The translations under genes and the position numbers were made by a program. From Bacteroidales bacterium (lineage in GTDB: Bacteria; Bacteroidota; Bacteroidia; Bacteroidales; JAIPAH01): a stretch of 47,010 nt of DNA. Below are positions 1 through 47,010 of the stretch, in pieces. The notes below the pieces were generated by a model that was not told where the DNA came from, made no database searches, and saw nothing but the letters and a program-made list of their open reading frames with translations. Every line of letters starts with the position of its first letter. Position 1 is the stretch's first letter. The stretch spans positions 1 through 47,010 of the forward strand of contig JAIPBX010000014.1 of assembly GCA_021738485.1 (NCBI GenBank), in the 5' to 3' direction.

Positions 1-62
1 GCCTCTATAGCCACTTTCGCCTTAAATTCCGGTGAAAAATTTCTCCTTGTTCCTTTTTTCAT
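1..62 (-). mobile_element. IS3-family transposase OrfA, N-terminal fragment (runs off window)
   Basis: The reverse strand begins with an ATG at 62 and encodes MKKGTRRNFSPEFKAKVAIE before the window edge. That is the typical opening of the helix-turn-helix OrfA protein of IS3-family elements (MKK-RRxFSPEFKAKVALEA). About 50-65 bases of untranslated element probably lie between this start and the IS end, placing the end near 115-127; I cannot define the terminal inverted repeat without the other end. The element abuts, and probably truncates, the RES-domain gene that follows on the plus strand. Confidence 0.8.
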
Positions 63-120
63 TGTTACCACTTTTTTAGTTCTAAAATCTCATTTATTTT
101 TCAACTTAGCAAGTGGTCTT

Positions 121-993
121 ATTTTTTGGGAGTATTATAAAGAAAATGAAAAAGGGAAACCATTAAATAACCTGATAGAAGAAGATTGGTCAATATTCAG
201 AATTCAAAAGAGTGAAATACAACAAAAACTTTTACAAGAAATATCCGGTGATACTAACCTGTTAAAAAGGAAATATCTGCCTGTTTTTTCAAAAGAACAG
301 AAAAACATTGAACAATGGGAAAAGTTTAGAGAAGAACTGAAACATAGCAATAGGTTTTTCCCAAATAATGCACCGACAATTGAACAGATCGAACCTTTTG
401 GAAAATATATCGGAGTAAATATTAAAGAAGGCGCACAAAAGTTTTATAGAGCCAGAAAAAACAATACAGATTCACCTATCGATATAAAAAATATGGGTAA
501 ACCTCCTGAAAAATTGGTTTTAAACGGACGTGCCAATCCTATAGGGATACCCTATTTGTATGTAGCCTCAACAATTGAAACAGCTATATCAGAACTCAGA
601 GGACACAAAAAGGAAGAGTTTACGATAGCAGAATTTCAAATGGAAAACGATTTAGAACTTGCCGACTTACGTGATCCTCAAAGCACAATTAGTCCATTTG
701 AATTGAATGAGGACGACGAATTGGAATTGATCTACAAAAATATGCCATTTTTGACCTTATTGGGTAATGAGCTATCGAAGCCAATCATTCCAAGGGAAGC
801 CAATTTGGAATATCTATCCAGTCAATATTTATGTGAATTACTAAAACAAATTGGCTTTCACGGTATTATCTATAAAAGTTCAATTGCCAGTGGCAATAAC
901 TATGTTGTTTTTAAGGATACGAAATTGAAAGCAGTTAAAACTTTCCAGTATAGGATAACAGATGTTAACTATAAATTCGAAAAACTAAGTTAG
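121..993 (+). pseudogene. RES-domain protein, N-terminus lost to IS insertion
   Basis: The frame ending at 993 stays open upstream of the first ATG (493). Bases 127-492 already encode sensible family sequence, including a WEYYKENEKGK segment, LIEEDW and the RES hallmark FYRAR at about 445-460. After 493 come GRANPIGIPYLYVA and TAISELR, the conserved Arg/Glu region of the RES fold. RES proteins are NAD+-degrading toxins (partners of Xre antitoxins) or related enzymes; longer forms have an N-terminal helical domain. Here the frame has no start codon back to the window edge and runs straight into IS3 DNA. I infer the IS removed the start and N-terminal domain. The catalytic core looks intact, so a short product from 493 is possible but would lack the FYRAR arginine. 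No Xre antitoxin is visible. Confidence 0.7.
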
Positions 994-1197
994 ATTTTCT
1001 TTAGTTAAACACATATGATTAATTTGAACGCCGGCCATATATTTCATCAGTATTAGGCCAGTGATTACTGGATAATTCGAACGCCATTAGGCCAACAAAG
1101 GTGTTGTTAATTTTGGATGCCATTATGCCACTTCCCGGTTTATGTTATATCACGAAACATTCAATAATCAGGAATAGTAATCAGCTACCTGGCTTCA
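994..1197. other. Non-coding stretch with short imperfect repeats
   Basis: No convincing gene. Three imperfect copies of a ~20-base phrase (AATTYGAACGCCATTAGGCCA-like) begin near 1021, 1074 and 1110. They precede the palindromic repeat array and are the only structure I see here. Confidence 0.4.
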
Positions 1198-1812
1198 CCC
1201 TCCAAACCTCCCTAAAGGGAGGCTTTAAGAGGAAAGCAATACGGTATTTTTTAAGACACGATAACTATTGAAGCTATATTTTTAATGCATATTAATCAAA
1301 AACAGTAACCCGCTAACCCTCTTCAAGTCCCCTTTAGGGGATTTAGGGGTGAATGCGGGGAGTTGAAATGTAAGGGGGCTTTTTTGCCGGATTCAAACTA
1401 CCCGGTTTTACCCTCCAAACCTCCCTAAAGGGAGGCTTTAAGAGGGAAGTTTTACGGTATTTTTGCGACACGATAACTATTGAAGCTTGTTTAATTTCTT
1501 TATCAAACAAGAGACGTTAACATCTATCCCTCTTCAAGTCCCCTTCAGGGGATTTAGGGGTGGATGTGGGAAGTTGAGATGGAAGGCCGGCCTTTCTGCT
1601 GGTCTCAAGCTACCTGGTTTTACTCTCCAAACCTCCCTACAGCGTCCCGCCGAAATGCAATGAAGGCGGTGAAGGGAGGCTTTAAGAAGGAAGCTTTACG
1701 GTAGTTTTTACGACACAATAACGTACTGAAGGCTATTTAATATTTTTATCAAACAAAAGAAGTAATAATCTACCCCTCTTCAAGTCCCCTTCAGGGGATT
1801 TAGGGGTGGGGG
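1198..1812. repeat. Left half of a palindromic mosaic repeat array (A-B-A-B-A-B)
   Basis: Two palindromic elements alternate. Type A (core CCTCCCTAAAGGGAGG followed by CTTTAAGAGG) starts at 1198, 1411 and 1624. Type B (CCCTCTTCAAG, then TCCCCTTCAGGGGA, then TTTAGGGGTG) starts at 1317, 1528 and 1774. Reverse-complemented B aligns with A: both read CC, AAA, CCCT, AAGGG, CTT, AAGAGG in the same order, so the array consists of inverted copies of one element. The spacers are also alike (for example TACGGTATTTTT, GACACGATAACTATTGAAG, GCTACCTGGTTT), giving a macro-period of about 213 bases. The third A copy (1624-1695) carries an extra ~30-base hairpin inside its palindrome. The layout is like bacterial interspersed mosaic elements, not CRISPR. 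Confidence 0.9.
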
Positions 1813-1851
1813 TGGGGGAAGCGATTAGAAACAGAGAAGTTGAGTTGTTTA

Positions 1852-2247
1852 TTAACTATTATTGGGCTTATTCATTTTTCTCATTTCTTCATAAATAGCA
1901 GTGATTACTTCATCTATATGGCTCTCTATTTGAAAGTTTTTGAAGCGTAAGACTTTAATACCGTATTTTTCTATTTCAATATTTCTTCCGAGGTCGTATT
2001 CTTTTTGAAAATTGTGAATATCACCGTCAACTTCAATTACTAATTTTAATTGATGACAATAAAAATCCATGATGAATCGCTCAATTGGATGTTGAGCTCT
2101 GAATCTGACTCCTAACTGCTTTTTTCGTAACCTGTCCCAAAGCTTTTGTTCTTCAGAGGTCATATTTTTTCTCAATTCTTTTGCTTTTTCAAAAAGATGT
2201 GGTTTGGCACCATAAAACATTGTCCTCTGAATACTGGGTCTTTTCAT
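1852..2247 (-). CDS. DUF559 / Vsr-like endonuclease-domain protein embedded in the repeat array
   Basis: 131 residues, almost entirely one DUF559 domain. This family has the PD-(D/E)XK/Vsr-like nuclease fold. The N-terminal part shows KAKELRKNMTSEEQKLW and LRKKQLGVRFRAQHPIERF. The candidate metal-binding centre is D61 (IMDFYC), E72 and D74 (VIEVDGDIH) with H78, followed by YDLGRNIEIEKYGIKVLRF. Length and motif order match full-length stand-alone DUF559 proteins, so it looks intact. Start ATG at 2247. The gene lies exactly between B-type copy three (1774) and A-type copy four (2335), in what would be a B-to-A spacer, and is the only gene in the array. Substrate is unknown. I infer, from position only, a possible role in spreading or processing the repeats; an unrelated passenger is the alternative. 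Confidence 0.88.
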   Translation of the reverse strand: MKRPSIQRTMFYGAKPHLFEKAKELRKNMTSEEQKLWDRLRKKQLGVRFRAQHPIERFIMDFYCHQLKLVIEVDGDIHNFQKEYDLGRNIEIEKYGIKVLRFKNFQIESHIDEVITAIYEEMRKMNKPNNS

Positions 2248-2334
2248 AAGATAAGTTTATTGACAAACTAAAATAAGAAAAGATTTTTGAATTTTCTTTA
2301 AGGGGACTTTTTTTATTTTGGCTACTCGGTTTTA

Positions 2335-2867
2335 CCCTCCAAACCTCCCTAAAGGGAGGCTTTAAGAGGAAAACAATTCTTTTTAATTTGGGTTTTTTTT
2401 ATTATTGAACATTACTGGTTATTGCTCATAAATCAAGAACAGTAACCCGCTACCCCTCTTCAAGTCCCCTTCAGGGGATTTAGGGGTGGGGTGTGGGAAA
2501 TTGAAATGTAAGGCCGGCTTTTTTGCCGGTTTCAAGCTACCTGGTTTCACCCTCCAAACCTCCCTACTGCGTCCCGCCGAAATGCAATGAAGGCGAGAAA
2601 GGGAGGCTTTAAAAGGAAAACTTTGTGGTATTTATTGTGACACGTTGTGACACGGTAACTATTAAAGCTTATTATATTATTCATCAAACAAAAGATGTGA
2701 TTATCTAACCCTCTTCAAGTCCCCTTCAGGGGATTTAGGGGTGGGGTGTGGGAAGTTGAAATGTGAGGGGGGCTTTTTTGCTGGTTTCAGGCTACCTGGT
2801 TTCACCCTCCAAACCTCCCTACTGCGTCTCGCCGAAATGCAATGAAGGCGGAAAAGGAAGGCTTATT
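2335..2867. repeat. Right half of the palindromic mosaic repeat array (A-B-A-B-A)
   Basis: Continues the array on the other side of the DUF559 gene: type A at 2335, 2550 and 2815, type B at 2454 and 2709. The spacers match those of the left half (AAGTTGAAATGTRAGG, a GCCGGCTTTTTTGCCGG hairpin at 2513-2528, GCTACCTGGTTTCACCC). The A copies at 2550 and 2815 contain the same inserted hairpin as the copy at 1624 (GCGTCCCGCCGAAATGC then AATGAAGGCG). The last copy has a decayed right arm (AAGGAAGGC). The A elements are 213-265 bases apart. Confidence 0.9.
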
Positions 2868-2904
2868 TTTATCATTTGATCCTTTTTCAAATGAGGTTAG
2901 CACC

Positions 2905-2939
2905 CCCGCCCGTACCGAATGTCGGCACGTTCGGGCGGG
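2905..2939. repeat. GC-rich hairpin with 8-base perfect arms
   Basis: Arms CCCGCCCG (2905-2912) and CGGGCGGG (2932-2939) enclose a 19-base loop. It is much more GC-rich than its surroundings and unrelated in sequence to the A/B repeats. It may be a copy of another dispersed palindromic element. Bases 2868-3242 otherwise contain no gene I trust. Confidence 0.6.
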
Positions 2940-3154
2940 CGGATTTATCCTGGTGGCAAAGATTTCCCGACAACCTTCCCTTAGCCCGCTTTATTGGGCT
3001 TTTGGAGAATACCGCAACAAAGTGGAAAAACATGCCATAAAGAATGCTTTGAGTATTTTTACCGGGCTGCGGGATAACATGCTGTGAAATAATCTTGAAT
3101 TGCTCCTGTTAATTTCTTTTTCATCACAAAATTCATGATACGTTTAAGAATGCT

Positions 3155-3162
3155 TACTTTTG
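3155..3162 (+). promoter_or_regulatory. Candidate Bacteroidota -7 box (TACTTTTG)
   Basis: Matches the phylum consensus TAnnTTTG and lies about 80 bases before the BatA-domain gene. No clear TTG at the -33 position, so this is tentative. Confidence 0.35.
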
Positions 3163-3242
3163 TCTACCCGAAATAAAGCTTGGTATTGCTTTTAGCATGA
3201 TGCCAGGAGAGGAATAAAACTTTAGCAAAGAGGAAAGCGATT

Positions 3243-5300
3243 ATGATATTTCTTCAACCCTATTTTTTGTTTGGATTGCTGGCGGTGAGTATTCCTATAA
3301 TCATCCACCTGTTTCATTTCAGGAGGTATAAAACGGTGTACTTCACCAATGTATCATTTCTCCGCAATCTGAAAAAAGAGACGGAAAAGCAGTCCAAACT
3401 CAAACATCTTTTGGTGCTGCTGGCTCGTATTCTGGCTATTATCGCCCTTGTGGCAGCTTTTGCTCAGCCGGTTATTCCCGAACAGGAAGAGACGGAATCA
3501 TCGCTGAAAGCACAGAATTTTGTAAGCATTTACGTGGATAATTCAAGGAGCATGCAGCTCGAGTCCGGGGAAGGCAATCTTTTGGCAAAAGCACGTACAA
3601 AAGCCCGGGGTATCATAGATTCGTATCCGGCCACAGCGCGGTTTCAATTTTTATCTAATGATTTTAAAGCCTATCACCAGCGCTTTTTTGATAGGTCCAG
3701 GATGAAAAACCTGGTGGATGAAGTCTCTGTCTCACCTTCAACCCGGCAGCTTTCGGAGGTGGTTTCCCGCCAGAAGCAATTATTTTCCGATGTGGATAAA
3801 ACAGCTAAGAAACATATTTATCTGCTATCGGATTTTCAGAATACTACCGCCGATATTGACCGGATAGCAGCAGACAGCAGTTTCAATATAAACCTGGTGA
3901 AAATCAAAGCCAACCAACCCAATAATCTTTATATTGATAGTTGCTGGTTTGAAGAGCCGGTCAGACAATTACAGCAAACCTCCGTACTCCATGTGAAACT
4001 TAAGAACTCGGGGGTTCGGGATTATGAGAAGATTCCTTTGAAGCTTAAGATCAACGGGGAGCAGAGAGCATTGGCCAGTTTTTCGGTCAAGGCGGGCCAA
4101 CAAGTGGAGACCGAACTTTCTTTTACGAACCGGAAAACCGGGTGGCATCAAGCTCGCCTCGAAATTGTGGATAATCCGGTGACTTTTGATGATGTGTTTT
4201 ACTTCTCCTACGAGATAAAACCGGCCGTCAAGGTCCTGGAAATCTTTGAAGATAATCCCAGTCCACACCTGGCCAGGTTATTCCGCAGAGACTCTTTGGT
4301 GCGATATACTTCTTCAAGAGTTCTAAAGCTCAATTATTCACAGCTAGCTGATCATCACCTGATTATTCTCAACCAGGTACAGTCAATTTCTTCAGGGCTT
4401 ATACAAACTTTAAAACAAACTCTTTCTAAAGGGCAAACTGATATCGTGATTCTTCCCGATTTTGAAAGTATCAGTTCGAACCGACAAATGGCCGATAAAC
4501 TTGATATAAGTCGCTACACCTCTTCTGATAGTAGCTCAACACAAGTGGTCGATATAGCGACTTCTCATCCCTTGTACGAGAATGTATTTATGGAAAACAT
4601 CGACCTTACAAGCGATAAAAATTTTGATTTGCCGGTGGTCCATAAACATTATTCAATAAGCAGAAAACCGGGGAGCGATGTTTTAATGCGCCTTTTAAAC
4701 GACAAACCTTTCTTACTATCGGAACGAAAAGGTAATGCAACGATTTACCAGCTTGCAACTCCGTTAGGCGATGCCTTCACCAATCTTCAGCGCCATGCGT
4801 TGTTTGTCCCCACTTTTCATCGTATGGCTGTTTTGAGCCAGAAGAGCGGAGAGATTTTTCATTATACCGGTGGCGACCGGCCGGTGAATATATCTATGCG
4901 CGGAAGTGAAAGCAACGACCAGGTGGTTAAGCTGCAACAGGTAAATGGAGAATATGAAATAATTCCTCCCATAACCAAAGGTCCCGATGGGCTCCAAATG
5001 GAGAATAAGGTGAAAAAAGCCGGTCACTACCGTGTACAATATAATGATTCTCTACAAGGCTACTTGTCGTTTAATTATAACCGCGTGGAATCTGATTTGG
5101 AGATGCTTTCGCTTGAAGAGATGAATAGGGCTGCCGATGATAACATACAAACCGATATGACGGTATATGAAGATAGTCCCAAACCCCTGCAGCGTCAAAT
5201 TGAGCAAAACCGGGCCGGTTATCCGCTATGGAGGTGGTTTGTGGTATTGGCATTGGTATTTTTAGGGTTCGAAGTGTTATTTTTGCGCTTCTTAAAATAA
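3243..5300 (+). CDS. BatA-domain membrane protein (VWA-like, double membrane anchor)
   Basis: 685 residues. The N-terminus (MIFLQPYFLFGLLAVSIPII, then HLFHFRRYK, VYFTNVSFLRNLK and a second hydrophobic helix LLVLLARILAIIALVAAFAQPVIP) is the BatA/aerotolerance-regulator N-terminal domain, with membrane helices at about residues 5-25 and 57-80. Residues 90-210 resemble a VWA fold: IYVDNSRSM is a DxSxS-like metal site and KHIYLLSDFQ its second strand. A long periplasmic beta-rich part follows, and a C-terminal helix (WRWFVVLALVFLGFEVLFL) re-anchors the protein. Family members occur across Bacteroidota, where the exact function is unsettled (envelope stress or aerotolerance was proposed for Bat proteins). 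It precedes topoisomerase IV subunit A in the same direction with a 120-base gap, so they may be co-transcribed. Confidence 0.85.
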   Translation: MIFLQPYFLFGLLAVSIPIIIHLFHFRRYKTVYFTNVSFLRNLKKETEKQSKLKHLLVLLARILAIIALVAAFAQPVIPEQEETESSLKAQNFVSIYVDNSRSMQLESGEGNLLAKARTKARGIIDSYPATARFQFLSNDFKAYHQRFFDRSRMKNLVDEVSVSPSTRQLSEVVSRQKQLFSDVDKTAKKHIYLLSDFQNTTADIDRIAADSSFNINLVKIKANQPNNLYIDSCWFEEPVRQLQQTSVLHVKLKNSGVRDYEKIPLKLKINGEQRALASFSVKAGQQVETELSFTNRKTGWHQARLEIVDNPVTFDDVFYFSYEIKPAVKVLEIFEDNPSPHLARLFRRDSLVRYTSSRVLKLNYSQLADHHLIILNQVQSISSGLIQTLKQTLSKGQTDIVILPDFESISSNRQMADKLDISRYTSSDSSSTQVVDIATSHPLYENVFMENIDLTSDKNFDLPVVHKHYSISRKPGSDVLMRLLNDKPFLLSERKGNATIYQLATPLGDAFTNLQRHALFVPTFHRMAVLSQKSGEIFHYTGGDRPVNISMRGSESNDQVVKLQQVNGEYEIIPPITKGPDGLQMENKVKKAGHYRVQYNDSLQGYLSFNYNRVESDLEMLSLEEMNRAADDNIQTDMTVYEDSPKPLQRQIEQNRAGYPLWRWFVVLALVFLGFEVLFLRFLK

Positions 5301-5423
5301 AAAGATAATTTTTTTAAGGAATAGTTTTACCCGTTGGGAGGGTTTTACATAAGGGTTTAAGCGTATTAAACTATTTACGACAAATCCGGCAAGGTTGATA
5401 TAGACATTAATCATAGAGTGAGA

Positions 5424-8081
5424 ATGGAAGAAGAACAACAAGGCAATAACAACCAGGAAAAAGAGAATCAAGAAGAACATCAGGACGGTGGCAATGGCAC
5501 GTGGCACAAAACCGTATCACTGGAGGGAATGTATGAAAATTGGTTTTTGGACTATGCTTCCTACGTGATACTGGAGCGGGCCGTTCCGAGCATTGTTGAT
5601 GGACTTAAACCGGTCCACAGACGCATACTGCATGCCATGTATGAGCTGGATGACGGCCGGTTTAACAAAGTAGCCAACCTCATCGGCCATACGATGAAAT
5701 ACCATCCGCATGGGGATGCGGCAATCGGGGATGCCCTGGTACAACTGGGCCAGAAAGACCTGCTTATCGATACGCAGGGGAACTGGGGAAATGTCCTGAC
5801 CGGCGACAGTGCGGCGGCTCCGCGTTACATAGAAGCCCGGTTGTCGCAGTTTGCTCACGATGTAGCCTTTAATCCAAAGACCACGGAATGGACGCTCTCG
5901 TATGACGGTAGAAACAAGGAACCGCTTACTCTGCCTGTGAAATTTCCATTGCTGTTAGCTCAGGGCGTGGAGGGAATTGCCGTAGGCCTTTCGTCCAAAA
6001 TCATGCCCCACAATTTTAATGAGTTGATTGATGCCTCAATCAATGTGCTCAAAGAAAAAGACTTTACCCTTTACCCGGACTTTCCGGGAGGAGGTATGGT
6101 AGATGTAAACCGCTATAATGACGGAAAAAAAGGAAGCCGAATCAGGGTTAGGGCTAAAATCAGTAAAGTGGACAAGAAAACCCTTGTTATCACGGAGATA
6201 CCCTACTCCCAGACCACTCACAGCGTTATAGACAGCATCCTGAATGCCAACGAGAAGGGTAAAATCCGGATAAAACGTATTGATGATAACACGGCTGAAC
6301 ATGTGGAGATTAAAGTGATTCTGCACAATAGCGTGTCGGCCGATCAGGCCATTGATGCCCTCTATGCTTTTACCAACTGCGAGGTATCCATATCTCCCAA
6401 TGCTTGCGTTATTGACGAGGATAAACCCCGCTTTCTCAGCGTAAGTGATATCCTTCGCAAAACTGTGAGCCAGTCACAACACCTCCTCACGCGCGAATTG
6501 GAGATAAGGAAAGGGGAATTGCAGGAAAAAATTCTCTTCTCTTCCCTGGAGAAAATATTTATTGAAAACAGGATATATCGCGATATTGAAGAATGCGAAA
6601 CCTGGGAAGAAATCATCAGGACGATCGATAAAGGATTGGAACCTTTCAAAAAAGATTTTTACCGTGATATAAAGCGGGATGATATCATAAAGCTTACGCA
6701 GATTCAAATTAAACGAATATCAAAATATGATTCCTTTAAAGCCGATGAATTGCTGCGAAATCTTCAGAAGGAGCTGGAAAAAGTACAGTATAACCTGGAA
6801 CATATAGTGGATTATACTATCAATTATTATAAACGGATAAAGAAAAAATACGGTAAAGAGAGAACAAGGAAAACGGAAATCCGCGATTTTGAAAACATTG
6901 AAGCTTCAATGGCGGCAGTGGCAAACCAAAAGCTATATCTCGATCGCGAAGGAGGCTTCGCCGGAACAGGGCTCAAAAAAGCGGAGTATATCGCGGACTG
7001 TTCAGACCTGGATGATATGATTATTTTCCGCTCCGACGGGACATTCCATGTAACAAGGGTAGAGGAGAAGGTGCATATCGGGAAAGATGTGATCTTTGTG
7101 GATGTCTTCAAAAAGAATGACGAGCGCACGGTTTACAATATCGTCTATCGGAATGGACTGAATGGCCGGTATTTTGTCAAGAGGTTCCCCGTAACCAGCA
7201 TTAAAAAGGACCGCGTATATGACATCACGCAGGGCAATCCCAAATCAAAAATTATCTATTTTACGGCGAACCCGAACGGGGAAGCGGAAGTTATTGGTAT
7301 ACACTTATATCCACGTCCGCGGTTAAAAAATACGTATTTTTCGTATGATTTCAGTAAATTGCCCGTACGTTCGCGAACAGCCAAAGGAAATATATTGACC
7401 AAACATGCCATACGGAAAATTAAGAAAAAAGAAGAAGGTGTTTCGACTTTCGGCGGAATGGATATATGGCTGGATGAAAATGTGATGCGGTTGAATACGG
7501 AAGAAGAGGGAAAATATCTTGGCTCCTTCGGCGAAGGAGATAAAATTATCAGCTTTTTTGGCGATAAGTATTATCGCTTGCATGGGTATGACCTGACGAC
7601 ACATTTTGAAGAAAATGCTTTCCGTATCGAGAAATTTGACGAAGACCGCATTTATACGGCGGTATATTATCACGGGGAGCGCCAGGATTATTATGTGAAA
7701 CGATTTACCGCCGAAGCGGCTGAAAAGGCTCAGCCTTACCTTTTCGAACATCAGGATACTAAACTGATATACCTGACTTCCGATAAATGTCCTCGCATTG
7801 AATTGGAGTTTGATAATTCCGGGCGTAAAAAACCACGGGAAAATGAAGAATTGGAGCTGTCTTCCTTTATCGGGATAAAAGGCTATAAGGCTATCGGGAA
7901 TAAACTGTCTTCATATAAAATTAAGAAAATCCAAGTGCTGAAATCTTTGCCCTGTGAAGAAGAGGAAGAGAAAACTCCTGAGGAGGCCGTTGAAGAGCCA
8001 CAGGACAAGGCAGGTGATGATGTTCAGGACGCGGGAAACGAATCAGAAGGAGAAGATCAAATCGAAATTAATTTTAAATAA
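5424..8081 (+). CDS. parC: DNA topoisomerase IV subunit A
   Basis: 885 residues from the ATG at 5424; a GTG two codons earlier (5418) is an alternative start. This is the breakage-reunion subunit of a type IIA topoisomerase. It has SLEGMYENWFLDYASYVILE, GLKPVHRRILHAM, the winged-helix segment KYHPHGDAAIGDAL and the catalytic tyrosine in APRYIEARLS (Tyr135). A coiled-coil tower follows (about 420-490), then a C-terminal beta-propeller-like region, which includes FGGMDIW and YLGSFGEGDKIISFF. The N-terminus (Glu/Gln/Asn rich) and the last ~40 residues (Glu/Asp rich) are low-complexity tails. The position corresponding to the quinolone-contact serine is Ala (HGDAAI). The partner gene parE, often adjacent in this phylum, is not in the window. 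The Bacteroidota-type size and diverged C-terminus favour ParC over GyrA. Confidence 0.9.
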   Translation: MEEEQQGNNNQEKENQEEHQDGGNGTWHKTVSLEGMYENWFLDYASYVILERAVPSIVDGLKPVHRRILHAMYELDDGRFNKVANLIGHTMKYHPHGDAAIGDALVQLGQKDLLIDTQGNWGNVLTGDSAAAPRYIEARLSQFAHDVAFNPKTTEWTLSYDGRNKEPLTLPVKFPLLLAQGVEGIAVGLSSKIMPHNFNELIDASINVLKEKDFTLYPDFPGGGMVDVNRYNDGKKGSRIRVRAKISKVDKKTLVITEIPYSQTTHSVIDSILNANEKGKIRIKRIDDNTAEHVEIKVILHNSVSADQAIDALYAFTNCEVSISPNACVIDEDKPRFLSVSDILRKTVSQSQHLLTRELEIRKGELQEKILFSSLEKIFIENRIYRDIEECETWEEIIRTIDKGLEPFKKDFYRDIKRDDIIKLTQIQIKRISKYDSFKADELLRNLQKELEKVQYNLEHIVDYTINYYKRIKKKYGKERTRKTEIRDFENIEASMAAVANQKLYLDREGGFAGTGLKKAEYIADCSDLDDMIIFRSDGTFHVTRVEEKVHIGKDVIFVDVFKKNDERTVYNIVYRNGLNGRYFVKRFPVTSIKKDRVYDITQGNPKSKIIYFTANPNGEAEVIGIHLYPRPRLKNTYFSYDFSKLPVRSRTAKGNILTKHAIRKIKKKEEGVSTFGGMDIWLDENVMRLNTEEEGKYLGSFGEGDKIISFFGDKYYRLHGYDLTTHFEENAFRIEKFDEDRIYTAVYYHGERQDYYVKRFTAEAAEKAQPYLFEHQDTKLIYLTSDKCPRIELEFDNSGRKKPRENEELELSSFIGIKGYKAIGNKLSSYKIKKIQVLKSLPCEEEEEKTPEEAVEEPQDKAGDDVQDAGNESEGEDQIEINFK

Positions 8082-8091
8082 AAAATACTTT

Positions 8092-8099
8092 TATTTTTG
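8092..8099 (+). promoter_or_regulatory. Bacteroidota -7 box (TATTTTTG) before the flavodiiron gene
   Basis: Perfect TAnnTTTG match starting 37 bases upstream of the ATG at 8129, just after the parC stop codon. No good TTG at -33. It suggests the flavodiiron gene has its own promoter. Confidence 0.5.
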
Positions 8100-8128
8100 T
8101 GGTAAAACAACAATAAAATTTGATAATA

Positions 8129-9331
8129 ATGAAAGATAACCAAGTACTGGACATTAATAGTGATGTAAAATGGATTGGCGTCCTCGATAAAGACATTGTT
8201 ACATTTGATGTAGTTATGGAGACGGAATATGGGACTACCTACAATTCCTATTTTATTAATGCGGATAAAAAGGCCGTGATTGAAACCACCAAGGAGAAGT
8301 TTTGGGATATATACCGTAACAAGCTTAAGCAAGTGGTTAATCCTTCAGAAATCGAGTATATCATTCTGGATCATACCGAACCCGACCATTCCGGGAATGT
8401 GAAAAACCTGCTGAACCTGGCCCCTGATGCTACAGTGGTGGGTACCAAGAATGCTTTGCGTTACCTGGGTGACTTGATTGACATGGATTTTAAAAGCATG
8501 ATAGTGAAAGACGGTGACACGCTCGACTTGGGTAACAAAACGCTTCAATTCATCGGTGCTGCCAACCTGCACTGGCCCGATACGATGTTTACTTACCTTA
8601 AGGAAGATAAGCTTTTGTTTACCTGCGATGCCTTCGGCTGTCATTATGCCGATGATCGAATGTTTGATGATAAGGTCGGAGATTTTAGCGATGCCTTCGA
8701 TTATTATTTCGATGTGATCCTGAAGCCTTACAGCCGCTTTATGGTAAAGGCTATAGATAAGATCCGTCCCCTGGAGATTGACGCTATTCTGCCGGGCCAC
8801 GGTCCTTTGCTTATGAACGAGTGGAAAAAATGGGTGGATAAATCGGAGGAATATGCCCGGGAAGCCTTGAATTATCCGCAAAATAATTTTGTATTTATTC
8901 CCTATGTGTCGGCTTATCACAAGACAGGCGATATCGCGGAAAAAATCGCTGAAGGCATACGCCAGGCAGGCGATATCGAAGTGGAAGTAAGCGATATTGA
9001 AATGATGCCTATCGGAGATATGGACGAGCGCATAACCCGCGCCAATGGAGTTATTGTAGGCTCGCCAACTATCAACCAGAATATTCTGCTACCTATTTAT
9101 AAGCTTTTTGCCATTATTAATCCGTTACGCGACAAAGGCAAACTGGCTGGGGCTTTTGGTTCATACGGATGGAGCGGCGAAGCTTCCAAAATGATTAAAA
9201 GTTCGCTGGAACAGCTAAAGCTGAAAGTGCTGGATGACGGAGTCTTTGTGAAGTTCAGCCCCGATTCCGAGGAGCAGCAGCAGGCCCTGGACTATGGACG
9301 CAAATTCGGGGAAGAATTGCTTAAAAAATAG
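8129..9331 (+). CDS. Flavodiiron protein (FprA/A-type flavoprotein)
   Basis: 400 residues. The N-terminal metallo-beta-lactamase-like domain carries the di-iron ligands of the family: H82, E84, D86 and H87 in DHTEPDHSGN, H148 in NLHWPD, D167 in CDAFG and H224 in PGHGPL. From about residue 255 a flavodoxin domain follows (FIPYVSAYHKTGDIAEKIAE, GVIVGSPTINQNI, GAFGSYGWSGEA). These cytoplasmic enzymes reduce O2 to water and/or NO to N2O with electrons from rubredoxin or a rubredoxin reductase, protecting anaerobes. No fused rubredoxin or NADH-reductase domain is present, so electrons must come from elsewhere. An in-frame TTG at 8120 is possible, but the ATG at 8129 is better placed after the promoter. 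Confidence 0.95.
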   Translation: MKDNQVLDINSDVKWIGVLDKDIVTFDVVMETEYGTTYNSYFINADKKAVIETTKEKFWDIYRNKLKQVVNPSEIEYIILDHTEPDHSGNVKNLLNLAPDATVVGTKNALRYLGDLIDMDFKSMIVKDGDTLDLGNKTLQFIGAANLHWPDTMFTYLKEDKLLFTCDAFGCHYADDRMFDDKVGDFSDAFDYYFDVILKPYSRFMVKAIDKIRPLEIDAILPGHGPLLMNEWKKWVDKSEEYAREALNYPQNNFVFIPYVSAYHKTGDIAEKIAEGIRQAGDIEVEVSDIEMMPIGDMDERITRANGVIVGSPTINQNILLPIYKLFAIINPLRDKGKLAGAFGSYGWSGEASKMIKSSLEQLKLKVLDDGVFVKFSPDSEEQQQALDYGRKFGEELLKK

Positions 9332-9347
9332 TATCTTTATACCTTTG
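9317..9347 (+). promoter_or_regulatory. Promoter TTG-N20-TACCTTTG overlapping the end of the flavodiiron gene
   Basis: TTG at 9317-9319, a 20-base spacer and TACCTTTG at 9340-9347 fit the Bacteroidota -33/-7 pattern well. It would drive the lipoprotein gene at 9459 with a leader of about 100 bases. The leader contains a possible hairpin with CTCCGAA and TTCGGAG arms (about 9401-9436). Confidence 0.55.
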
Positions 9348-9458
9348 GAAAGACCATTTTGCATGATATTTGTTATTTGCATAAGGGAAATCCAGTCAAG
9401 CTCCGAATCGATGTAAACTTTCACCTCTTTCGGAGTGTCATACTATAAAGATACGATT

Positions 9459-10328
9459 ATGAAAATACCAGGAAATAGTAGAAGCAAAGGACTGCTGAAG
9501 ATAGTAGCGGCGGCAGTCCTTGCTGTTGTTTTTGTGGGTTGTAGTGTTGACAGACGTCTGGCCAAAGAGTTTGTTGAAGAAACACCCAAACCACCGGTAG
9601 TCTTCAAAAAGCCTGATAAATTTTATATGGTCTCTTACCGGGAAACGGATAAGGATACCACAGGACTAAAATCCTGGCAAGTTGACTCCATTCGGTTTTA
9701 TGAGAGTAAATATCTTCAGCATCTCGATGAAGAGAAGCTAAAAGATAATTTCAGCCAGGCTTTTGATAAAGAGATGGAAAATCTTGGTTTTGATGTATAC
9801 CAGGGTAAGGAGGTGGCTTCTCTTATCGGGAATGATACCGTCAAACCCATAATAATCAGCTTTCCGCAGATGGAGATGAATGAATACATGGAATTATACC
9901 GCGACAGGGGCTACGTAGGTAACCAGGTGTATTACAAAAACATGGAGCTGAACGCCATAGACCTCAATACCTGGTTAAAACTCGCCCGCCATAGGACCGA
10001 TCAACAAAAGGTCTTTTATATGCAGGATTCTATCACCGATTATATTGACGGATATTTTTACAGGGACCGTAAAGCCGGAAAGGTAAAGTACCGCTATGAA
10101 GAACACATTCTTGAAAAAGGGGATATTTACGAATTTATGAAAGATATGGGGCGCAATTATGCCCAGTATGTATATGATTATTACCTGAACCGCTTTATAG
10201 ACCTTAACCGCGATAAGGCAGGACAGCGGCGGTTTCTGTACCATTACGATCCGGTGGAGCAAAAGTTTATCCTCATAAACCAAATGCCCTGGACCGAAAT
10301 GGAGACAAATTCATCAGATAAGTTCTAA
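9459..10328 (+). CDS. Lipoprotein of unknown function
   Basis: 289 residues from the ATG at 9459, chosen because it gives a compact lipoprotein signal: a basic start, hydrophobic IVAAAVLAVVFV, then the lipobox ending GC (FVGCS). Mature residues are charged, with many Tyr and Lys/Asp; there are no domains I recognise and no further membrane segment. Sequence such as SIRFYESKYLQHLDEEKLKD and YDYYLNRFIDLNRDKAGQRR is consistent with a helical periplasmic or outer-membrane-anchored protein. A GTG at 9435 would add eight residues ahead of the signal and seems less likely. It has its own candidate promoter and no co-directional partner apart from the following pseudogene, so context does not suggest a role. 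Confidence 0.8.
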   Translation: MKIPGNSRSKGLLKIVAAAVLAVVFVGCSVDRRLAKEFVEETPKPPVVFKKPDKFYMVSYRETDKDTTGLKSWQVDSIRFYESKYLQHLDEEKLKDNFSQAFDKEMENLGFDVYQGKEVASLIGNDTVKPIIISFPQMEMNEYMELYRDRGYVGNQVYYKNMELNAIDLNTWLKLARHRTDQQKVFYMQDSITDYIDGYFYRDRKAGKVKYRYEEHILEKGDIYEFMKDMGRNYAQYVYDYYLNRFIDLNRDKAGQRRFLYHYDPVEQKFILINQMPWTEMETNSSDKF

Positions 10329-10367
10329 AGGTAGGATAACTTTTTGATATTTGTTTAAAAAGGGTCC

Positions 10368-10833
10368 ATGAAACATATTGAGATACCATCAGGATTAAGA
10401 GAAACCGTTCCTGCGATAACAATTGGCGCTTTGCAGGCCAATATAGCGGTGGGGGAGAGCCCCCGTAAGCTTGTAGACCTATTTATACCGCGAAGCTGAG
10501 ATTATCCGGGAGCAGGACCATAGAAGATATTGCTTCCTTACAACCGGTTAAAGATACCCGCCAGGCATACAAAGCTTTGGGCAAGAAACCGGCACGGTAC
10601 CGGGTAAGTTCCGAAGCCTTACATCGGCGTATCATTCAGGGCAAAGGATTGTATTTTATCAATAATGTCGTTGATATTACTAACCTGGTTTCCATTCGCT
10701 CCGGTTATGGAATATGCTATTTAATATTGTTTCTTTCTCCCCTGACAGTGGTATGAAAAGGTGGCTGGTATTCCCGCATACTTTTGGAAAATTTGCCTCG
10801 GGAGAAAGATTTGAAAAGCAAGTACTTTCTTAG
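10368..10833 (+). pseudogene. Decayed B3/B4 (tRNA-synthetase-like) domain protein
   Basis: Starts as MKHIEIPSGLRETVPAITIG, continues GALQANIAVGESPRKLVDLF, then stops (TGA near 10497). In another frame at about 10559-10710 it resumes with RQAYKALGKKPARYRVSSEA, LHRRIIQGKGLYFINNVVD and ITNLVSIRSGYG. That is the well-known core of the stand-alone B3/B4 domain proteins related to the editing domain of PheRS beta. The segment joining the two halves is frameshifted, and the C-terminal third is shortened and out of frame (stop at 10831-10833). The family, normally ~230 residues, binds or edits aminoacyl-tRNA or a related substrate. The gene therefore appears to be inactivated by at least two lesions. 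Assembly error is an alternative for a single frameshift, not for the missing C-terminal core. Confidence 0.75.
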
Positions 10834-10963
10834 TTAGTGTTTCTCTGATGACATACGTTAGTAAAAAACAGAGAGGAAAATGGATTTTTAGCCTTTTTTT
10901 ACTGCCTGGGTTTAAAATTTATTATTTTTGTAAACTGAACATATTTTAAAATTTTTATATTTT
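10834..10963 (+). promoter_or_regulatory. Intergenic region with -7 box (TATTTTTG at 10923-10930)
   Basis: AT-rich stretch before the sensor kinase gene. TATTTTTG lies 33 bases before the ATG and matches TAnnTTTG. No clear -33 TTG at the usual distance. Confidence 0.45.
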
Positions 10964-13900
10964 ATGAAAGGCAATTTTCCGGTTACCATCAGCAGGAAAC
11001 ATGTTGTCGGCTTGATAGTTCTTTTTAGTTTACTCCTCGTGGCGGGAGGATATTTTTATTACAAATATAAAACCAGGGAAATCAGGCAGGAGAAACACCA
11101 GGATTTGGCGACGATAGCTAAAATGAAAGCCGGTCAAATTAATCAATGGAGAAAGGAGCGTATGTCGGAAGTTAAATTCTTTTCTACCGACCCTTTTTTT
11201 ATTGATAACAGCGAAGAATTAATTCGGAAAACTATAAGGAATTCTCCCCGATTCCAGATGATAGAAAGATTATCTCATATCAAGAGCCGTCATGGATACC
11301 GGAACATTTTTATTGTCACAAAAGAGTATGAAAAAATTTTCAGCCTTTTATCCGCCTCGATTGCCCAAACCGGACCACTAACCGAACAATACGTGGATAG
11401 TGTTTTTGCCGGGAAACATATTCAAACGACGGGGCTTTATAAAAATCCATTGGATGACCACATTTATATGGATTTCATAGCCCCCCTGAAAAATGATGAT
11501 GGAAGGGTGATGGCTGCCATGGTTTTTCGCACCAATCCGTATTCTTACCTGTACCCCCTCATACAATCGTGGCCAGCGGAGAGCAGGACCTCTGAAACCA
11601 TGCTTGTACGCCGTAATGGTGATAGTGTGCTTTTTCTCAATGAATTGAGGCATAAGAAGTATACCGCTTTAAACTATCAAATCTCGTTGCAAAAGAAAAA
11701 AGTGGCAGCCGTACGCGCTGTCGGAGGATATCAAGGCATATGGGAAGGACCGGATTACCGTGGTGAAAAGGTATTGGCGCATACCCAACCTATTGATGGT
11801 ACTTCGTGGTTTATGATTGCTAAAGTAGATAAAGATGAAATCTATACAACGCTCGCTAATGAGATGATTTATATAATCTTGTTCGTGGGATTAGGGATTT
11901 TGTTTGTAGCGGCTGCGGTGTCCTTTTTCTACAGTTATCAGCAGAAAAATGTTTATCGGCAATTGTTCCATTCCCAGAAAGAATACCACACCACGCTGCA
12001 AAGCATTGGCGATGCCGTTATTGCTACCGACCATAAGGGAAACGTGCAATATTTAAATCCTGTAGCAGAGAAATTAACCGGATGGAGCGAAAGCCTGGCC
12101 AGAGAAAGAAAACTTGAAGATGTTTTTAAGATAATCAATGAGAATTCGAGGGAAAAAGTAGTGAGCCCTGTAAGGAAAGTGCTGGAGAAGGGAATAATAA
12201 TAGGGCTGGCCAATCATACCCTTTTAATCTCCAAAAGTGGAAAAGAAATTCCTATAACCGACAGCGGGGCACCAATCAGAGATACACAGGGCAATATCAA
12301 GGGGGTAGTGTTGGTTTTCCGCGACCAAACACGGGAACGTGAGCAGAATAAGATTCTTAAAGAAAGTGAGAAAAAATACAAATACCTGTTTGAAAATAAT
12401 CCCGTCCCAATGTGGATATACGACCTGGAAAGTTTGAAGTTTTTGATGGTTAACAATGCAGCGGTACATAACTACGGTTACAGCAGGGATGAATTTTTAA
12501 GTATGACCATAAAAGATATACGACCGGCTGAAGATATTGAGGCCTTGAAGAAAGACGTGGAAGGCACTACCGGATTCTACAATAAGGCTGGAATATGGAG
12601 GCATACACAAAAATCGGGTAAAATCATCCATGTCGAAATCAATTCTCACCTCATTGAGTTTAATAACAGGAAAGCCCGCCTGGTTTTAGCCAGTTATGTT
12701 TCTGAGCGTGTGCAGGTCGAGAAAATACAGCAGATTCATTATAACATCGCTCATGCGGTAGTTACTTCAGAGAGCTTGGATAAGCTATATCATATCATTG
12801 AACAGGAGTTAAGCACATTAATCAGTACAAAAAATTTTATTATCGCTTTGTATGATGATAAAACCAACATGCTTTTCTCCCCTTACCATAAAGATGAGAT
12901 GGATGAGCTTCCACCTCAATGGGAAGCCGGAAATTCGCTGACAGGGTATTGTCTTCGACAAAAAAAATCGGTCTTAGTGGGAGCTGAAGAGATTAACCGA
13001 TTGGCTGAGGCCGGGGAGATTGAAATTATCGGAACCATTCCGGAAGTGTGGTTGGGCGTTCCACTAAAAACCGGGGAAAGAGTGATTGGGGTGATGATCT
13101 TTCAGAATTATCATGATCCACATGCTTATAACAACAATAGTCTTAAAGTCATAGGATCGATTGCCAATCAGCTTAGTGTTTATATTCAAAACAAACGAAA
13201 AGAAAACGAGGTACAGGAAAGTGAGAAGAAATACAGAACCATTTTTAATGAATCCCCGGTTGGTATTTTTTATTTTGATAAGCAAGGAATTATCAGGGAG
13301 TGTAACAGTAAATTTGAGGACATTATAGGTTCTTCAAGAAACCTGTTAATAGGCCTGAATATGCCGGTTCAGTTGAAAGATGAGAAACTAATAGATGCAG
13401 TTCGTCAAACTTTAACCGAAGGCAGCTCCTATTATGAAGATTGGTATAAGTCGGTAACCGCTGATAAAGTTACTTATTTTAAAATACTGTTTAAAGGTAT
13501 TTTAAACGAAAAGAATGAAATTACCATGGGACTGGGCTTAGTAGAAGACATCACTGAACGGAAAAGAGCAGAAGAGGACCTGGTGCAAGCCAAAGAGAAA
13601 GCCGAAGAGGGTAACCGTCTGAAAACCGCTTTTCTGGCTAATATGAATCATGAAATACGGACCCCGATGAATGGCATCCTGGGATTTACCGATTTGCTGA
13701 AAGACCCTGAATTGACGTCAGAACAACAATGGCACCATATTCAGATGATCGAAAAAAGCGGGCATCGCATGCTGAATACAGTCAATGACTTAATTGATAT
13801 TTCTAAAATTGAAGCCGGACAAGTACAGGTCACCTATCATTCCACCCATGTAAATAAACATCTGGATGAATTGTTCCGGTTTTTTGAACCTGAAGCAAAA

Positions 13901-14731
13901 GCAAAAGGGATTGCTTTCACCTTACAAAAAGGTCTGGCGGATAGTGAGGCAATTATCAGTACTGACAAACATAAACTGGACAGCATTCTTACCAACCTCA
14001 TCAAAAATGCTATCAAATACACCTCGTCCGGGCGAATTGATATCGGGTATAAAAGAAGAAAAAACATACTGGATTTTTACGTGGAAGATACGGGCATAGG
14101 CATACCGGAAGATCGGCAGGAGGCCGTATTTGACCGTTTTGTTCAGGCCGATCTTTCAGATAAGAAAGCTTTCCAGGGCTCCGGGTTAGGGCTTTCCATT
14201 ACCAAAGCTTACGTTGAGATGCTGGGGGGTGCAATCAGCATGGAATCACAAGAAGATCAAGGGTCACGATTTTCTTTCACCCTTCCATATAAAACCCCTG
14301 ATGAAAGAGATAAGGGAAGTCTGCAGGAGGAGCATATCCTGAACCCCCAAAAAGGAAACGGCCGGAAAATGGAAATACTAATTGTGGATGATGACGATGC
14401 CAGTGCGCTTTATCTGGCGGAGTTGTTTAAAAATGAAAGCCATAAACTGCTTTATGCCAATACAGGCTTAGAAGCATTGAAGACCGTTCAAAATAACCCC
14501 GATCTTGATCTGGTATTTATGGATATCAAAATTCCCGAAATGAATGGGTATGAGGTGACCCGCAAAATCAGGGAATTTAACGAAGAAGTCGTTATCATTG
14601 CCCAGACGGCTTATGCGATGAAGGGCGACCGGGAGAAATCCATACAGGCAGGCTGCGATGATTATCTCCCTAAACCCATAAAAAGAATAGAAGTACAAAG
14701 GGTCATAAATAAACACCTTTCCGCTTCTTGA
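10964..14731 (+). CDS. Hybrid sensor histidine kinase / response regulator (PAS-PAS-GAF-PAS-HK-REC)
   Basis: 1255 residues, inner membrane. Transmembrane helices at about 14-33 and 301-322 bracket a periplasmic sensor domain of some 260 residues, probably Cache-like. Then come a PAS domain (about 335-455, SIGDAVIATDHKGNVQYLNP), a second PAS (about 470-590), a GAF domain (about 605-745) and a third PAS (about 755-870). The HisKA box NMNHEIRTPMNG has the phosphoacceptor His896. The ATPase domain has NLIKNAIKYT, EDTGIGIP and GSGLGLSI. A receiver domain (about 1137-1250) has ILIVDDDDASA, phosphoacceptor Asp1187 (FMDIK) and the terminal lysine in LPKPI. There is no DNA-binding output, so it must signal through another Hpt/regulator or act as a self-contained phosphorelay. 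No partner is next to it. The ligand is unknown. Confidence 0.95.
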   Translation: MKGNFPVTISRKHVVGLIVLFSLLLVAGGYFYYKYKTREIRQEKHQDLATIAKMKAGQINQWRKERMSEVKFFSTDPFFIDNSEELIRKTIRNSPRFQMIERLSHIKSRHGYRNIFIVTKEYEKIFSLLSASIAQTGPLTEQYVDSVFAGKHIQTTGLYKNPLDDHIYMDFIAPLKNDDGRVMAAMVFRTNPYSYLYPLIQSWPAESRTSETMLVRRNGDSVLFLNELRHKKYTALNYQISLQKKKVAAVRAVGGYQGIWEGPDYRGEKVLAHTQPIDGTSWFMIAKVDKDEIYTTLANEMIYIILFVGLGILFVAAAVSFFYSYQQKNVYRQLFHSQKEYHTTLQSIGDAVIATDHKGNVQYLNPVAEKLTGWSESLARERKLEDVFKIINENSREKVVSPVRKVLEKGIIIGLANHTLLISKSGKEIPITDSGAPIRDTQGNIKGVVLVFRDQTREREQNKILKESEKKYKYLFENNPVPMWIYDLESLKFLMVNNAAVHNYGYSRDEFLSMTIKDIRPAEDIEALKKDVEGTTGFYNKAGIWRHTQKSGKIIHVEINSHLIEFNNRKARLVLASYVSERVQVEKIQQIHYNIAHAVVTSESLDKLYHIIEQELSTLISTKNFIIALYDDKTNMLFSPYHKDEMDELPPQWEAGNSLTGYCLRQKKSVLVGAEEINRLAEAGEIEIIGTIPEVWLGVPLKTGERVIGVMIFQNYHDPHAYNNNSLKVIGSIANQLSVYIQNKRKENEVQESEKKYRTIFNESPVGIFYFDKQGIIRECNSKFEDIIGSSRNLLIGLNMPVQLKDEKLIDAVRQTLTEGSSYYEDWYKSVTADKVTYFKILFKGILNEKNEITMGLGLVEDITERKRAEEDLVQAKEKAEEGNRLKTAFLANMNHEIRTPMNGILGFTDLLKDPELTSEQQWHHIQMIEKSGHRMLNTVNDLIDISKIEAGQVQVTYHSTHVNKHLDELFRFFEPEAKAKGIAFTLQKGLADSEAIISTDKHKLDSILTNLIKNAIKYTSSGRIDIGYKRRKNILDFYVEDTGIGIPEDRQEAVFDRFVQADLSDKKAFQGSGLGLSITKAYVEMLGGAISMESQEDQGSRFSFTLPYKTPDERDKGSLQEEHILNPQKGNGRKMEILIVDDDDASALYLAELFKNESHKLLYANTGLEALKTVQNNPDLDLVFMDIKIPEMNGYEVTRKIREFNEEVVIIAQTAYAMKGDREKSIQAGCDDYLPKPIKRIEVQRVINKHLSAS

Positions 14732-14761
14732 ATTTTAGCTTTTTCTTATTAGGTAGCCCTT

Positions 14762-14863
14762 TTAAATTTTATTTATTTTCAATTGATAATACTGTCGGGT
14801 CTTTTTTATTTCTGCTCCAATTGTCGGATCGAGATTAATCAGCCAAATTTCACTTTGTTTCAT
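14762..14863 (-). pseudogene. Truncated MazF/PemK-type toxin
   Basis: From the ATG at 14863 the reverse strand reads MKQSEIWLINLDPTIGAEIK then KTRQYYQLKINKI and stops. The first ~24 residues are the classic start of MazF/PemK mRNA interferases (GEIWLVNLDPTIGAEIKKTRP). Sequence after the KKTR motif is unrelated, so about three quarters of the toxin, including most of the active-site surface, is missing. The start overlaps the end of the upstream antitoxin gene by 14 bases, as in an intact toxin-antitoxin operon. I infer a 3' deletion that inactivated the toxin and left the antitoxin. Confidence 0.8.
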
Positions 14864-15062
14864 AAAAGTCTTCAAAGTCAATGTCTGTAAATGCATTTAA
14901 TTCCTTGTCATTTTTATAATCGAAATATAAGGAATCGACCGCTTTGGACATTTGTTCCTTCTCCTCTTGTTCTCTAATCGAATGAATTGCTTTTTCTATC
15001 ACATAGATCCGTTTCTTAACCGGCAATCGTTTAATTTCGCTTAATATTTCTTCAGTTTTCAT
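14850..15062 (-). CDS. Antitoxin partner of the truncated MazF/PemK toxin
   Basis: 70 residues, highly charged, mostly helical: MKTEEILSEIKRLPVKKRIY, then VIEKAIHSIREQEEKEQM, ending in an acidic tail (FTDIDFEDFYETK). No AbrB/MazE fold is obvious. The first half looks like a small DNA-binding/dimerisation region and the acidic tail like a toxin-wrapping segment. Identification rests on position: its stop overlaps the start of a MazF-type reading frame by 14 bases. Because that toxin is truncated, this is now probably an orphan antitoxin, possibly kept because it neutralises a related toxin elsewhere. Confidence 0.65.
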   Translation of the reverse strand: MKTEEILSEIKRLPVKKRIYVIEKAIHSIREQEEKEQMSKAVDSLYFDYKNDKELNAFTDIDFEDFYETK

Positions 15063-15177
15063 ACTTCCGTAGTTTATTTCACAATATACAAAAAAACGAA
15101 AATCTAAAGTAAAATTATATTGGCTGCTCCTTGATTCAAAGACAACTTTTCCTTATTAAGTAACTATTCTCAGTTTG

Positions 15178-15303
15178 TTAAAGTGTATTTTTTGATTCTG
15201 TCAACCAGATGGCAGATATTGAACCAAAAAGAATAACTTCTGCACCAGGATCAACCTCATTAGTAGCTTTTCGATCTGCTACGCCACATTTTAAACACCG
15301 CAA
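15178..15303 (-). CDS. Possible 41-residue CxxC mini-protein
   Basis: On the reverse strand, starting at a TTG (15303) 12 bases after the stop codon of the DUF3127 gene, an open frame encodes LRCLKCGVADRKATNEVDPG, then AEVILFGSISAIWLTESKNT and Leu-stop. The CLKCG motif could bind zinc, and a G-rich run (GGGGGG) lies directly before the start. Only one CxxC pair, an unusual start codon and the short length make this weak. It may be a remnant of a larger zinc-ribbon protein. Confidence 0.25.
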   Translation of the reverse strand: MRCLKCGVADRKATNEVDPGAEVILFGSISAIWLTESKNTL

Positions 15304-15314
15304 TCCCCCCGGAT

Positions 15315-15707
15315 TTAAAACGGCAGATCATCACCCTGCTCGGGTGCGTTCTGATTCTCGTCGGATGGGGGCGGTGCTTCCTGCTCTCCCGGCATCGGTG
15401 CATCGGGGTAAGGGGCGCCGGAAGAAGCATCTTCGGCCTTTTGCAATCGCCAGGCTTTGATGTTAGTAAACCATTTGCCGTCATTTACCTCCCGGCTTTC
15501 AATATTGACATGGGCTTTAATCTTGTCTCCCTCTTTATAATCATGGATCATGTTAGCCTTATCATTCCACAATTGAATAAGTATTTTGCGGGGATAGCGG
15601 TCTTCGGTTTCAATGACAAATTCTTGTCGCTTCCAGCGGCCGTTTCGGCCTTCTCCGGTTTGTTCCGGTAATACCTGTATCAGTTTTCCTTCCAGTTCAA
15701 CGCTCAT
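15315..15707 (-). CDS. DUF3127 protein (OB-fold-like, with SSB-type acidic tip)
   Basis: 130 residues. The first ~90 form the DUF3127 domain (MSVELEGKLIQVLPEQTGEG, then RWKRQEFVIET, RKILIQLWNDK, YKEGDKIKAHVNIESRE, WFTNIKAWRLQK), with the beta-strand pattern of an OB fold. The remaining ~40 residues are a disordered Pro/Glu/Ala-rich linker ending in GDDLPF. That ending closely resembles the C-terminal tip of single-strand DNA-binding proteins (DDDIPF in E. coli), which recruits partner enzymes. The function of DUF3127 is not established. I infer a nucleic-acid-binding role. It follows aat on the same strand with 14 bases between them, so the two are probably one transcript. Confidence 0.85.
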   Translation of the reverse strand: MSVELEGKLIQVLPEQTGEGRNGRWKRQEFVIETEDRYPRKILIQLWNDKANMIHDYKEGDKIKAHVNIESREVNDGKWFTNIKAWRLQKAEDASSGAPYPDAPMPGEQEAPPPSDENQNAPEQGDDLPF

Positions 15708-15721
15708 AAAATGCTGATTTG

Positions 15722-16408
15722 TTATTCTTTAAAATTCCATTTCCCTTTGATTGTGGGAGCCTTCAGGGCTTCACCGAGCAAAAATAAGAAATCATTCCGG
15801 CTTACCAATACCCCTCCCAATCGCCTAAGATGTGGTGTGTCCTGCTGGGCATCAATAAGGTGAAAATCATTTTTCCGGCAAAATTCCACCAAATAATGAA
15901 AGGCGATTTTGGAGGCATCACTGACTTTAAAAAACATCGACTCCCCGAAAAAGGCTTTCCCCAGGGAAACTCCGTAAAGTCCTCCCACCAGTTTTCCGTT
16001 CTGATACGTTTCTACCGAATGGGCATAACCGGCTTTGTGCAAGTGGATATAGGCCTCCTGCATTTCAGGGGTAATCCATGTTCCGTGTTGATTTTGGCGC
16101 GGGGTCAGGGCGCATTCATGGATGACCTCTTCAAAGCGCCGGTCAAAGGTTATGGAAAATTTTTTCTGATTCAGGGCGGGGTGGAGGCTTTTCGGCGGTT
16201 TATAATCGCGGGGAAAAACTACCAGCCTCGGGTGGGGCGACCACCATAGTAAAGGTTCTCCTTCCGAATACCAGGGAAAAATGCCATTTCTATAAGCCTC
16301 CAGCAATCGCCCAACGCTTAAATCCCCTCCCAGGGCTACCAGCCCGTCCTCGGTGGCGAGATTGGGGGAGGGAAACTTTATTTCATCTGTTAATATTTGT
16401 ATAGGCAT
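15722..16408 (-). CDS. aat: Leucyl/phenylalanyl-tRNA--protein transferase
   Basis: 228 residues, the usual length. This enzyme attaches Leu or Phe from aminoacyl-tRNA to N-terminal Arg/Lys of proteins, marking them for ClpS/ClpAP (N-degron pathway) in the cytoplasm. Family motifs are clear: FPSPNLATEDGLVALGGDLS, YRNGIFPWYSEGEPLLWWSP, HPRLVVFP, TWITPEMQEAYIHLHKAGYA, HSVETYQNGKLVGGLYGVSL and FFGESMF. ATG at 16408. It lies three bases from the end of a deiminase pseudogene on the same strand, which may have replaced the original upstream region. Confidence 0.96.
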   Translation of the reverse strand: MPIQILTDEIKFPSPNLATEDGLVALGGDLSVGRLLEAYRNGIFPWYSEGEPLLWWSPHPRLVVFPRDYKPPKSLHPALNQKKFSITFDRRFEEVIHECALTPRQNQHGTWITPEMQEAYIHLHKAGYAHSVETYQNGKLVGGLYGVSLGKAFFGESMFFKVSDASKIAFHYLVEFCRKNDFHLIDAQQDTPHLRRLGGVLVSRNDFLFLLGEALKAPTIKGKWNFKE

Positions 16409-16410
16409 AC

Positions 16411-16823
16411 TTACCGTTCGACAACAACCTTTTTTATACGTGTTTCTCCGCTAGCCATTTCGATTTTCATTACATAGACACCATTACCAAGGCTTTTGTT
16501 TAAGCGTATTATCGAATTTCCCCAAAATGGTTCGTCAGTGATCCCAGGTAATCCGCAATGGATTCGATTAACTCATAATCCGGCACATATTCAGGGTATT
16601 CGGAGACCATAATCGTTTCAAAATCAATAATTTTAACGTACATATCCACATGGCCCCAGATGCCTCCTCCTGTGTTTTCCAGTTCTTCAAGGAATATAAG
16701 CTCTTCAGTATTGAAATAATCCTCCAACATTCCGGCTAGTTCCTCTTCACTGTATTCGGGATTTTGCTCCAGCATCCGCGTGCTTGTAAATCCGTATTTC
16801 AATCCGTTTTTTTGGTTTATCAC
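16411..16823 (-). pseudogene. Remnant of a secreted peptidylarginine-deiminase-like protein with type IX sorting tail
   Basis: The GTG-started frame at 16823 encodes GLKYGFTSTRMLEQNPEYSE then GGGIWGHVDMYVKIIDFETI and VPDYELIESIADYLGSLTNH. This is an internal block of Porphyromonas-type peptidylarginine deiminase/agmatine deiminase proteins; the conserved GHVDM histidine is visible. It stops at 16509. In the next frame the strand continues SIIRLNKSLGNGVYVMKIEM, then ASGETRIKKVVVER and stop (16411), a typical C-terminal sorting domain of type IX secretion cargo. The N-terminal half of the enzyme, the catalytic C-terminal part and most of the sorting domain are missing, and the two relics are fused out of frame. 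I read this as a gene reduced by two large deletions. Confidence 0.65.
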
Positions 16824-16945
16824 TTTTCCGGAGCTAAAAATAATAAGAATGATTGGAAAGGGGAGGAGATAGGTGGTTTAAAATTTGACCGGGTAGAGGT
16901 TAATTTCCCGTAAGCACCTGGAACAACAGCTTTAAACTGAAATTG

Positions 16946-17227
16946 TCAATAGCCGAAAAAACTCTCCAGCTTTTCATAAAGCCGCGTCTGAAAACGGTCC
17001 AGCGGATTTCTATTGCGGGGAGACCAGCCGGCTTTTCTGAGCAGATAATTGCCCACAATGATTAAGGATTTCCATCTGAAAACAACTTTCAAAGCTTTGA
17101 ACAATAGGGCGGCAGAGCTTTCCGGCTCATATTCCTGTTGGGGCAATTGCTCTTTTTGCGGGGGCTTTTTTAGCGTATTACGTGTCACTTGCTTTTTCGT
17201 TTTGTATGTGTCTAAGGTGCTATGCAT
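16946..17227 (-). CDS. Small basic protein of unknown function
   Basis: 93 residues, ATG at 17227. The first ~35 residues are Lys/Gln/Pro-rich and probably disordered (KTKKQVTRNTLKKPPQKEQL). The rest is Arg/Leu/Phe-rich (LFKALKVVFRWKSLIIVGNY, then LDRFQTRLYEKLESFFGY), with a short hydrophobic stretch that is too polar to be a sure membrane helix. I recognise no family. It diverges from the operon starting at 17608, and the shared leader contains the CTTAAA repeats. It could be a short real gene or a remnant. Confidence 0.45.
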   Translation of the reverse strand: MHSTLDTYKTKKQVTRNTLKKPPQKEQLPQQEYEPESSAALLFKALKVVFRWKSLIIVGNYLLRKAGWSPRNRNPLDRFQTRLYEKLESFFGY

Positions 17228-17607
17228 GGTTCTGTGTTTTTTGACTTAAAAATCCTACGCTAATTTGACTTAAAACGACGTGTTGTTAATCAAAAGTATC
17301 TCTACAAAAATAAGGAGTCATAATCCCTTATATCAACAATTTTAAGCTTGTTTTCGTTTAGCTTAAGCTAAAAAAGTCGCTTAAAAAAAGGACTTAAAAT
17401 GGCTTAAAAATATGTTAAAGCTTAAAAAATTCACTTAATTTGTTGCTTAAAAAACTTAAATATATTAGCTTTAATCCCTGAAAATGGTGGAAAAAATGAC
17501 AGGAATTAGCCGGTAACAATTTTATAATTGATTACCAGACTGAAGTTTAGGCGGATGAGTTTTCTTGTCACTGAAGTTATAGAGAAACGTGGATAAAGAA
17601 GGAAAAA
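17228..17607. promoter_or_regulatory. AT-rich divergent leader with ~10 CTTAAA repeats
   Basis: No gene. The hexamer core CTTAAA, mostly preceded by GA or G, recurs at 17243 (GACTTAAA), 17267 (GACTTAAA), 17361 (GCTTAAGC, palindromic), 17379, 17391 (GACTTAAA), 17402, 17420, 17432 (CACTTAAT), 17445 and 17454. All are in the same orientation. Seven fall in the last 80 bases at spacings of 9-18, mostly 11-13. The array points towards the operon beginning at 17608. The even spacing suggests binding sites for a protein on one face of the helix. An unusual AT-rich remnant is the alternative. Confidence 0.55.
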
Positions 17608-18747
17608 ATGGCCAGAACCTTTTCATTTGCAGGATCACCGATTAGGAATGTGCTGGAGAGAGCGCATGATATGCTTCCGAGTATCGAGAAGGTGCTGGCG
17701 GTATATTACGATGACAAGAAGGACGGACTGAGAATATCCCTTGCCCATAGAGCCTCGGAAGGTGTTCATATTGAAGAGGTCAATACGGTGGATGTGATGG
17801 ATAAGCTTAAAAGTTTCAGAGAAAAGGCCACCCCCATCAGCTGGCTTCATCATGAAGATATTCCTTTTAAGATTGAAAAAAGAAGGGACCGAAAAATTGA
17901 AGTTTTTGAAGAGCTGGAGAATACGGTTTTACTGCTTCGCTTTGAGAATGAGACCGATCAAAAGAGCGATTTGTTGTTCTACTATTTTAACGGGGATACC
18001 AGTAATTTTGGTGTAAGCCTGGATAACCGGGCTTTAACGACTGAACTTAAGAGTATCATATCGCATATACTTTATCATGCTGTTAAGTCACAAATTCGTG
18101 AGCACAAAGAAAACCAGGAGAAATTAAAATTGCTTAACCAAAATACTCGTTATGCGCTACATGAAAACAAAGAGCTTAAGGAGGAGTTGGAAAACACTCA
18201 TCATCGGTACAGGCAGAGTCTTGCTGATTTATGTCTTCAATATGTAAAGGAAATTTCAGCAGAGTATAACACAAGCTTTAAGTTGTCGCCGGCAGCTCTC
18301 GATAAGTTAATCAATTACAAAGGCGATATCAACAATGTAAGGCTTATTCTTGAACAGGCTGCATTTTTTGCCTCCACCGTTCATATAGATGAAGCGCCCG
18401 AAGGAATCACCATTGAAGATTCTTATATAAATACCGAAAACCTTGGTGTTACAGAAACAGTTAGTAAAAGCGATACGGACGTAAGCATAAGGGAACAACG
18501 TTATACAAAAACAAAAACAATTCTCGATGATATGGAGCAGGCCGCGCAGCGCCTAAAGGATCAAAATCAAAAATTAACCAGCAATAATTTGGCCCGTTCT
18601 TTACCTCATCCGAAATCGGCAGCGGCTATTTCGGATCAGCTTAACAAGCACCGCGACCGCATTATTAAACTTTTTGATGAGCATCCCGAAGATTGGGCTT
18701 TAATACGTAAGAGTTTTCGGCCTATACAAAATATTATGAATTCATGA
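17608..18747 (+). CDS. Coiled-coil protein of unknown function with a sigma-54-activator-like segment
   Basis: 379 residues, soluble, no signal peptide. Residues 1-160 look like an alpha/beta sensor-type domain (IEKVLAVYYDD, GLRISLAHRAS, ISWLHHEDIPF). A coiled coil spans about 160-205. The segment at 224-256 (FKLSPAALDKLINYKGDINN then VRLILEQAAFF) resembles the lid region after the AAA+ module of sigma-54 activators (LSPEALEKL, PGNVREL, LENVIERA). There is no Walker A or B motif, so it cannot be a working AAA+ activator. The C-terminus (residues 335-379) is helical. Its stop codon overlaps the start of the next gene (ATGA), which suggests translational coupling with the membrane protein and XerD. 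I do not recognise a named family; a regulatory role is inference. Confidence 0.7.
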   Translation: MARTFSFAGSPIRNVLERAHDMLPSIEKVLAVYYDDKKDGLRISLAHRASEGVHIEEVNTVDVMDKLKSFREKATPISWLHHEDIPFKIEKRRDRKIEVFEELENTVLLLRFENETDQKSDLLFYYFNGDTSNFGVSLDNRALTTELKSIISHILYHAVKSQIREHKENQEKLKLLNQNTRYALHENKELKEELENTHHRYRQSLADLCLQYVKEISAEYNTSFKLSPAALDKLINYKGDINNVRLILEQAAFFASTVHIDEAPEGITIEDSYINTENLGVTETVSKSDTDVSIREQRYTKTKTILDDMEQAAQRLKDQNQKLTSNNLARSLPHPKSAAAISDQLNKHRDRIIKLFDEHPEDWALIRKSFRPIQNIMNS

Positions 18748-19565
18748 AGCACAAAACAAGACCATCCAAAGGACTTATATTTATTAATTCACTGATATAC
18801 ATCGTGCTGGCTTATGTTGGAGTTTATTTCCTGGTTCATCTTCTCCAGGGGCTTTTTGCCTCTTTCTACGACATACCGGCTGTGATTTTCCGCGATGGGT
18901 TGCAATTTCGGGCAGACAGCCAGGATTGGTGGTTCGACAGTGTTATTGTGACCTTCACTTCAAAACTTGTTATATTGTTTATACTTAGTGTTATATTGTT
19001 TGGAATATACACCAAATCAACTTTGTATAAAAGTTATTTGAAGCTTTTGTTTATATGGGGTAGTTTTGTAGCTTTTACCTGGATGACAGGTGAAATCCTT
19101 TTCGGCAGTTTAATGGGAACCGGGTTTGACCATGCATTATCATGGATGTATATTCAGGATACAGGAAAACTGGTGATTATAGTTATATCCTTGATTCTGT
19201 ATGTATTTGCAGCAATGGTTTTCAGTAAAGCCTTCATTCTTAGCGGAAATATTTATTTTGATAATTACGATGAAGAAAGGCTTCAGGACATATACCTATA
19301 TCATATTCTTTTCCCCTATTTAGCTGCCTTGGTTGTTATAACCCTTCTTAAACTTCCCGATTTTCCGATGTTAGAATTATTGAGCATGTATTCGGGATTA
19401 GTTATCCTGGGGATTTTGCTCTTCAATATAGGGAAACATGCGCGCCTTTTTAACCAGGATGAGAAGCCTAAGCCCATTGTGTTGGATCATAAAGCTTTAC
19501 TCACCGCGTTGTTTTTTCTGGCGGCATACGTGGTATTACTGGAACATGGAATTCATTTATCATGA
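18744..19565 (+). CDS. Multi-pass membrane protein of unknown function
   Basis: 273 residues with about seven hydrophobic segments (for example LIFINSLIYIVLAYVGVYFL, VILFILSVILFGIY, VIIVISLILYVFAAMVF, LAALVVITLL, GLVILGILLF and a C-terminal ALLFFLAAYVVLL). An acidic loop (IYFDNYDEERLQDIY) lies between helices. No transporter or enzyme motif is visible. The start overlaps the preceding stop and the stop overlaps the xerD start (both ATGA), so the three genes form one tightly coupled operon. Its role is unknown. The coupling to XerD may be only historical. Confidence 0.75.
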   Translation: MKHKTRPSKGLIFINSLIYIVLAYVGVYFLVHLLQGLFASFYDIPAVIFRDGLQFRADSQDWWFDSVIVTFTSKLVILFILSVILFGIYTKSTLYKSYLKLLFIWGSFVAFTWMTGEILFGSLMGTGFDHALSWMYIQDTGKLVIIVISLILYVFAAMVFSKAFILSGNIYFDNYDEERLQDIYLYHILFPYLAALVVITLLKLPDFPMLELLSMYSGLVILGILLFNIGKHARLFNQDEKPKPIVLDHKALLTALFFLAAYVVLLEHGIHLS

Positions 19566-20476
19566 GTTGGTCAGGGTTTTTGAAATCATACAAGAGTTAT
19601 CTGCAACTCGAAAAGGGATTAAGCCAGAACAGTATTCAGGCCTATATCCGGGATATTAACAAATTTGTTAAGTTTTTGGATTACAACGGCCTACAGATTA
19701 AGCCCCAGGCTATCGATCCGGAACATATTGAGAGATTCCTGCATTGGACTACCGACCTTGGCATTGCTGAAGCTTCACAGGCCCGGTTTCTATCCGGAAT
19801 AAAATCCTTTTATAATTACCTGGTGCTTGAGGATTTAAGTGAAGATAACCCGGTGGATTTGATTGATTCGCCCGTACTTCAGCGAAAATTGCCTGATGTG
19901 TTGAGCATTGAGGAGTTAAATTATATCATTGAAAGTATCGATTTAAGTATGCCACAAGGCACACGTAACCGGGCTATCATTGAGACTCTTTATGGGTGTG
20001 GTTTGCGCGTTTCAGAACTTATTAATCTAAAAATTTCCAATCTATACCTGGACGATGGCTATATCCTTATAGAGGGAAAGGGCCAGAAGGAGCGTTTGGT
20101 CCCTATCGGTTCACAATCGGAAAAATATTTGCGGATTTACATGAGTGAGTATCGGGCTCATCAAAAGGTTCAGCGCGATGCAGAGGATGTATTATTCTTA
20201 AATCGTCGCGGCAGGAAACTAAGCCGAGTAATGGTTTTCTATATTATTAAAGAAAGCACGAAGGCAGCGGGTATTCAAAAAAGCGTAAGTCCTCATACAT
20301 TGCGACACTCCTTTGCCACCCATTTGGTGGAAAACGGAGCGGATCTGCGGGCTGTACAAGATATGCTGGGGCATGAATCAATTACTACAACGGAAATATA
20401 TACCCATCTCGACCGGAAATATCTCAGAAACACCATCTTACAAAAACATCCCCGTGAAAAAATTAAGAATTATTAA
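19562..20476 (+). CDS. xerD: Tyrosine recombinase XerD
   Basis: 304 residues, normal for XerC/XerD. The N-terminal SAM-like core-binding domain (about 1-95) is followed by the catalytic domain with all active-site residues in place: R149 (GLRVSEL), K173 (GKGQKERLVP), H245 and R248 (SPHTLRHSF), H271 (MLGHESITTTEIY) and nucleophile Y280. It resolves chromosome dimers at dif with a XerC partner and FtsK. Sequence such as LGHESITTTEIYTHLD favours the chromosomal XerD over a phage or transposon integrase, although the adjacent relics make a mobile origin worth considering. It is translationally coupled to the upstream membrane protein. Its 3' end overlaps a convergent gene by 14 bases. Confidence 0.92.
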   Translation: MSWSGFLKSYKSYLQLEKGLSQNSIQAYIRDINKFVKFLDYNGLQIKPQAIDPEHIERFLHWTTDLGIAEASQARFLSGIKSFYNYLVLEDLSEDNPVDLIDSPVLQRKLPDVLSIEELNYIIESIDLSMPQGTRNRAIIETLYGCGLRVSELINLKISNLYLDDGYILIEGKGQKERLVPIGSQSEKYLRIYMSEYRAHQKVQRDAEDVLFLNRRGRKLSRVMVFYIIKESTKAAGIQKSVSPHTLRHSFATHLVENGADLRAVQDMLGHESITTTEIYTHLDRKYLRNTILQKHPREKIKNY

Positions 20477-20927
20477 TTAGAAAAAAATTCTCTTCTCCAT
20501 ACATACTGCCCCAGTTTACCGAGATCAGCTTTTCGTTTTCAAAATAAAAATCGATATTGGCATCCTCGAAAGTCATGCGCTTGCCTTCCCATATCAACAT
20601 TTCGGTTTCCAGTTCCTGAAATCCTTTATCTTTCATGAGTTGGTGAATCTGGACTTCATTAAGTTTAAAAACCTCCTGTCCGAAGAGTAGGGCTTCAGGA
20701 TCACGTGTTTCCAGGATAGTTAAAACCTTATTATCACTACCTTCAAAAAAGGCTACCAAATGGGCATTATCATACATGTATGCCATCGATGTATCATCCT
20801 GCAAGCCTTCAATTTCTTCAATGTGGTTGGGATGGCCAAGCAAATTTACAGCATGGTCTATAGAGACACCGAAAAACAAGGAGTCGTAGCCTTGTTTGAT
20901 TTTAATTTCTTTGGTAATAGTTTTCAT
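20463..20927 (-). CDS. Conserved-looking cytoplasmic protein of unknown function
   Basis: 154 residues, acidic, with no signal peptide or membrane segment. The pattern GYDSLFFGVSIDHAVNLLG, HPNHIEEIEG, TSMAYMYDNAHLVAFFE and DNKVLTILETRDPEALLFG suggests an alpha/beta fold of repeated strands with a DPEALLFGQEVF helix. I do not recognise the family. It lies two bases from the SDR gene on the same strand and probably shares its transcript. Confidence 0.7.
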   Translation of the reverse strand: MKTITKEIKIKQGYDSLFFGVSIDHAVNLLGHPNHIEEIEGLQDDTSMAYMYDNAHLVAFFEGSDNKVLTILETRDPEALLFGQEVFKLNEVQIHQLMKDKGFQELETEMLIWEGKRMTFEDANIDFYFENEKLISVNWGSMYGEENFFLINNS

Positions 20928-20929
20928 GG

Positions 20930-21745
20930 TCAGTTGTTATTCAAAGGTGAATCCGGTTCTTTTGCCATATGATTATAGGTTAGTTTGTCGAGTAATTTTG
21001 GAAACAATTTCCCCAACAAAACAGTAAGTTTGCCTTCTTTAAAGGTAAGTATCAAACTTCGCTTTCTTTTATCTACCGCTTCAGCGATACGCCGGGCTAC
21101 TTCTTCCGAGGACATCATTTCACCTTCGTTTCGGGGTGTTCCTCCTTGTTGTGTACCATTACCTGTAAGAGCGGTTTTTCTGATATTTGACTCGGTAAAA
21201 CCGGGAGCAGCGACAAGCACGTGCAAACCGTCTTTCAGATGTTCAATACGCAGAGTGTCCATAAAGCCCCTGATAGCAAACTTAGAGCTGGCATACCCGG
21301 AGCGCGCCGGTAAGCCCACATGACCCACAATTGAGATAACCCCGACAATACTCCCTCGTTGTTTTAATACATGAGGTAAAGCGTATTTTGTGCATTGCAC
21401 TGTTCCCCAATAATTTATATCCATTAAACGGCGAATAACCTCCAGGTCCGTATCCTTAAACATAGCACGCATTGAAATTCCGGCATTGTTGACAAGAATA
21501 TCGATTCGGTTGAATTTCTCTATCGCCTTATCTATTAAATTCTTACAGTCCACTTCTCTACTCACGTCAGATTTTACGGGAAGGACATTGCCTCCTTGTT
21601 TTTCCAGTTCAGTGGCAAGCGAATTTAATTTTTCCTCGTTACGCGCTGCCATCACAACTCCGTAACCCCTGGATGCATATAATTCACTAAGAGCTTTTCC
21701 TATACCTGAAGAGGCGCCTGTTACAACTACTACTTTGTTATCCAT
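20930..21745 (-). CDS. Short-chain dehydrogenase/reductase
   Basis: 271 residues, classical SDR. The NAD(P)-binding motif is TGASSGIG (9-16), with NNAG at 86-89, the catalytic Ser near 149 and the YxxxK pair Y151/K155. R35 after beta-2 (AARNEEKL) favours NADP(H). The C-terminus is extended and hydrophobic/basic (LTVLLGKLFPKLLDKLTYNH), perhaps touching the membrane. It diverges from the sphingolipid-type Spt gene across a 400-base spacer. A 3-ketosphinganine-reductase-like role is therefore an attractive guess, but the sequence alone does not establish the substrate. Confidence 0.85.
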   Translation of the reverse strand: MDNKVVVVTGASSGIGKALSELYASRGYGVVMAARNEEKLNSLATELEKQGGNVLPVKSDVSREVDCKNLIDKAIEKFNRIDILVNNAGISMRAMFKDTDLEVIRRLMDINYWGTVQCTKYALPHVLKQRGSIVGVISIVGHVGLPARSGYASSKFAIRGFMDTLRIEHLKDGLHVLVAAPGFTESNIRKTALTGNGTQQGGTPRNEGEMMSSEEVARRIAEAVDKRKRSLILTFKEGKLTVLLGKLFPKLLDKLTYNHMAKEPDSPLNNN

Positions 21746-22083
21746 TTGGTGTGTTATTCAAAAATTTAATTGTTAGACAATGAAATTAAGATAATTTAAG
21801 CTGGAATGCAAAGGAAATGAAAAAAATATGAAAAACATTGTTAAATTTAAGAACCCAGGCTAAAAAGCCTTTTAACTTCAAATCCTCCGGCCTAAAGTCC
21901 GGAAGAGCCCCTGGTGGCAAAAAAAATTTTTCGGGGTAATCTCGGCACCAGGATTTTCCCAATCCTTTTTTCAAAAGGTTCTTTTTTAGGTATCAAGGAT
22001 GAAGAGATTAAAAATCAACATCGTGGAGACTCTTTATTAGGCCAGGTTCATTTATGATTAAAAAACACTATCTCCCTGCTACG
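21746..22083. repeat. Intergenic region with several small palindromes
   Basis: No gene. AGGCT-AAAA-AGCCT (21857-21870) and CCGGCCTAAAGTCCGG (21887-21902) are compact hairpins. CCTGGTG (21910-21916) pairs with CACCAGG (21946-21952) across an A/T-rich loop. Together they look like a cluster of REP-type or decayed palindromic elements. A folded leader RNA is possible but would lie well upstream of the promoter at 22084-22113. Confidence 0.4.
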
Positions 22084-22113
22084 TTGTAAAATTGGTAAAT
22101 ATTCTTAAATTTG
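22084..22113 (+). promoter_or_regulatory. Promoter TTG-N19-TAAATTTG
   Basis: TTG at 22084-22086, a 19-base spacer and TAAATTTG at 22106-22113 match the Bacteroidota primary-sigma consensus very well. It is 40 bases before the Spt-like gene. Confidence 0.65.
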
Positions 22114-22153
22114 TTGCAGAGAAATTGAAGTAAAACCCAGAAATTATTGAGCT

Positions 22154-23404
22154 GTGGATATATTTGAAAAAATAGAAAAGAATCCGGGACCTTTGGGGAA
22201 ATATTCCGATAAAGCCCACGGATATTTCATGTTCCCGAAACTGGAAGGCCAAATGTCGAGTCGGATGAAATTTCAGGGACGGGAAGTGCTTGTTTGGAGC
22301 ATAAACAATTACCTTGGCCTTGGAAATTTGCAGGACGTGAGAGATGAAGACACGGAAGCTACTAAGGAATGGGGTCTTGCAATGCCCATGGGCGCCCGCA
22401 TGATGACCGGTGAGACAAATTATCACAATGAGTTGGAGAAAACTCTGGCTGATTTTGTCGGTAAAGAATCGGCTTACGTGTTGAATTATGGCTATCAGGG
22501 CGTGATGTCCATTATTGATTCATTGGTAGACCGTAAAGATGTAATTGTATATGATTCGGAAGCTCATGCCTGCATCATTGACGGAGCACGCCTGCATATG
22601 GGCAAACGGTTTGTATATGCCCACAATGATATGGAGAAGCTGGAAAAGCAACTGCAACATGCCACCAAATATGCTGAAAAAACCGGCGGTGGCGTGATAC
22701 TAGTGACCGAAGGAGTGTATGGTATGTCGGGCGACCTTGCCAATTTGAAAGCTATGGTCGACCTGAAAAAGAAATATAATTTCCGCCTGGTAGTGGATGA
22801 TGCTCATGGCTTTGGTACCATGGGTGAGCGCGGTGCTGGCACCGGCGAACACTTTGGCGTACAGGATGAGGTGGATGTGTATATATCTACTTTTGCCAAG
22901 TCGATGTCGGGCATTGGGGGCTTTGTTGCCAGCAAAAAACATGTTATTCGCTACCTGATGTACAACATGCGCTCACAGGTTTTTGCCAAATCGCTGCCAA
23001 TACCCATGGTTAAAGGCGTCATGAAGCGTATGGAATATATACTTAATGGCAATAAACAAAAAGATAAACTCTGGACGATTGTAAATGCCCTCCAGAAAGG
23101 CCTGAAAGAAGCAGGCTTTAACCTGGGTAACACCCAATCGCCGGTAACACCCGTCTTTTTGTCAGGAACTGTTGCCGAAGCTACCAACCTTTCGTATGAC
23201 CTGCGTGAGACCTATGGTATCTTTACCTCTTTGGTGGCTTATCCTGTAGTACCCCGTGGCGTTATTCTTATAAGGCTGATACCCACAGCTATGCACACGC
23301 TTGAAGATGTGGATTATACGATAAAGGCCTTCAAAGCAATTAAAGAAAAATTGGATGAAGGCGCTTATGCATCCGAAGAAATGAAGGATGCGCATATAGA
23401 TTAA
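22154..23404 (+). CDS. spt: Serine-palmitoyltransferase-like alpha-oxoamine synthase
   Basis: 416 residues, fold-type-I PLP enzyme of the alpha-oxoamine synthase family, which joins an amino acid and an acyl-CoA. Key residues: H138 (SEAHACIIDG) stacking on PLP, D215/D216 (VVDDAHGFG), the Schiff-base lysine K249 (STFAKSMSGIGGF) and a Gly-rich tail. The N-terminus (PGPLGKYSDKAHGYFMFPKL) and overall layout match the Bacteroidota serine palmitoyltransferase that starts sphingolipid synthesis; glycine C-acetyltransferase is the alternative. Start is GTG at 22154 because a stop codon lies just upstream in frame (22148). It has its own promoter and a terminator, so it is a single-gene unit. Confidence 0.85.
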   Translation: MDIFEKIEKNPGPLGKYSDKAHGYFMFPKLEGQMSSRMKFQGREVLVWSINNYLGLGNLQDVRDEDTEATKEWGLAMPMGARMMTGETNYHNELEKTLADFVGKESAYVLNYGYQGVMSIIDSLVDRKDVIVYDSEAHACIIDGARLHMGKRFVYAHNDMEKLEKQLQHATKYAEKTGGGVILVTEGVYGMSGDLANLKAMVDLKKKYNFRLVVDDAHGFGTMGERGAGTGEHFGVQDEVDVYISTFAKSMSGIGGFVASKKHVIRYLMYNMRSQVFAKSLPIPMVKGVMKRMEYILNGNKQKDKLWTIVNALQKGLKEAGFNLGNTQSPVTPVFLSGTVAEATNLSYDLRETYGIFTSLVAYPVVPRGVILIRLIPTAMHTLEDVDYTIKAFKAIKEKLDEGAYASEEMKDAHID

Positions 23405-23449
23405 TCAATGTCAAATTAAATTAACAGTAACTTCTAAATCGCTTGCAAG

Positions 23450-23478
23450 GAGGTCGTCTGAAAGGACGGCCTCTTTTT
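23450..23478 (+). terminator. Rho-independent terminator after spt
   Basis: Stem GAGGTCGTC / GACGGCCTC (one G-U pair, 6-base loop) followed by TTTTT. Confidence 0.85.
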
Positions 23479-23504
23479 ATATAAAATAATTCATGGCACA
23501 AACG

Positions 23505-23536
23505 TTGAATAGTTGTGAGAGATGAACTTAATTTTG
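23505..23536 (+). promoter_or_regulatory. Promoter TTG-N21-TAATTTTG
   Basis: TTG at 23505-23507 and TAATTTTG at 23529-23536 precede the transglutaminase-like gene. The -7 box ends only eight bases before the ATG, so the leader would be extremely short. Confidence 0.4.
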
Positions 23537-23543
23537 AAAGAGT

Positions 23544-24653
23544 ATGAAGAAGGGACTGTTTTGCATCAGCGTAATTTTCTTTTTGGTTTTGAATACCCAG
23601 ATATTGGGCCAACCTGGCGGGATAGATAAAAAAGAAATCCGGCAGAGAGTGGAATCAATGCCCGAAGAGGTGAAGGAAGAGGTTAGCTCTTTGGCAGAGT
23701 ATCTCACACAAGGCATGGAGAGCGATAAAGAGAAAGCCTGGGCATTTTATTATTATACGGCTAATGCCATTGACTATAATTTTGAAAAGAGTAACCGCAT
23801 TACCTTAAATGCTTCCAGAGAAGATATTCTGAAGGATGCACTGGAAGAAGGAGTGGGAGTGTGTCAACACTATTCGGAATTGTTTCACGCCTTGAGTAAG
23901 GAAGCGGGTATAAAGTCGTATGTTATTGCCGGCTATACACGCCAAAACGGGAAAGTGATTTCCACTTCCCATTCATGGAACGCTCTTATGATTGACGGGC
24001 AATGGAGACTTTTCGATCCCACATGGGGAGGTGGGTATCGCCAGGGCAATGAATATCATCATCGGTTTTCGGAGAGATATTTCATGGTGAAGCCTTCGGA
24101 AATGTTTAAAAGCCATATGCCTTATGATCCGCTGTACCAGTTTTCCAATAAGGTTATCACGCACAAGGACTTTGCCCGGGCAGATTTTGAACCCCATTTG
24201 GCTTTATTCGATGATTATAAAAAAGCTTTGAAAAGACACTCTGACTTACCCGAGCAGGTGCAGCTTAAGGAAGCCATGCATAGGATCAAAAAGGTTGGAA
24301 AAAACCAAAAAACGGTAGAGAAATATTATAATTTCCTCAGGCAAAACTACCGGGTCCATCTGGCTAATGAACAGGTGGCATTGCATAACAAAGGCGTTAA
24401 TTTACTTAATGAGGCTGTAAATCAATTTAACAGCTTTGTCAGGATACTGAATAAAAACCGCGGTAGCTATCCCGGAGGGGCTGAAAAGGCAATAAAGAAA
24501 CTCGAGCGTGTGGAAAACAAAATCAAAAAAGCGAAATCTATCATCAATAGCGTAAATCCGCCGGTTGAGCTTGAAAATTCGGTACGAAAAAACAGGAAAG
24601 TGGCCAATCAGCTTTTAAAGCGTATCGATAAGGAAAAAAAGAAGTTAGGTTAG
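23544..24653 (+). CDS. Exported transglutaminase-like protein
   Basis: 369 residues. Signal peptide at 1-22 (MKKGLFCISVIFFLVLNTQI ending LGQ). The transglutaminase-core domain (about 60-165) has a full Cys-His-Asp triad: C107 (GVGVCQHYSELFHAL), H143 (TSHSWNAL) and D158 (RLFDPTWGGG). Such periplasmic domains act as peptidases or amidases more often than cross-linkers. The C-terminal half (about 225-369) is strongly helical and Lys/Glu/Asn rich, with heptad-like spacing, and may be a coiled coil. It is a single gene with its own promoter. The substrate is unknown. Confidence 0.85.
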   Translation: MKKGLFCISVIFFLVLNTQILGQPGGIDKKEIRQRVESMPEEVKEEVSSLAEYLTQGMESDKEKAWAFYYYTANAIDYNFEKSNRITLNASREDILKDALEEGVGVCQHYSELFHALSKEAGIKSYVIAGYTRQNGKVISTSHSWNALMIDGQWRLFDPTWGGGYRQGNEYHHRFSERYFMVKPSEMFKSHMPYDPLYQFSNKVITHKDFARADFEPHLALFDDYKKALKRHSDLPEQVQLKEAMHRIKKVGKNQKTVEKYYNFLRQNYRVHLANEQVALHNKGVNLLNEAVNQFNSFVRILNKNRGSYPGGAEKAIKKLERVENKIKKAKSIINSVNPPVELENSVRKNRKVANQLLKRIDKEKKKLG

Positions 24654-24674
24654 AGACTTAAATTCAACACTAAA

Positions 24675-25346
24675 CTAAACCTCCTGACTTTTTTGCATTC
24701 TCAAAAAGGTACTTTCGTCAAATTCCCGCAGCGACCGTAATTTCATATCCGCAAAATCAAATCGCTTATCGTTGGCGTCGATATCCGCAGGCACCACAAC
24801 CGTTTTCAATCGGGCTGCTTTTGAAGCAATAGCCCCGTTAAAGGAATCTTCAAACACCAGAACCTCCTCCGGGTTTAATTGTATTTTGCTAAGGGTAGTA
24901 AGAAATATTGCCGGATGCGGTTTTCCGTAAACCTCACTTTCTGCCGAGCATATTTCTGAAAAATAAGAACCGATTCCCGTAACGTCTAAAACGGCACGTA
25001 TAATCTGATGGGCTGAAGAAGAGGCCAGGGCCAGCCTGAGGCCTTTCCCGTAAAACATTGCCAGTAATTCTTCAACTCCCGGCAAAAGATCGATACCTTT
25101 ACGGATCTCGCTTTCTACTTCATCTTTGATATCCAGGATAACCTCTTCAGGATATTTTCCATCCCAGGGGTAAATCGAGTACCAGTATTTAACAACCTCA
25201 TCGATACGCAATCCCATAACGCTGCGGCATTTTTCTTCGCTCATCGGCACCTCGAGGTCATTAAAAATTTTCACTTCTGCCTTTTGCCACAGGGGTTCTG
25301 TGTCGACGAGCAGACCGTCCATATCAAATATAGCACCTTTAATCAT
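24675..25346 (-). CDS. HAD-superfamily phosphatase (HxpB/beta-phosphoglucomutase-like)
   Basis: 223 residues. HAD motif I is FDMDGLLVD (D8 nucleophile, D10), motif II is ALASSS, the motif III lysine is in GKPHP and motif IV is VFEDSFNG. An alpha-helical C1 cap lies between residues 15 and 90 (TEPLWQKAE, MGLRIDEVVKYWY). This is the DUF/HxpB subfamily of sugar- or hexitol-phosphate phosphatases. The phosphomutase alternative normally has a different cap signature. It is on the same strand as, and 96 bases beyond, the ResB-CcsA gene but has no functional link to it. Confidence 0.88.
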   Translation of the reverse strand: MIKGAIFDMDGLLVDTEPLWQKAEVKIFNDLEVPMSEEKCRSVMGLRIDEVVKYWYSIYPWDGKYPEEVILDIKDEVESEIRKGIDLLPGVEELLAMFYGKGLRLALASSSAHQIIRAVLDVTGIGSYFSEICSAESEVYGKPHPAIFLTTLSKIQLNPEEVLVFEDSFNGAIASKAARLKTVVVPADIDANDKRFDFADMKLRSLREFDESTFLRMQKSQEV

Positions 25347-25442
25347 AATCGGTGGTTTTATTGGATTGGTGTAACAAATCCATATTACATTGCGAAAATA
25401 AAAAGATTTAATATTCCTGCCGGAACAATCTTTACTGTTGAT

Positions 25443-28400
25443 TCACTTCGGATGCTCCTTTGTTTCCGCTACACTACGGTAACGCCTGTCATTGATGTAG
25501 GAGAAAATACCTACAATAACTATTGTAGCAATCACATAGTAAACAAATACCGGTATGGGCACCGGATCGCCCTTAGCGTATGAATGCATACCCGAGAGAT
25601 AGTAATTGACCCCGAAATAGGTCATAATGATTGAGCCAAAGCCTATCACCGAAGCCATATTAAAAGTGAAACGGCTCTTTAACCCGGGCATCATCCGCAT
25701 GTGAATGATAAAGGCATATACCAGAACCGAAACCAATGCCCAGGTTTCTTTCGGATCCCAGCCCCAATAGCGTCCCCAGGATTCGTTAGCCCACACGCCG
25801 CCCAGAAAAGTACCTATGGTTAGCATATATAACCCCACTGTTAAGGTCATTTCGTTGATAGTGGTGATTTGCTTAATCTTTTCATTAATGCGTGCTACTG
25901 TCTCTTCCGTTTTGAATAGATTGAGCAACAGGCTGATAAACCCAAGCAAAGCACCGAGCCCAAAAAACCCATAGCTGGCCGTGATGACCGACACATGTAT
26001 CGTCAGCCAGTAAGATTTTAATACCGGAACAAGGTTTGTGATTTCGGGGTCCATCCACGACAGATGGGCCACCATAAGGATAATCGACGAAAGTATGGCT
26101 GTCGCTGCCATAGTAATGGGAGAGCGTCTGACAAACAACACTCCCGCCAGCATAGTGGCAAAGGCTATGTAAATCAACGATTCATAGCCATTACTCCAGG
26201 GAGCATGCCCTGAAAGATACCAGCGCCAGCCAAGACCAAGGATATGCAGCGCAAAAATGACACTTATCAGACTCGTAAATATCAATACAGGCCACTTAAG
26301 TTGATAGCGGCTTAGTATGCGGGTAAAAAGAAGAATAAGCAAAACAAGTCCCAAAAGGCCGTATGTCTGCCCAAGCTTTAGGAAAATATTGACGTTATTA
26401 TACCAGATTTCTGCTTTTCGTTTAGCTTTGGGAGGAATGATTTCTTCTGCGTATTTAAGCTGATAATTTTTAATTCCCTGCAGGTATTTGTCGGCTTGTG
26501 CATAATCGCCTGTTTTATTTCCTTCCAGAAGGGCTGAAAGGTAAAGCCCGAAAATATTATTGACAAATAAGGAATCTTCTTGAGGTAAATTCATATTGTT
26601 TGCATTGGGCGTATACCACGAATGTTGCAAATCACCGGGTTTGGGAAATATTTTTAGAAATTGCCCTCTGGAGGCCATAAAGAAGATATTCACCCTTTCA
26701 TCCACTTTAATGATTTCTTTATCGAATTGGTTTCTTGCCGCCGGTTTTTTACTATGGGCTTCTTCCACTTGCGAACGAATCATGTATTGCCCTTTTTCTT
26801 CATCAATAAAATCGGTAAAGGCAGCGTAATCACCTTCAATACCGAGTTGTTTTTTAAGGGCCTCATGGCCCACCTTGATCATGGGCACACGTTTCCACTT
26901 ATCGGGCTGGCTGATAATGCCCAAAAATACCTGGTCGGAGTGCAACCCCTTAAAGGAAGTTTTCCGTGTCACTTTTCGTACAATCTCATTGCCGAGGGTA
27001 TTCATGGGTTCCACACGTCCTTGCTTATCCTGTACTAAAATTCTTCCGAATTTGCGGGCATGGTCATAATCCACGGTTTTCAATCCTTTTTGGGCAGAAG
27101 CATGAAAAGTTCCGGCGAAGGTGAGCATCCCTAAAATTATTAGGGTTTTAGCCGTGCGGGTAACCCTGTTATTCTGCCTGACCAGGGACTGAAAGCGACT
27201 GTTTTTGTTAAATAACGAAGTAATCATCCCAATGGTCAACAAAATATAACCGATATAGGTGACTACTGTACCCGGAAGGTCATGATTGACCGAGAGAATG
27301 GTTCCTTTTTCATCCTGATCGTAAGAAGATTGATAAAAGCGGTAACCTCTGTGTTTTAAAACGTTATTCATGTAAATGCGTCGCGATTCTTTGATGTTTT
27401 TTCCTTTATCAATGAGCACTACTTCACTTTCAAAGGAAGAGGGGCTTTTAGAGCCGGGATATCTCTCCAGTTTAAAATCTTTCAGCTTCAGTGAAAAGGG
27501 AAGCTCTTTCTTTTTCGCTCCATAGTTAAGGCTTATTCGTGTCCCATCAATAGTCAGCTTTGAGGGTTTCCCTGAAGCTCCTTTGGCTCCTCTTACAATG
27601 AGCTCTTTCTGCGTCTCCCCGGAGGTTACGTTAAAACGCAGAACATCCGCATATTTTTGCTCTTGGGTGTCTGCACTTTGAAAAGAAATTTTGGCTGTGG
27701 GATAGTATTGCTGGTATGATATCTGGGTATTTGTCCCAATCCGGTAAAGTTTGCCTTTCCTGAAGGGTATGTTGGTCTGAGGCTCGTACTTTTGTTTATC
27801 TCCTGCCATATCAATTACGGTAACTGTGTCAGGAGCCTGAAGGCTGATTTTTTCATTGCCGGTAGCCTGGAAGTCAAAAGTTTCTTCATTACCGGTGTTC
27901 AAACCAAACCGGTAATTTCCCGCATTCCGGCTTTCTCCGTCCCTTACATAGGTTAGTTGTTTGTTGGTGTTTTGGATGATTTGAAAAGTTAGTATGGGCG
28001 AACCTTTGGGAGAACGTATTAAGGATTCGGTGGCATTAGGTGTGTAATCTTTGAGTCGTATTCGGTATTCCTTATTCTCAAAGTCGTAGTTTTGATTGAA
28101 GTCATTATGCAGACCATCGGCAAATGTCACTTTTTTTGAAATTTGTTTGGTTGATTGTCCGTCATTAAAGTGAACCTGGAGGTAAGAATCGTAGGTGCGC
28201 ACCACATTCGATTTCTCATTTTCGCGGATGTGCATCGAACCCTCGAACCCTAAATAACGGGTTATAGCGGCACCTATCAGTATAATGATAAAAGCTAAGT
28301 GAAATAGAAATATGGTGAGTTTACTTTTTCGAAACATCCGGTAAATCACAAAATTCCCGATAAGATTTATGGTGAGAAGTAAGAAAAGGATTTCAAACCA

Positions 28401-28547
28401 TAGTGTGTCATAAACCAGCACACGGGCTGTGGCAGTGCTGTAATCATTTTCTATAAATGTAGCTACGCCTATAGCAACGGCAAAGATGAGGATTAGAACC
28501 CCCATAAGTCTTATGGAAAACAAAAAATTACCAATCTTCTTCAGCAT
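25443..28547 (-). CDS. ccsA: ResB-CcsA fusion: cytochrome c synthase (system II)
   Basis: 1034 residues. Residues 1-480 form the ResB part: three membrane helices near the N-terminus (IRLMGVLILIFAVAIGVATF, LWFEILFLLLTINLIGNFVI, LTIFLFHLAFIIILIGAAI), a large periplasmic beta-rich domain and a fourth helix near 455. Residues 480-690 are periplasmic. The CcsA part (about 690-1020) has many membrane helices and the tryptophan-rich WWD motif (WANESWGRYWGWDPKETWAL, about 918-938), plus flanking histidines (LTIHVSVITASYG, FIIHMRMMPG). It exports heme and joins it to CxxCH motifs of apocytochromes in the periplasm. The fusion is standard for the phylum. It diverges from a gene encoding an exported CxxCH protein. 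Confidence 0.93.
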   Translation of the reverse strand: MLKKIGNFLFSIRLMGVLILIFAVAIGVATFIENDYSTATARVLVYDTLWFEILFLLLTINLIGNFVIYRMFRKSKLTIFLFHLAFIIILIGAAITRYLGFEGSMHIRENEKSNVVRTYDSYLQVHFNDGQSTKQISKKVTFADGLHNDFNQNYDFENKEYRIRLKDYTPNATESLIRSPKGSPILTFQIIQNTNKQLTYVRDGESRNAGNYRFGLNTGNEETFDFQATGNEKISLQAPDTVTVIDMAGDKQKYEPQTNIPFRKGKLYRIGTNTQISYQQYYPTAKISFQSADTQEQKYADVLRFNVTSGETQKELIVRGAKGASGKPSKLTIDGTRISLNYGAKKKELPFSLKLKDFKLERYPGSKSPSSFESEVVLIDKGKNIKESRRIYMNNVLKHRGYRFYQSSYDQDEKGTILSVNHDLPGTVVTYIGYILLTIGMITSLFNKNSRFQSLVRQNNRVTRTAKTLIILGMLTFAGTFHASAQKGLKTVDYDHARKFGRILVQDKQGRVEPMNTLGNEIVRKVTRKTSFKGLHSDQVFLGIISQPDKWKRVPMIKVGHEALKKQLGIEGDYAAFTDFIDEEKGQYMIRSQVEEAHSKKPAARNQFDKEIIKVDERVNIFFMASRGQFLKIFPKPGDLQHSWYTPNANNMNLPQEDSLFVNNIFGLYLSALLEGNKTGDYAQADKYLQGIKNYQLKYAEEIIPPKAKRKAEIWYNNVNIFLKLGQTYGLLGLVLLILLFTRILSRYQLKWPVLIFTSLISVIFALHILGLGWRWYLSGHAPWSNGYESLIYIAFATMLAGVLFVRRSPITMAATAILSSIILMVAHLSWMDPEITNLVPVLKSYWLTIHVSVITASYGFFGLGALLGFISLLLNLFKTEETVARINEKIKQITTINEMTLTVGLYMLTIGTFLGGVWANESWGRYWGWDPKETWALVSVLVYAFIIHMRMMPGLKSRFTFNMASVIGFGSIIMTYFGVNYYLSGMHSYAKGDPVPIPVFVYYVIATIVIVGIFSYINDRRYRSVAETKEHPK

Positions 28548-28730
28548 AATTATATATTTTAAGTAATTGAAGGCTTAAAACTATGAAAAAAAATCATTTT
28601 GTTGTATATTGATGCCAAACAAGAATTTTGCGCAAATAGTTCATAGCAGTAGGATGTTAAATACTTGTTAAGTACAATTTTCAGGGAATAATTTTTAGAA
28701 AACAAATGTCTTATTCAAAAACACATCATT

Positions 28731-29525
28731 ATGAAACATCTTTACAAATTCTCATTAATAATTGTTGCCATTGCAACATACACGTTTATTACCTTCGGTG
28801 TGGACCGAAGCACTGGCTCACCGGGAGGAAAAACAGGTTCTCCGGGAGATAATGGCGCTACATGTACAGACTGTCACTCGGGAGAAGCCACCCCACAAGA
28901 TGATTTGATTAGTAGCGATATCCCTAATAATGGATTTATACCGGGAGAAACTTACACTATTACTGCTGAAATCACAGACGATGCGGCTGAATTACTTGGT
29001 TTTGAGTTGACTGCTGAAGATAACGCTGGTAATAAAATGGGTGATTTTACGATTACCAACGAAACAGAAACGCAATTCACCAACGGGGATAAGGCAGTGA
29101 CTCACACGTCTGATGGGATAGAACCCTCCGGCAATTCCAATAGCTGGTCGTTTGAGTGGACCGCACCGGATCAACCGGACAGTGAAGTGACCTTCTATGC
29201 AGCTTTTAACGCAGCAAATGGTAATGGGGCTACGACAGGAGATAACATCTATACTTCTGAAATGACAGCCGCAATCGATGATGTAGGTATAGACGAAGAG
29301 GAATCCATTGCGAAAATGTATCCCAATCCGGCGACAGATTTTCTGAAAGTGGAATTCAAACAATCAACAGCCCGTCAGCTTGAAATTATTAATACCCGGG
29401 GAGCTGTTGTGGAAACGGTACAGACCGATGAGCGTAAAATCACAATTCCGCTGCAGGGGCTTAAGAAAGGCATTTACTTTTTGAAAGAGGATAATACTTC
29501 TTTAAAAAGATTCGTAGTCTTGTAA
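28731..29525 (+). CDS. Exported CxxCH-containing 'choice-of-anchor' protein with type IX sorting domain
   Basis: 264 residues. Signal peptide at about 1-22 (LYKFSLIIVAIATYTFITFG). Just after it, TGSPGDNGATCTDCHSG supplies a CxxCH heme-attachment-like motif (C45, C48, H49) with the SPGD-G-TC context of choice-of-anchor V proteins. Residues 55-185 are a beta-sandwich (Reeler-like) domain. After MYPNPATDFLKVEF a type IX secretion C-terminal sorting domain follows, ending KGIYFLKEDNTSLKRFVVL. The protein is therefore predicted to cross the outer membrane. Whether the CxxCH carries heme is not known. It lies back to back with the ResB-CcsA heme ligase gene, which makes heme attachment plausible. 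Confidence 0.85.
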   Translation: MKHLYKFSLIIVAIATYTFITFGVDRSTGSPGGKTGSPGDNGATCTDCHSGEATPQDDLISSDIPNNGFIPGETYTITAEITDDAAELLGFELTAEDNAGNKMGDFTITNETETQFTNGDKAVTHTSDGIEPSGNSNSWSFEWTAPDQPDSEVTFYAAFNAANGNGATTGDNIYTSEMTAAIDDVGIDEEESIAKMYPNPATDFLKVEFKQSTARQLEIINTRGAVVETVQTDERKITIPLQGLKKGIYFLKEDNTSLKRFVVL

Positions 29526-29543
29526 TAAAGCCAGCCGGAAATA

Positions 29544-29590
29544 TTGCCGGGCATCCATTTTGATGTGACCGGCAATTATTTTTTATTAAA
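29544..29590 (+). terminator. Terminator after the CxxCH protein gene
   Basis: TTGCCGG (29544-29550) pairs with CCGGCAA (29569-29575), with extra inner pairing GCATC/GATGT, followed by TTATTTTTTATT. Confidence 0.75.
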
Positions 29591-29654
29591 AGACTATTTT
29601 TGTAAGCTATTATATTAAGTGCGAAACTTTAGTAATTAACTTCCGAAAATCCTT

Positions 29655-30488
29655 TTAGCACTCATCGCAATTAAGGCTTTTGTTATACATATGCATAGCT
29701 CTTTTACTCATACCCATACTGGAAAAGCCACCGTCATGATAAAGATTTTGCATGGTTACTTTCCGGGTCAGGTCTGAGAAAAGTGTGATGGTGTAATCGG
29801 CCAAATCGTCAGCTGTAGCATTTCCCAAAGGAGACATGCGTGAGGTAAAATCCATCAGCCCATCAAACCCTTTCACGCCGCTACCGGCTGTGGTGGGGGT
29901 AGGGGACTGGGAGATAGTGTTAATGCGGACATTTTTTTCCCGACCGTATATGTACCCAAAACTTCTTGCTATCGATTCCAGCAATGCTTTAGCTTCAGCC
30001 ATGTCATTGTATTCGAAAAGAGTGCGCTGTGCAGCTATGTAGGAGAGACCTACAATGGAGCTCCATTCGTTGAGGGCGTCCATTTTTTTGGCCGTTTGAA
30101 TGATTTTGTGGAATGATATGCCGGAGATATTTATAGTTTGAATGAATTTCTCATAGTCTATATCGTCATAGGGCACCTTTTTTCTCACATTCGGGGACAT
30201 ACCGATAGAATGAAGAATAAAGTCGAAGTTACCCCCGAATTGCTCCATAGCTTGTTCATAGACGTTTTCAATATCTTCCACTCTCGTGGCATCGGCGGCA
30301 ATTACACGGGTGTTCAGTTGCCGGGCAAGTTCTTCGACATTTCCCATACGCAGAGCCACGGACGTATTCGAGAGAATAACCTCCGCACCTTCATCATATG
30401 CACGCCTCGCAATCTTCCAGGCCATGGAACTTTCATTCAAAGCCCCGAATATGATTCCTTTTTTCCCTTTGAGTAAATTATAAGCCAT
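29655..30488 (-). CDS. fabI: Enoyl-[acyl-carrier-protein] reductase (NADH)
   Basis: 277 residues. FabI performs the last reduction in each round of fatty-acid elongation. The divergent SDR pattern is intact: KGIIFGALNESSMAWKIA (nucleotide binding), the ILHSIGMSPN loop, catalytic Y150, Y160 and K167 in LSYIAAQRTLFEYNDMAEAK, and the INTISQSPTPT loop. The substrate-loop region (GVKGFDGLMDFTSRMSPLG) is normal. Start ATG 30488 lies 27 bases after the recN stop on the same strand, so it is probably the last gene of the bamD-rpoZ-coaBC-porD-recN unit. Confidence 0.96.
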   Translation of the reverse strand: MAYNLLKGKKGIIFGALNESSMAWKIARRAYDEGAEVILSNTSVALRMGNVEELARQLNTRVIAADATRVEDIENVYEQAMEQFGGNFDFILHSIGMSPNVRKKVPYDDIDYEKFIQTINISGISFHKIIQTAKKMDALNEWSSIVGLSYIAAQRTLFEYNDMAEAKALLESIARSFGYIYGREKNVRINTISQSPTPTTAGSGVKGFDGLMDFTSRMSPLGNATADDLADYTITLFSDLTRKVTMQNLYHDGGFSSMGMSKRAMHMYNKSLNCDEC

Positions 30489-30514
30489 ATTCGTGTTTAT
30501 TTAATTTCTGATCA

Positions 30515-32170
30515 TTAATTTTCTAACATTTCTTTAGCCGTTTGTATGGCGGCGTTGGTTACTCTCTCATCGCTCAACATTTTGGCAAGCTCCTGTACCT
30601 GCTCCTCCTTTGACAACCTGCGAATATGGGAAAATGTTTTATTATCACCCACATCTTTATATACAAATAAATGATCATTGCTTTTGCTGGCTATCTGGGG
30701 AAGATGAGAAATGGCTATCACCTGCATTTCTGCCGCCATTTTTTTGAGTATATCACCAACCTTTCCGGCTATATCACCCGAAACACCACTATCTATCTCA
30801 TCAAAAATTATGGTGGGTAGCAGTGTTTTCTTGGCAATGAGTGATTTTACTGCCAGCATCAGGCGCGATAATTCGCCACCGGAAGCAATTTTCCCGATTT
30901 CCTGCTCGGGTATACCTTTATTGGCGGTGAATAAAAAGGTAATTTTATCCAGCCCTTCCGGGCTGAAAGCATTGAGTTTTTCTTGCTTGATTTGGAAACC
31001 TGCATCAGGCATGCCCAGTTGGGTGAGGGTTTGTTGTATTTCCTTCTCGATTTTTGGTATACTTGCTTTTCGGTATTCCGAGAGCTTTCCGGCCATTTCA
31101 TCAAGCTTTTGCCTCGTTGCGTTGATTTCCTGCCTGGTTTTTTCTATTTGATCTTCCAGCGACGATATTCCGGCAAGCTTTTGCTCCAATTCCTGTTTCT
31201 TTCCGATAAGCTCTTCTACCGAGCTGACCCTGTGCTTATGCTCTAATTCGTAAAGAGTATTCAGGCGCTCATTTAATTCTTCAGCGCGGGAAGGATTGTA
31301 GGTGATATCCTCTGCCAGATTATTCATATCACCTGCCATGTCTTCCAGTTCAATTATGGTACTGTTCAGACGCTCTAAAAGGGCGGATAATTGCTGATGA
31401 TGAGCAGCCGAGTGTTCCAGCTTGCTATGGATATTTTGAAGCTGCTGAATGATGTTCATATCGGAAGCAGAAATGCTGTCGTATCCTTCCATTAATCCCG
31501 ATTTGATGGTTTCGGCATGGTTCTGCAGCTCAAGCTCGTTTTCTATTTCCTGCTGCTCTCCTTGTTTTAAATCCGCTTTTTCCAGTTCATCAAACAGAAA
31601 CTGATAATAATCCTGATCGGCTTTAGCCTGACTTTCTCTCTCCTCCAATTCATTAAGGCGGGCCTGCATGTTCTGGTATTCGCGGTATGTTTTGCGATAA
31701 TCTGCCAGCAAATCAGTATGGCCGGCAAAATTATCTATCACGGCCATTTGCACATCCGATTTATTGAGCGTAAGTGTGCGATTCTGCGAATGAATGTCGA
31801 CCAGTGATTCTCCGATTTCTTTCATCAATGGTAATTTCACCGGCGTATCGTTGATGAAAGCTCTGGATTTTCCATTCCGGCTTATTTCACGTCGCAGGAT
31901 AAGGACCTCGTCATAATCAAGTTCGTTTCTTTCAAAAAAATCTTTTAATTGGTAAGAGGAAATGTCGAAGTGCCCTTCAACAATGCATTTTCGCGAAGTA
32001 TCATTGAGAATATTGGTCTCCGCTCTGTTACCTAATATTAAAGACATAGCTCCCAGCAAAATGGATTTGCCGGCACCGGTCTCACCCGTAATGGCGGTAA
32101 AACCCCGGTTCAGGTCTACATCCAGTTGTTTGATTAGAGCGTAATTCTCAATTGATAAATGCAAAAGCAT
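30515..32170 (-). CDS. recN: DNA repair protein RecN
   Basis: 551 residues, usual length. An SMC-like ATPase for double-strand break repair. Walker A GETGAGKS (29-36) follows MLLHLSIENYALIKQLDVDL. A central coiled coil runs about 150-370. The signature is in KIASGGELSRLMLAVKSLI and Walker B in TIIFDEIDSGVSG, and the His switch follows in VIAISHLPQIAS. It sits behind porD on the same strand with about 110 bases between, a gene order common in the phylum. Confidence 0.97.
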   Translation of the reverse strand: MLLHLSIENYALIKQLDVDLNRGFTAITGETGAGKSILLGAMSLILGNRAETNILNDTSRKCIVEGHFDISSYQLKDFFERNELDYDEVLILRREISRNGKSRAFINDTPVKLPLMKEIGESLVDIHSQNRTLTLNKSDVQMAVIDNFAGHTDLLADYRKTYREYQNMQARLNELEERESQAKADQDYYQFLFDELEKADLKQGEQQEIENELELQNHAETIKSGLMEGYDSISASDMNIIQQLQNIHSKLEHSAAHHQQLSALLERLNSTIIELEDMAGDMNNLAEDITYNPSRAEELNERLNTLYELEHKHRVSSVEELIGKKQELEQKLAGISSLEDQIEKTRQEINATRQKLDEMAGKLSEYRKASIPKIEKEIQQTLTQLGMPDAGFQIKQEKLNAFSPEGLDKITFLFTANKGIPEQEIGKIASGGELSRLMLAVKSLIAKKTLLPTIIFDEIDSGVSGDIAGKVGDILKKMAAEMQVIAISHLPQIASKSNDHLFVYKDVGDNKTFSHIRRLSKEEQVQELAKMLSDERVTNAAIQTAKEMLEN

Positions 32171-32281
32171 ACTCTGACATTTTTTATCTTAACAAAAGTA
32201 TAAAAATATATTTACCGGGTTTACTCCTTACTCGTATTGTTAACGGAGGCCTTTCACAAAGTTTTTCTCCGGGATGTACGC

Positions 32282-33187
32282 TTAGTCTCCCTGCATGATT
32301 TGATCATAGGTGCTGGAATTGGCAGGGTCCAGCTCCTTCAGAATGTTCACGGCTTTGTTTTTCTGCATGCTGGAGGCTTTTTTGTAGATGTTGACCAGCT
32401 CATCGGATTTAGCTTCAATAAAAAGCTTTAGGATAAACAAGTCGGGACGTTGTTCGTTAACTCGCTTCAAAAGTTCAAGTGCTTCTGTAATTTTGGAACG
32501 CCCCATTTCGATATTATCCTGCATTTTATCCAGCCCCTTCCGGTGATAGAGATAAGAAGCTTCTCTAACGCCCGCATAACTGTTGTTCAAATAATTTTCA
32601 ATGAGCCAGTAACGGTTTTTCCGGCTTTCGAAAGACTTCCATCCGGGGTAGTTGCTGCTCTGTGCAAGACTTAACACATTATTTGCTTTTTCAAAAAAAG
32701 GTGTCCCTCCAAACTTTTTAAAACTGTCAAAATCCAGCCCGATTATGAAGTAGGCATAATATCCCAGTAAGGAAGCAAGATTAGAGGTGAAGGCATTTTC
32801 ATTGAATTCAATGGGTTGTTGCTGAACATAAGTGAACTTAACATTTTTATCGACCCAATTAAACAGAGGAGTATTGTAGGATGTATTAAACACAGGTCGG
32901 CGAATAACTATATTAAGCTTACCGGTAAATTCATCGGGCCGGTTCCATTCGACGATGGTGAATAGAAGGGTACATTCAATACGCTCTCCAACCTTGAATG
33001 ACTGATTGGTAAAGCTTGTATTGTTCATAAACTCAAAAATAGTTTTCTGCAGGTCTTGAAAAACCTGTTTATTGGTTCCCTCTACCTGGCGGGAGTTTAC
33101 CCTGACGTTGCAATCCAACTCCTGGCTTTTTGATGCCTGCGCAAGGAAAAGAAACAAGATTACAATAACCCCGTATTTGATCTTCAT
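32282..33187 (-). CDS. porD: Type IX secretion-associated protein PorD (DUF4835)
   Basis: 301 residues. Signal peptide at 1-21 (VIVILFLFLAQASKSQ). The mature part begins ELDCNVRVNSRQVEGTNKQV, then FQDLQKTIFEFMNNT and the RPVFNTSYNTPLFNW block characteristic of DUF4835. The C-terminus is helical with TPR-like repeats. DUF4835 proteins are PorD, reported as needed for type IX secretion in Porphyromonas. Its start overlaps the coaBC stop by four bases (ATGA), a coupling often seen in Bacteroidota. The presence of sorting-domain cargo at 28731 fits an active system. Confidence 0.9.
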   Translation of the reverse strand: MKIKYGVIVILFLFLAQASKSQELDCNVRVNSRQVEGTNKQVFQDLQKTIFEFMNNTSFTNQSFKVGERIECTLLFTIVEWNRPDEFTGKLNIVIRRPVFNTSYNTPLFNWVDKNVKFTYVQQQPIEFNENAFTSNLASLLGYYAYFIIGLDFDSFKKFGGTPFFEKANNVLSLAQSSNYPGWKSFESRKNRYWLIENYLNNSYAGVREASYLYHRKGLDKMQDNIEMGRSKITEALELLKRVNEQRPDLFILKLFIEAKSDELVNIYKKASSMQKNKAVNILKELDPANSSTYDQIMQGD

Positions 33188-34389
33188 GCCTGAAAATATT
33201 TTAATGCTACTTCATCAACAATATCAGCAGCGACTTCCATTTTGGTTTTCACTTCAAATGATTTGGTTTTACCGTCGGGGGTTAAAATTTTAACCCTGTT
33301 CGTATCGCTGTTGAAACCTGCTCCTTTTTCTGTAGCTGGATTAAGAACGAGTAGATCGGCATTTTTATTTTGGAGCTTTGCCCGGGCGTTTTTTTCATGG
33401 TCATGAGTCTCAAGTGCAAAGCCCACAAGAATCTGCGATTTCTTTCTTTGTCCCAATTCTTTAAGAATATCCGTAGTAGGCACAAGAGTGATTTGCTGGG
33501 AATGCTCTTTTTTCTTCAACTTTTCGGTGGCGGGATCTTTTACCGTATAATCGGCCACAGCCGCAGCCATAACCACGATGTCAGTGTCGTCAAATCTTTC
33601 ACTTACAGCTTCATGCATTTCTCCGGCCGAAATCACGTGAAGAAGGTGGATATTGGGATGGGAAGGTTTCAGCGAAGTAGGTCCTGAAATCAGAAGCACC
33701 TCAGCTCCTTCTTCAGCAAATGTTTCAGCAATAGCAAAGCCCATTTTCCCGGAGGAATAATTTCCGATAAAACGGACTGCATCGATGTTTTCGTAAGTAG
33801 GCCCGGCAGTAACTATAACTTTTTTATCGGCGAAACGACGCTTTTTCAAAAAAAAATCCACCACCCGCTCCAGGATTTGCTCTGGCTCTTCCATTCTTCC
33901 GGCCCCGACCAATCCACTGGCCAGCTCGCCTTCCTGGGGTTGGATAAGGATGTTGTTGCGTTCGATAAGTTTTTTAACGTTTTCCTGAGTACTGGGATGT
34001 TTATACATATCCAGGTCCATAGCCGGGGCGAACATAACCGGGCAGTGGGCTGCCAGATAAGTAGTTACCACCAGGTTATCGGCCATTCCATATACCATCT
34101 TAGCGAGGGTATTCGTCGTAAGGGGAGCGATAAGATAAAGATCCGCCCAGTTCCCCATATCCACATGACTGTCCCACGCTCCGCTGGAGCTTTCGTAGGG
34201 CTGATTGTGCACGGGGTGGGTGGAGACTGTCGAGAGCACGAGAGGCGTTACAAAATCCTTGGCCACATCAGTCATTACCACATGGACGTCAGCGCCTTCT
34301 TTCACCAGGTAACGTACCAGGTAGGGGATTTTATAAGCAGCAATACTGCCGGTTATACCGAGCAATATTTTTTTGCCCTGCAGTCTCAT
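33184..34389 (-). CDS. coaBC: Bifunctional phosphopantothenoylcysteine decarboxylase/synthase
   Basis: 401 residues, coenzyme A synthesis. The N-terminal flavoprotein decarboxylase (CoaC, about 1-180) has GITGSIAAYK, H75 in SHVDMGNWAD and APLTTNTLAKM. The C-terminal synthetase (CoaB, about 185-400) has VTAGPTYENIDAVRFIGNYS, AAAVADYTVKDP and KKNADLLVLN-like sequence. Two catalytic positions known from E. coli Dfp differ. The PAMN motif reads PAMD (D125), and the reducing cysteine of the substrate flap (Cys158) is Ser (ELASGLVG, S158). I believe this is usual in the phylum, but it implies a different way of handling the aminoenethiol intermediate. It lies between rpoZ and porD. Confidence 0.95.
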   Translation of the reverse strand: MRLQGKKILLGITGSIAAYKIPYLVRYLVKEGADVHVVMTDVAKDFVTPLVLSTVSTHPVHNQPYESSSGAWDSHVDMGNWADLYLIAPLTTNTLAKMVYGMADNLVVTTYLAAHCPVMFAPAMDLDMYKHPSTQENVKKLIERNNILIQPQEGELASGLVGAGRMEEPEQILERVVDFFLKKRRFADKKVIVTAGPTYENIDAVRFIGNYSSGKMGFAIAETFAEEGAEVLLISGPTSLKPSHPNIHLLHVISAGEMHEAVSERFDDTDIVVMAAAVADYTVKDPATEKLKKKEHSQQITLVPTTDILKELGQRKKSQILVGFALETHDHEKNARAKLQNKNADLLVLNPATEKGAGFNSDTNRVKILTPDGKTKSFEVKTKMEVAADIVDEVALKYFQA

Positions 34390-34400
34390 GAAACAAAAGT

Positions 34401-34733
34401 TTATTTGTTATTATCTTCTCTTGCCGGATTACGGAAATATATCTTGCCTTCCAGATATTCCTGGATAGCCAGCAAAGTAGGTTTGGGAAGTTTTTCATAG
34501 AAGCGGGCTATTTCAATTTGCTCCCGGTTCTCAAAAACTTCCTCGAGGTTATCGCTGGGTGTCGCGAAATCCTCGATTTTTTGATTCAACTCTTCTTTGA
34601 TATCCAAACCGATTTGGTTGGCTCTTTTTGACAATACAACCGTTGTCTCGTAAATGTTGTTAGTGCCTTTCGAGAAGGCTTCTACATCTCTGGTTACAGC
34701 TTCTGCCGGAGCTTTTATCTTTTTGTAGTCCAT
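34401..34733 (-). CDS. rpoZ: RNA polymerase omega-type subunit (Rpb6-like)
   Basis: 110 residues, the Bacteroidota form of the omega/Rpb6 subunit that helps assemble RNA polymerase. The core is NIYETTVVLSKRANQIGLDI then KEELNQKIEDFA; the C-terminus (FYEKLPKPTLLAIQEYLEGK) is the phylum-specific extension. It is 12 bases before coaBC on the same strand, and a TATCTTTG box lies upstream. Confidence 0.9.
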   Translation of the reverse strand: MDYKKIKAPAEAVTRDVEAFSKGTNNIYETTVVLSKRANQIGLDIKEELNQKIEDFATPSDNLEEVFENREQIEIARFYEKLPKPTLLAIQEYLEGKIYFRNPAREDNNK

Positions 34734-34752
34734 GAGTATCGTGATTTTTTTG

Positions 34753-34760
34753 CAAAGATA
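34753..34760 (-). promoter_or_regulatory. -7 box (TATCTTTG on the minus strand) before rpoZ
   Basis: Matches TAnnTTTG and lies 20 bases upstream of the rpoZ start, between bamD and rpoZ. A TTTG sits 23 bases further upstream, slightly too far for ideal spacing. It suggests an internal promoter in the cluster. Confidence 0.4.
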
Positions 34761-34774
34761 ATGTTTTCTATCAT

Positions 34775-35569
34775 TTAATGGGACAAAAAACTGGTAGCAT
34801 CCTGATACATCTCTTTAGCCTGTTCCTTGTATTTCGAATCAGGATAGCGATTCATTAATTTATCGTAGGCCTCCAGAGCACTTTGATACCTTTCCATCTG
34901 TTTGGAAGCTATACTGTTTTTTGCATAAATGTATTTAGCTTTCAGTATTTTAAACAGCGCCTCTTCCCTATATTTTGTAGCGGGATATTTTTCCAGCAGG
35001 TTTTCATAAGCTACAACAGCGGCCTCATATTTCTCCATATCAAAATACAATTCTGCTTTTTTGTATGCCTTTTTTTCCAGCTTACCCCGCAATTCGTCAA
35101 TCAGTTTATTGACTCTATCTACACGATCACTTTCAGGATATTGATTGGCAAACGCCTGGAGTTGTTTTATGGCCTCCCTGGTTTTCGTCTGGTCTAAACT
35201 GTAGCGGGGCGATTCAAGGTATTTGCAGTAAGCAGCCATAAATTGGGTCTCTTCAGCGCGATCGGTATTGGGGAATTTCTCCGCATATTTTTGAAAATAG
35301 TAGCTGGCCATGACGTAATCTTCCTGGTTGTAATAGCTGTAAGCATAGTAGTAAAACAAATCTTCAGCCTCTTCTTTACCTCTGTATATAGGTATCACCT
35401 GATCAAATAGCTGCAAAGCCCTGTAATAATCTCCTTTTTCATAAAGATCTACGGCTTTTTCATATTTTTTTTCATAATTGTCGCTTTTAAGCAGCTTTTG
35501 GTAATCACTACACCCAAATAAAAGGGCGGTGCTTAACAGAATTGAAATAATTGTCCATTTACGAATCAT
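34775..35569 (-). CDS. bamD: Outer membrane protein assembly factor BamD
   Basis: 264 residues, lipoprotein of the BAM complex that inserts outer-membrane beta-barrels. Signal with lipobox Cys20 (ISILLSTALLFGCSDYQKLL). Five TPR-like repeats follow (YEKAVDLYEKGDYYRALQLF, YSYYNQEDYVMASYYFQKYA, EKFPNTDRAEETQFMAAYC and similar). Start ATG at 35567-35569 is fixed by the signal peptide. It is the first gene of the minus-strand cluster. Confidence 0.93.
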   Translation of the reverse strand: MIRKWTIISILLSTALLFGCSDYQKLLKSDNYEKKYEKAVDLYEKGDYYRALQLFDQVIPIYRGKEEAEDLFYYYAYSYYNQEDYVMASYYFQKYAEKFPNTDRAEETQFMAAYCKYLESPRYSLDQTKTREAIKQLQAFANQYPESDRVDRVNKLIDELRGKLEKKAYKKAELYFDMEKYEAAVVAYENLLEKYPATKYREEALFKILKAKYIYAKNSIASKQMERYQSALEAYDKLMNRYPDSKYKEQAKEMYQDATSFLSH

Positions 35570-35832
35570 GCGGCAAAAATAGAATAATTGAGATAATTAA
35601 AAAACATTAGACATAATTATAATCCTTATTGTGAAAACCTTTTAACAATAATTAACACAGCATATCAATTTTCTGTGGAGGCAGAAAAAGTTTATTAATT
35701 TCGTAAATGCATTTATATAAATTTTTTGAGATAAAACGTTCAGAAGAAAAGCAATAAGGGTCATGCCATACGGGGAAAAACATTTTGAATCGATATCTGT
35801 TGGGAAAACGTACAAGCCGGGAGAAAGAGTAA
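35570..35832. other. AT-rich divergent intergenic region
   Basis: No gene seen. It separates bamD (leftwards) from the ankyrin-phosphatase operon (rightwards). A TAATTTCG near 35696 resembles the -7 consensus with one mismatch. Confidence 0.35.
35574..35581 (-). promoter_or_regulatory. -7 box (TATTTTTG) almost touching the bamD start
   Basis: Perfect TAnnTTTG on the minus strand ending only four bases before the bamD ATG. If used, transcription would begin at or within the start codon (a leaderless mRNA). It may be a chance match. Confidence 0.3.
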
Positions 35833-37434
35833 ATGGAACTAAGTTATAGGGGAAGAGGCGTATTTTTAATAATAATTTTTGTTTTTATTAGTATAACGTC
35901 TTTTGCGGATTCACCTGATGACAGGGAAGTTTTACGAACCATTCGTAAAGGAAATATTACCAAACTACAGTCTTTTATCAGCAACGGGCTTGATGTCAAT
36001 AAAATCTATGACGACCGTACGCTGTTAAATTATGCTATACGCAAAGATGAGTATGCGATTTGTAAGGAGCTGGTTAAAGCAGGGGCTGACATAAACCGTT
36101 TCCATGATGACCGGAGCCCCCTCATTCAAGCCGTTCGAACCCATAATTTCGAAATCCTTGAATGGCTCATTGGCAAAGGAGCTAAGCTGGACCTGGCTGA
36201 TTCCAATGGGAACACCGCACTAACCTATGCGGTGCAAAGAGAAAAACTCGATATGGTTAAACTTTTGTTTGAATCGGGGAGTAGCTCCGCGAAAAAAAAT
36301 AACCGGGGTAAAACCCCTTTCGAGTATGTAAATCGTTACCACGAGAATCCCGTCCTAGAATATATCAACAAGATAAAGGTGCTGAAACATCATATGGATA
36401 CGCTTCCTGATATGGTAGACGGCCCTCATGTTCAGCTTAAAGAAGATTATGCCAAAGTAACTTATTTCCTGCATGATAGCTCCCGTAACAAGACATGGAA
36501 AAGGTATAACCATTACCCTTTAAAAGAGAAGACGCTTACTTTTGAGGGATTTGCCGGAGATACAAATACATATCATCTCGATCTGGATTTTAAGGAAGAA
36601 CCGCCCTTACTTTCCGGAGTAGAAAAAATGTTTCTGATTGGAGATGTGCATGGAGAGATTGAAACAGTGCTGGAGTTATTAAAAAGCCAGCAAATCATAA
36701 AATCGTCAGGTGAATGGAATTTTGGCGAAGGACATCTTATATTTAACGGTGATGTTTTTGATAGAGGCACGAAGGTTACTGAGACATTATGGCTGATTCA
36801 TCGCCTTAAACGACAGGCAATAAAGAATGGGGGAGATGTGCATCTTCTTTTGGGCAATCACGAAATTATGGCCCTGACGGGTGATTACTCTTATTTGGCT
36901 CCCAAGTATCTTTACTTCTCCCAATTCTTTTTTAAGAAATACAAGGACTGGTACAACAGGAAAAGCTATATGGGGCAGTGGCTCCACCATAGGAATGTTA
37001 CCATGAAAATTGATGACAAGTTACTGGTTCATGCCGGTTTTTCCCCCAGGGTTCTCAATCAAAAGTTATCTTTAAAAGAAATAAATGATATTTTTCAGCT
37101 CCACATGAGAGGAAAAAGATACCGGGTCGAATATATTCATAAGTTGGTTGTATCTGGCGACGGGCCATTGTGGTACAGAGGCTATGCTGCGAATAACCGG
37201 ACCTATACAGAAGTGGAGGCGACTTTGGTTAACAAAACCCTGGATTTTTATTCGGCTTCCAGGCTTATCGTGGGACATATGCCTCATTATACTATCAAAA
37301 GTATGTATGATAGCAAGGTATACTTGATTGATGTGCCTGTGGGGAAAGAAGGTTATCTTGCCCAGGGTCTGCTCATAGATGGGCAGCAGTTTTATAAATG
37401 TTCTAAAAATGGCCGATGCATTAAAATAGAATAG
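35833..37434 (+). CDS. Exported ankyrin-repeat metallophosphatase fusion
   Basis: 533 residues. Signal peptide at about 1-25 (VFLIIIFVFISITSFAD). Residues 30-170 carry about four ankyrin repeats (NGLDVNKIYDDRTLLNYAIR, AGADINRFHDDRSPLIQAVR, KGAKLDLADSNGNTALTYAV). After a linker, residues 264-500 are a calcineurin-like phosphoesterase: D271/H273 (IGDVHGE), D307 (NGDVFDRG), N342/H343 (LLGNHE), a HAGFSP motif and VGHMPHYT supply all metal ligands. The layout (GDVHG, then a long spacer, then GNHEIMALTGDY) resembles the Shewanella-like PPP phosphatases, which hydrolyse phosphoproteins. The protein is predicted to work in the periplasm. The next gene starts 18 bases downstream and probably shares the transcript. 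Confidence 0.85.
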   Translation: MELSYRGRGVFLIIIFVFISITSFADSPDDREVLRTIRKGNITKLQSFISNGLDVNKIYDDRTLLNYAIRKDEYAICKELVKAGADINRFHDDRSPLIQAVRTHNFEILEWLIGKGAKLDLADSNGNTALTYAVQREKLDMVKLLFESGSSSAKKNNRGKTPFEYVNRYHENPVLEYINKIKVLKHHMDTLPDMVDGPHVQLKEDYAKVTYFLHDSSRNKTWKRYNHYPLKEKTLTFEGFAGDTNTYHLDLDFKEEPPLLSGVEKMFLIGDVHGEIETVLELLKSQQIIKSSGEWNFGEGHLIFNGDVFDRGTKVTETLWLIHRLKRQAIKNGGDVHLLLGNHEIMALTGDYSYLAPKYLYFSQFFFKKYKDWYNRKSYMGQWLHHRNVTMKIDDKLLVHAGFSPRVLNQKLSLKEINDIFQLHMRGKRYRVEYIHKLVVSGDGPLWYRGYAANNRTYTEVEATLVNKTLDFYSASRLIVGHMPHYTIKSMYDSKVYLIDVPVGKEGYLAQGLLIDGQQFYKCSKNGRCIKIE

Positions 37435-37452
37435 AAATAAACCGCATAAACT

Positions 37453-38487
37453 ATGTTAAAATCTCATCACTTTGTTCTCCTGCTATTAGCTCTGGCAATA
37501 GGATGGCCGGCTATTGTCTTCGCTCAAAAACAGCAACAGGTTTCGCTTTTTCAGAACAACAGTATATTAACGTTTAAAATGAAGAGTAATTACAGAAAAC
37601 TACTCAAAGATGTCGGTGAAGACACAAAAGATTATAGAAGCAAAATTATTTATACCGATAGTCAGGGGGAAAAAAAGAAGATTAATCTCGACCTTGAGAC
37701 TAGAGGGAATTTTCGCAGCAAACCCGGCAACTGTGATTTTCCACCATTGGAGCTGGAATTCAAAGACTTTTCTGAAACAGCCCAATCACTTTTTGAGGGT
37801 CAGGGAGAACTCAAGCTGGTTACCCATTGCCAGCAGGAAAAACCCGCTTATGAGCAACATGTTTACAAGGAATACCTGATTTATCGCCTCTACAATCTGC
37901 TTACCCCAAAGAGTTTTAAGGTGCGCTTATGCCAGGTTAATTATAAGCAAACCTGGTCTTTTAAAAAAAATGTAAAACCGGCTTTCTTAATCGAAGATAA
38001 TGCTAAATTGGCTGAGAGATTTCACGGAGAGGAAATGGACAACGACGACGATTACATGCCTTTAGATACCACCCAACTGGCTTTAATGGCCTTTTTTGAA
38101 TATATGATTGGAAATACGGATTGGTCTATTGAACCTTTACAGAATGTGGAAATCATAAAAACTTCTTCAGATGATCGTTTCCCCGTCCCTTATGATTTTG
38201 ATTTGTCGGCATTTGTCAACACCCCATATGCTCCGCAAGCTATGTTTAAGGATAGTCTCGGGTTTCTGAAAAGAGAATACAAAGGTCCTGCTTTCAGGAA
38301 GCCTTTTATTGATAAAACATTTGAAGTGATGAACAGCAAAAAGCAGGATATCTTATTATACATCCGGGAATCGTTTTTTTTGAAAGAGGAAGAAAAGCAT
38401 AGATTAACGGAATTTATACGGGAGTTTTACCGGGAAATCAACAATGGCAAGGAAAATCCACCCTGGGAAATTACTTCGACTTCTTAG
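37453..38487 (+). CDS. Exported protein with CotH-kinase-like features
   Basis: 344 residues with a signal peptide (VLLLLALAIGWPAIVFAQ). Mature sequence contains DLETRGNFRSKPGNCDFPPL (RGNxR-type motif), GELKLVTHCQ, a helix HVYKEYLIYRLYNLLTPKSF, then AFFEYMIGNTDWSI and VPYDFDLSAFVN. The order (RGN, conserved Lys, YR-LYN helix, GNTDW, YDFD) recalls the CotH family of atypical protein kinases, where N/D-W and DxD residues bind ATP and metal, but I cannot be sure from eye. Co-directional with, and 18 bases after, the metallophosphatase gene. If the resemblance holds, the two genes form an extracytoplasmic phosphatase/kinase pair. Confidence 0.65.
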   Translation: MLKSHHFVLLLLALAIGWPAIVFAQKQQQVSLFQNNSILTFKMKSNYRKLLKDVGEDTKDYRSKIIYTDSQGEKKKINLDLETRGNFRSKPGNCDFPPLELEFKDFSETAQSLFEGQGELKLVTHCQQEKPAYEQHVYKEYLIYRLYNLLTPKSFKVRLCQVNYKQTWSFKKNVKPAFLIEDNAKLAERFHGEEMDNDDDYMPLDTTQLALMAFFEYMIGNTDWSIEPLQNVEIIKTSSDDRFPVPYDFDLSAFVNTPYAPQAMFKDSLGFLKREYKGPAFRKPFIDKTFEVMNSKKQDILLYIRESFFLKEEEKHRLTEFIREFYREINNGKENPPWEITSTS

Positions 38488-38516
38488 GTGGTTTTCAGGA
38501 GAGATTTTTACGGGAA

Positions 38517-39131
38517 TCAGTTATAATACAGATTTTCGTTAAGCTGAAGGGCTTTCTTATTGACTTCCCGGAGAATTTTAATTTTATTCTTCAAAAAGAT
38601 TCGTCTTTTCTCGGGCTCTTCAAGACTGACAAAGCGAATCTTTTCATCTTCGGTTAAGGGAAGGAACTTAACGATATTCCAGATATTCGTCATTTTGCTT
38701 GTGTTTTTAAAAGGTTTGAATTTTGCCTTCAACTCGTCAAAATAACTTTGAAATTCCTTAAGGAGATCTTCACAGCTTTTTGCGTAACCATCATCCAGCC
38801 ATTCGACCAGACCCGAATCGTAAAGGCGGTTGCCGTGATAGGGGAGGTATCTATTAAGCTTAAAAGTTTTGCAGCCTTCAACAATAATATCCATTTCCCC
38901 CGTTTCCGGGTTATATGAAGTGGTTTTGATGATTTTTACATAGCATCCATATTTATACAAATGATCGGCTTTGGTGAAAGGAATGCCGAAATACCAGTCC
39001 GCATCTCTGATGTCACGCATCAATTGTTGATAGCGGGGTTCAAAAACATGAAGTTTTTGCTTCTCCCCGGGTAAAATCGTGATGCTCAATGGAAATATGG
39101 GTATTATATCATGTTTCAATTTACGTCGCAA
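38517..39131 (-). CDS. LON substrate-binding (N-terminal) domain protein
   Basis: 204 residues. Begins MRRKLKHDIIPIFPLSITIL, then PGEKQKLHVFEPRYQQLMRD and FGIPFTK, the standard opening of the Lon N-terminal domain. Helical C-terminus (FVSLEEPEKRRIFLKNKIK). There is no ATPase or protease domain, so it is one of the stand-alone LON-domain proteins of unknown function, perhaps a protein-binding adaptor. It converges with the CotH-like gene. Confidence 0.88.
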   Translation of the reverse strand: MRRKLKHDIIPIFPLSITILPGEKQKLHVFEPRYQQLMRDIRDADWYFGIPFTKADHLYKYGCYVKIIKTTSYNPETGEMDIIVEGCKTFKLNRYLPYHGNRLYDSGLVEWLDDGYAKSCEDLLKEFQSYFDELKAKFKPFKNTSKMTNIWNIVKFLPLTEDEKIRFVSLEEPEKRRIFLKNKIKILREVNKKALQLNENLYYN

Positions 39132-39300
39132 TTAATATGTAGTTGAATTAACACACGCTTTGTGGTTTTGTTTTTGGAAATTGAGGTGATAAAAGAGGTT
39201 TACTAAATGACAAGATGTTTTGAAACTATCTTTATCTAAGGTTGGCCTATTGGTCATTTTAATTATATAAACAGCAACGAATGAAAAATTTGAGCGATAA

Positions 39301-39338
39301 AAAAACCCGGAAATAATCAATATATCTCCGGGTTTTTA
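39301..39338 (-). terminator. Terminator of the serC-serA-DUF1015 operon
   Basis: AAAAACCCGGA (39301-39311) pairs with TCCGGGTTTTT (39327-39337) around a 15-base loop. It could act in both directions, but it lies just six bases beyond the DUF1015 stop codon on the minus strand. Confidence 0.75.
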
Positions 39339-39343
39339 TTTTA

Positions 39344-40597
39344 TCAATCAGTGAGTGTATGGATAACCAATCCACTGCGAAGTTTTGGTTCGAACCAGGT
39401 GGTTTTGGGCGGCATTATTTCCCCGGAATCAGCAATGTCTATTAATTGCTGCATCTGAACGGGGTAGAGGGCAAATGCCACAGCCATATCGCCACTGTCA
39501 ACCCTGCGTTTCAGCTCACCCAGACCACGGATACCTCCGATAAACTCGATACGTTTTGACCTACGCAGATCCGTGATATTGAAGAGTTTCTCCAACACAT
39601 ATTTGGATAAGATGGTAACATCCAGCACCCCGATAGGGTCGTTATCATCATAGGTATGATCTTTAGCTCCCAGCGAATACCATTTTCCGTCGATGTACAT
39701 ACTAAACTCATGCATTTGGGAAGGGCGGTAAATTTCTTCGCCTTCCTCTTTTACATTGAAGTCTTTCTGTAGTTTTTCCAGCAAATCTTCCTTATTCATT
39801 CCGTTCAAATCCTTGATAACACGGTTGTAATCAAGAATTTGAAGTTGGTTGTCAGGAAAATGCACGGCCAGAAAATAATTGTAAGACTCATCCCCGGTAT
39901 GATTTGGGTTATTATCCCGCTTTTCTTTACCAACAAGGGCGGCAGCAGCGGTGCGGTGATGCCCGTCAGCTACATAGGTATATGGAACCTTGCTCTGGAA
40001 AAGATTCTCTAATTGCTGGATGATATTGTCCTCTTCAATCACCCAAAAGTGGTGGCCAAAACCATCATCGGCCACAAAATCATATTCCGGGTCTTTACTT
40101 TCTACTACATGCTGAATAATGCGATCGATGTCATCGACGGCCGGATAGGTGAAAAACACCGGTTCCATGTTAGCATCATTCACCTTAACATGCTCCATGC
40201 GGTCCCGTTCCTTATCGGGCCGGGTAAGCTCATGTTTTTTAATAACACCGTTAAGGTAATCATCCACTGCAGCGGCTCCGACCAAACCATACTGGGTTTT
40301 TCCATTCATGGTCTGCGCATAAATATAGTATTTAGGCTTTTCGTCGTATTGCAGCCACCCTTTTTCACGAAAATTCCGGAAATTCTCAACGGCTTTGTCA
40401 TAAACCTTTTGAGAATGAATATCCGTCTCCTCCGGGAGATCGATTTCTGACCTTGTTATGTGAAGCAAAGATTTTTCGTTGCCTTCAGCCATTTTCCGGG
40501 CTTCTTCGGTGTTCATCACATCATAAGGCAGACAGGCTACTTGTTCTGCATATTCTTTCGGGGGCCGTAAGCCTTTAAACGGTTTTATTATCGCCAT
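39344..40597 (-). CDS. DUF1015 protein
   Basis: 417 residues, full length for the family. Conserved start MAIIKPFKGLRPPKEYAEQV then ACLPYDVMNTEEARKMAEGN; further motifs are VADGHHRTAAA and LDYNRVIKDL. The VADGHHR motif, with DNRP-like residues, suggests an enzyme active site. The family is of uncertain function, but in Bacteroidota and others it is commonly found downstream of serC and serA, as here (12 bases after serA). A role in serine metabolism is therefore inferred from context. Confidence 0.93.
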   Translation of the reverse strand: MAIIKPFKGLRPPKEYAEQVACLPYDVMNTEEARKMAEGNEKSLLHITRSEIDLPEETDIHSQKVYDKAVENFRNFREKGWLQYDEKPKYYIYAQTMNGKTQYGLVGAAAVDDYLNGVIKKHELTRPDKERDRMEHVKVNDANMEPVFFTYPAVDDIDRIIQHVVESKDPEYDFVADDGFGHHFWVIEEDNIIQQLENLFQSKVPYTYVADGHHRTAAAALVGKEKRDNNPNHTGDESYNYFLAVHFPDNQLQILDYNRVIKDLNGMNKEDLLEKLQKDFNVKEEGEEIYRPSQMHEFSMYIDGKWYSLGAKDHTYDDNDPIGVLDVTILSKYVLEKLFNITDLRRSKRIEFIGGIRGLGELKRRVDSGDMAVAFALYPVQMQQLIDIADSGEIMPPKTTWFEPKLRSGLVIHTLTD

Positions 40598-40608
40598 ACT
40601 TTCTGTTT

Positions 40609-41529
40609 TTAATTCACTTTAAATGTTGTATCGCCTTTTTCAAAGAAATTCACAATTTGATTAGCTGCTGCCAGTCCGGCATTGATATTAGCCTCACGGG
40701 TTTGAGCTCCCATTTTCTTGGGGGTGAAGTAATATCGTCCCTCATATTTTTCAGCAAATTCATCTTTACAATCCGGGGCTATATCTGATATATAAGTAAA
40801 ATCATCCCGGCCGGCCATAACCTTCAGCAATTCTTCTTCATTGATGATTTCTTTTCGAGCCGTGTTGACTAATACCGCATTTTCCGGCATCTTACTCAAT
40901 AAGTCGTAACCAATCGACTTTTTCGTTTTATCATTGGCCGGAATATGCACTGAGACATATTGATTATTGGCATACAGTTCTTCCACACTGTTATAAACTT
41001 TCAATCCGTCTTTAGTAATTTGTTCTTTATCAAGAAACGGATCGTAAGCACTTACCTGCATACCGAAACCTTTTGCAATATTGGCCACCAGGCGCCCGAC
41101 GTTTCCATAAGCATGAATGCCCAGTGTTTTGTTGCGCAGTTCCGTACCTGGCTTGCCGTTAAACTGGCCACGAGCCTGGTAAACCATCATGCCTAAAGCC
41201 AATTCGGCCACGGCATTGGCATTTTGTCCCGGCGTGTTCATGACGGTAATGCCTTTTTCTGTGCTGGCATCCAAATCAACATTGTCATACCCGGCACCGG
41301 CTCTGACAACAATTTTAAGATTAGGGGCGGCTTCAATCACTTCACGGGTTACTTTATCGCTGCGAACAATTAGGGCTTCGGCATCTTTTACCGCATTCAC
41401 CAATTCGGATTGTTCTTCATATTTTTCGAATATCTCTACCGAATATCCTGCACTATCAAAAATTTCCTTCATTTGAGGTATTGCGGCAGGATCGAAGGGT
41501 TTTTTGGTTGCTACGAGTATTTTTTTCAT
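40609..41529 (-). CDS. serA: D-3-phosphoglycerate dehydrogenase (D-2-hydroxyacid dehydrogenase family)
   Basis: 306 residues, the short form without regulatory ACT domain. NAD-binding Rossmann part has LGIHAYGNVGRLVANIAKGF, then AYDPFLDK. Catalytic residues are expected at R in VNTARKEIIN, E in the following helix (the conserved Asp/Glu), and the usual His position near the C-terminus appears as MGAQTREANINAG, with Gln where histidine is common in this superfamily. Gene order serC-serA makes phosphoglycerate oxidation in serine synthesis the likely role. Start 41529, 15 bases after serC. Confidence 0.9.
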   Translation of the reverse strand: MKKILVATKKPFDPAAIPQMKEIFDSAGYSVEIFEKYEEQSELVNAVKDAEALIVRSDKVTREVIEAAPNLKIVVRAGAGYDNVDLDASTEKGITVMNTPGQNANAVAELALGMMVYQARGQFNGKPGTELRNKTLGIHAYGNVGRLVANIAKGFGMQVSAYDPFLDKEQITKDGLKVYNSVEELYANNQYVSVHIPANDKTKKSIGYDLLSKMPENAVLVNTARKEIINEEELLKVMAGRDDFTYISDIAPDCKDEFAEKYEGRYYFTPKKMGAQTREANINAGLAAANQIVNFFEKGDTTFKVN

Positions 41530-41543
41530 AATTCCAATCTTTT

Positions 41544-42611
41544 TTAAGCCTTTTGATTTTCAAATTCTTTCATAATGTCAATAAGCGCTTCCATACTCTC
41601 TTTGGGTAAAGCGTTATAATTGGAGGCACGGAATCCACCTACGGAGCGGTGTCCCTTCAAACCAACGAATCCTTTGGATGTGGCAAATTCAAAAAATTCT
41701 TTCTCCAAATCCTGGTATTCTTCGTTCATAACAAAGCAGATATTCATTCTCGAGCGATCTTCTTTAGCCACTGTACCTTTGAAAAGTTTATTACGCTCTA
41801 TCTCATTGTAAAGCATATCTGCTTTTTCTTTCGCTCGTTTTTCCATGCCTTTTACGCCACCATTTTCCTGAATCCACTTAAGGGTTTGCAGCAGGGTGTA
41901 TATGGGCACCACCGGAGGCGTATGGAAAAGCGAATCTTTTTCGATGTGGGTGTTGTAATCCAGCAATGTGGGGATCTTGCGGTCTACTTTTCCTAAAATA
42001 TCCTCTTTAACGATAACAAAAGTGACTCCGGCCGGGGCAAGATTTTTCTGAGCTCCACCATAAATGATTCCGTACTTGGATACATCTACCGGACGACTCA
42101 TGATATCGGAGGACATATCCGCAACTACCGGTACGTTGAAGTCAAAGTCCTGGAAAAGTTCCGTACCATAAATGGTATTGTTTGTTGTGATATGAACATA
42201 ATCTGCATCCGAAGGCACCTCTTTTTCCCATCCTTTCGGGATAGCGTAATAATCGTCGTTTTTTATGTCTTTTACATCACCAAAAAGTTTTGCTTCTTTA
42301 ATGGCTTTTTTGGCCCAGCTACCGGTATTAAGGTACGCTGCCTGCTTGTTCATCAGATTATAGGGAACCATGGCAAACTGAAGGCTGGCACCGCCTCCCA
42401 AAAACAAAACATGATACCCCTCGGGAATGTCCAGAAGGTCTTTCATTAACTGCTGGGCTTCCTTGATAATGGCATCAAAATTTTTACTGCGATGAGAGAC
42501 CGAGGCCAATGATATTCCTGTTCCTTCCAAATCTTTAATGGCTTCAGCTGTTTTTGCCAATGCTTGCTCGGGCAGGATAGAAGGCCCTGCGTAAAAATTA
42601 TGTTTTTTCAT
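41544..42611 (-). CDS. serC: Phosphoserine aminotransferase
   Basis: 355 residues from the ATG at 42611. A longer frame (42674) exists, but the -7 box at 42656 and the family start [20 protein letters not shown] favour 42611. PLP-dependent step two of serine synthesis: 3-phosphohydroxypyruvate to phosphoserine. Features: [49 protein letters not shown] and the PLP lysine in [26 protein letters not shown] near the C-terminus. First gene of the serC-serA-DUF1015 operon. Confidence 0.96.
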
Positions 42612-42655
42612 ATTCCATCTTTTTTTTGTTTGTAATTGTTTTTTATGTAACAAAG

Positions 42656-42663
42656 CAAAGGTA
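42656..42663 (-). promoter_or_regulatory. -7 box (TACCTTTG) for serC
   Basis: Perfect TAnnTTTG on the minus strand, 45 bases upstream of the serC ATG. No TTG at the ideal -33 distance. Confidence 0.5.
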
Positions 42664-42714
42664 GGATAATTCAAGAAATTTTATAGAATGTATAACAATA
42701 ATTTTGAATGGGTT

Positions 42715-43644
42715 TTATTTACGATCGGGAAACAGATTGAAATCTAGACTTCCCTGACCTTCTTCTGTAGGTTGTTCGGAAAGAATAACTACGTTTTCTA
42801 TAAAGACCCATCGCCCGTTTTTGGAATGGAAGCCCTGCATTTTTTCCGAAAGGGGTACATAGTATCGATAATCCCCCTCAAACATAGGTTGAATCGGATC
42901 GAGCTTGTTAAAATAAATCATCCTTTGTTTGATTTGTTCTGTGCGATATCCTTGCATTAAACGGTTTTCGCGCGGTTTTTTGACTTCCCGGAGAATACGA
43001 TCATATTTTAGCGAAATAGCTACGTCATTAGAATATTTTAAGATGACGCGGCGGGCTGAATCATTGGTATAATCTGTAAAAACTTTTTTCCCGAATACCG
43101 GTTCGCCGTTGTCATTAAAATGCAGGATTTCAATAACTTTTTGATTCATCTGATTGTGATAGCCATTCCATCCCAGGAGGGTGATGTAATTATCACGGAC
43201 TACCAAATCATAATAAAGAGCACCATACCATTGCCCCGGTTTTAAAACTGCATTTTCCGGCTCTTGTATTTCTTTATGATGATCCTGCAGCTTTCTGATT
43301 TTCCACGATGAATCGCCCGGATGAAAATATTGCAGGTATCCGTAAAACTTGTAAGCCCCGTTATTAAAAGGATATTGCCAGGTAATGATGCGCACGGAAG
43401 AATCGGGTGTATGCAACACCGATAAATTACGTATGGAATCAAGCACAGGTAAGGAGTCCGAATGGGACATTATTAATGAATCAAGGCGGCTTTTGAATTT
43501 GCTGTGAACGGGCAGGCGTACACTATCCGGTTCACGCGACAGCACTTTCTCACCCATTTTTGCCAGGCGGTATATGGCACTATCCTGACTCTGCACGGAC
43601 AGCCCGATTATAAAAATAATTATTAACAGCGGAATGTTCTTCAT
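42715..43644 (-). CDS. Exported protein of unknown function
   Basis: 309 residues with signal peptide 1-19 (IPLLIIIFIIGLSVQSQD). Mature part is Tyr/Trp/Arg-rich with alternating strands (VRIITWQYPFNNGAYKFYGY, YYDLVVRDNYITLLGWNGYH, KVIEILHFNDNGEPVFGKKV), suggesting a beta-rich periplasmic fold. Similar proteins occur in Bacteroidota, but I know of no function. It lies upstream of serC on the same strand but is separated from it by the serC promoter. Confidence 0.75.
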   Translation of the reverse strand: MKNIPLLIIIFIIGLSVQSQDSAIYRLAKMGEKVLSREPDSVRLPVHSKFKSRLDSLIMSHSDSLPVLDSIRNLSVLHTPDSSVRIITWQYPFNNGAYKFYGYLQYFHPGDSSWKIRKLQDHHKEIQEPENAVLKPGQWYGALYYDLVVRDNYITLLGWNGYHNQMNQKVIEILHFNDNGEPVFGKKVFTDYTNDSARRVILKYSNDVAISLKYDRILREVKKPRENRLMQGYRTEQIKQRMIYFNKLDPIQPMFEGDYRYYVPLSEKMQGFHSKNGRWVFIENVVILSEQPTEEGQGSLDFNLFPDRK

Positions 43645-43757
43645 TTTTTTATTTGTACAACGGAAATGAGTAACGATTCTTATTTTTCTAAATGTTTTTT
43701 GCTTTTTTTCTACTGAACATTACTTTGTGATTGATGTTCGCCTGAAAAAGATTTCAC

Positions 43758-45566
43758 ATGGCAAAAGAGAGTAGCGAGAGCGATGCCCCGAGAAGAAAAT
43801 TAAACGTCGAAAATCTCAGGAAGCTTTTAAGGTTATATACGTTTGTCCTGCCACAGAAATGGACGTTCGCTCTGGGTTTGCTGTTTTTGGTATTGTCCAG
43901 TCTGACCAACCTGGCTTTTCCCATGTTTTTGGGTGATATGTTTGATGCCGCGGGGAAAGAGGCTACCGGAGAGATAGACAGATTGGCTTACATCCTTTTC
44001 GGAATTTTTGCCGCCACAGCCATATTTTCCTACTTTAGAATATACACGTTTGCCATTGTCACTCAGAATACGCTGGCCCGTTTGCGCCAGGCAACCTACA
44101 ATCATCTTATCAAATTGCCGATGAGTTTTTTCATGAGCCGAAGGGTAGGGGAGTTGAACAGCCGGATTTCGGCCGATATAGCCCTTCTGCAGGAAACATT
44201 TACCACCACCCTGGCCCAGTTTCTCCGGCAAGTAATTACCATTATCGGGGGCATAGCATTGCTTACATACATTTCCCCGAAGCTAACCGGCTTTATGCTT
44301 CTTATTGTTCCGGTTGTAACGCTGCTGGCTGTTTTCTTTGGAAGATACATCCGGTCTTTCTCCAAAAAGATGCAGAGCAAAGTCGCTGAATCAAACGTCA
44401 TCGTTGAAGAAACGCTTAATGGGATAGATACGGTCAAATCGTTTTCTAACGAGCATTATGAAAACCGGCGCTATCGCAGCAAAACCAACGAAGTTATCGA
44501 TATAGGGTTGAAAGGTGCTCGCTGGCGGGGAGCTTTTACGTCATTTATTATCATCACCATGTTCGGCTCCATAGTGGCAGTTATTTGGTATGGCATTCAT
44601 TTGATGCAGCAGGGCGAAATTCTTTCGTCCGGTGACCTGTTTAAATTCATCCTGTATTCCGTATTTATAGCCTCATCGATTGGAGGAATGGCAGAGCTTT
44701 TCACGAAAATTCAGAAAGCTATCGGTGCTACGGAGAATCTCCTGGAAATTCTGGATGAAAAACCCGAACCCGTCAAGGCCAGGGTTATCCCCCCGGAGAG
44801 CAGGATTTCCGGTAAGGTAGAGGTTCAAGATGTGGATTTTGTTTATCCATCCCGTCCCGATGTGCAGGTGCTGGATAAAATCAATATTGACATCCCGCAG
44901 GGAAAGCAGGTAGCCCTAGTGGGTCCGTCAGGTTCGGGAAAATCGACAATCACCAAGCTTTTACTCAGGTTTTATAACCCAAATAAAGGTCAAATCCTGG
45001 TAGACGGCAAAGATGCAAGCACATGGGATTTGCATGTCTATCGCAGTCAGTTTGCCGTTGTGCCTCAGGAGGTGTTCCTTTTTGGGGGTACGATCCGCGA
45101 AAATATAGCTTATGGAAATCCTGATGCCGCGGAGGAAGAGCTGGTAGAGGCTGCAAAAAAATCTTATGCATGGGAGTTTATCAAACGGTTTCCGGAAGAA
45201 ATGGATACTATGGTCGGCGATCGGGGCGTCCAGCTTTCCGGAGGGCAGCGCCAACGCATTGCCATTGCCCGGGCTATTCTGAAAAATCCGGCGATACTGA
45301 TTCTTGACGAGGCTACAAGCTCCCTGGACTCCGAATCGGAAAAGCTCGTTCAAAAAGCCTTACAAAGTCTTATGAAAAACAGAACATCATTGGTTATTGC
45401 TCATAGGCTCTCCACAATCCGCAATGCCGACAAGATATTTGTCCTCCAGGAAGGAAAAATCGCTGAAAGCGGTACGCATAACCAGCTTCTCAACTCCGGA
45501 AGCGGAGAATACGCCCGGTTGATACGGTTGCAAACCGGGGAAGAAGTAGCTGAAAGAGTGGAATAG
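43758..45566 (+). CDS. ABC exporter, fused permease/ATPase (MsbA-like)
   Basis: 602 residues. Six membrane helices (about 30-320: WTFALGLLFLVLSSLTNLAF, AYILFGIFAATAIFSYF and following) with the conserved coupling motif FSNE. The ATPase domain has Walker A GPSGSGKST, Q-loop AVVPQEVFLFGGTIRENIAY, signature LSGGQRQRIAIARA, Walker B ILILDEATSSLD and the switch His in VIAHRLST. Half-transporters of this type work as homodimers in the inner membrane and export lipids, lipid A precursors or drugs. The substrate is not decided by sequence. No in-frame partner half-transporter is adjacent. Confidence 0.93.
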   Translation: MAKESSESDAPRRKLNVENLRKLLRLYTFVLPQKWTFALGLLFLVLSSLTNLAFPMFLGDMFDAAGKEATGEIDRLAYILFGIFAATAIFSYFRIYTFAIVTQNTLARLRQATYNHLIKLPMSFFMSRRVGELNSRISADIALLQETFTTTLAQFLRQVITIIGGIALLTYISPKLTGFMLLIVPVVTLLAVFFGRYIRSFSKKMQSKVAESNVIVEETLNGIDTVKSFSNEHYENRRYRSKTNEVIDIGLKGARWRGAFTSFIIITMFGSIVAVIWYGIHLMQQGEILSSGDLFKFILYSVFIASSIGGMAELFTKIQKAIGATENLLEILDEKPEPVKARVIPPESRISGKVEVQDVDFVYPSRPDVQVLDKINIDIPQGKQVALVGPSGSGKSTITKLLLRFYNPNKGQILVDGKDASTWDLHVYRSQFAVVPQEVFLFGGTIRENIAYGNPDAAEEELVEAAKKSYAWEFIKRFPEEMDTMVGDRGVQLSGGQRQRIAIARAILKNPAILILDEATSSLDSESEKLVQKALQSLMKNRTSLVIAHRLSTIRNADKIFVLQEGKIAESGTHNQLLNSGSGEYARLIRLQTGEEVAERVE

Positions 45567-45587
45567 CATTTTTCTCAGAAAAAGAGT

Positions 45588-45595
45588 AAATTTGT
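45588..45595 (+). promoter_or_regulatory. -7 box (TAAATTTG) before the orphan antitoxin-like gene
   Basis: Perfect TAnnTTTG match 14 bases before the ATG at 45609. Confidence 0.5.
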
Positions 45596-45608
45596 AAAAA
45601 AGTAAATC

Positions 45609-45818
45609 ATGATCACGAAAGAAAAGATAAAAAAAACTATCGATTCCATGCCTGATAACCTGAATACTGAAGAGGTCATAGAAAGGATTATATTACTTGA
45701 TAAAATCGAGCAAGGTAAAAAGGATGTGGAGCAAAAGAAACTATACACCACAGATGAAGCCAGAAAAAGACTCAATAAATGGCTATTCTTACCGTCCATC
45801 ACAGTGCGATGCCTCTAA
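45609..45818 (+). CDS. Antitoxin-like small protein, possibly 3'-altered
   Basis: 69 residues: MITKEKIKKTIDSMPDNLNT, then EEVIERIILLDKIEQGKKDV and KLYTTDEARKRLNKWL. Length, helical content and the EEVIERIILLDKIEQG/TTDEARKRL pattern are like the antitoxin of small RelE/ParE-type modules in Bacteroidota, which usually end in KKWLK or similar followed directly by the toxin. Here the last 11 residues (LFLPSITVRCL) look unrelated and no toxin reading frame follows. I infer a rearrangement just after codon 58 that removed the toxin. It has its own -7 box. Confidence 0.5.
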   Translation: MITKEKIKKTIDSMPDNLNTEEVIERIILLDKIEQGKKDVEQKKLYTTDEARKRLNKWLFLPSITVRCL

Positions 45819-45875
45819 CAAATTACCCAAAGTAATAACTGTTGAACTTGTTTACGCTATAAGAATAACTGGAAT

Positions 45876-45909
45876 AAAAAAAAGACAACCTCTTTTGCAA
45901 GAGATTGTC
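45876..45909 (-). terminator. Rho-independent terminator, minus strand
   Basis: Perfectly spaced stem GACAATCTCTT / AAGAGGTTGTC (one G-U) on the minus strand followed by eight or more T. It lies downstream of the tRNA-like fragment, as expected behind a tRNA gene. Confidence 0.75.
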
Positions 45910-45949
45910 TTTTCAAAATTTTCACTTCTTCCGGGATGTGTTAAATCGT

Positions 45950-45977
45950 GGGGGAAGGAGGATTCGAATCCCGATGC
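45950..45977 (-). other. tRNA 3'-end-like fragment
   Basis: The minus strand reads GATTCGAATCC, then TCCTTCCCCCAC: a T-loop (TTCGAAT), a T-stem 3' half (CCTCC) and an acceptor 3' strand (TTCCCCC, discriminator A). The matching 5' T-stem (GGAGG) and the rest of the tRNA are absent; IS4-type DNA begins at once. A terminator follows 3'. It may be the 3' half of a tRNA gene split by the insertion, or an attachment-site copy. The isotype cannot be read. Confidence 0.35.
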
Positions 45978-46012
45978 TTCAAAGATTTTTTTCCAGTAGT
46001 TCACATTACAGT

Positions 46013-47010
46013 TTATTTAAATCTGAAATCAAGTTTAAAATCATAAAGCCACGGAATTTTAGGGTTAATACCTTCTTTTGCCAAAACCTCTGAGATATTC
46101 ATATACTTACTCGTATCAAGGTGTTTGTGCGGGTTATAAATGGTAACAATTATTGTATCACCTTTTACTCGCACATCTCCGTCTGTCCATGCAAGGATTT
46201 CATTGGCAAGATGCCCGGCGTTCCAGTTCCTGTATTGTGATGTCAATTTATTTCTCAACTGATAGGTTGCAGCCTGAGCCATCATCGAAAAAGCTAAACG
46301 GGCATATCGTATATTTAGATTTAGCGTAGAGGCTCTATAGAGGCCCATTTCATTTTCAAATCTGAAAAATTCTTCTACACTCCATCTTTTATCATAATGG
46401 TCACAAACCAGCGCTTTAGCATTTATACCTGAAGTAGTGATGAAAGCATTATATGTGAAATCTTCTTTTCTTTCTCCTGTTCTTTCTGCTATTAACCTGA
46501 ACGCTTCCGGATAGCCCGTAAACTTAAAGGATGTTTCAGCTAAAGCAAATCCTGCCCATAAGGGTTTATATGTCAATGTTCTGATATGTCTCTGGACCCT
46601 ACTTGTATTTAAAGCCGGTGTCAAAAGGTTAAGGTTTTCCTGGCGTTGAGTTTCTTTAAAGAGCGTATAAGTAAAGTGCTCTTTGTCGGCCATCAATAAA
46701 GCCTCAGACTTTATTATACTGCTAACTGAATGGAGTAATGATAGAGTGGCCTGGCTTGTTGGGACACCGGTAGATGCCATAGTGGACATAATAGGTTGTC
46801 CGGTCTGGGCACTGACGGCGAAAAACGTTTGCAACATTTTCTTAGACGGGGCTTCGGAATCTTTTCGTTTTTTGGCCATAACTCTTTTGGAACTGCTTAG
46901 CATCCGATGGGGGTCGAGAGCTATTAAGCCTCCTTGATAGTGTCCGGACAACTGCCTTTGCAACCCAAGATTAACAAGCATTTGCCGGGTCTGTTCCATG
47001 GTATGATGAT
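46013..47010 (-). mobile_element. IS4-type DDE transposase (N-terminus beyond window)
   Basis: At least 332 residues, C-terminus complete at 46013; the frame continues past 47010 (HHTMEQTRQMLVNLGL), so the true start is outside. DDE catalytic residues: the first Asp in GLIALDPHRM, the second in EALLMADKEH, and Glu in WSVEEFFRFENEMGL (the Y-(2)-R-(3)-E-like block of IS4 elements: DHYDKRWSVEEFFRFE). This is a cut-and-paste transposase. The element end should be close to 45980-46010, next to the tRNA-like fragment. The Leu-rich C-terminus (SMMAQAATYQLRNKL) is typical. Confidence 0.85.

Follow-up and report, generated by a model that had tools for sequence, protein, structure and literature searches.

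A recurrent Bacteroidales gene pair encoding a predicted exported ankyrin-repeat phosphatase and a predicted exported CotH-fold kinase-like protein

The window analysed here (the whole 47,010-nucleotide stretch of contig JAIPBX010000014.1, from a Bacteroidales bacterium) carries two adjacent genes, one for a Shewanella-type metallophosphatase preceded by ankyrin repeats (protein A) and one for a kinase-like protein with the fold of CotH (protein B), and this pairing recurs in relatives. The folds, the conserved catalytic residues, the N-terminal hydrophobic segments of most members and the recurrent linkage were all obtained by computation. We propose that A and B may be the two halves of an extracytoplasmic, presumably periplasmic, phosphorylation/dephosphorylation system, a proposal whose chances of being right or wrong we judge to be about equal. 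The original prediction, made from the letters of the window, had described two reading frames of which the second begins 18 bases after the first; both are present as described, separated by positions 37435-37452 (Table 1). The surroundings of the pair consist of a divergent gene upstream of A for a BamD-like lipoprotein, named from its sequence (34775-35569), and a convergent gene, 29 bases past B, for a LON substrate-binding-domain protein (38517-39131; Pfam E 1.1e-15).

Table 1 Features of the A-B locus, in window coordinates
Feature	Position	Strand	Description
ORF A	35833-37434	+	533 aa; ankyrin repeats and Shewanella-type metallophosphatase domain, predicted exported
A signal peptide, predicted	35833-35907	+	residues 1-25, ...SITSFA/DS (slash, cleavage); putative cleavage site, read from sequence
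A ankyrin-repeat region	35920-36390	+	approximately residues 30-186; Ank_2 E 7.7e-21; helix pairs in model
A phosphatase domain	36604-37431	+	residues 258-533; motifs GDVHG, GDVFDRG, GNHE, GPLWYRGY
ORF B	37453-38487	+	344 aa; CotH-fold kinase-like protein, predicted exported
B signal peptide, predicted	37453-37524	+	residues 1-24, ...AIVFA/QK (slash, cleavage); putative cleavage site, read from sequence
B RGNFR motif	37702-37716	+	residues 84-88; R84, G85, R88 invariant in 106/106 members among loci listed
B putative catalytic loop	38110-38145	+	from GNTDW to N231; presumed catalytic Asp, D223
B YDFD motif	38191-38202	+	residues 247-250; presumed metal-binding Asp

Both parts that had been read in A, the N-terminal ankyrin repeats and a phosphatase of the Shewanella type, were borne out. 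Pfam assigned Ank_2 to A with 74.9 bits (cut-off 27.3; E-value in Table 1) and Metallophos with E 9.5e-12, and residues 262-513 match PDB 2z72 at E 5e-53. Over the phosphatase part, the three entries for the Shewanella cold-active protein-tyrosine phosphatase (2z72, 1v73 and 2zbm) gave E 5e-53 to 1.4e-52, the next PPP phosphatase chain following at 7e-5. An AlphaFold2 model of A computed from an alignment of 15 rows (pLDDT 90, pTM 0.85) again returned 2z72 as the top Foldseek match (E 3.1e-27, TM by target 0.87, 28% identity), followed by ankyrin-repeat proteins. Residues D271, H273, D307, N342, H400 and H482 are invariant in 15/15 rows and are candidate metal ligands; they correspond to the Asp and His of GDxHG, the Asp of GDxxDRG, the Asn of GNHE and two later His, which we take to be the ligands of a di-metal centre. 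Y354, likewise invariant in 15/15 rows, aligns with Tyr161 of the Shewanella enzyme. The phosphotyrosine specificity of that enzyme was formerly credited to Tyr161, and PMC5454105 argues against this; on that account the conserved Y354 is no proof of what A acts on. A is by sequence a Shewanella-type (PPP-like) phosphatase, with a putative phosphotyrosine phosphatase activity. It shares sequence, fold, metal-ligand motifs and the Tyr161/Y354 position with the Shewanella enzyme but differs from it in that the latter is a 342-aa chain without ankyrin repeats, whereas A has both the repeats and a linked kinase-like gene.

Protein B contains all three motifs that had been noted in it, RGNFR, GNTDW (residues 220-224, 38110-38124) and YDFD. 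Searched alone, B matched nothing in NCBIfam or the PDB, and nothing in Pfam save a chance match to Flavi_NS2A (E 0.31). The CotH profile PF08757 did not match B up to E 1, and the three CotH matches in its genome are other proteins; tblastn with B against plasmids gave no match either. A first set of 17 relatives, which includes B and a second copy from its own genome, was drawn from 10 of 59 genomes, and a PDB profile search with the resulting 17-row alignment gave a chance match only (E 1.8). In these 17 rows, which were found without a motif seed, R84, G85, R88, C94, K121, C126, E140, D223, N231 and D248, among others, are invariant. Adding 80 of the 566 loci confirmed in a wider set of named genomes to the first 17 loci yielded 106 unique B proteins. 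Besides the three RGNFR residues given in Table 1, C94, K121, C126, E140, Y144, E181, R189, F215, D223, N231, D248 and Y259 are identical in 106/106 of these members among the loci listed, and D250 is kept in 105/106; the seed motif of the wider scan includes D223, and conservation there is therefore partly selected, unlike that in the first 17. Two cysteines, C94 and C126, are therefore among the invariant positions of the family.

The structure prediction points to a kinase fold for B, as the original prediction had supposed. The AlphaFold2 model (pLDDT 83.5, pTM 0.83) gave only two PDB matches below E 0.001 in Foldseek, both of them CotH (5jda, E 1.1e-9, and 5jd9), and VIA aligned 262 of its residues with 5jd9 at an rmsd of 2.9, 14% identity and Z 19.3; CtkA, HipT and PI4K II came next, with Z 12.9 and lower. 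Fam20-type secretory-pathway kinases share the kinase-like fold but lie further from B than CotH does (hydra Fam20 5xoo, Z 11.3 versus 19.3). Profile searches agreed in part: the window protein itself has no match, but among 10 B members chosen mainly by their score to a CotH profile, 5 pass the CotH cut-off of 23.8 bits (L051 34.8, L055 34.5, L094 30.3, L067 27.1 and L101 24.4). At E up to 1, CotH was by far the most frequent Pfam family, matching 19 of 69 B members among the loci listed, with a best value of 1.7e-8. When B was compared profile to profile with 16 CotH domains, the 17-row alignment gave no significant score (E 0.063; control of B against the phosphatase alignment, E 0.43) and the 69-row alignment a weak one (P 0.006, probability 6.2%). 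Because the smaller comparison failed and the larger one was weak, the CotH assignment is based on the fold and on those individual members that score above the Pfam cut-off.

The 69-row alignment pairs GNTDWS...N...YDFD of B with the catalytic stretch of CotH (NWDG...NN, PYDxD), and single B members show the same pairing together with the helix preceding that stretch. B has its Asp, Asn and metal-binding Asp (D223, N231 and D248) in the CotH order. In CotH, substitution of D228 or D251 inactivates the kinase, according to PMC7821199, and D223 and D248 of B probably correspond to these two residues, as judged by motif and spacing. The N-lobe is less alike. Where the spacing would place a lysine that is almost invariant in CotH (R3-G4 to K13 in A4), B has the invariant C94; K121 and E140, also invariant, may take over from the usual Lys-Glu pair. 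Together with the shared fold and order of catalytic motifs, then, there are clear differences from CotH (5jd9, 5jda; PF08757): the low sequence identity, a window protein below PF08757 detection, an N-terminal hydrophobic segment in the B family and the two invariant cysteines, one of them where CotH would have its lysine. It is from these N-lobe differences from the aligned CotH domains that one could argue that B is folded as a kinase but does something else, such as transferring AMP, serving for binding only or acting as a pseudokinase scaffold. D223, N231 and D248 are nonetheless identical in every one of the 106 members listed, which would be unusual for a pseudokinase, and we regard another activity of this sort as improbable.

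Both proteins had also been claimed to be exported, and typical signal peptides can be read at both N termini: each has an N-terminal hydrophobic stretch and a signal-peptidase-I-like site, with no lipobox cysteine. A crude hydrophobicity test found an N-terminal hydrophobic segment in 91/108 B proteins versus 194/527 other genes of at least 200 aa at the same loci. Several of the B proteins missed by the test are ORFs called too long. B is predicted to be exported, most likely to the periplasm rather than to the surface. Kinases of the Fam20 type likewise act outside the cytosol.

The genes for A and B recur side by side. Linkage was counted over 97 loci (the first 17 and the 80 from the wider set); the neighbour scans did not include 23 redundant loci, L026 or L016, nor genes shorter than 120 aa. 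A homologue of A directly adjoins B at at least 17 of the 97 loci examined, or 16 places, since L012 and L016 share one. The adjoining pairs listed are on the same strand in 18/18 cases, with gaps of -35 to 105 and in both gene orders. At some loci a single A lies between two B genes (L012/L016 and L045) or ahead of three or four (L081 and L098). Co-occurrence was counted in three overlapping genome sets, with p-values that ignore shared ancestry. Of 59 relatives, 10 have B and 7 have A, and every one of the 7 is among the 10 (Fisher p 3.5e-7). Among 393 genomes of the order, A is found in 53 and B in 58, both occurring together in 41 versus 7.8 expected. Across the class (395 genomes) the two genes are only weakly associated: 8 genomes carry A and 20 carry B, and in the 2 with both the genes are adjacent (Fisher p 0.057).

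In the order set, 32 of the 63 A genes have a B no more than 2.5 kb away, in 32 genomes from 13 families and in both orders; at 28 of these 32 the two genes are on the same strand, and the 4 convergent cases all fall in one family. Linkage in relatives, on which the original prediction depended, is thus recurrent. A quick tree of 86 B proteins, from which 23 redundant loci had been left out, requires at least 10 changes of the label 'A-linked', of which well-supported branches force 2, gains and losses not being separable on this tree; the linkage is therefore spread over the family. With motif columns that vary little or not at all and a pairing found again in relatives, the A-B observation is more than chance. 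In the window, A and B are probably one transcription unit. A search of one literature library found no paper on the A-B pair.

The frequency of linkage differs with the form of A. ORFs of A of at least 470 aa, the size expected with ankyrin repeats, are linked to B in 25/39 cases versus 7/24 for short ones (p 0.01), and 37/39 ankyrin-sized A genes are in B-bearing genomes versus 13/24 short ones (Fisher p 0.0002). The size criterion was checked on 39 A genes (7 from the class set, 7 from the 59 relatives and 25 from the order set): the 27 with ankyrin repeats are all ORFs of at least 486 aa, and the 12 that lack them are ORFs no longer than 429 aa, save L138, which has 861 aa and another architecture and lies outside the order set. 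Pairing is by no means universal. B lacks a nearby A in 55 of 91 cases in the order set, and the idea that B is always paired with the phosphatase was rejected on this count; conversely, 31 of the 63 A genes are unlinked and 12 of the 53 A-bearing genomes have no B, as is also true of 6 of the 8 A-bearing genomes in the class set. The simplest account is that many genomes, though not all of them, use A and B together. The unpaired genes would also suit a different arrangement, in which B is an active kinase that A does not reverse, A being either a broad co-expressed phosphatase or an enzyme of another step in the same pathway. Against this stand the recurrence of both gene orders and short gaps across 13 families and the fact that it is the ankyrin form in particular that goes with B, and we hold this arrangement to be unlikely.

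Metallophosphatases are enriched among the immediate neighbours of B. Among the 131 listed (of 135, four very long genes having been dropped), Metallophos (15) and ankyrin (12) lead the Pfam families, followed by PycTM (11), Phosphodiest (6), DUF4956 (5), Sulfatase (4) and VTC (3). As a control, 131 of the 168 genes two or three places away were taken at random after genes longer than 800 aa had been dropped. Metallophos occurs in at most 2/131 of these (p 0.0009 against 2), as does the alkaline-phosphatase-like family Phosphodiest, 'at most 2' being an upper bound for both because the control gives the 25 commonest families. The excess of Phosphodiest beside B is not significant (p 0.14), and VTC is equally frequent at both distances (3 each).

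At some loci, B lies beside the VTC polyphosphate polymerase (PF09359) and/or DUF4956 (PF16316), and at L028 the gene order is VTC, DUF4956, B, A. PMC7112168 describes a module of CotH, polyphosphate polymerase and DUF4956 beside pel genes, and a later paper discusses phosphate metabolism for such a module in Streptococcus intermedius (PMC12345266). At some relatives' loci B stands in the place of CotH in this module, but the window's genome gave no match to VTC or DUF4956, and the part of PMC7112168 consulted makes no mention of a phosphatase partner. These module loci and publications, together with the PafA alkaline phosphatase found directly beside B in 4/131 neighbours listed, would fit a pair that serves phosphate metabolism, or that acts on a non-protein substrate such as glycan, lipid or polyphosphate outside the cytoplasm, rather than regulatory protein phosphorylation. 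Several results point the other way: the search of the window's genome, at 78% completeness, turned up neither of these two families; VTC is present in 5/10 B-bearing genomes versus 22/49 others among the 59 relatives; the nearest characterised enzyme to A is one described as a protein-tyrosine phosphatase; and the Phosphodiest excess does not hold up against the control genes. This reading is possible, although we lean against it. The polyphosphate module as the general setting of B was rejected, because of the two families undetected in the window's genome and because VTC is no commoner in B-bearing relatives; it may hold for a subset.

We return to the proposal of an extracytoplasmic phosphorylation system with A and B as its halves. 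In it, B, exported and with a CotH-type kinase fold, would pass phosphate to its targets, probably proteins, and A, exported as well, would remove it with its Shewanella-type di-metal phosphatase domain, so reversing what B does. Probable binding partners for the ankyrin repeats of A are B, the target once phosphorylated, or a scaffold holding both. These steps would presumably take place in the periplasm, and the two proteins would probably be made from one transcript. The idea of an exported kinase-phosphatase pair put forward in the original prediction is partly supported, since fold, conserved residues and linkage come from computation and the remainder is what we infer; its wording of a periplasmic 'switch' claims more than the evidence allows, many B genes having no A nearby and Shewanella-type phosphatases occurring without B as well. 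No ATP pool is known from the periplasm, and for this reason the phosphate donor is a real difficulty for the pair. A bolder and, in our view, very improbable extension is that exported kinases headed by B form a large family, as yet without a name, in Bacteroidota and Gemmatimonadota and would not rely on ATP alone: beside VTC and DUF4956, the polyphosphate that these make and move outward could be the donor, and the ankyrin-phosphatase would be the eraser.

Little is known of how bacteria reversibly phosphorylate proteins outside the cytoplasm, and how a phosphate donor would be supplied there is an open question. The B family is kinase-like and predicted to be exported, has strictly conserved catalytic residues and occurs in many species, yet carries no Pfam name. 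Together with a recurrent phosphatase partner that has a binding module, it would make extracytoplasmic phosphorylation testable with two purified proteins.

Among the genes found immediately beside that for B, the exported CotH-fold kinase-like protein, 11 of 131 were shown by a Pfam scan to encode PycTM proteins (Pycsar effector, PF18967), and both orientations relative to B occur. Alkaline-phosphatase-superfamily genes, i.e. of the PafA type plus one PF00245 member, adjoin B at several loci (L067, L069, L071, L080 and L018); their excess over control genes located two or three places away was not significant. At Pontibacter and Hymenobacter loci (L033, L065 and L095 for example), B is preceded by an exported protein of the sulfatase/metalloenzyme superfamily, and this arrangement is conserved in 17 loci of cluster C3.

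A LON substrate-binding-domain gene is convergent to the pair of B and A, the exported ankyrin-metallophosphatase, both in the window, which has the order A, B, and at two loci with the reverse order B, A (L024 and L028).

Genes beside B or the A-B pair
Feature	Locus	Coordinates	Remark
PycTM protein	L009	1639-2844	additional weak HD-domain match
PycTM protein	L031	2518-3720	
PycTM protein	L032	6968-7582	
PycTM protein	L046	6983-7618	
PycTM proteins	L067, L075, L077, L099, L101		
LON substrate-binding-domain gene	window	38517-39131	convergent to A-B

The window's genome contains a second B gene (L159, G000:C156:6226-7230), which has no adjoining phosphatase gene and lies head to head with the gene for an exported lipoprotein of 1860 residues, presumably resembling alpha-2-macroglobulin. 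A gene for a protein of 1858 residues occupies the matching position at L062.

Finally, residues 94 and 126 of B (window 37453-38487) are cysteines in all 106 aligned B proteins. In an oxidising compartment, a disulphide bond could link the two.
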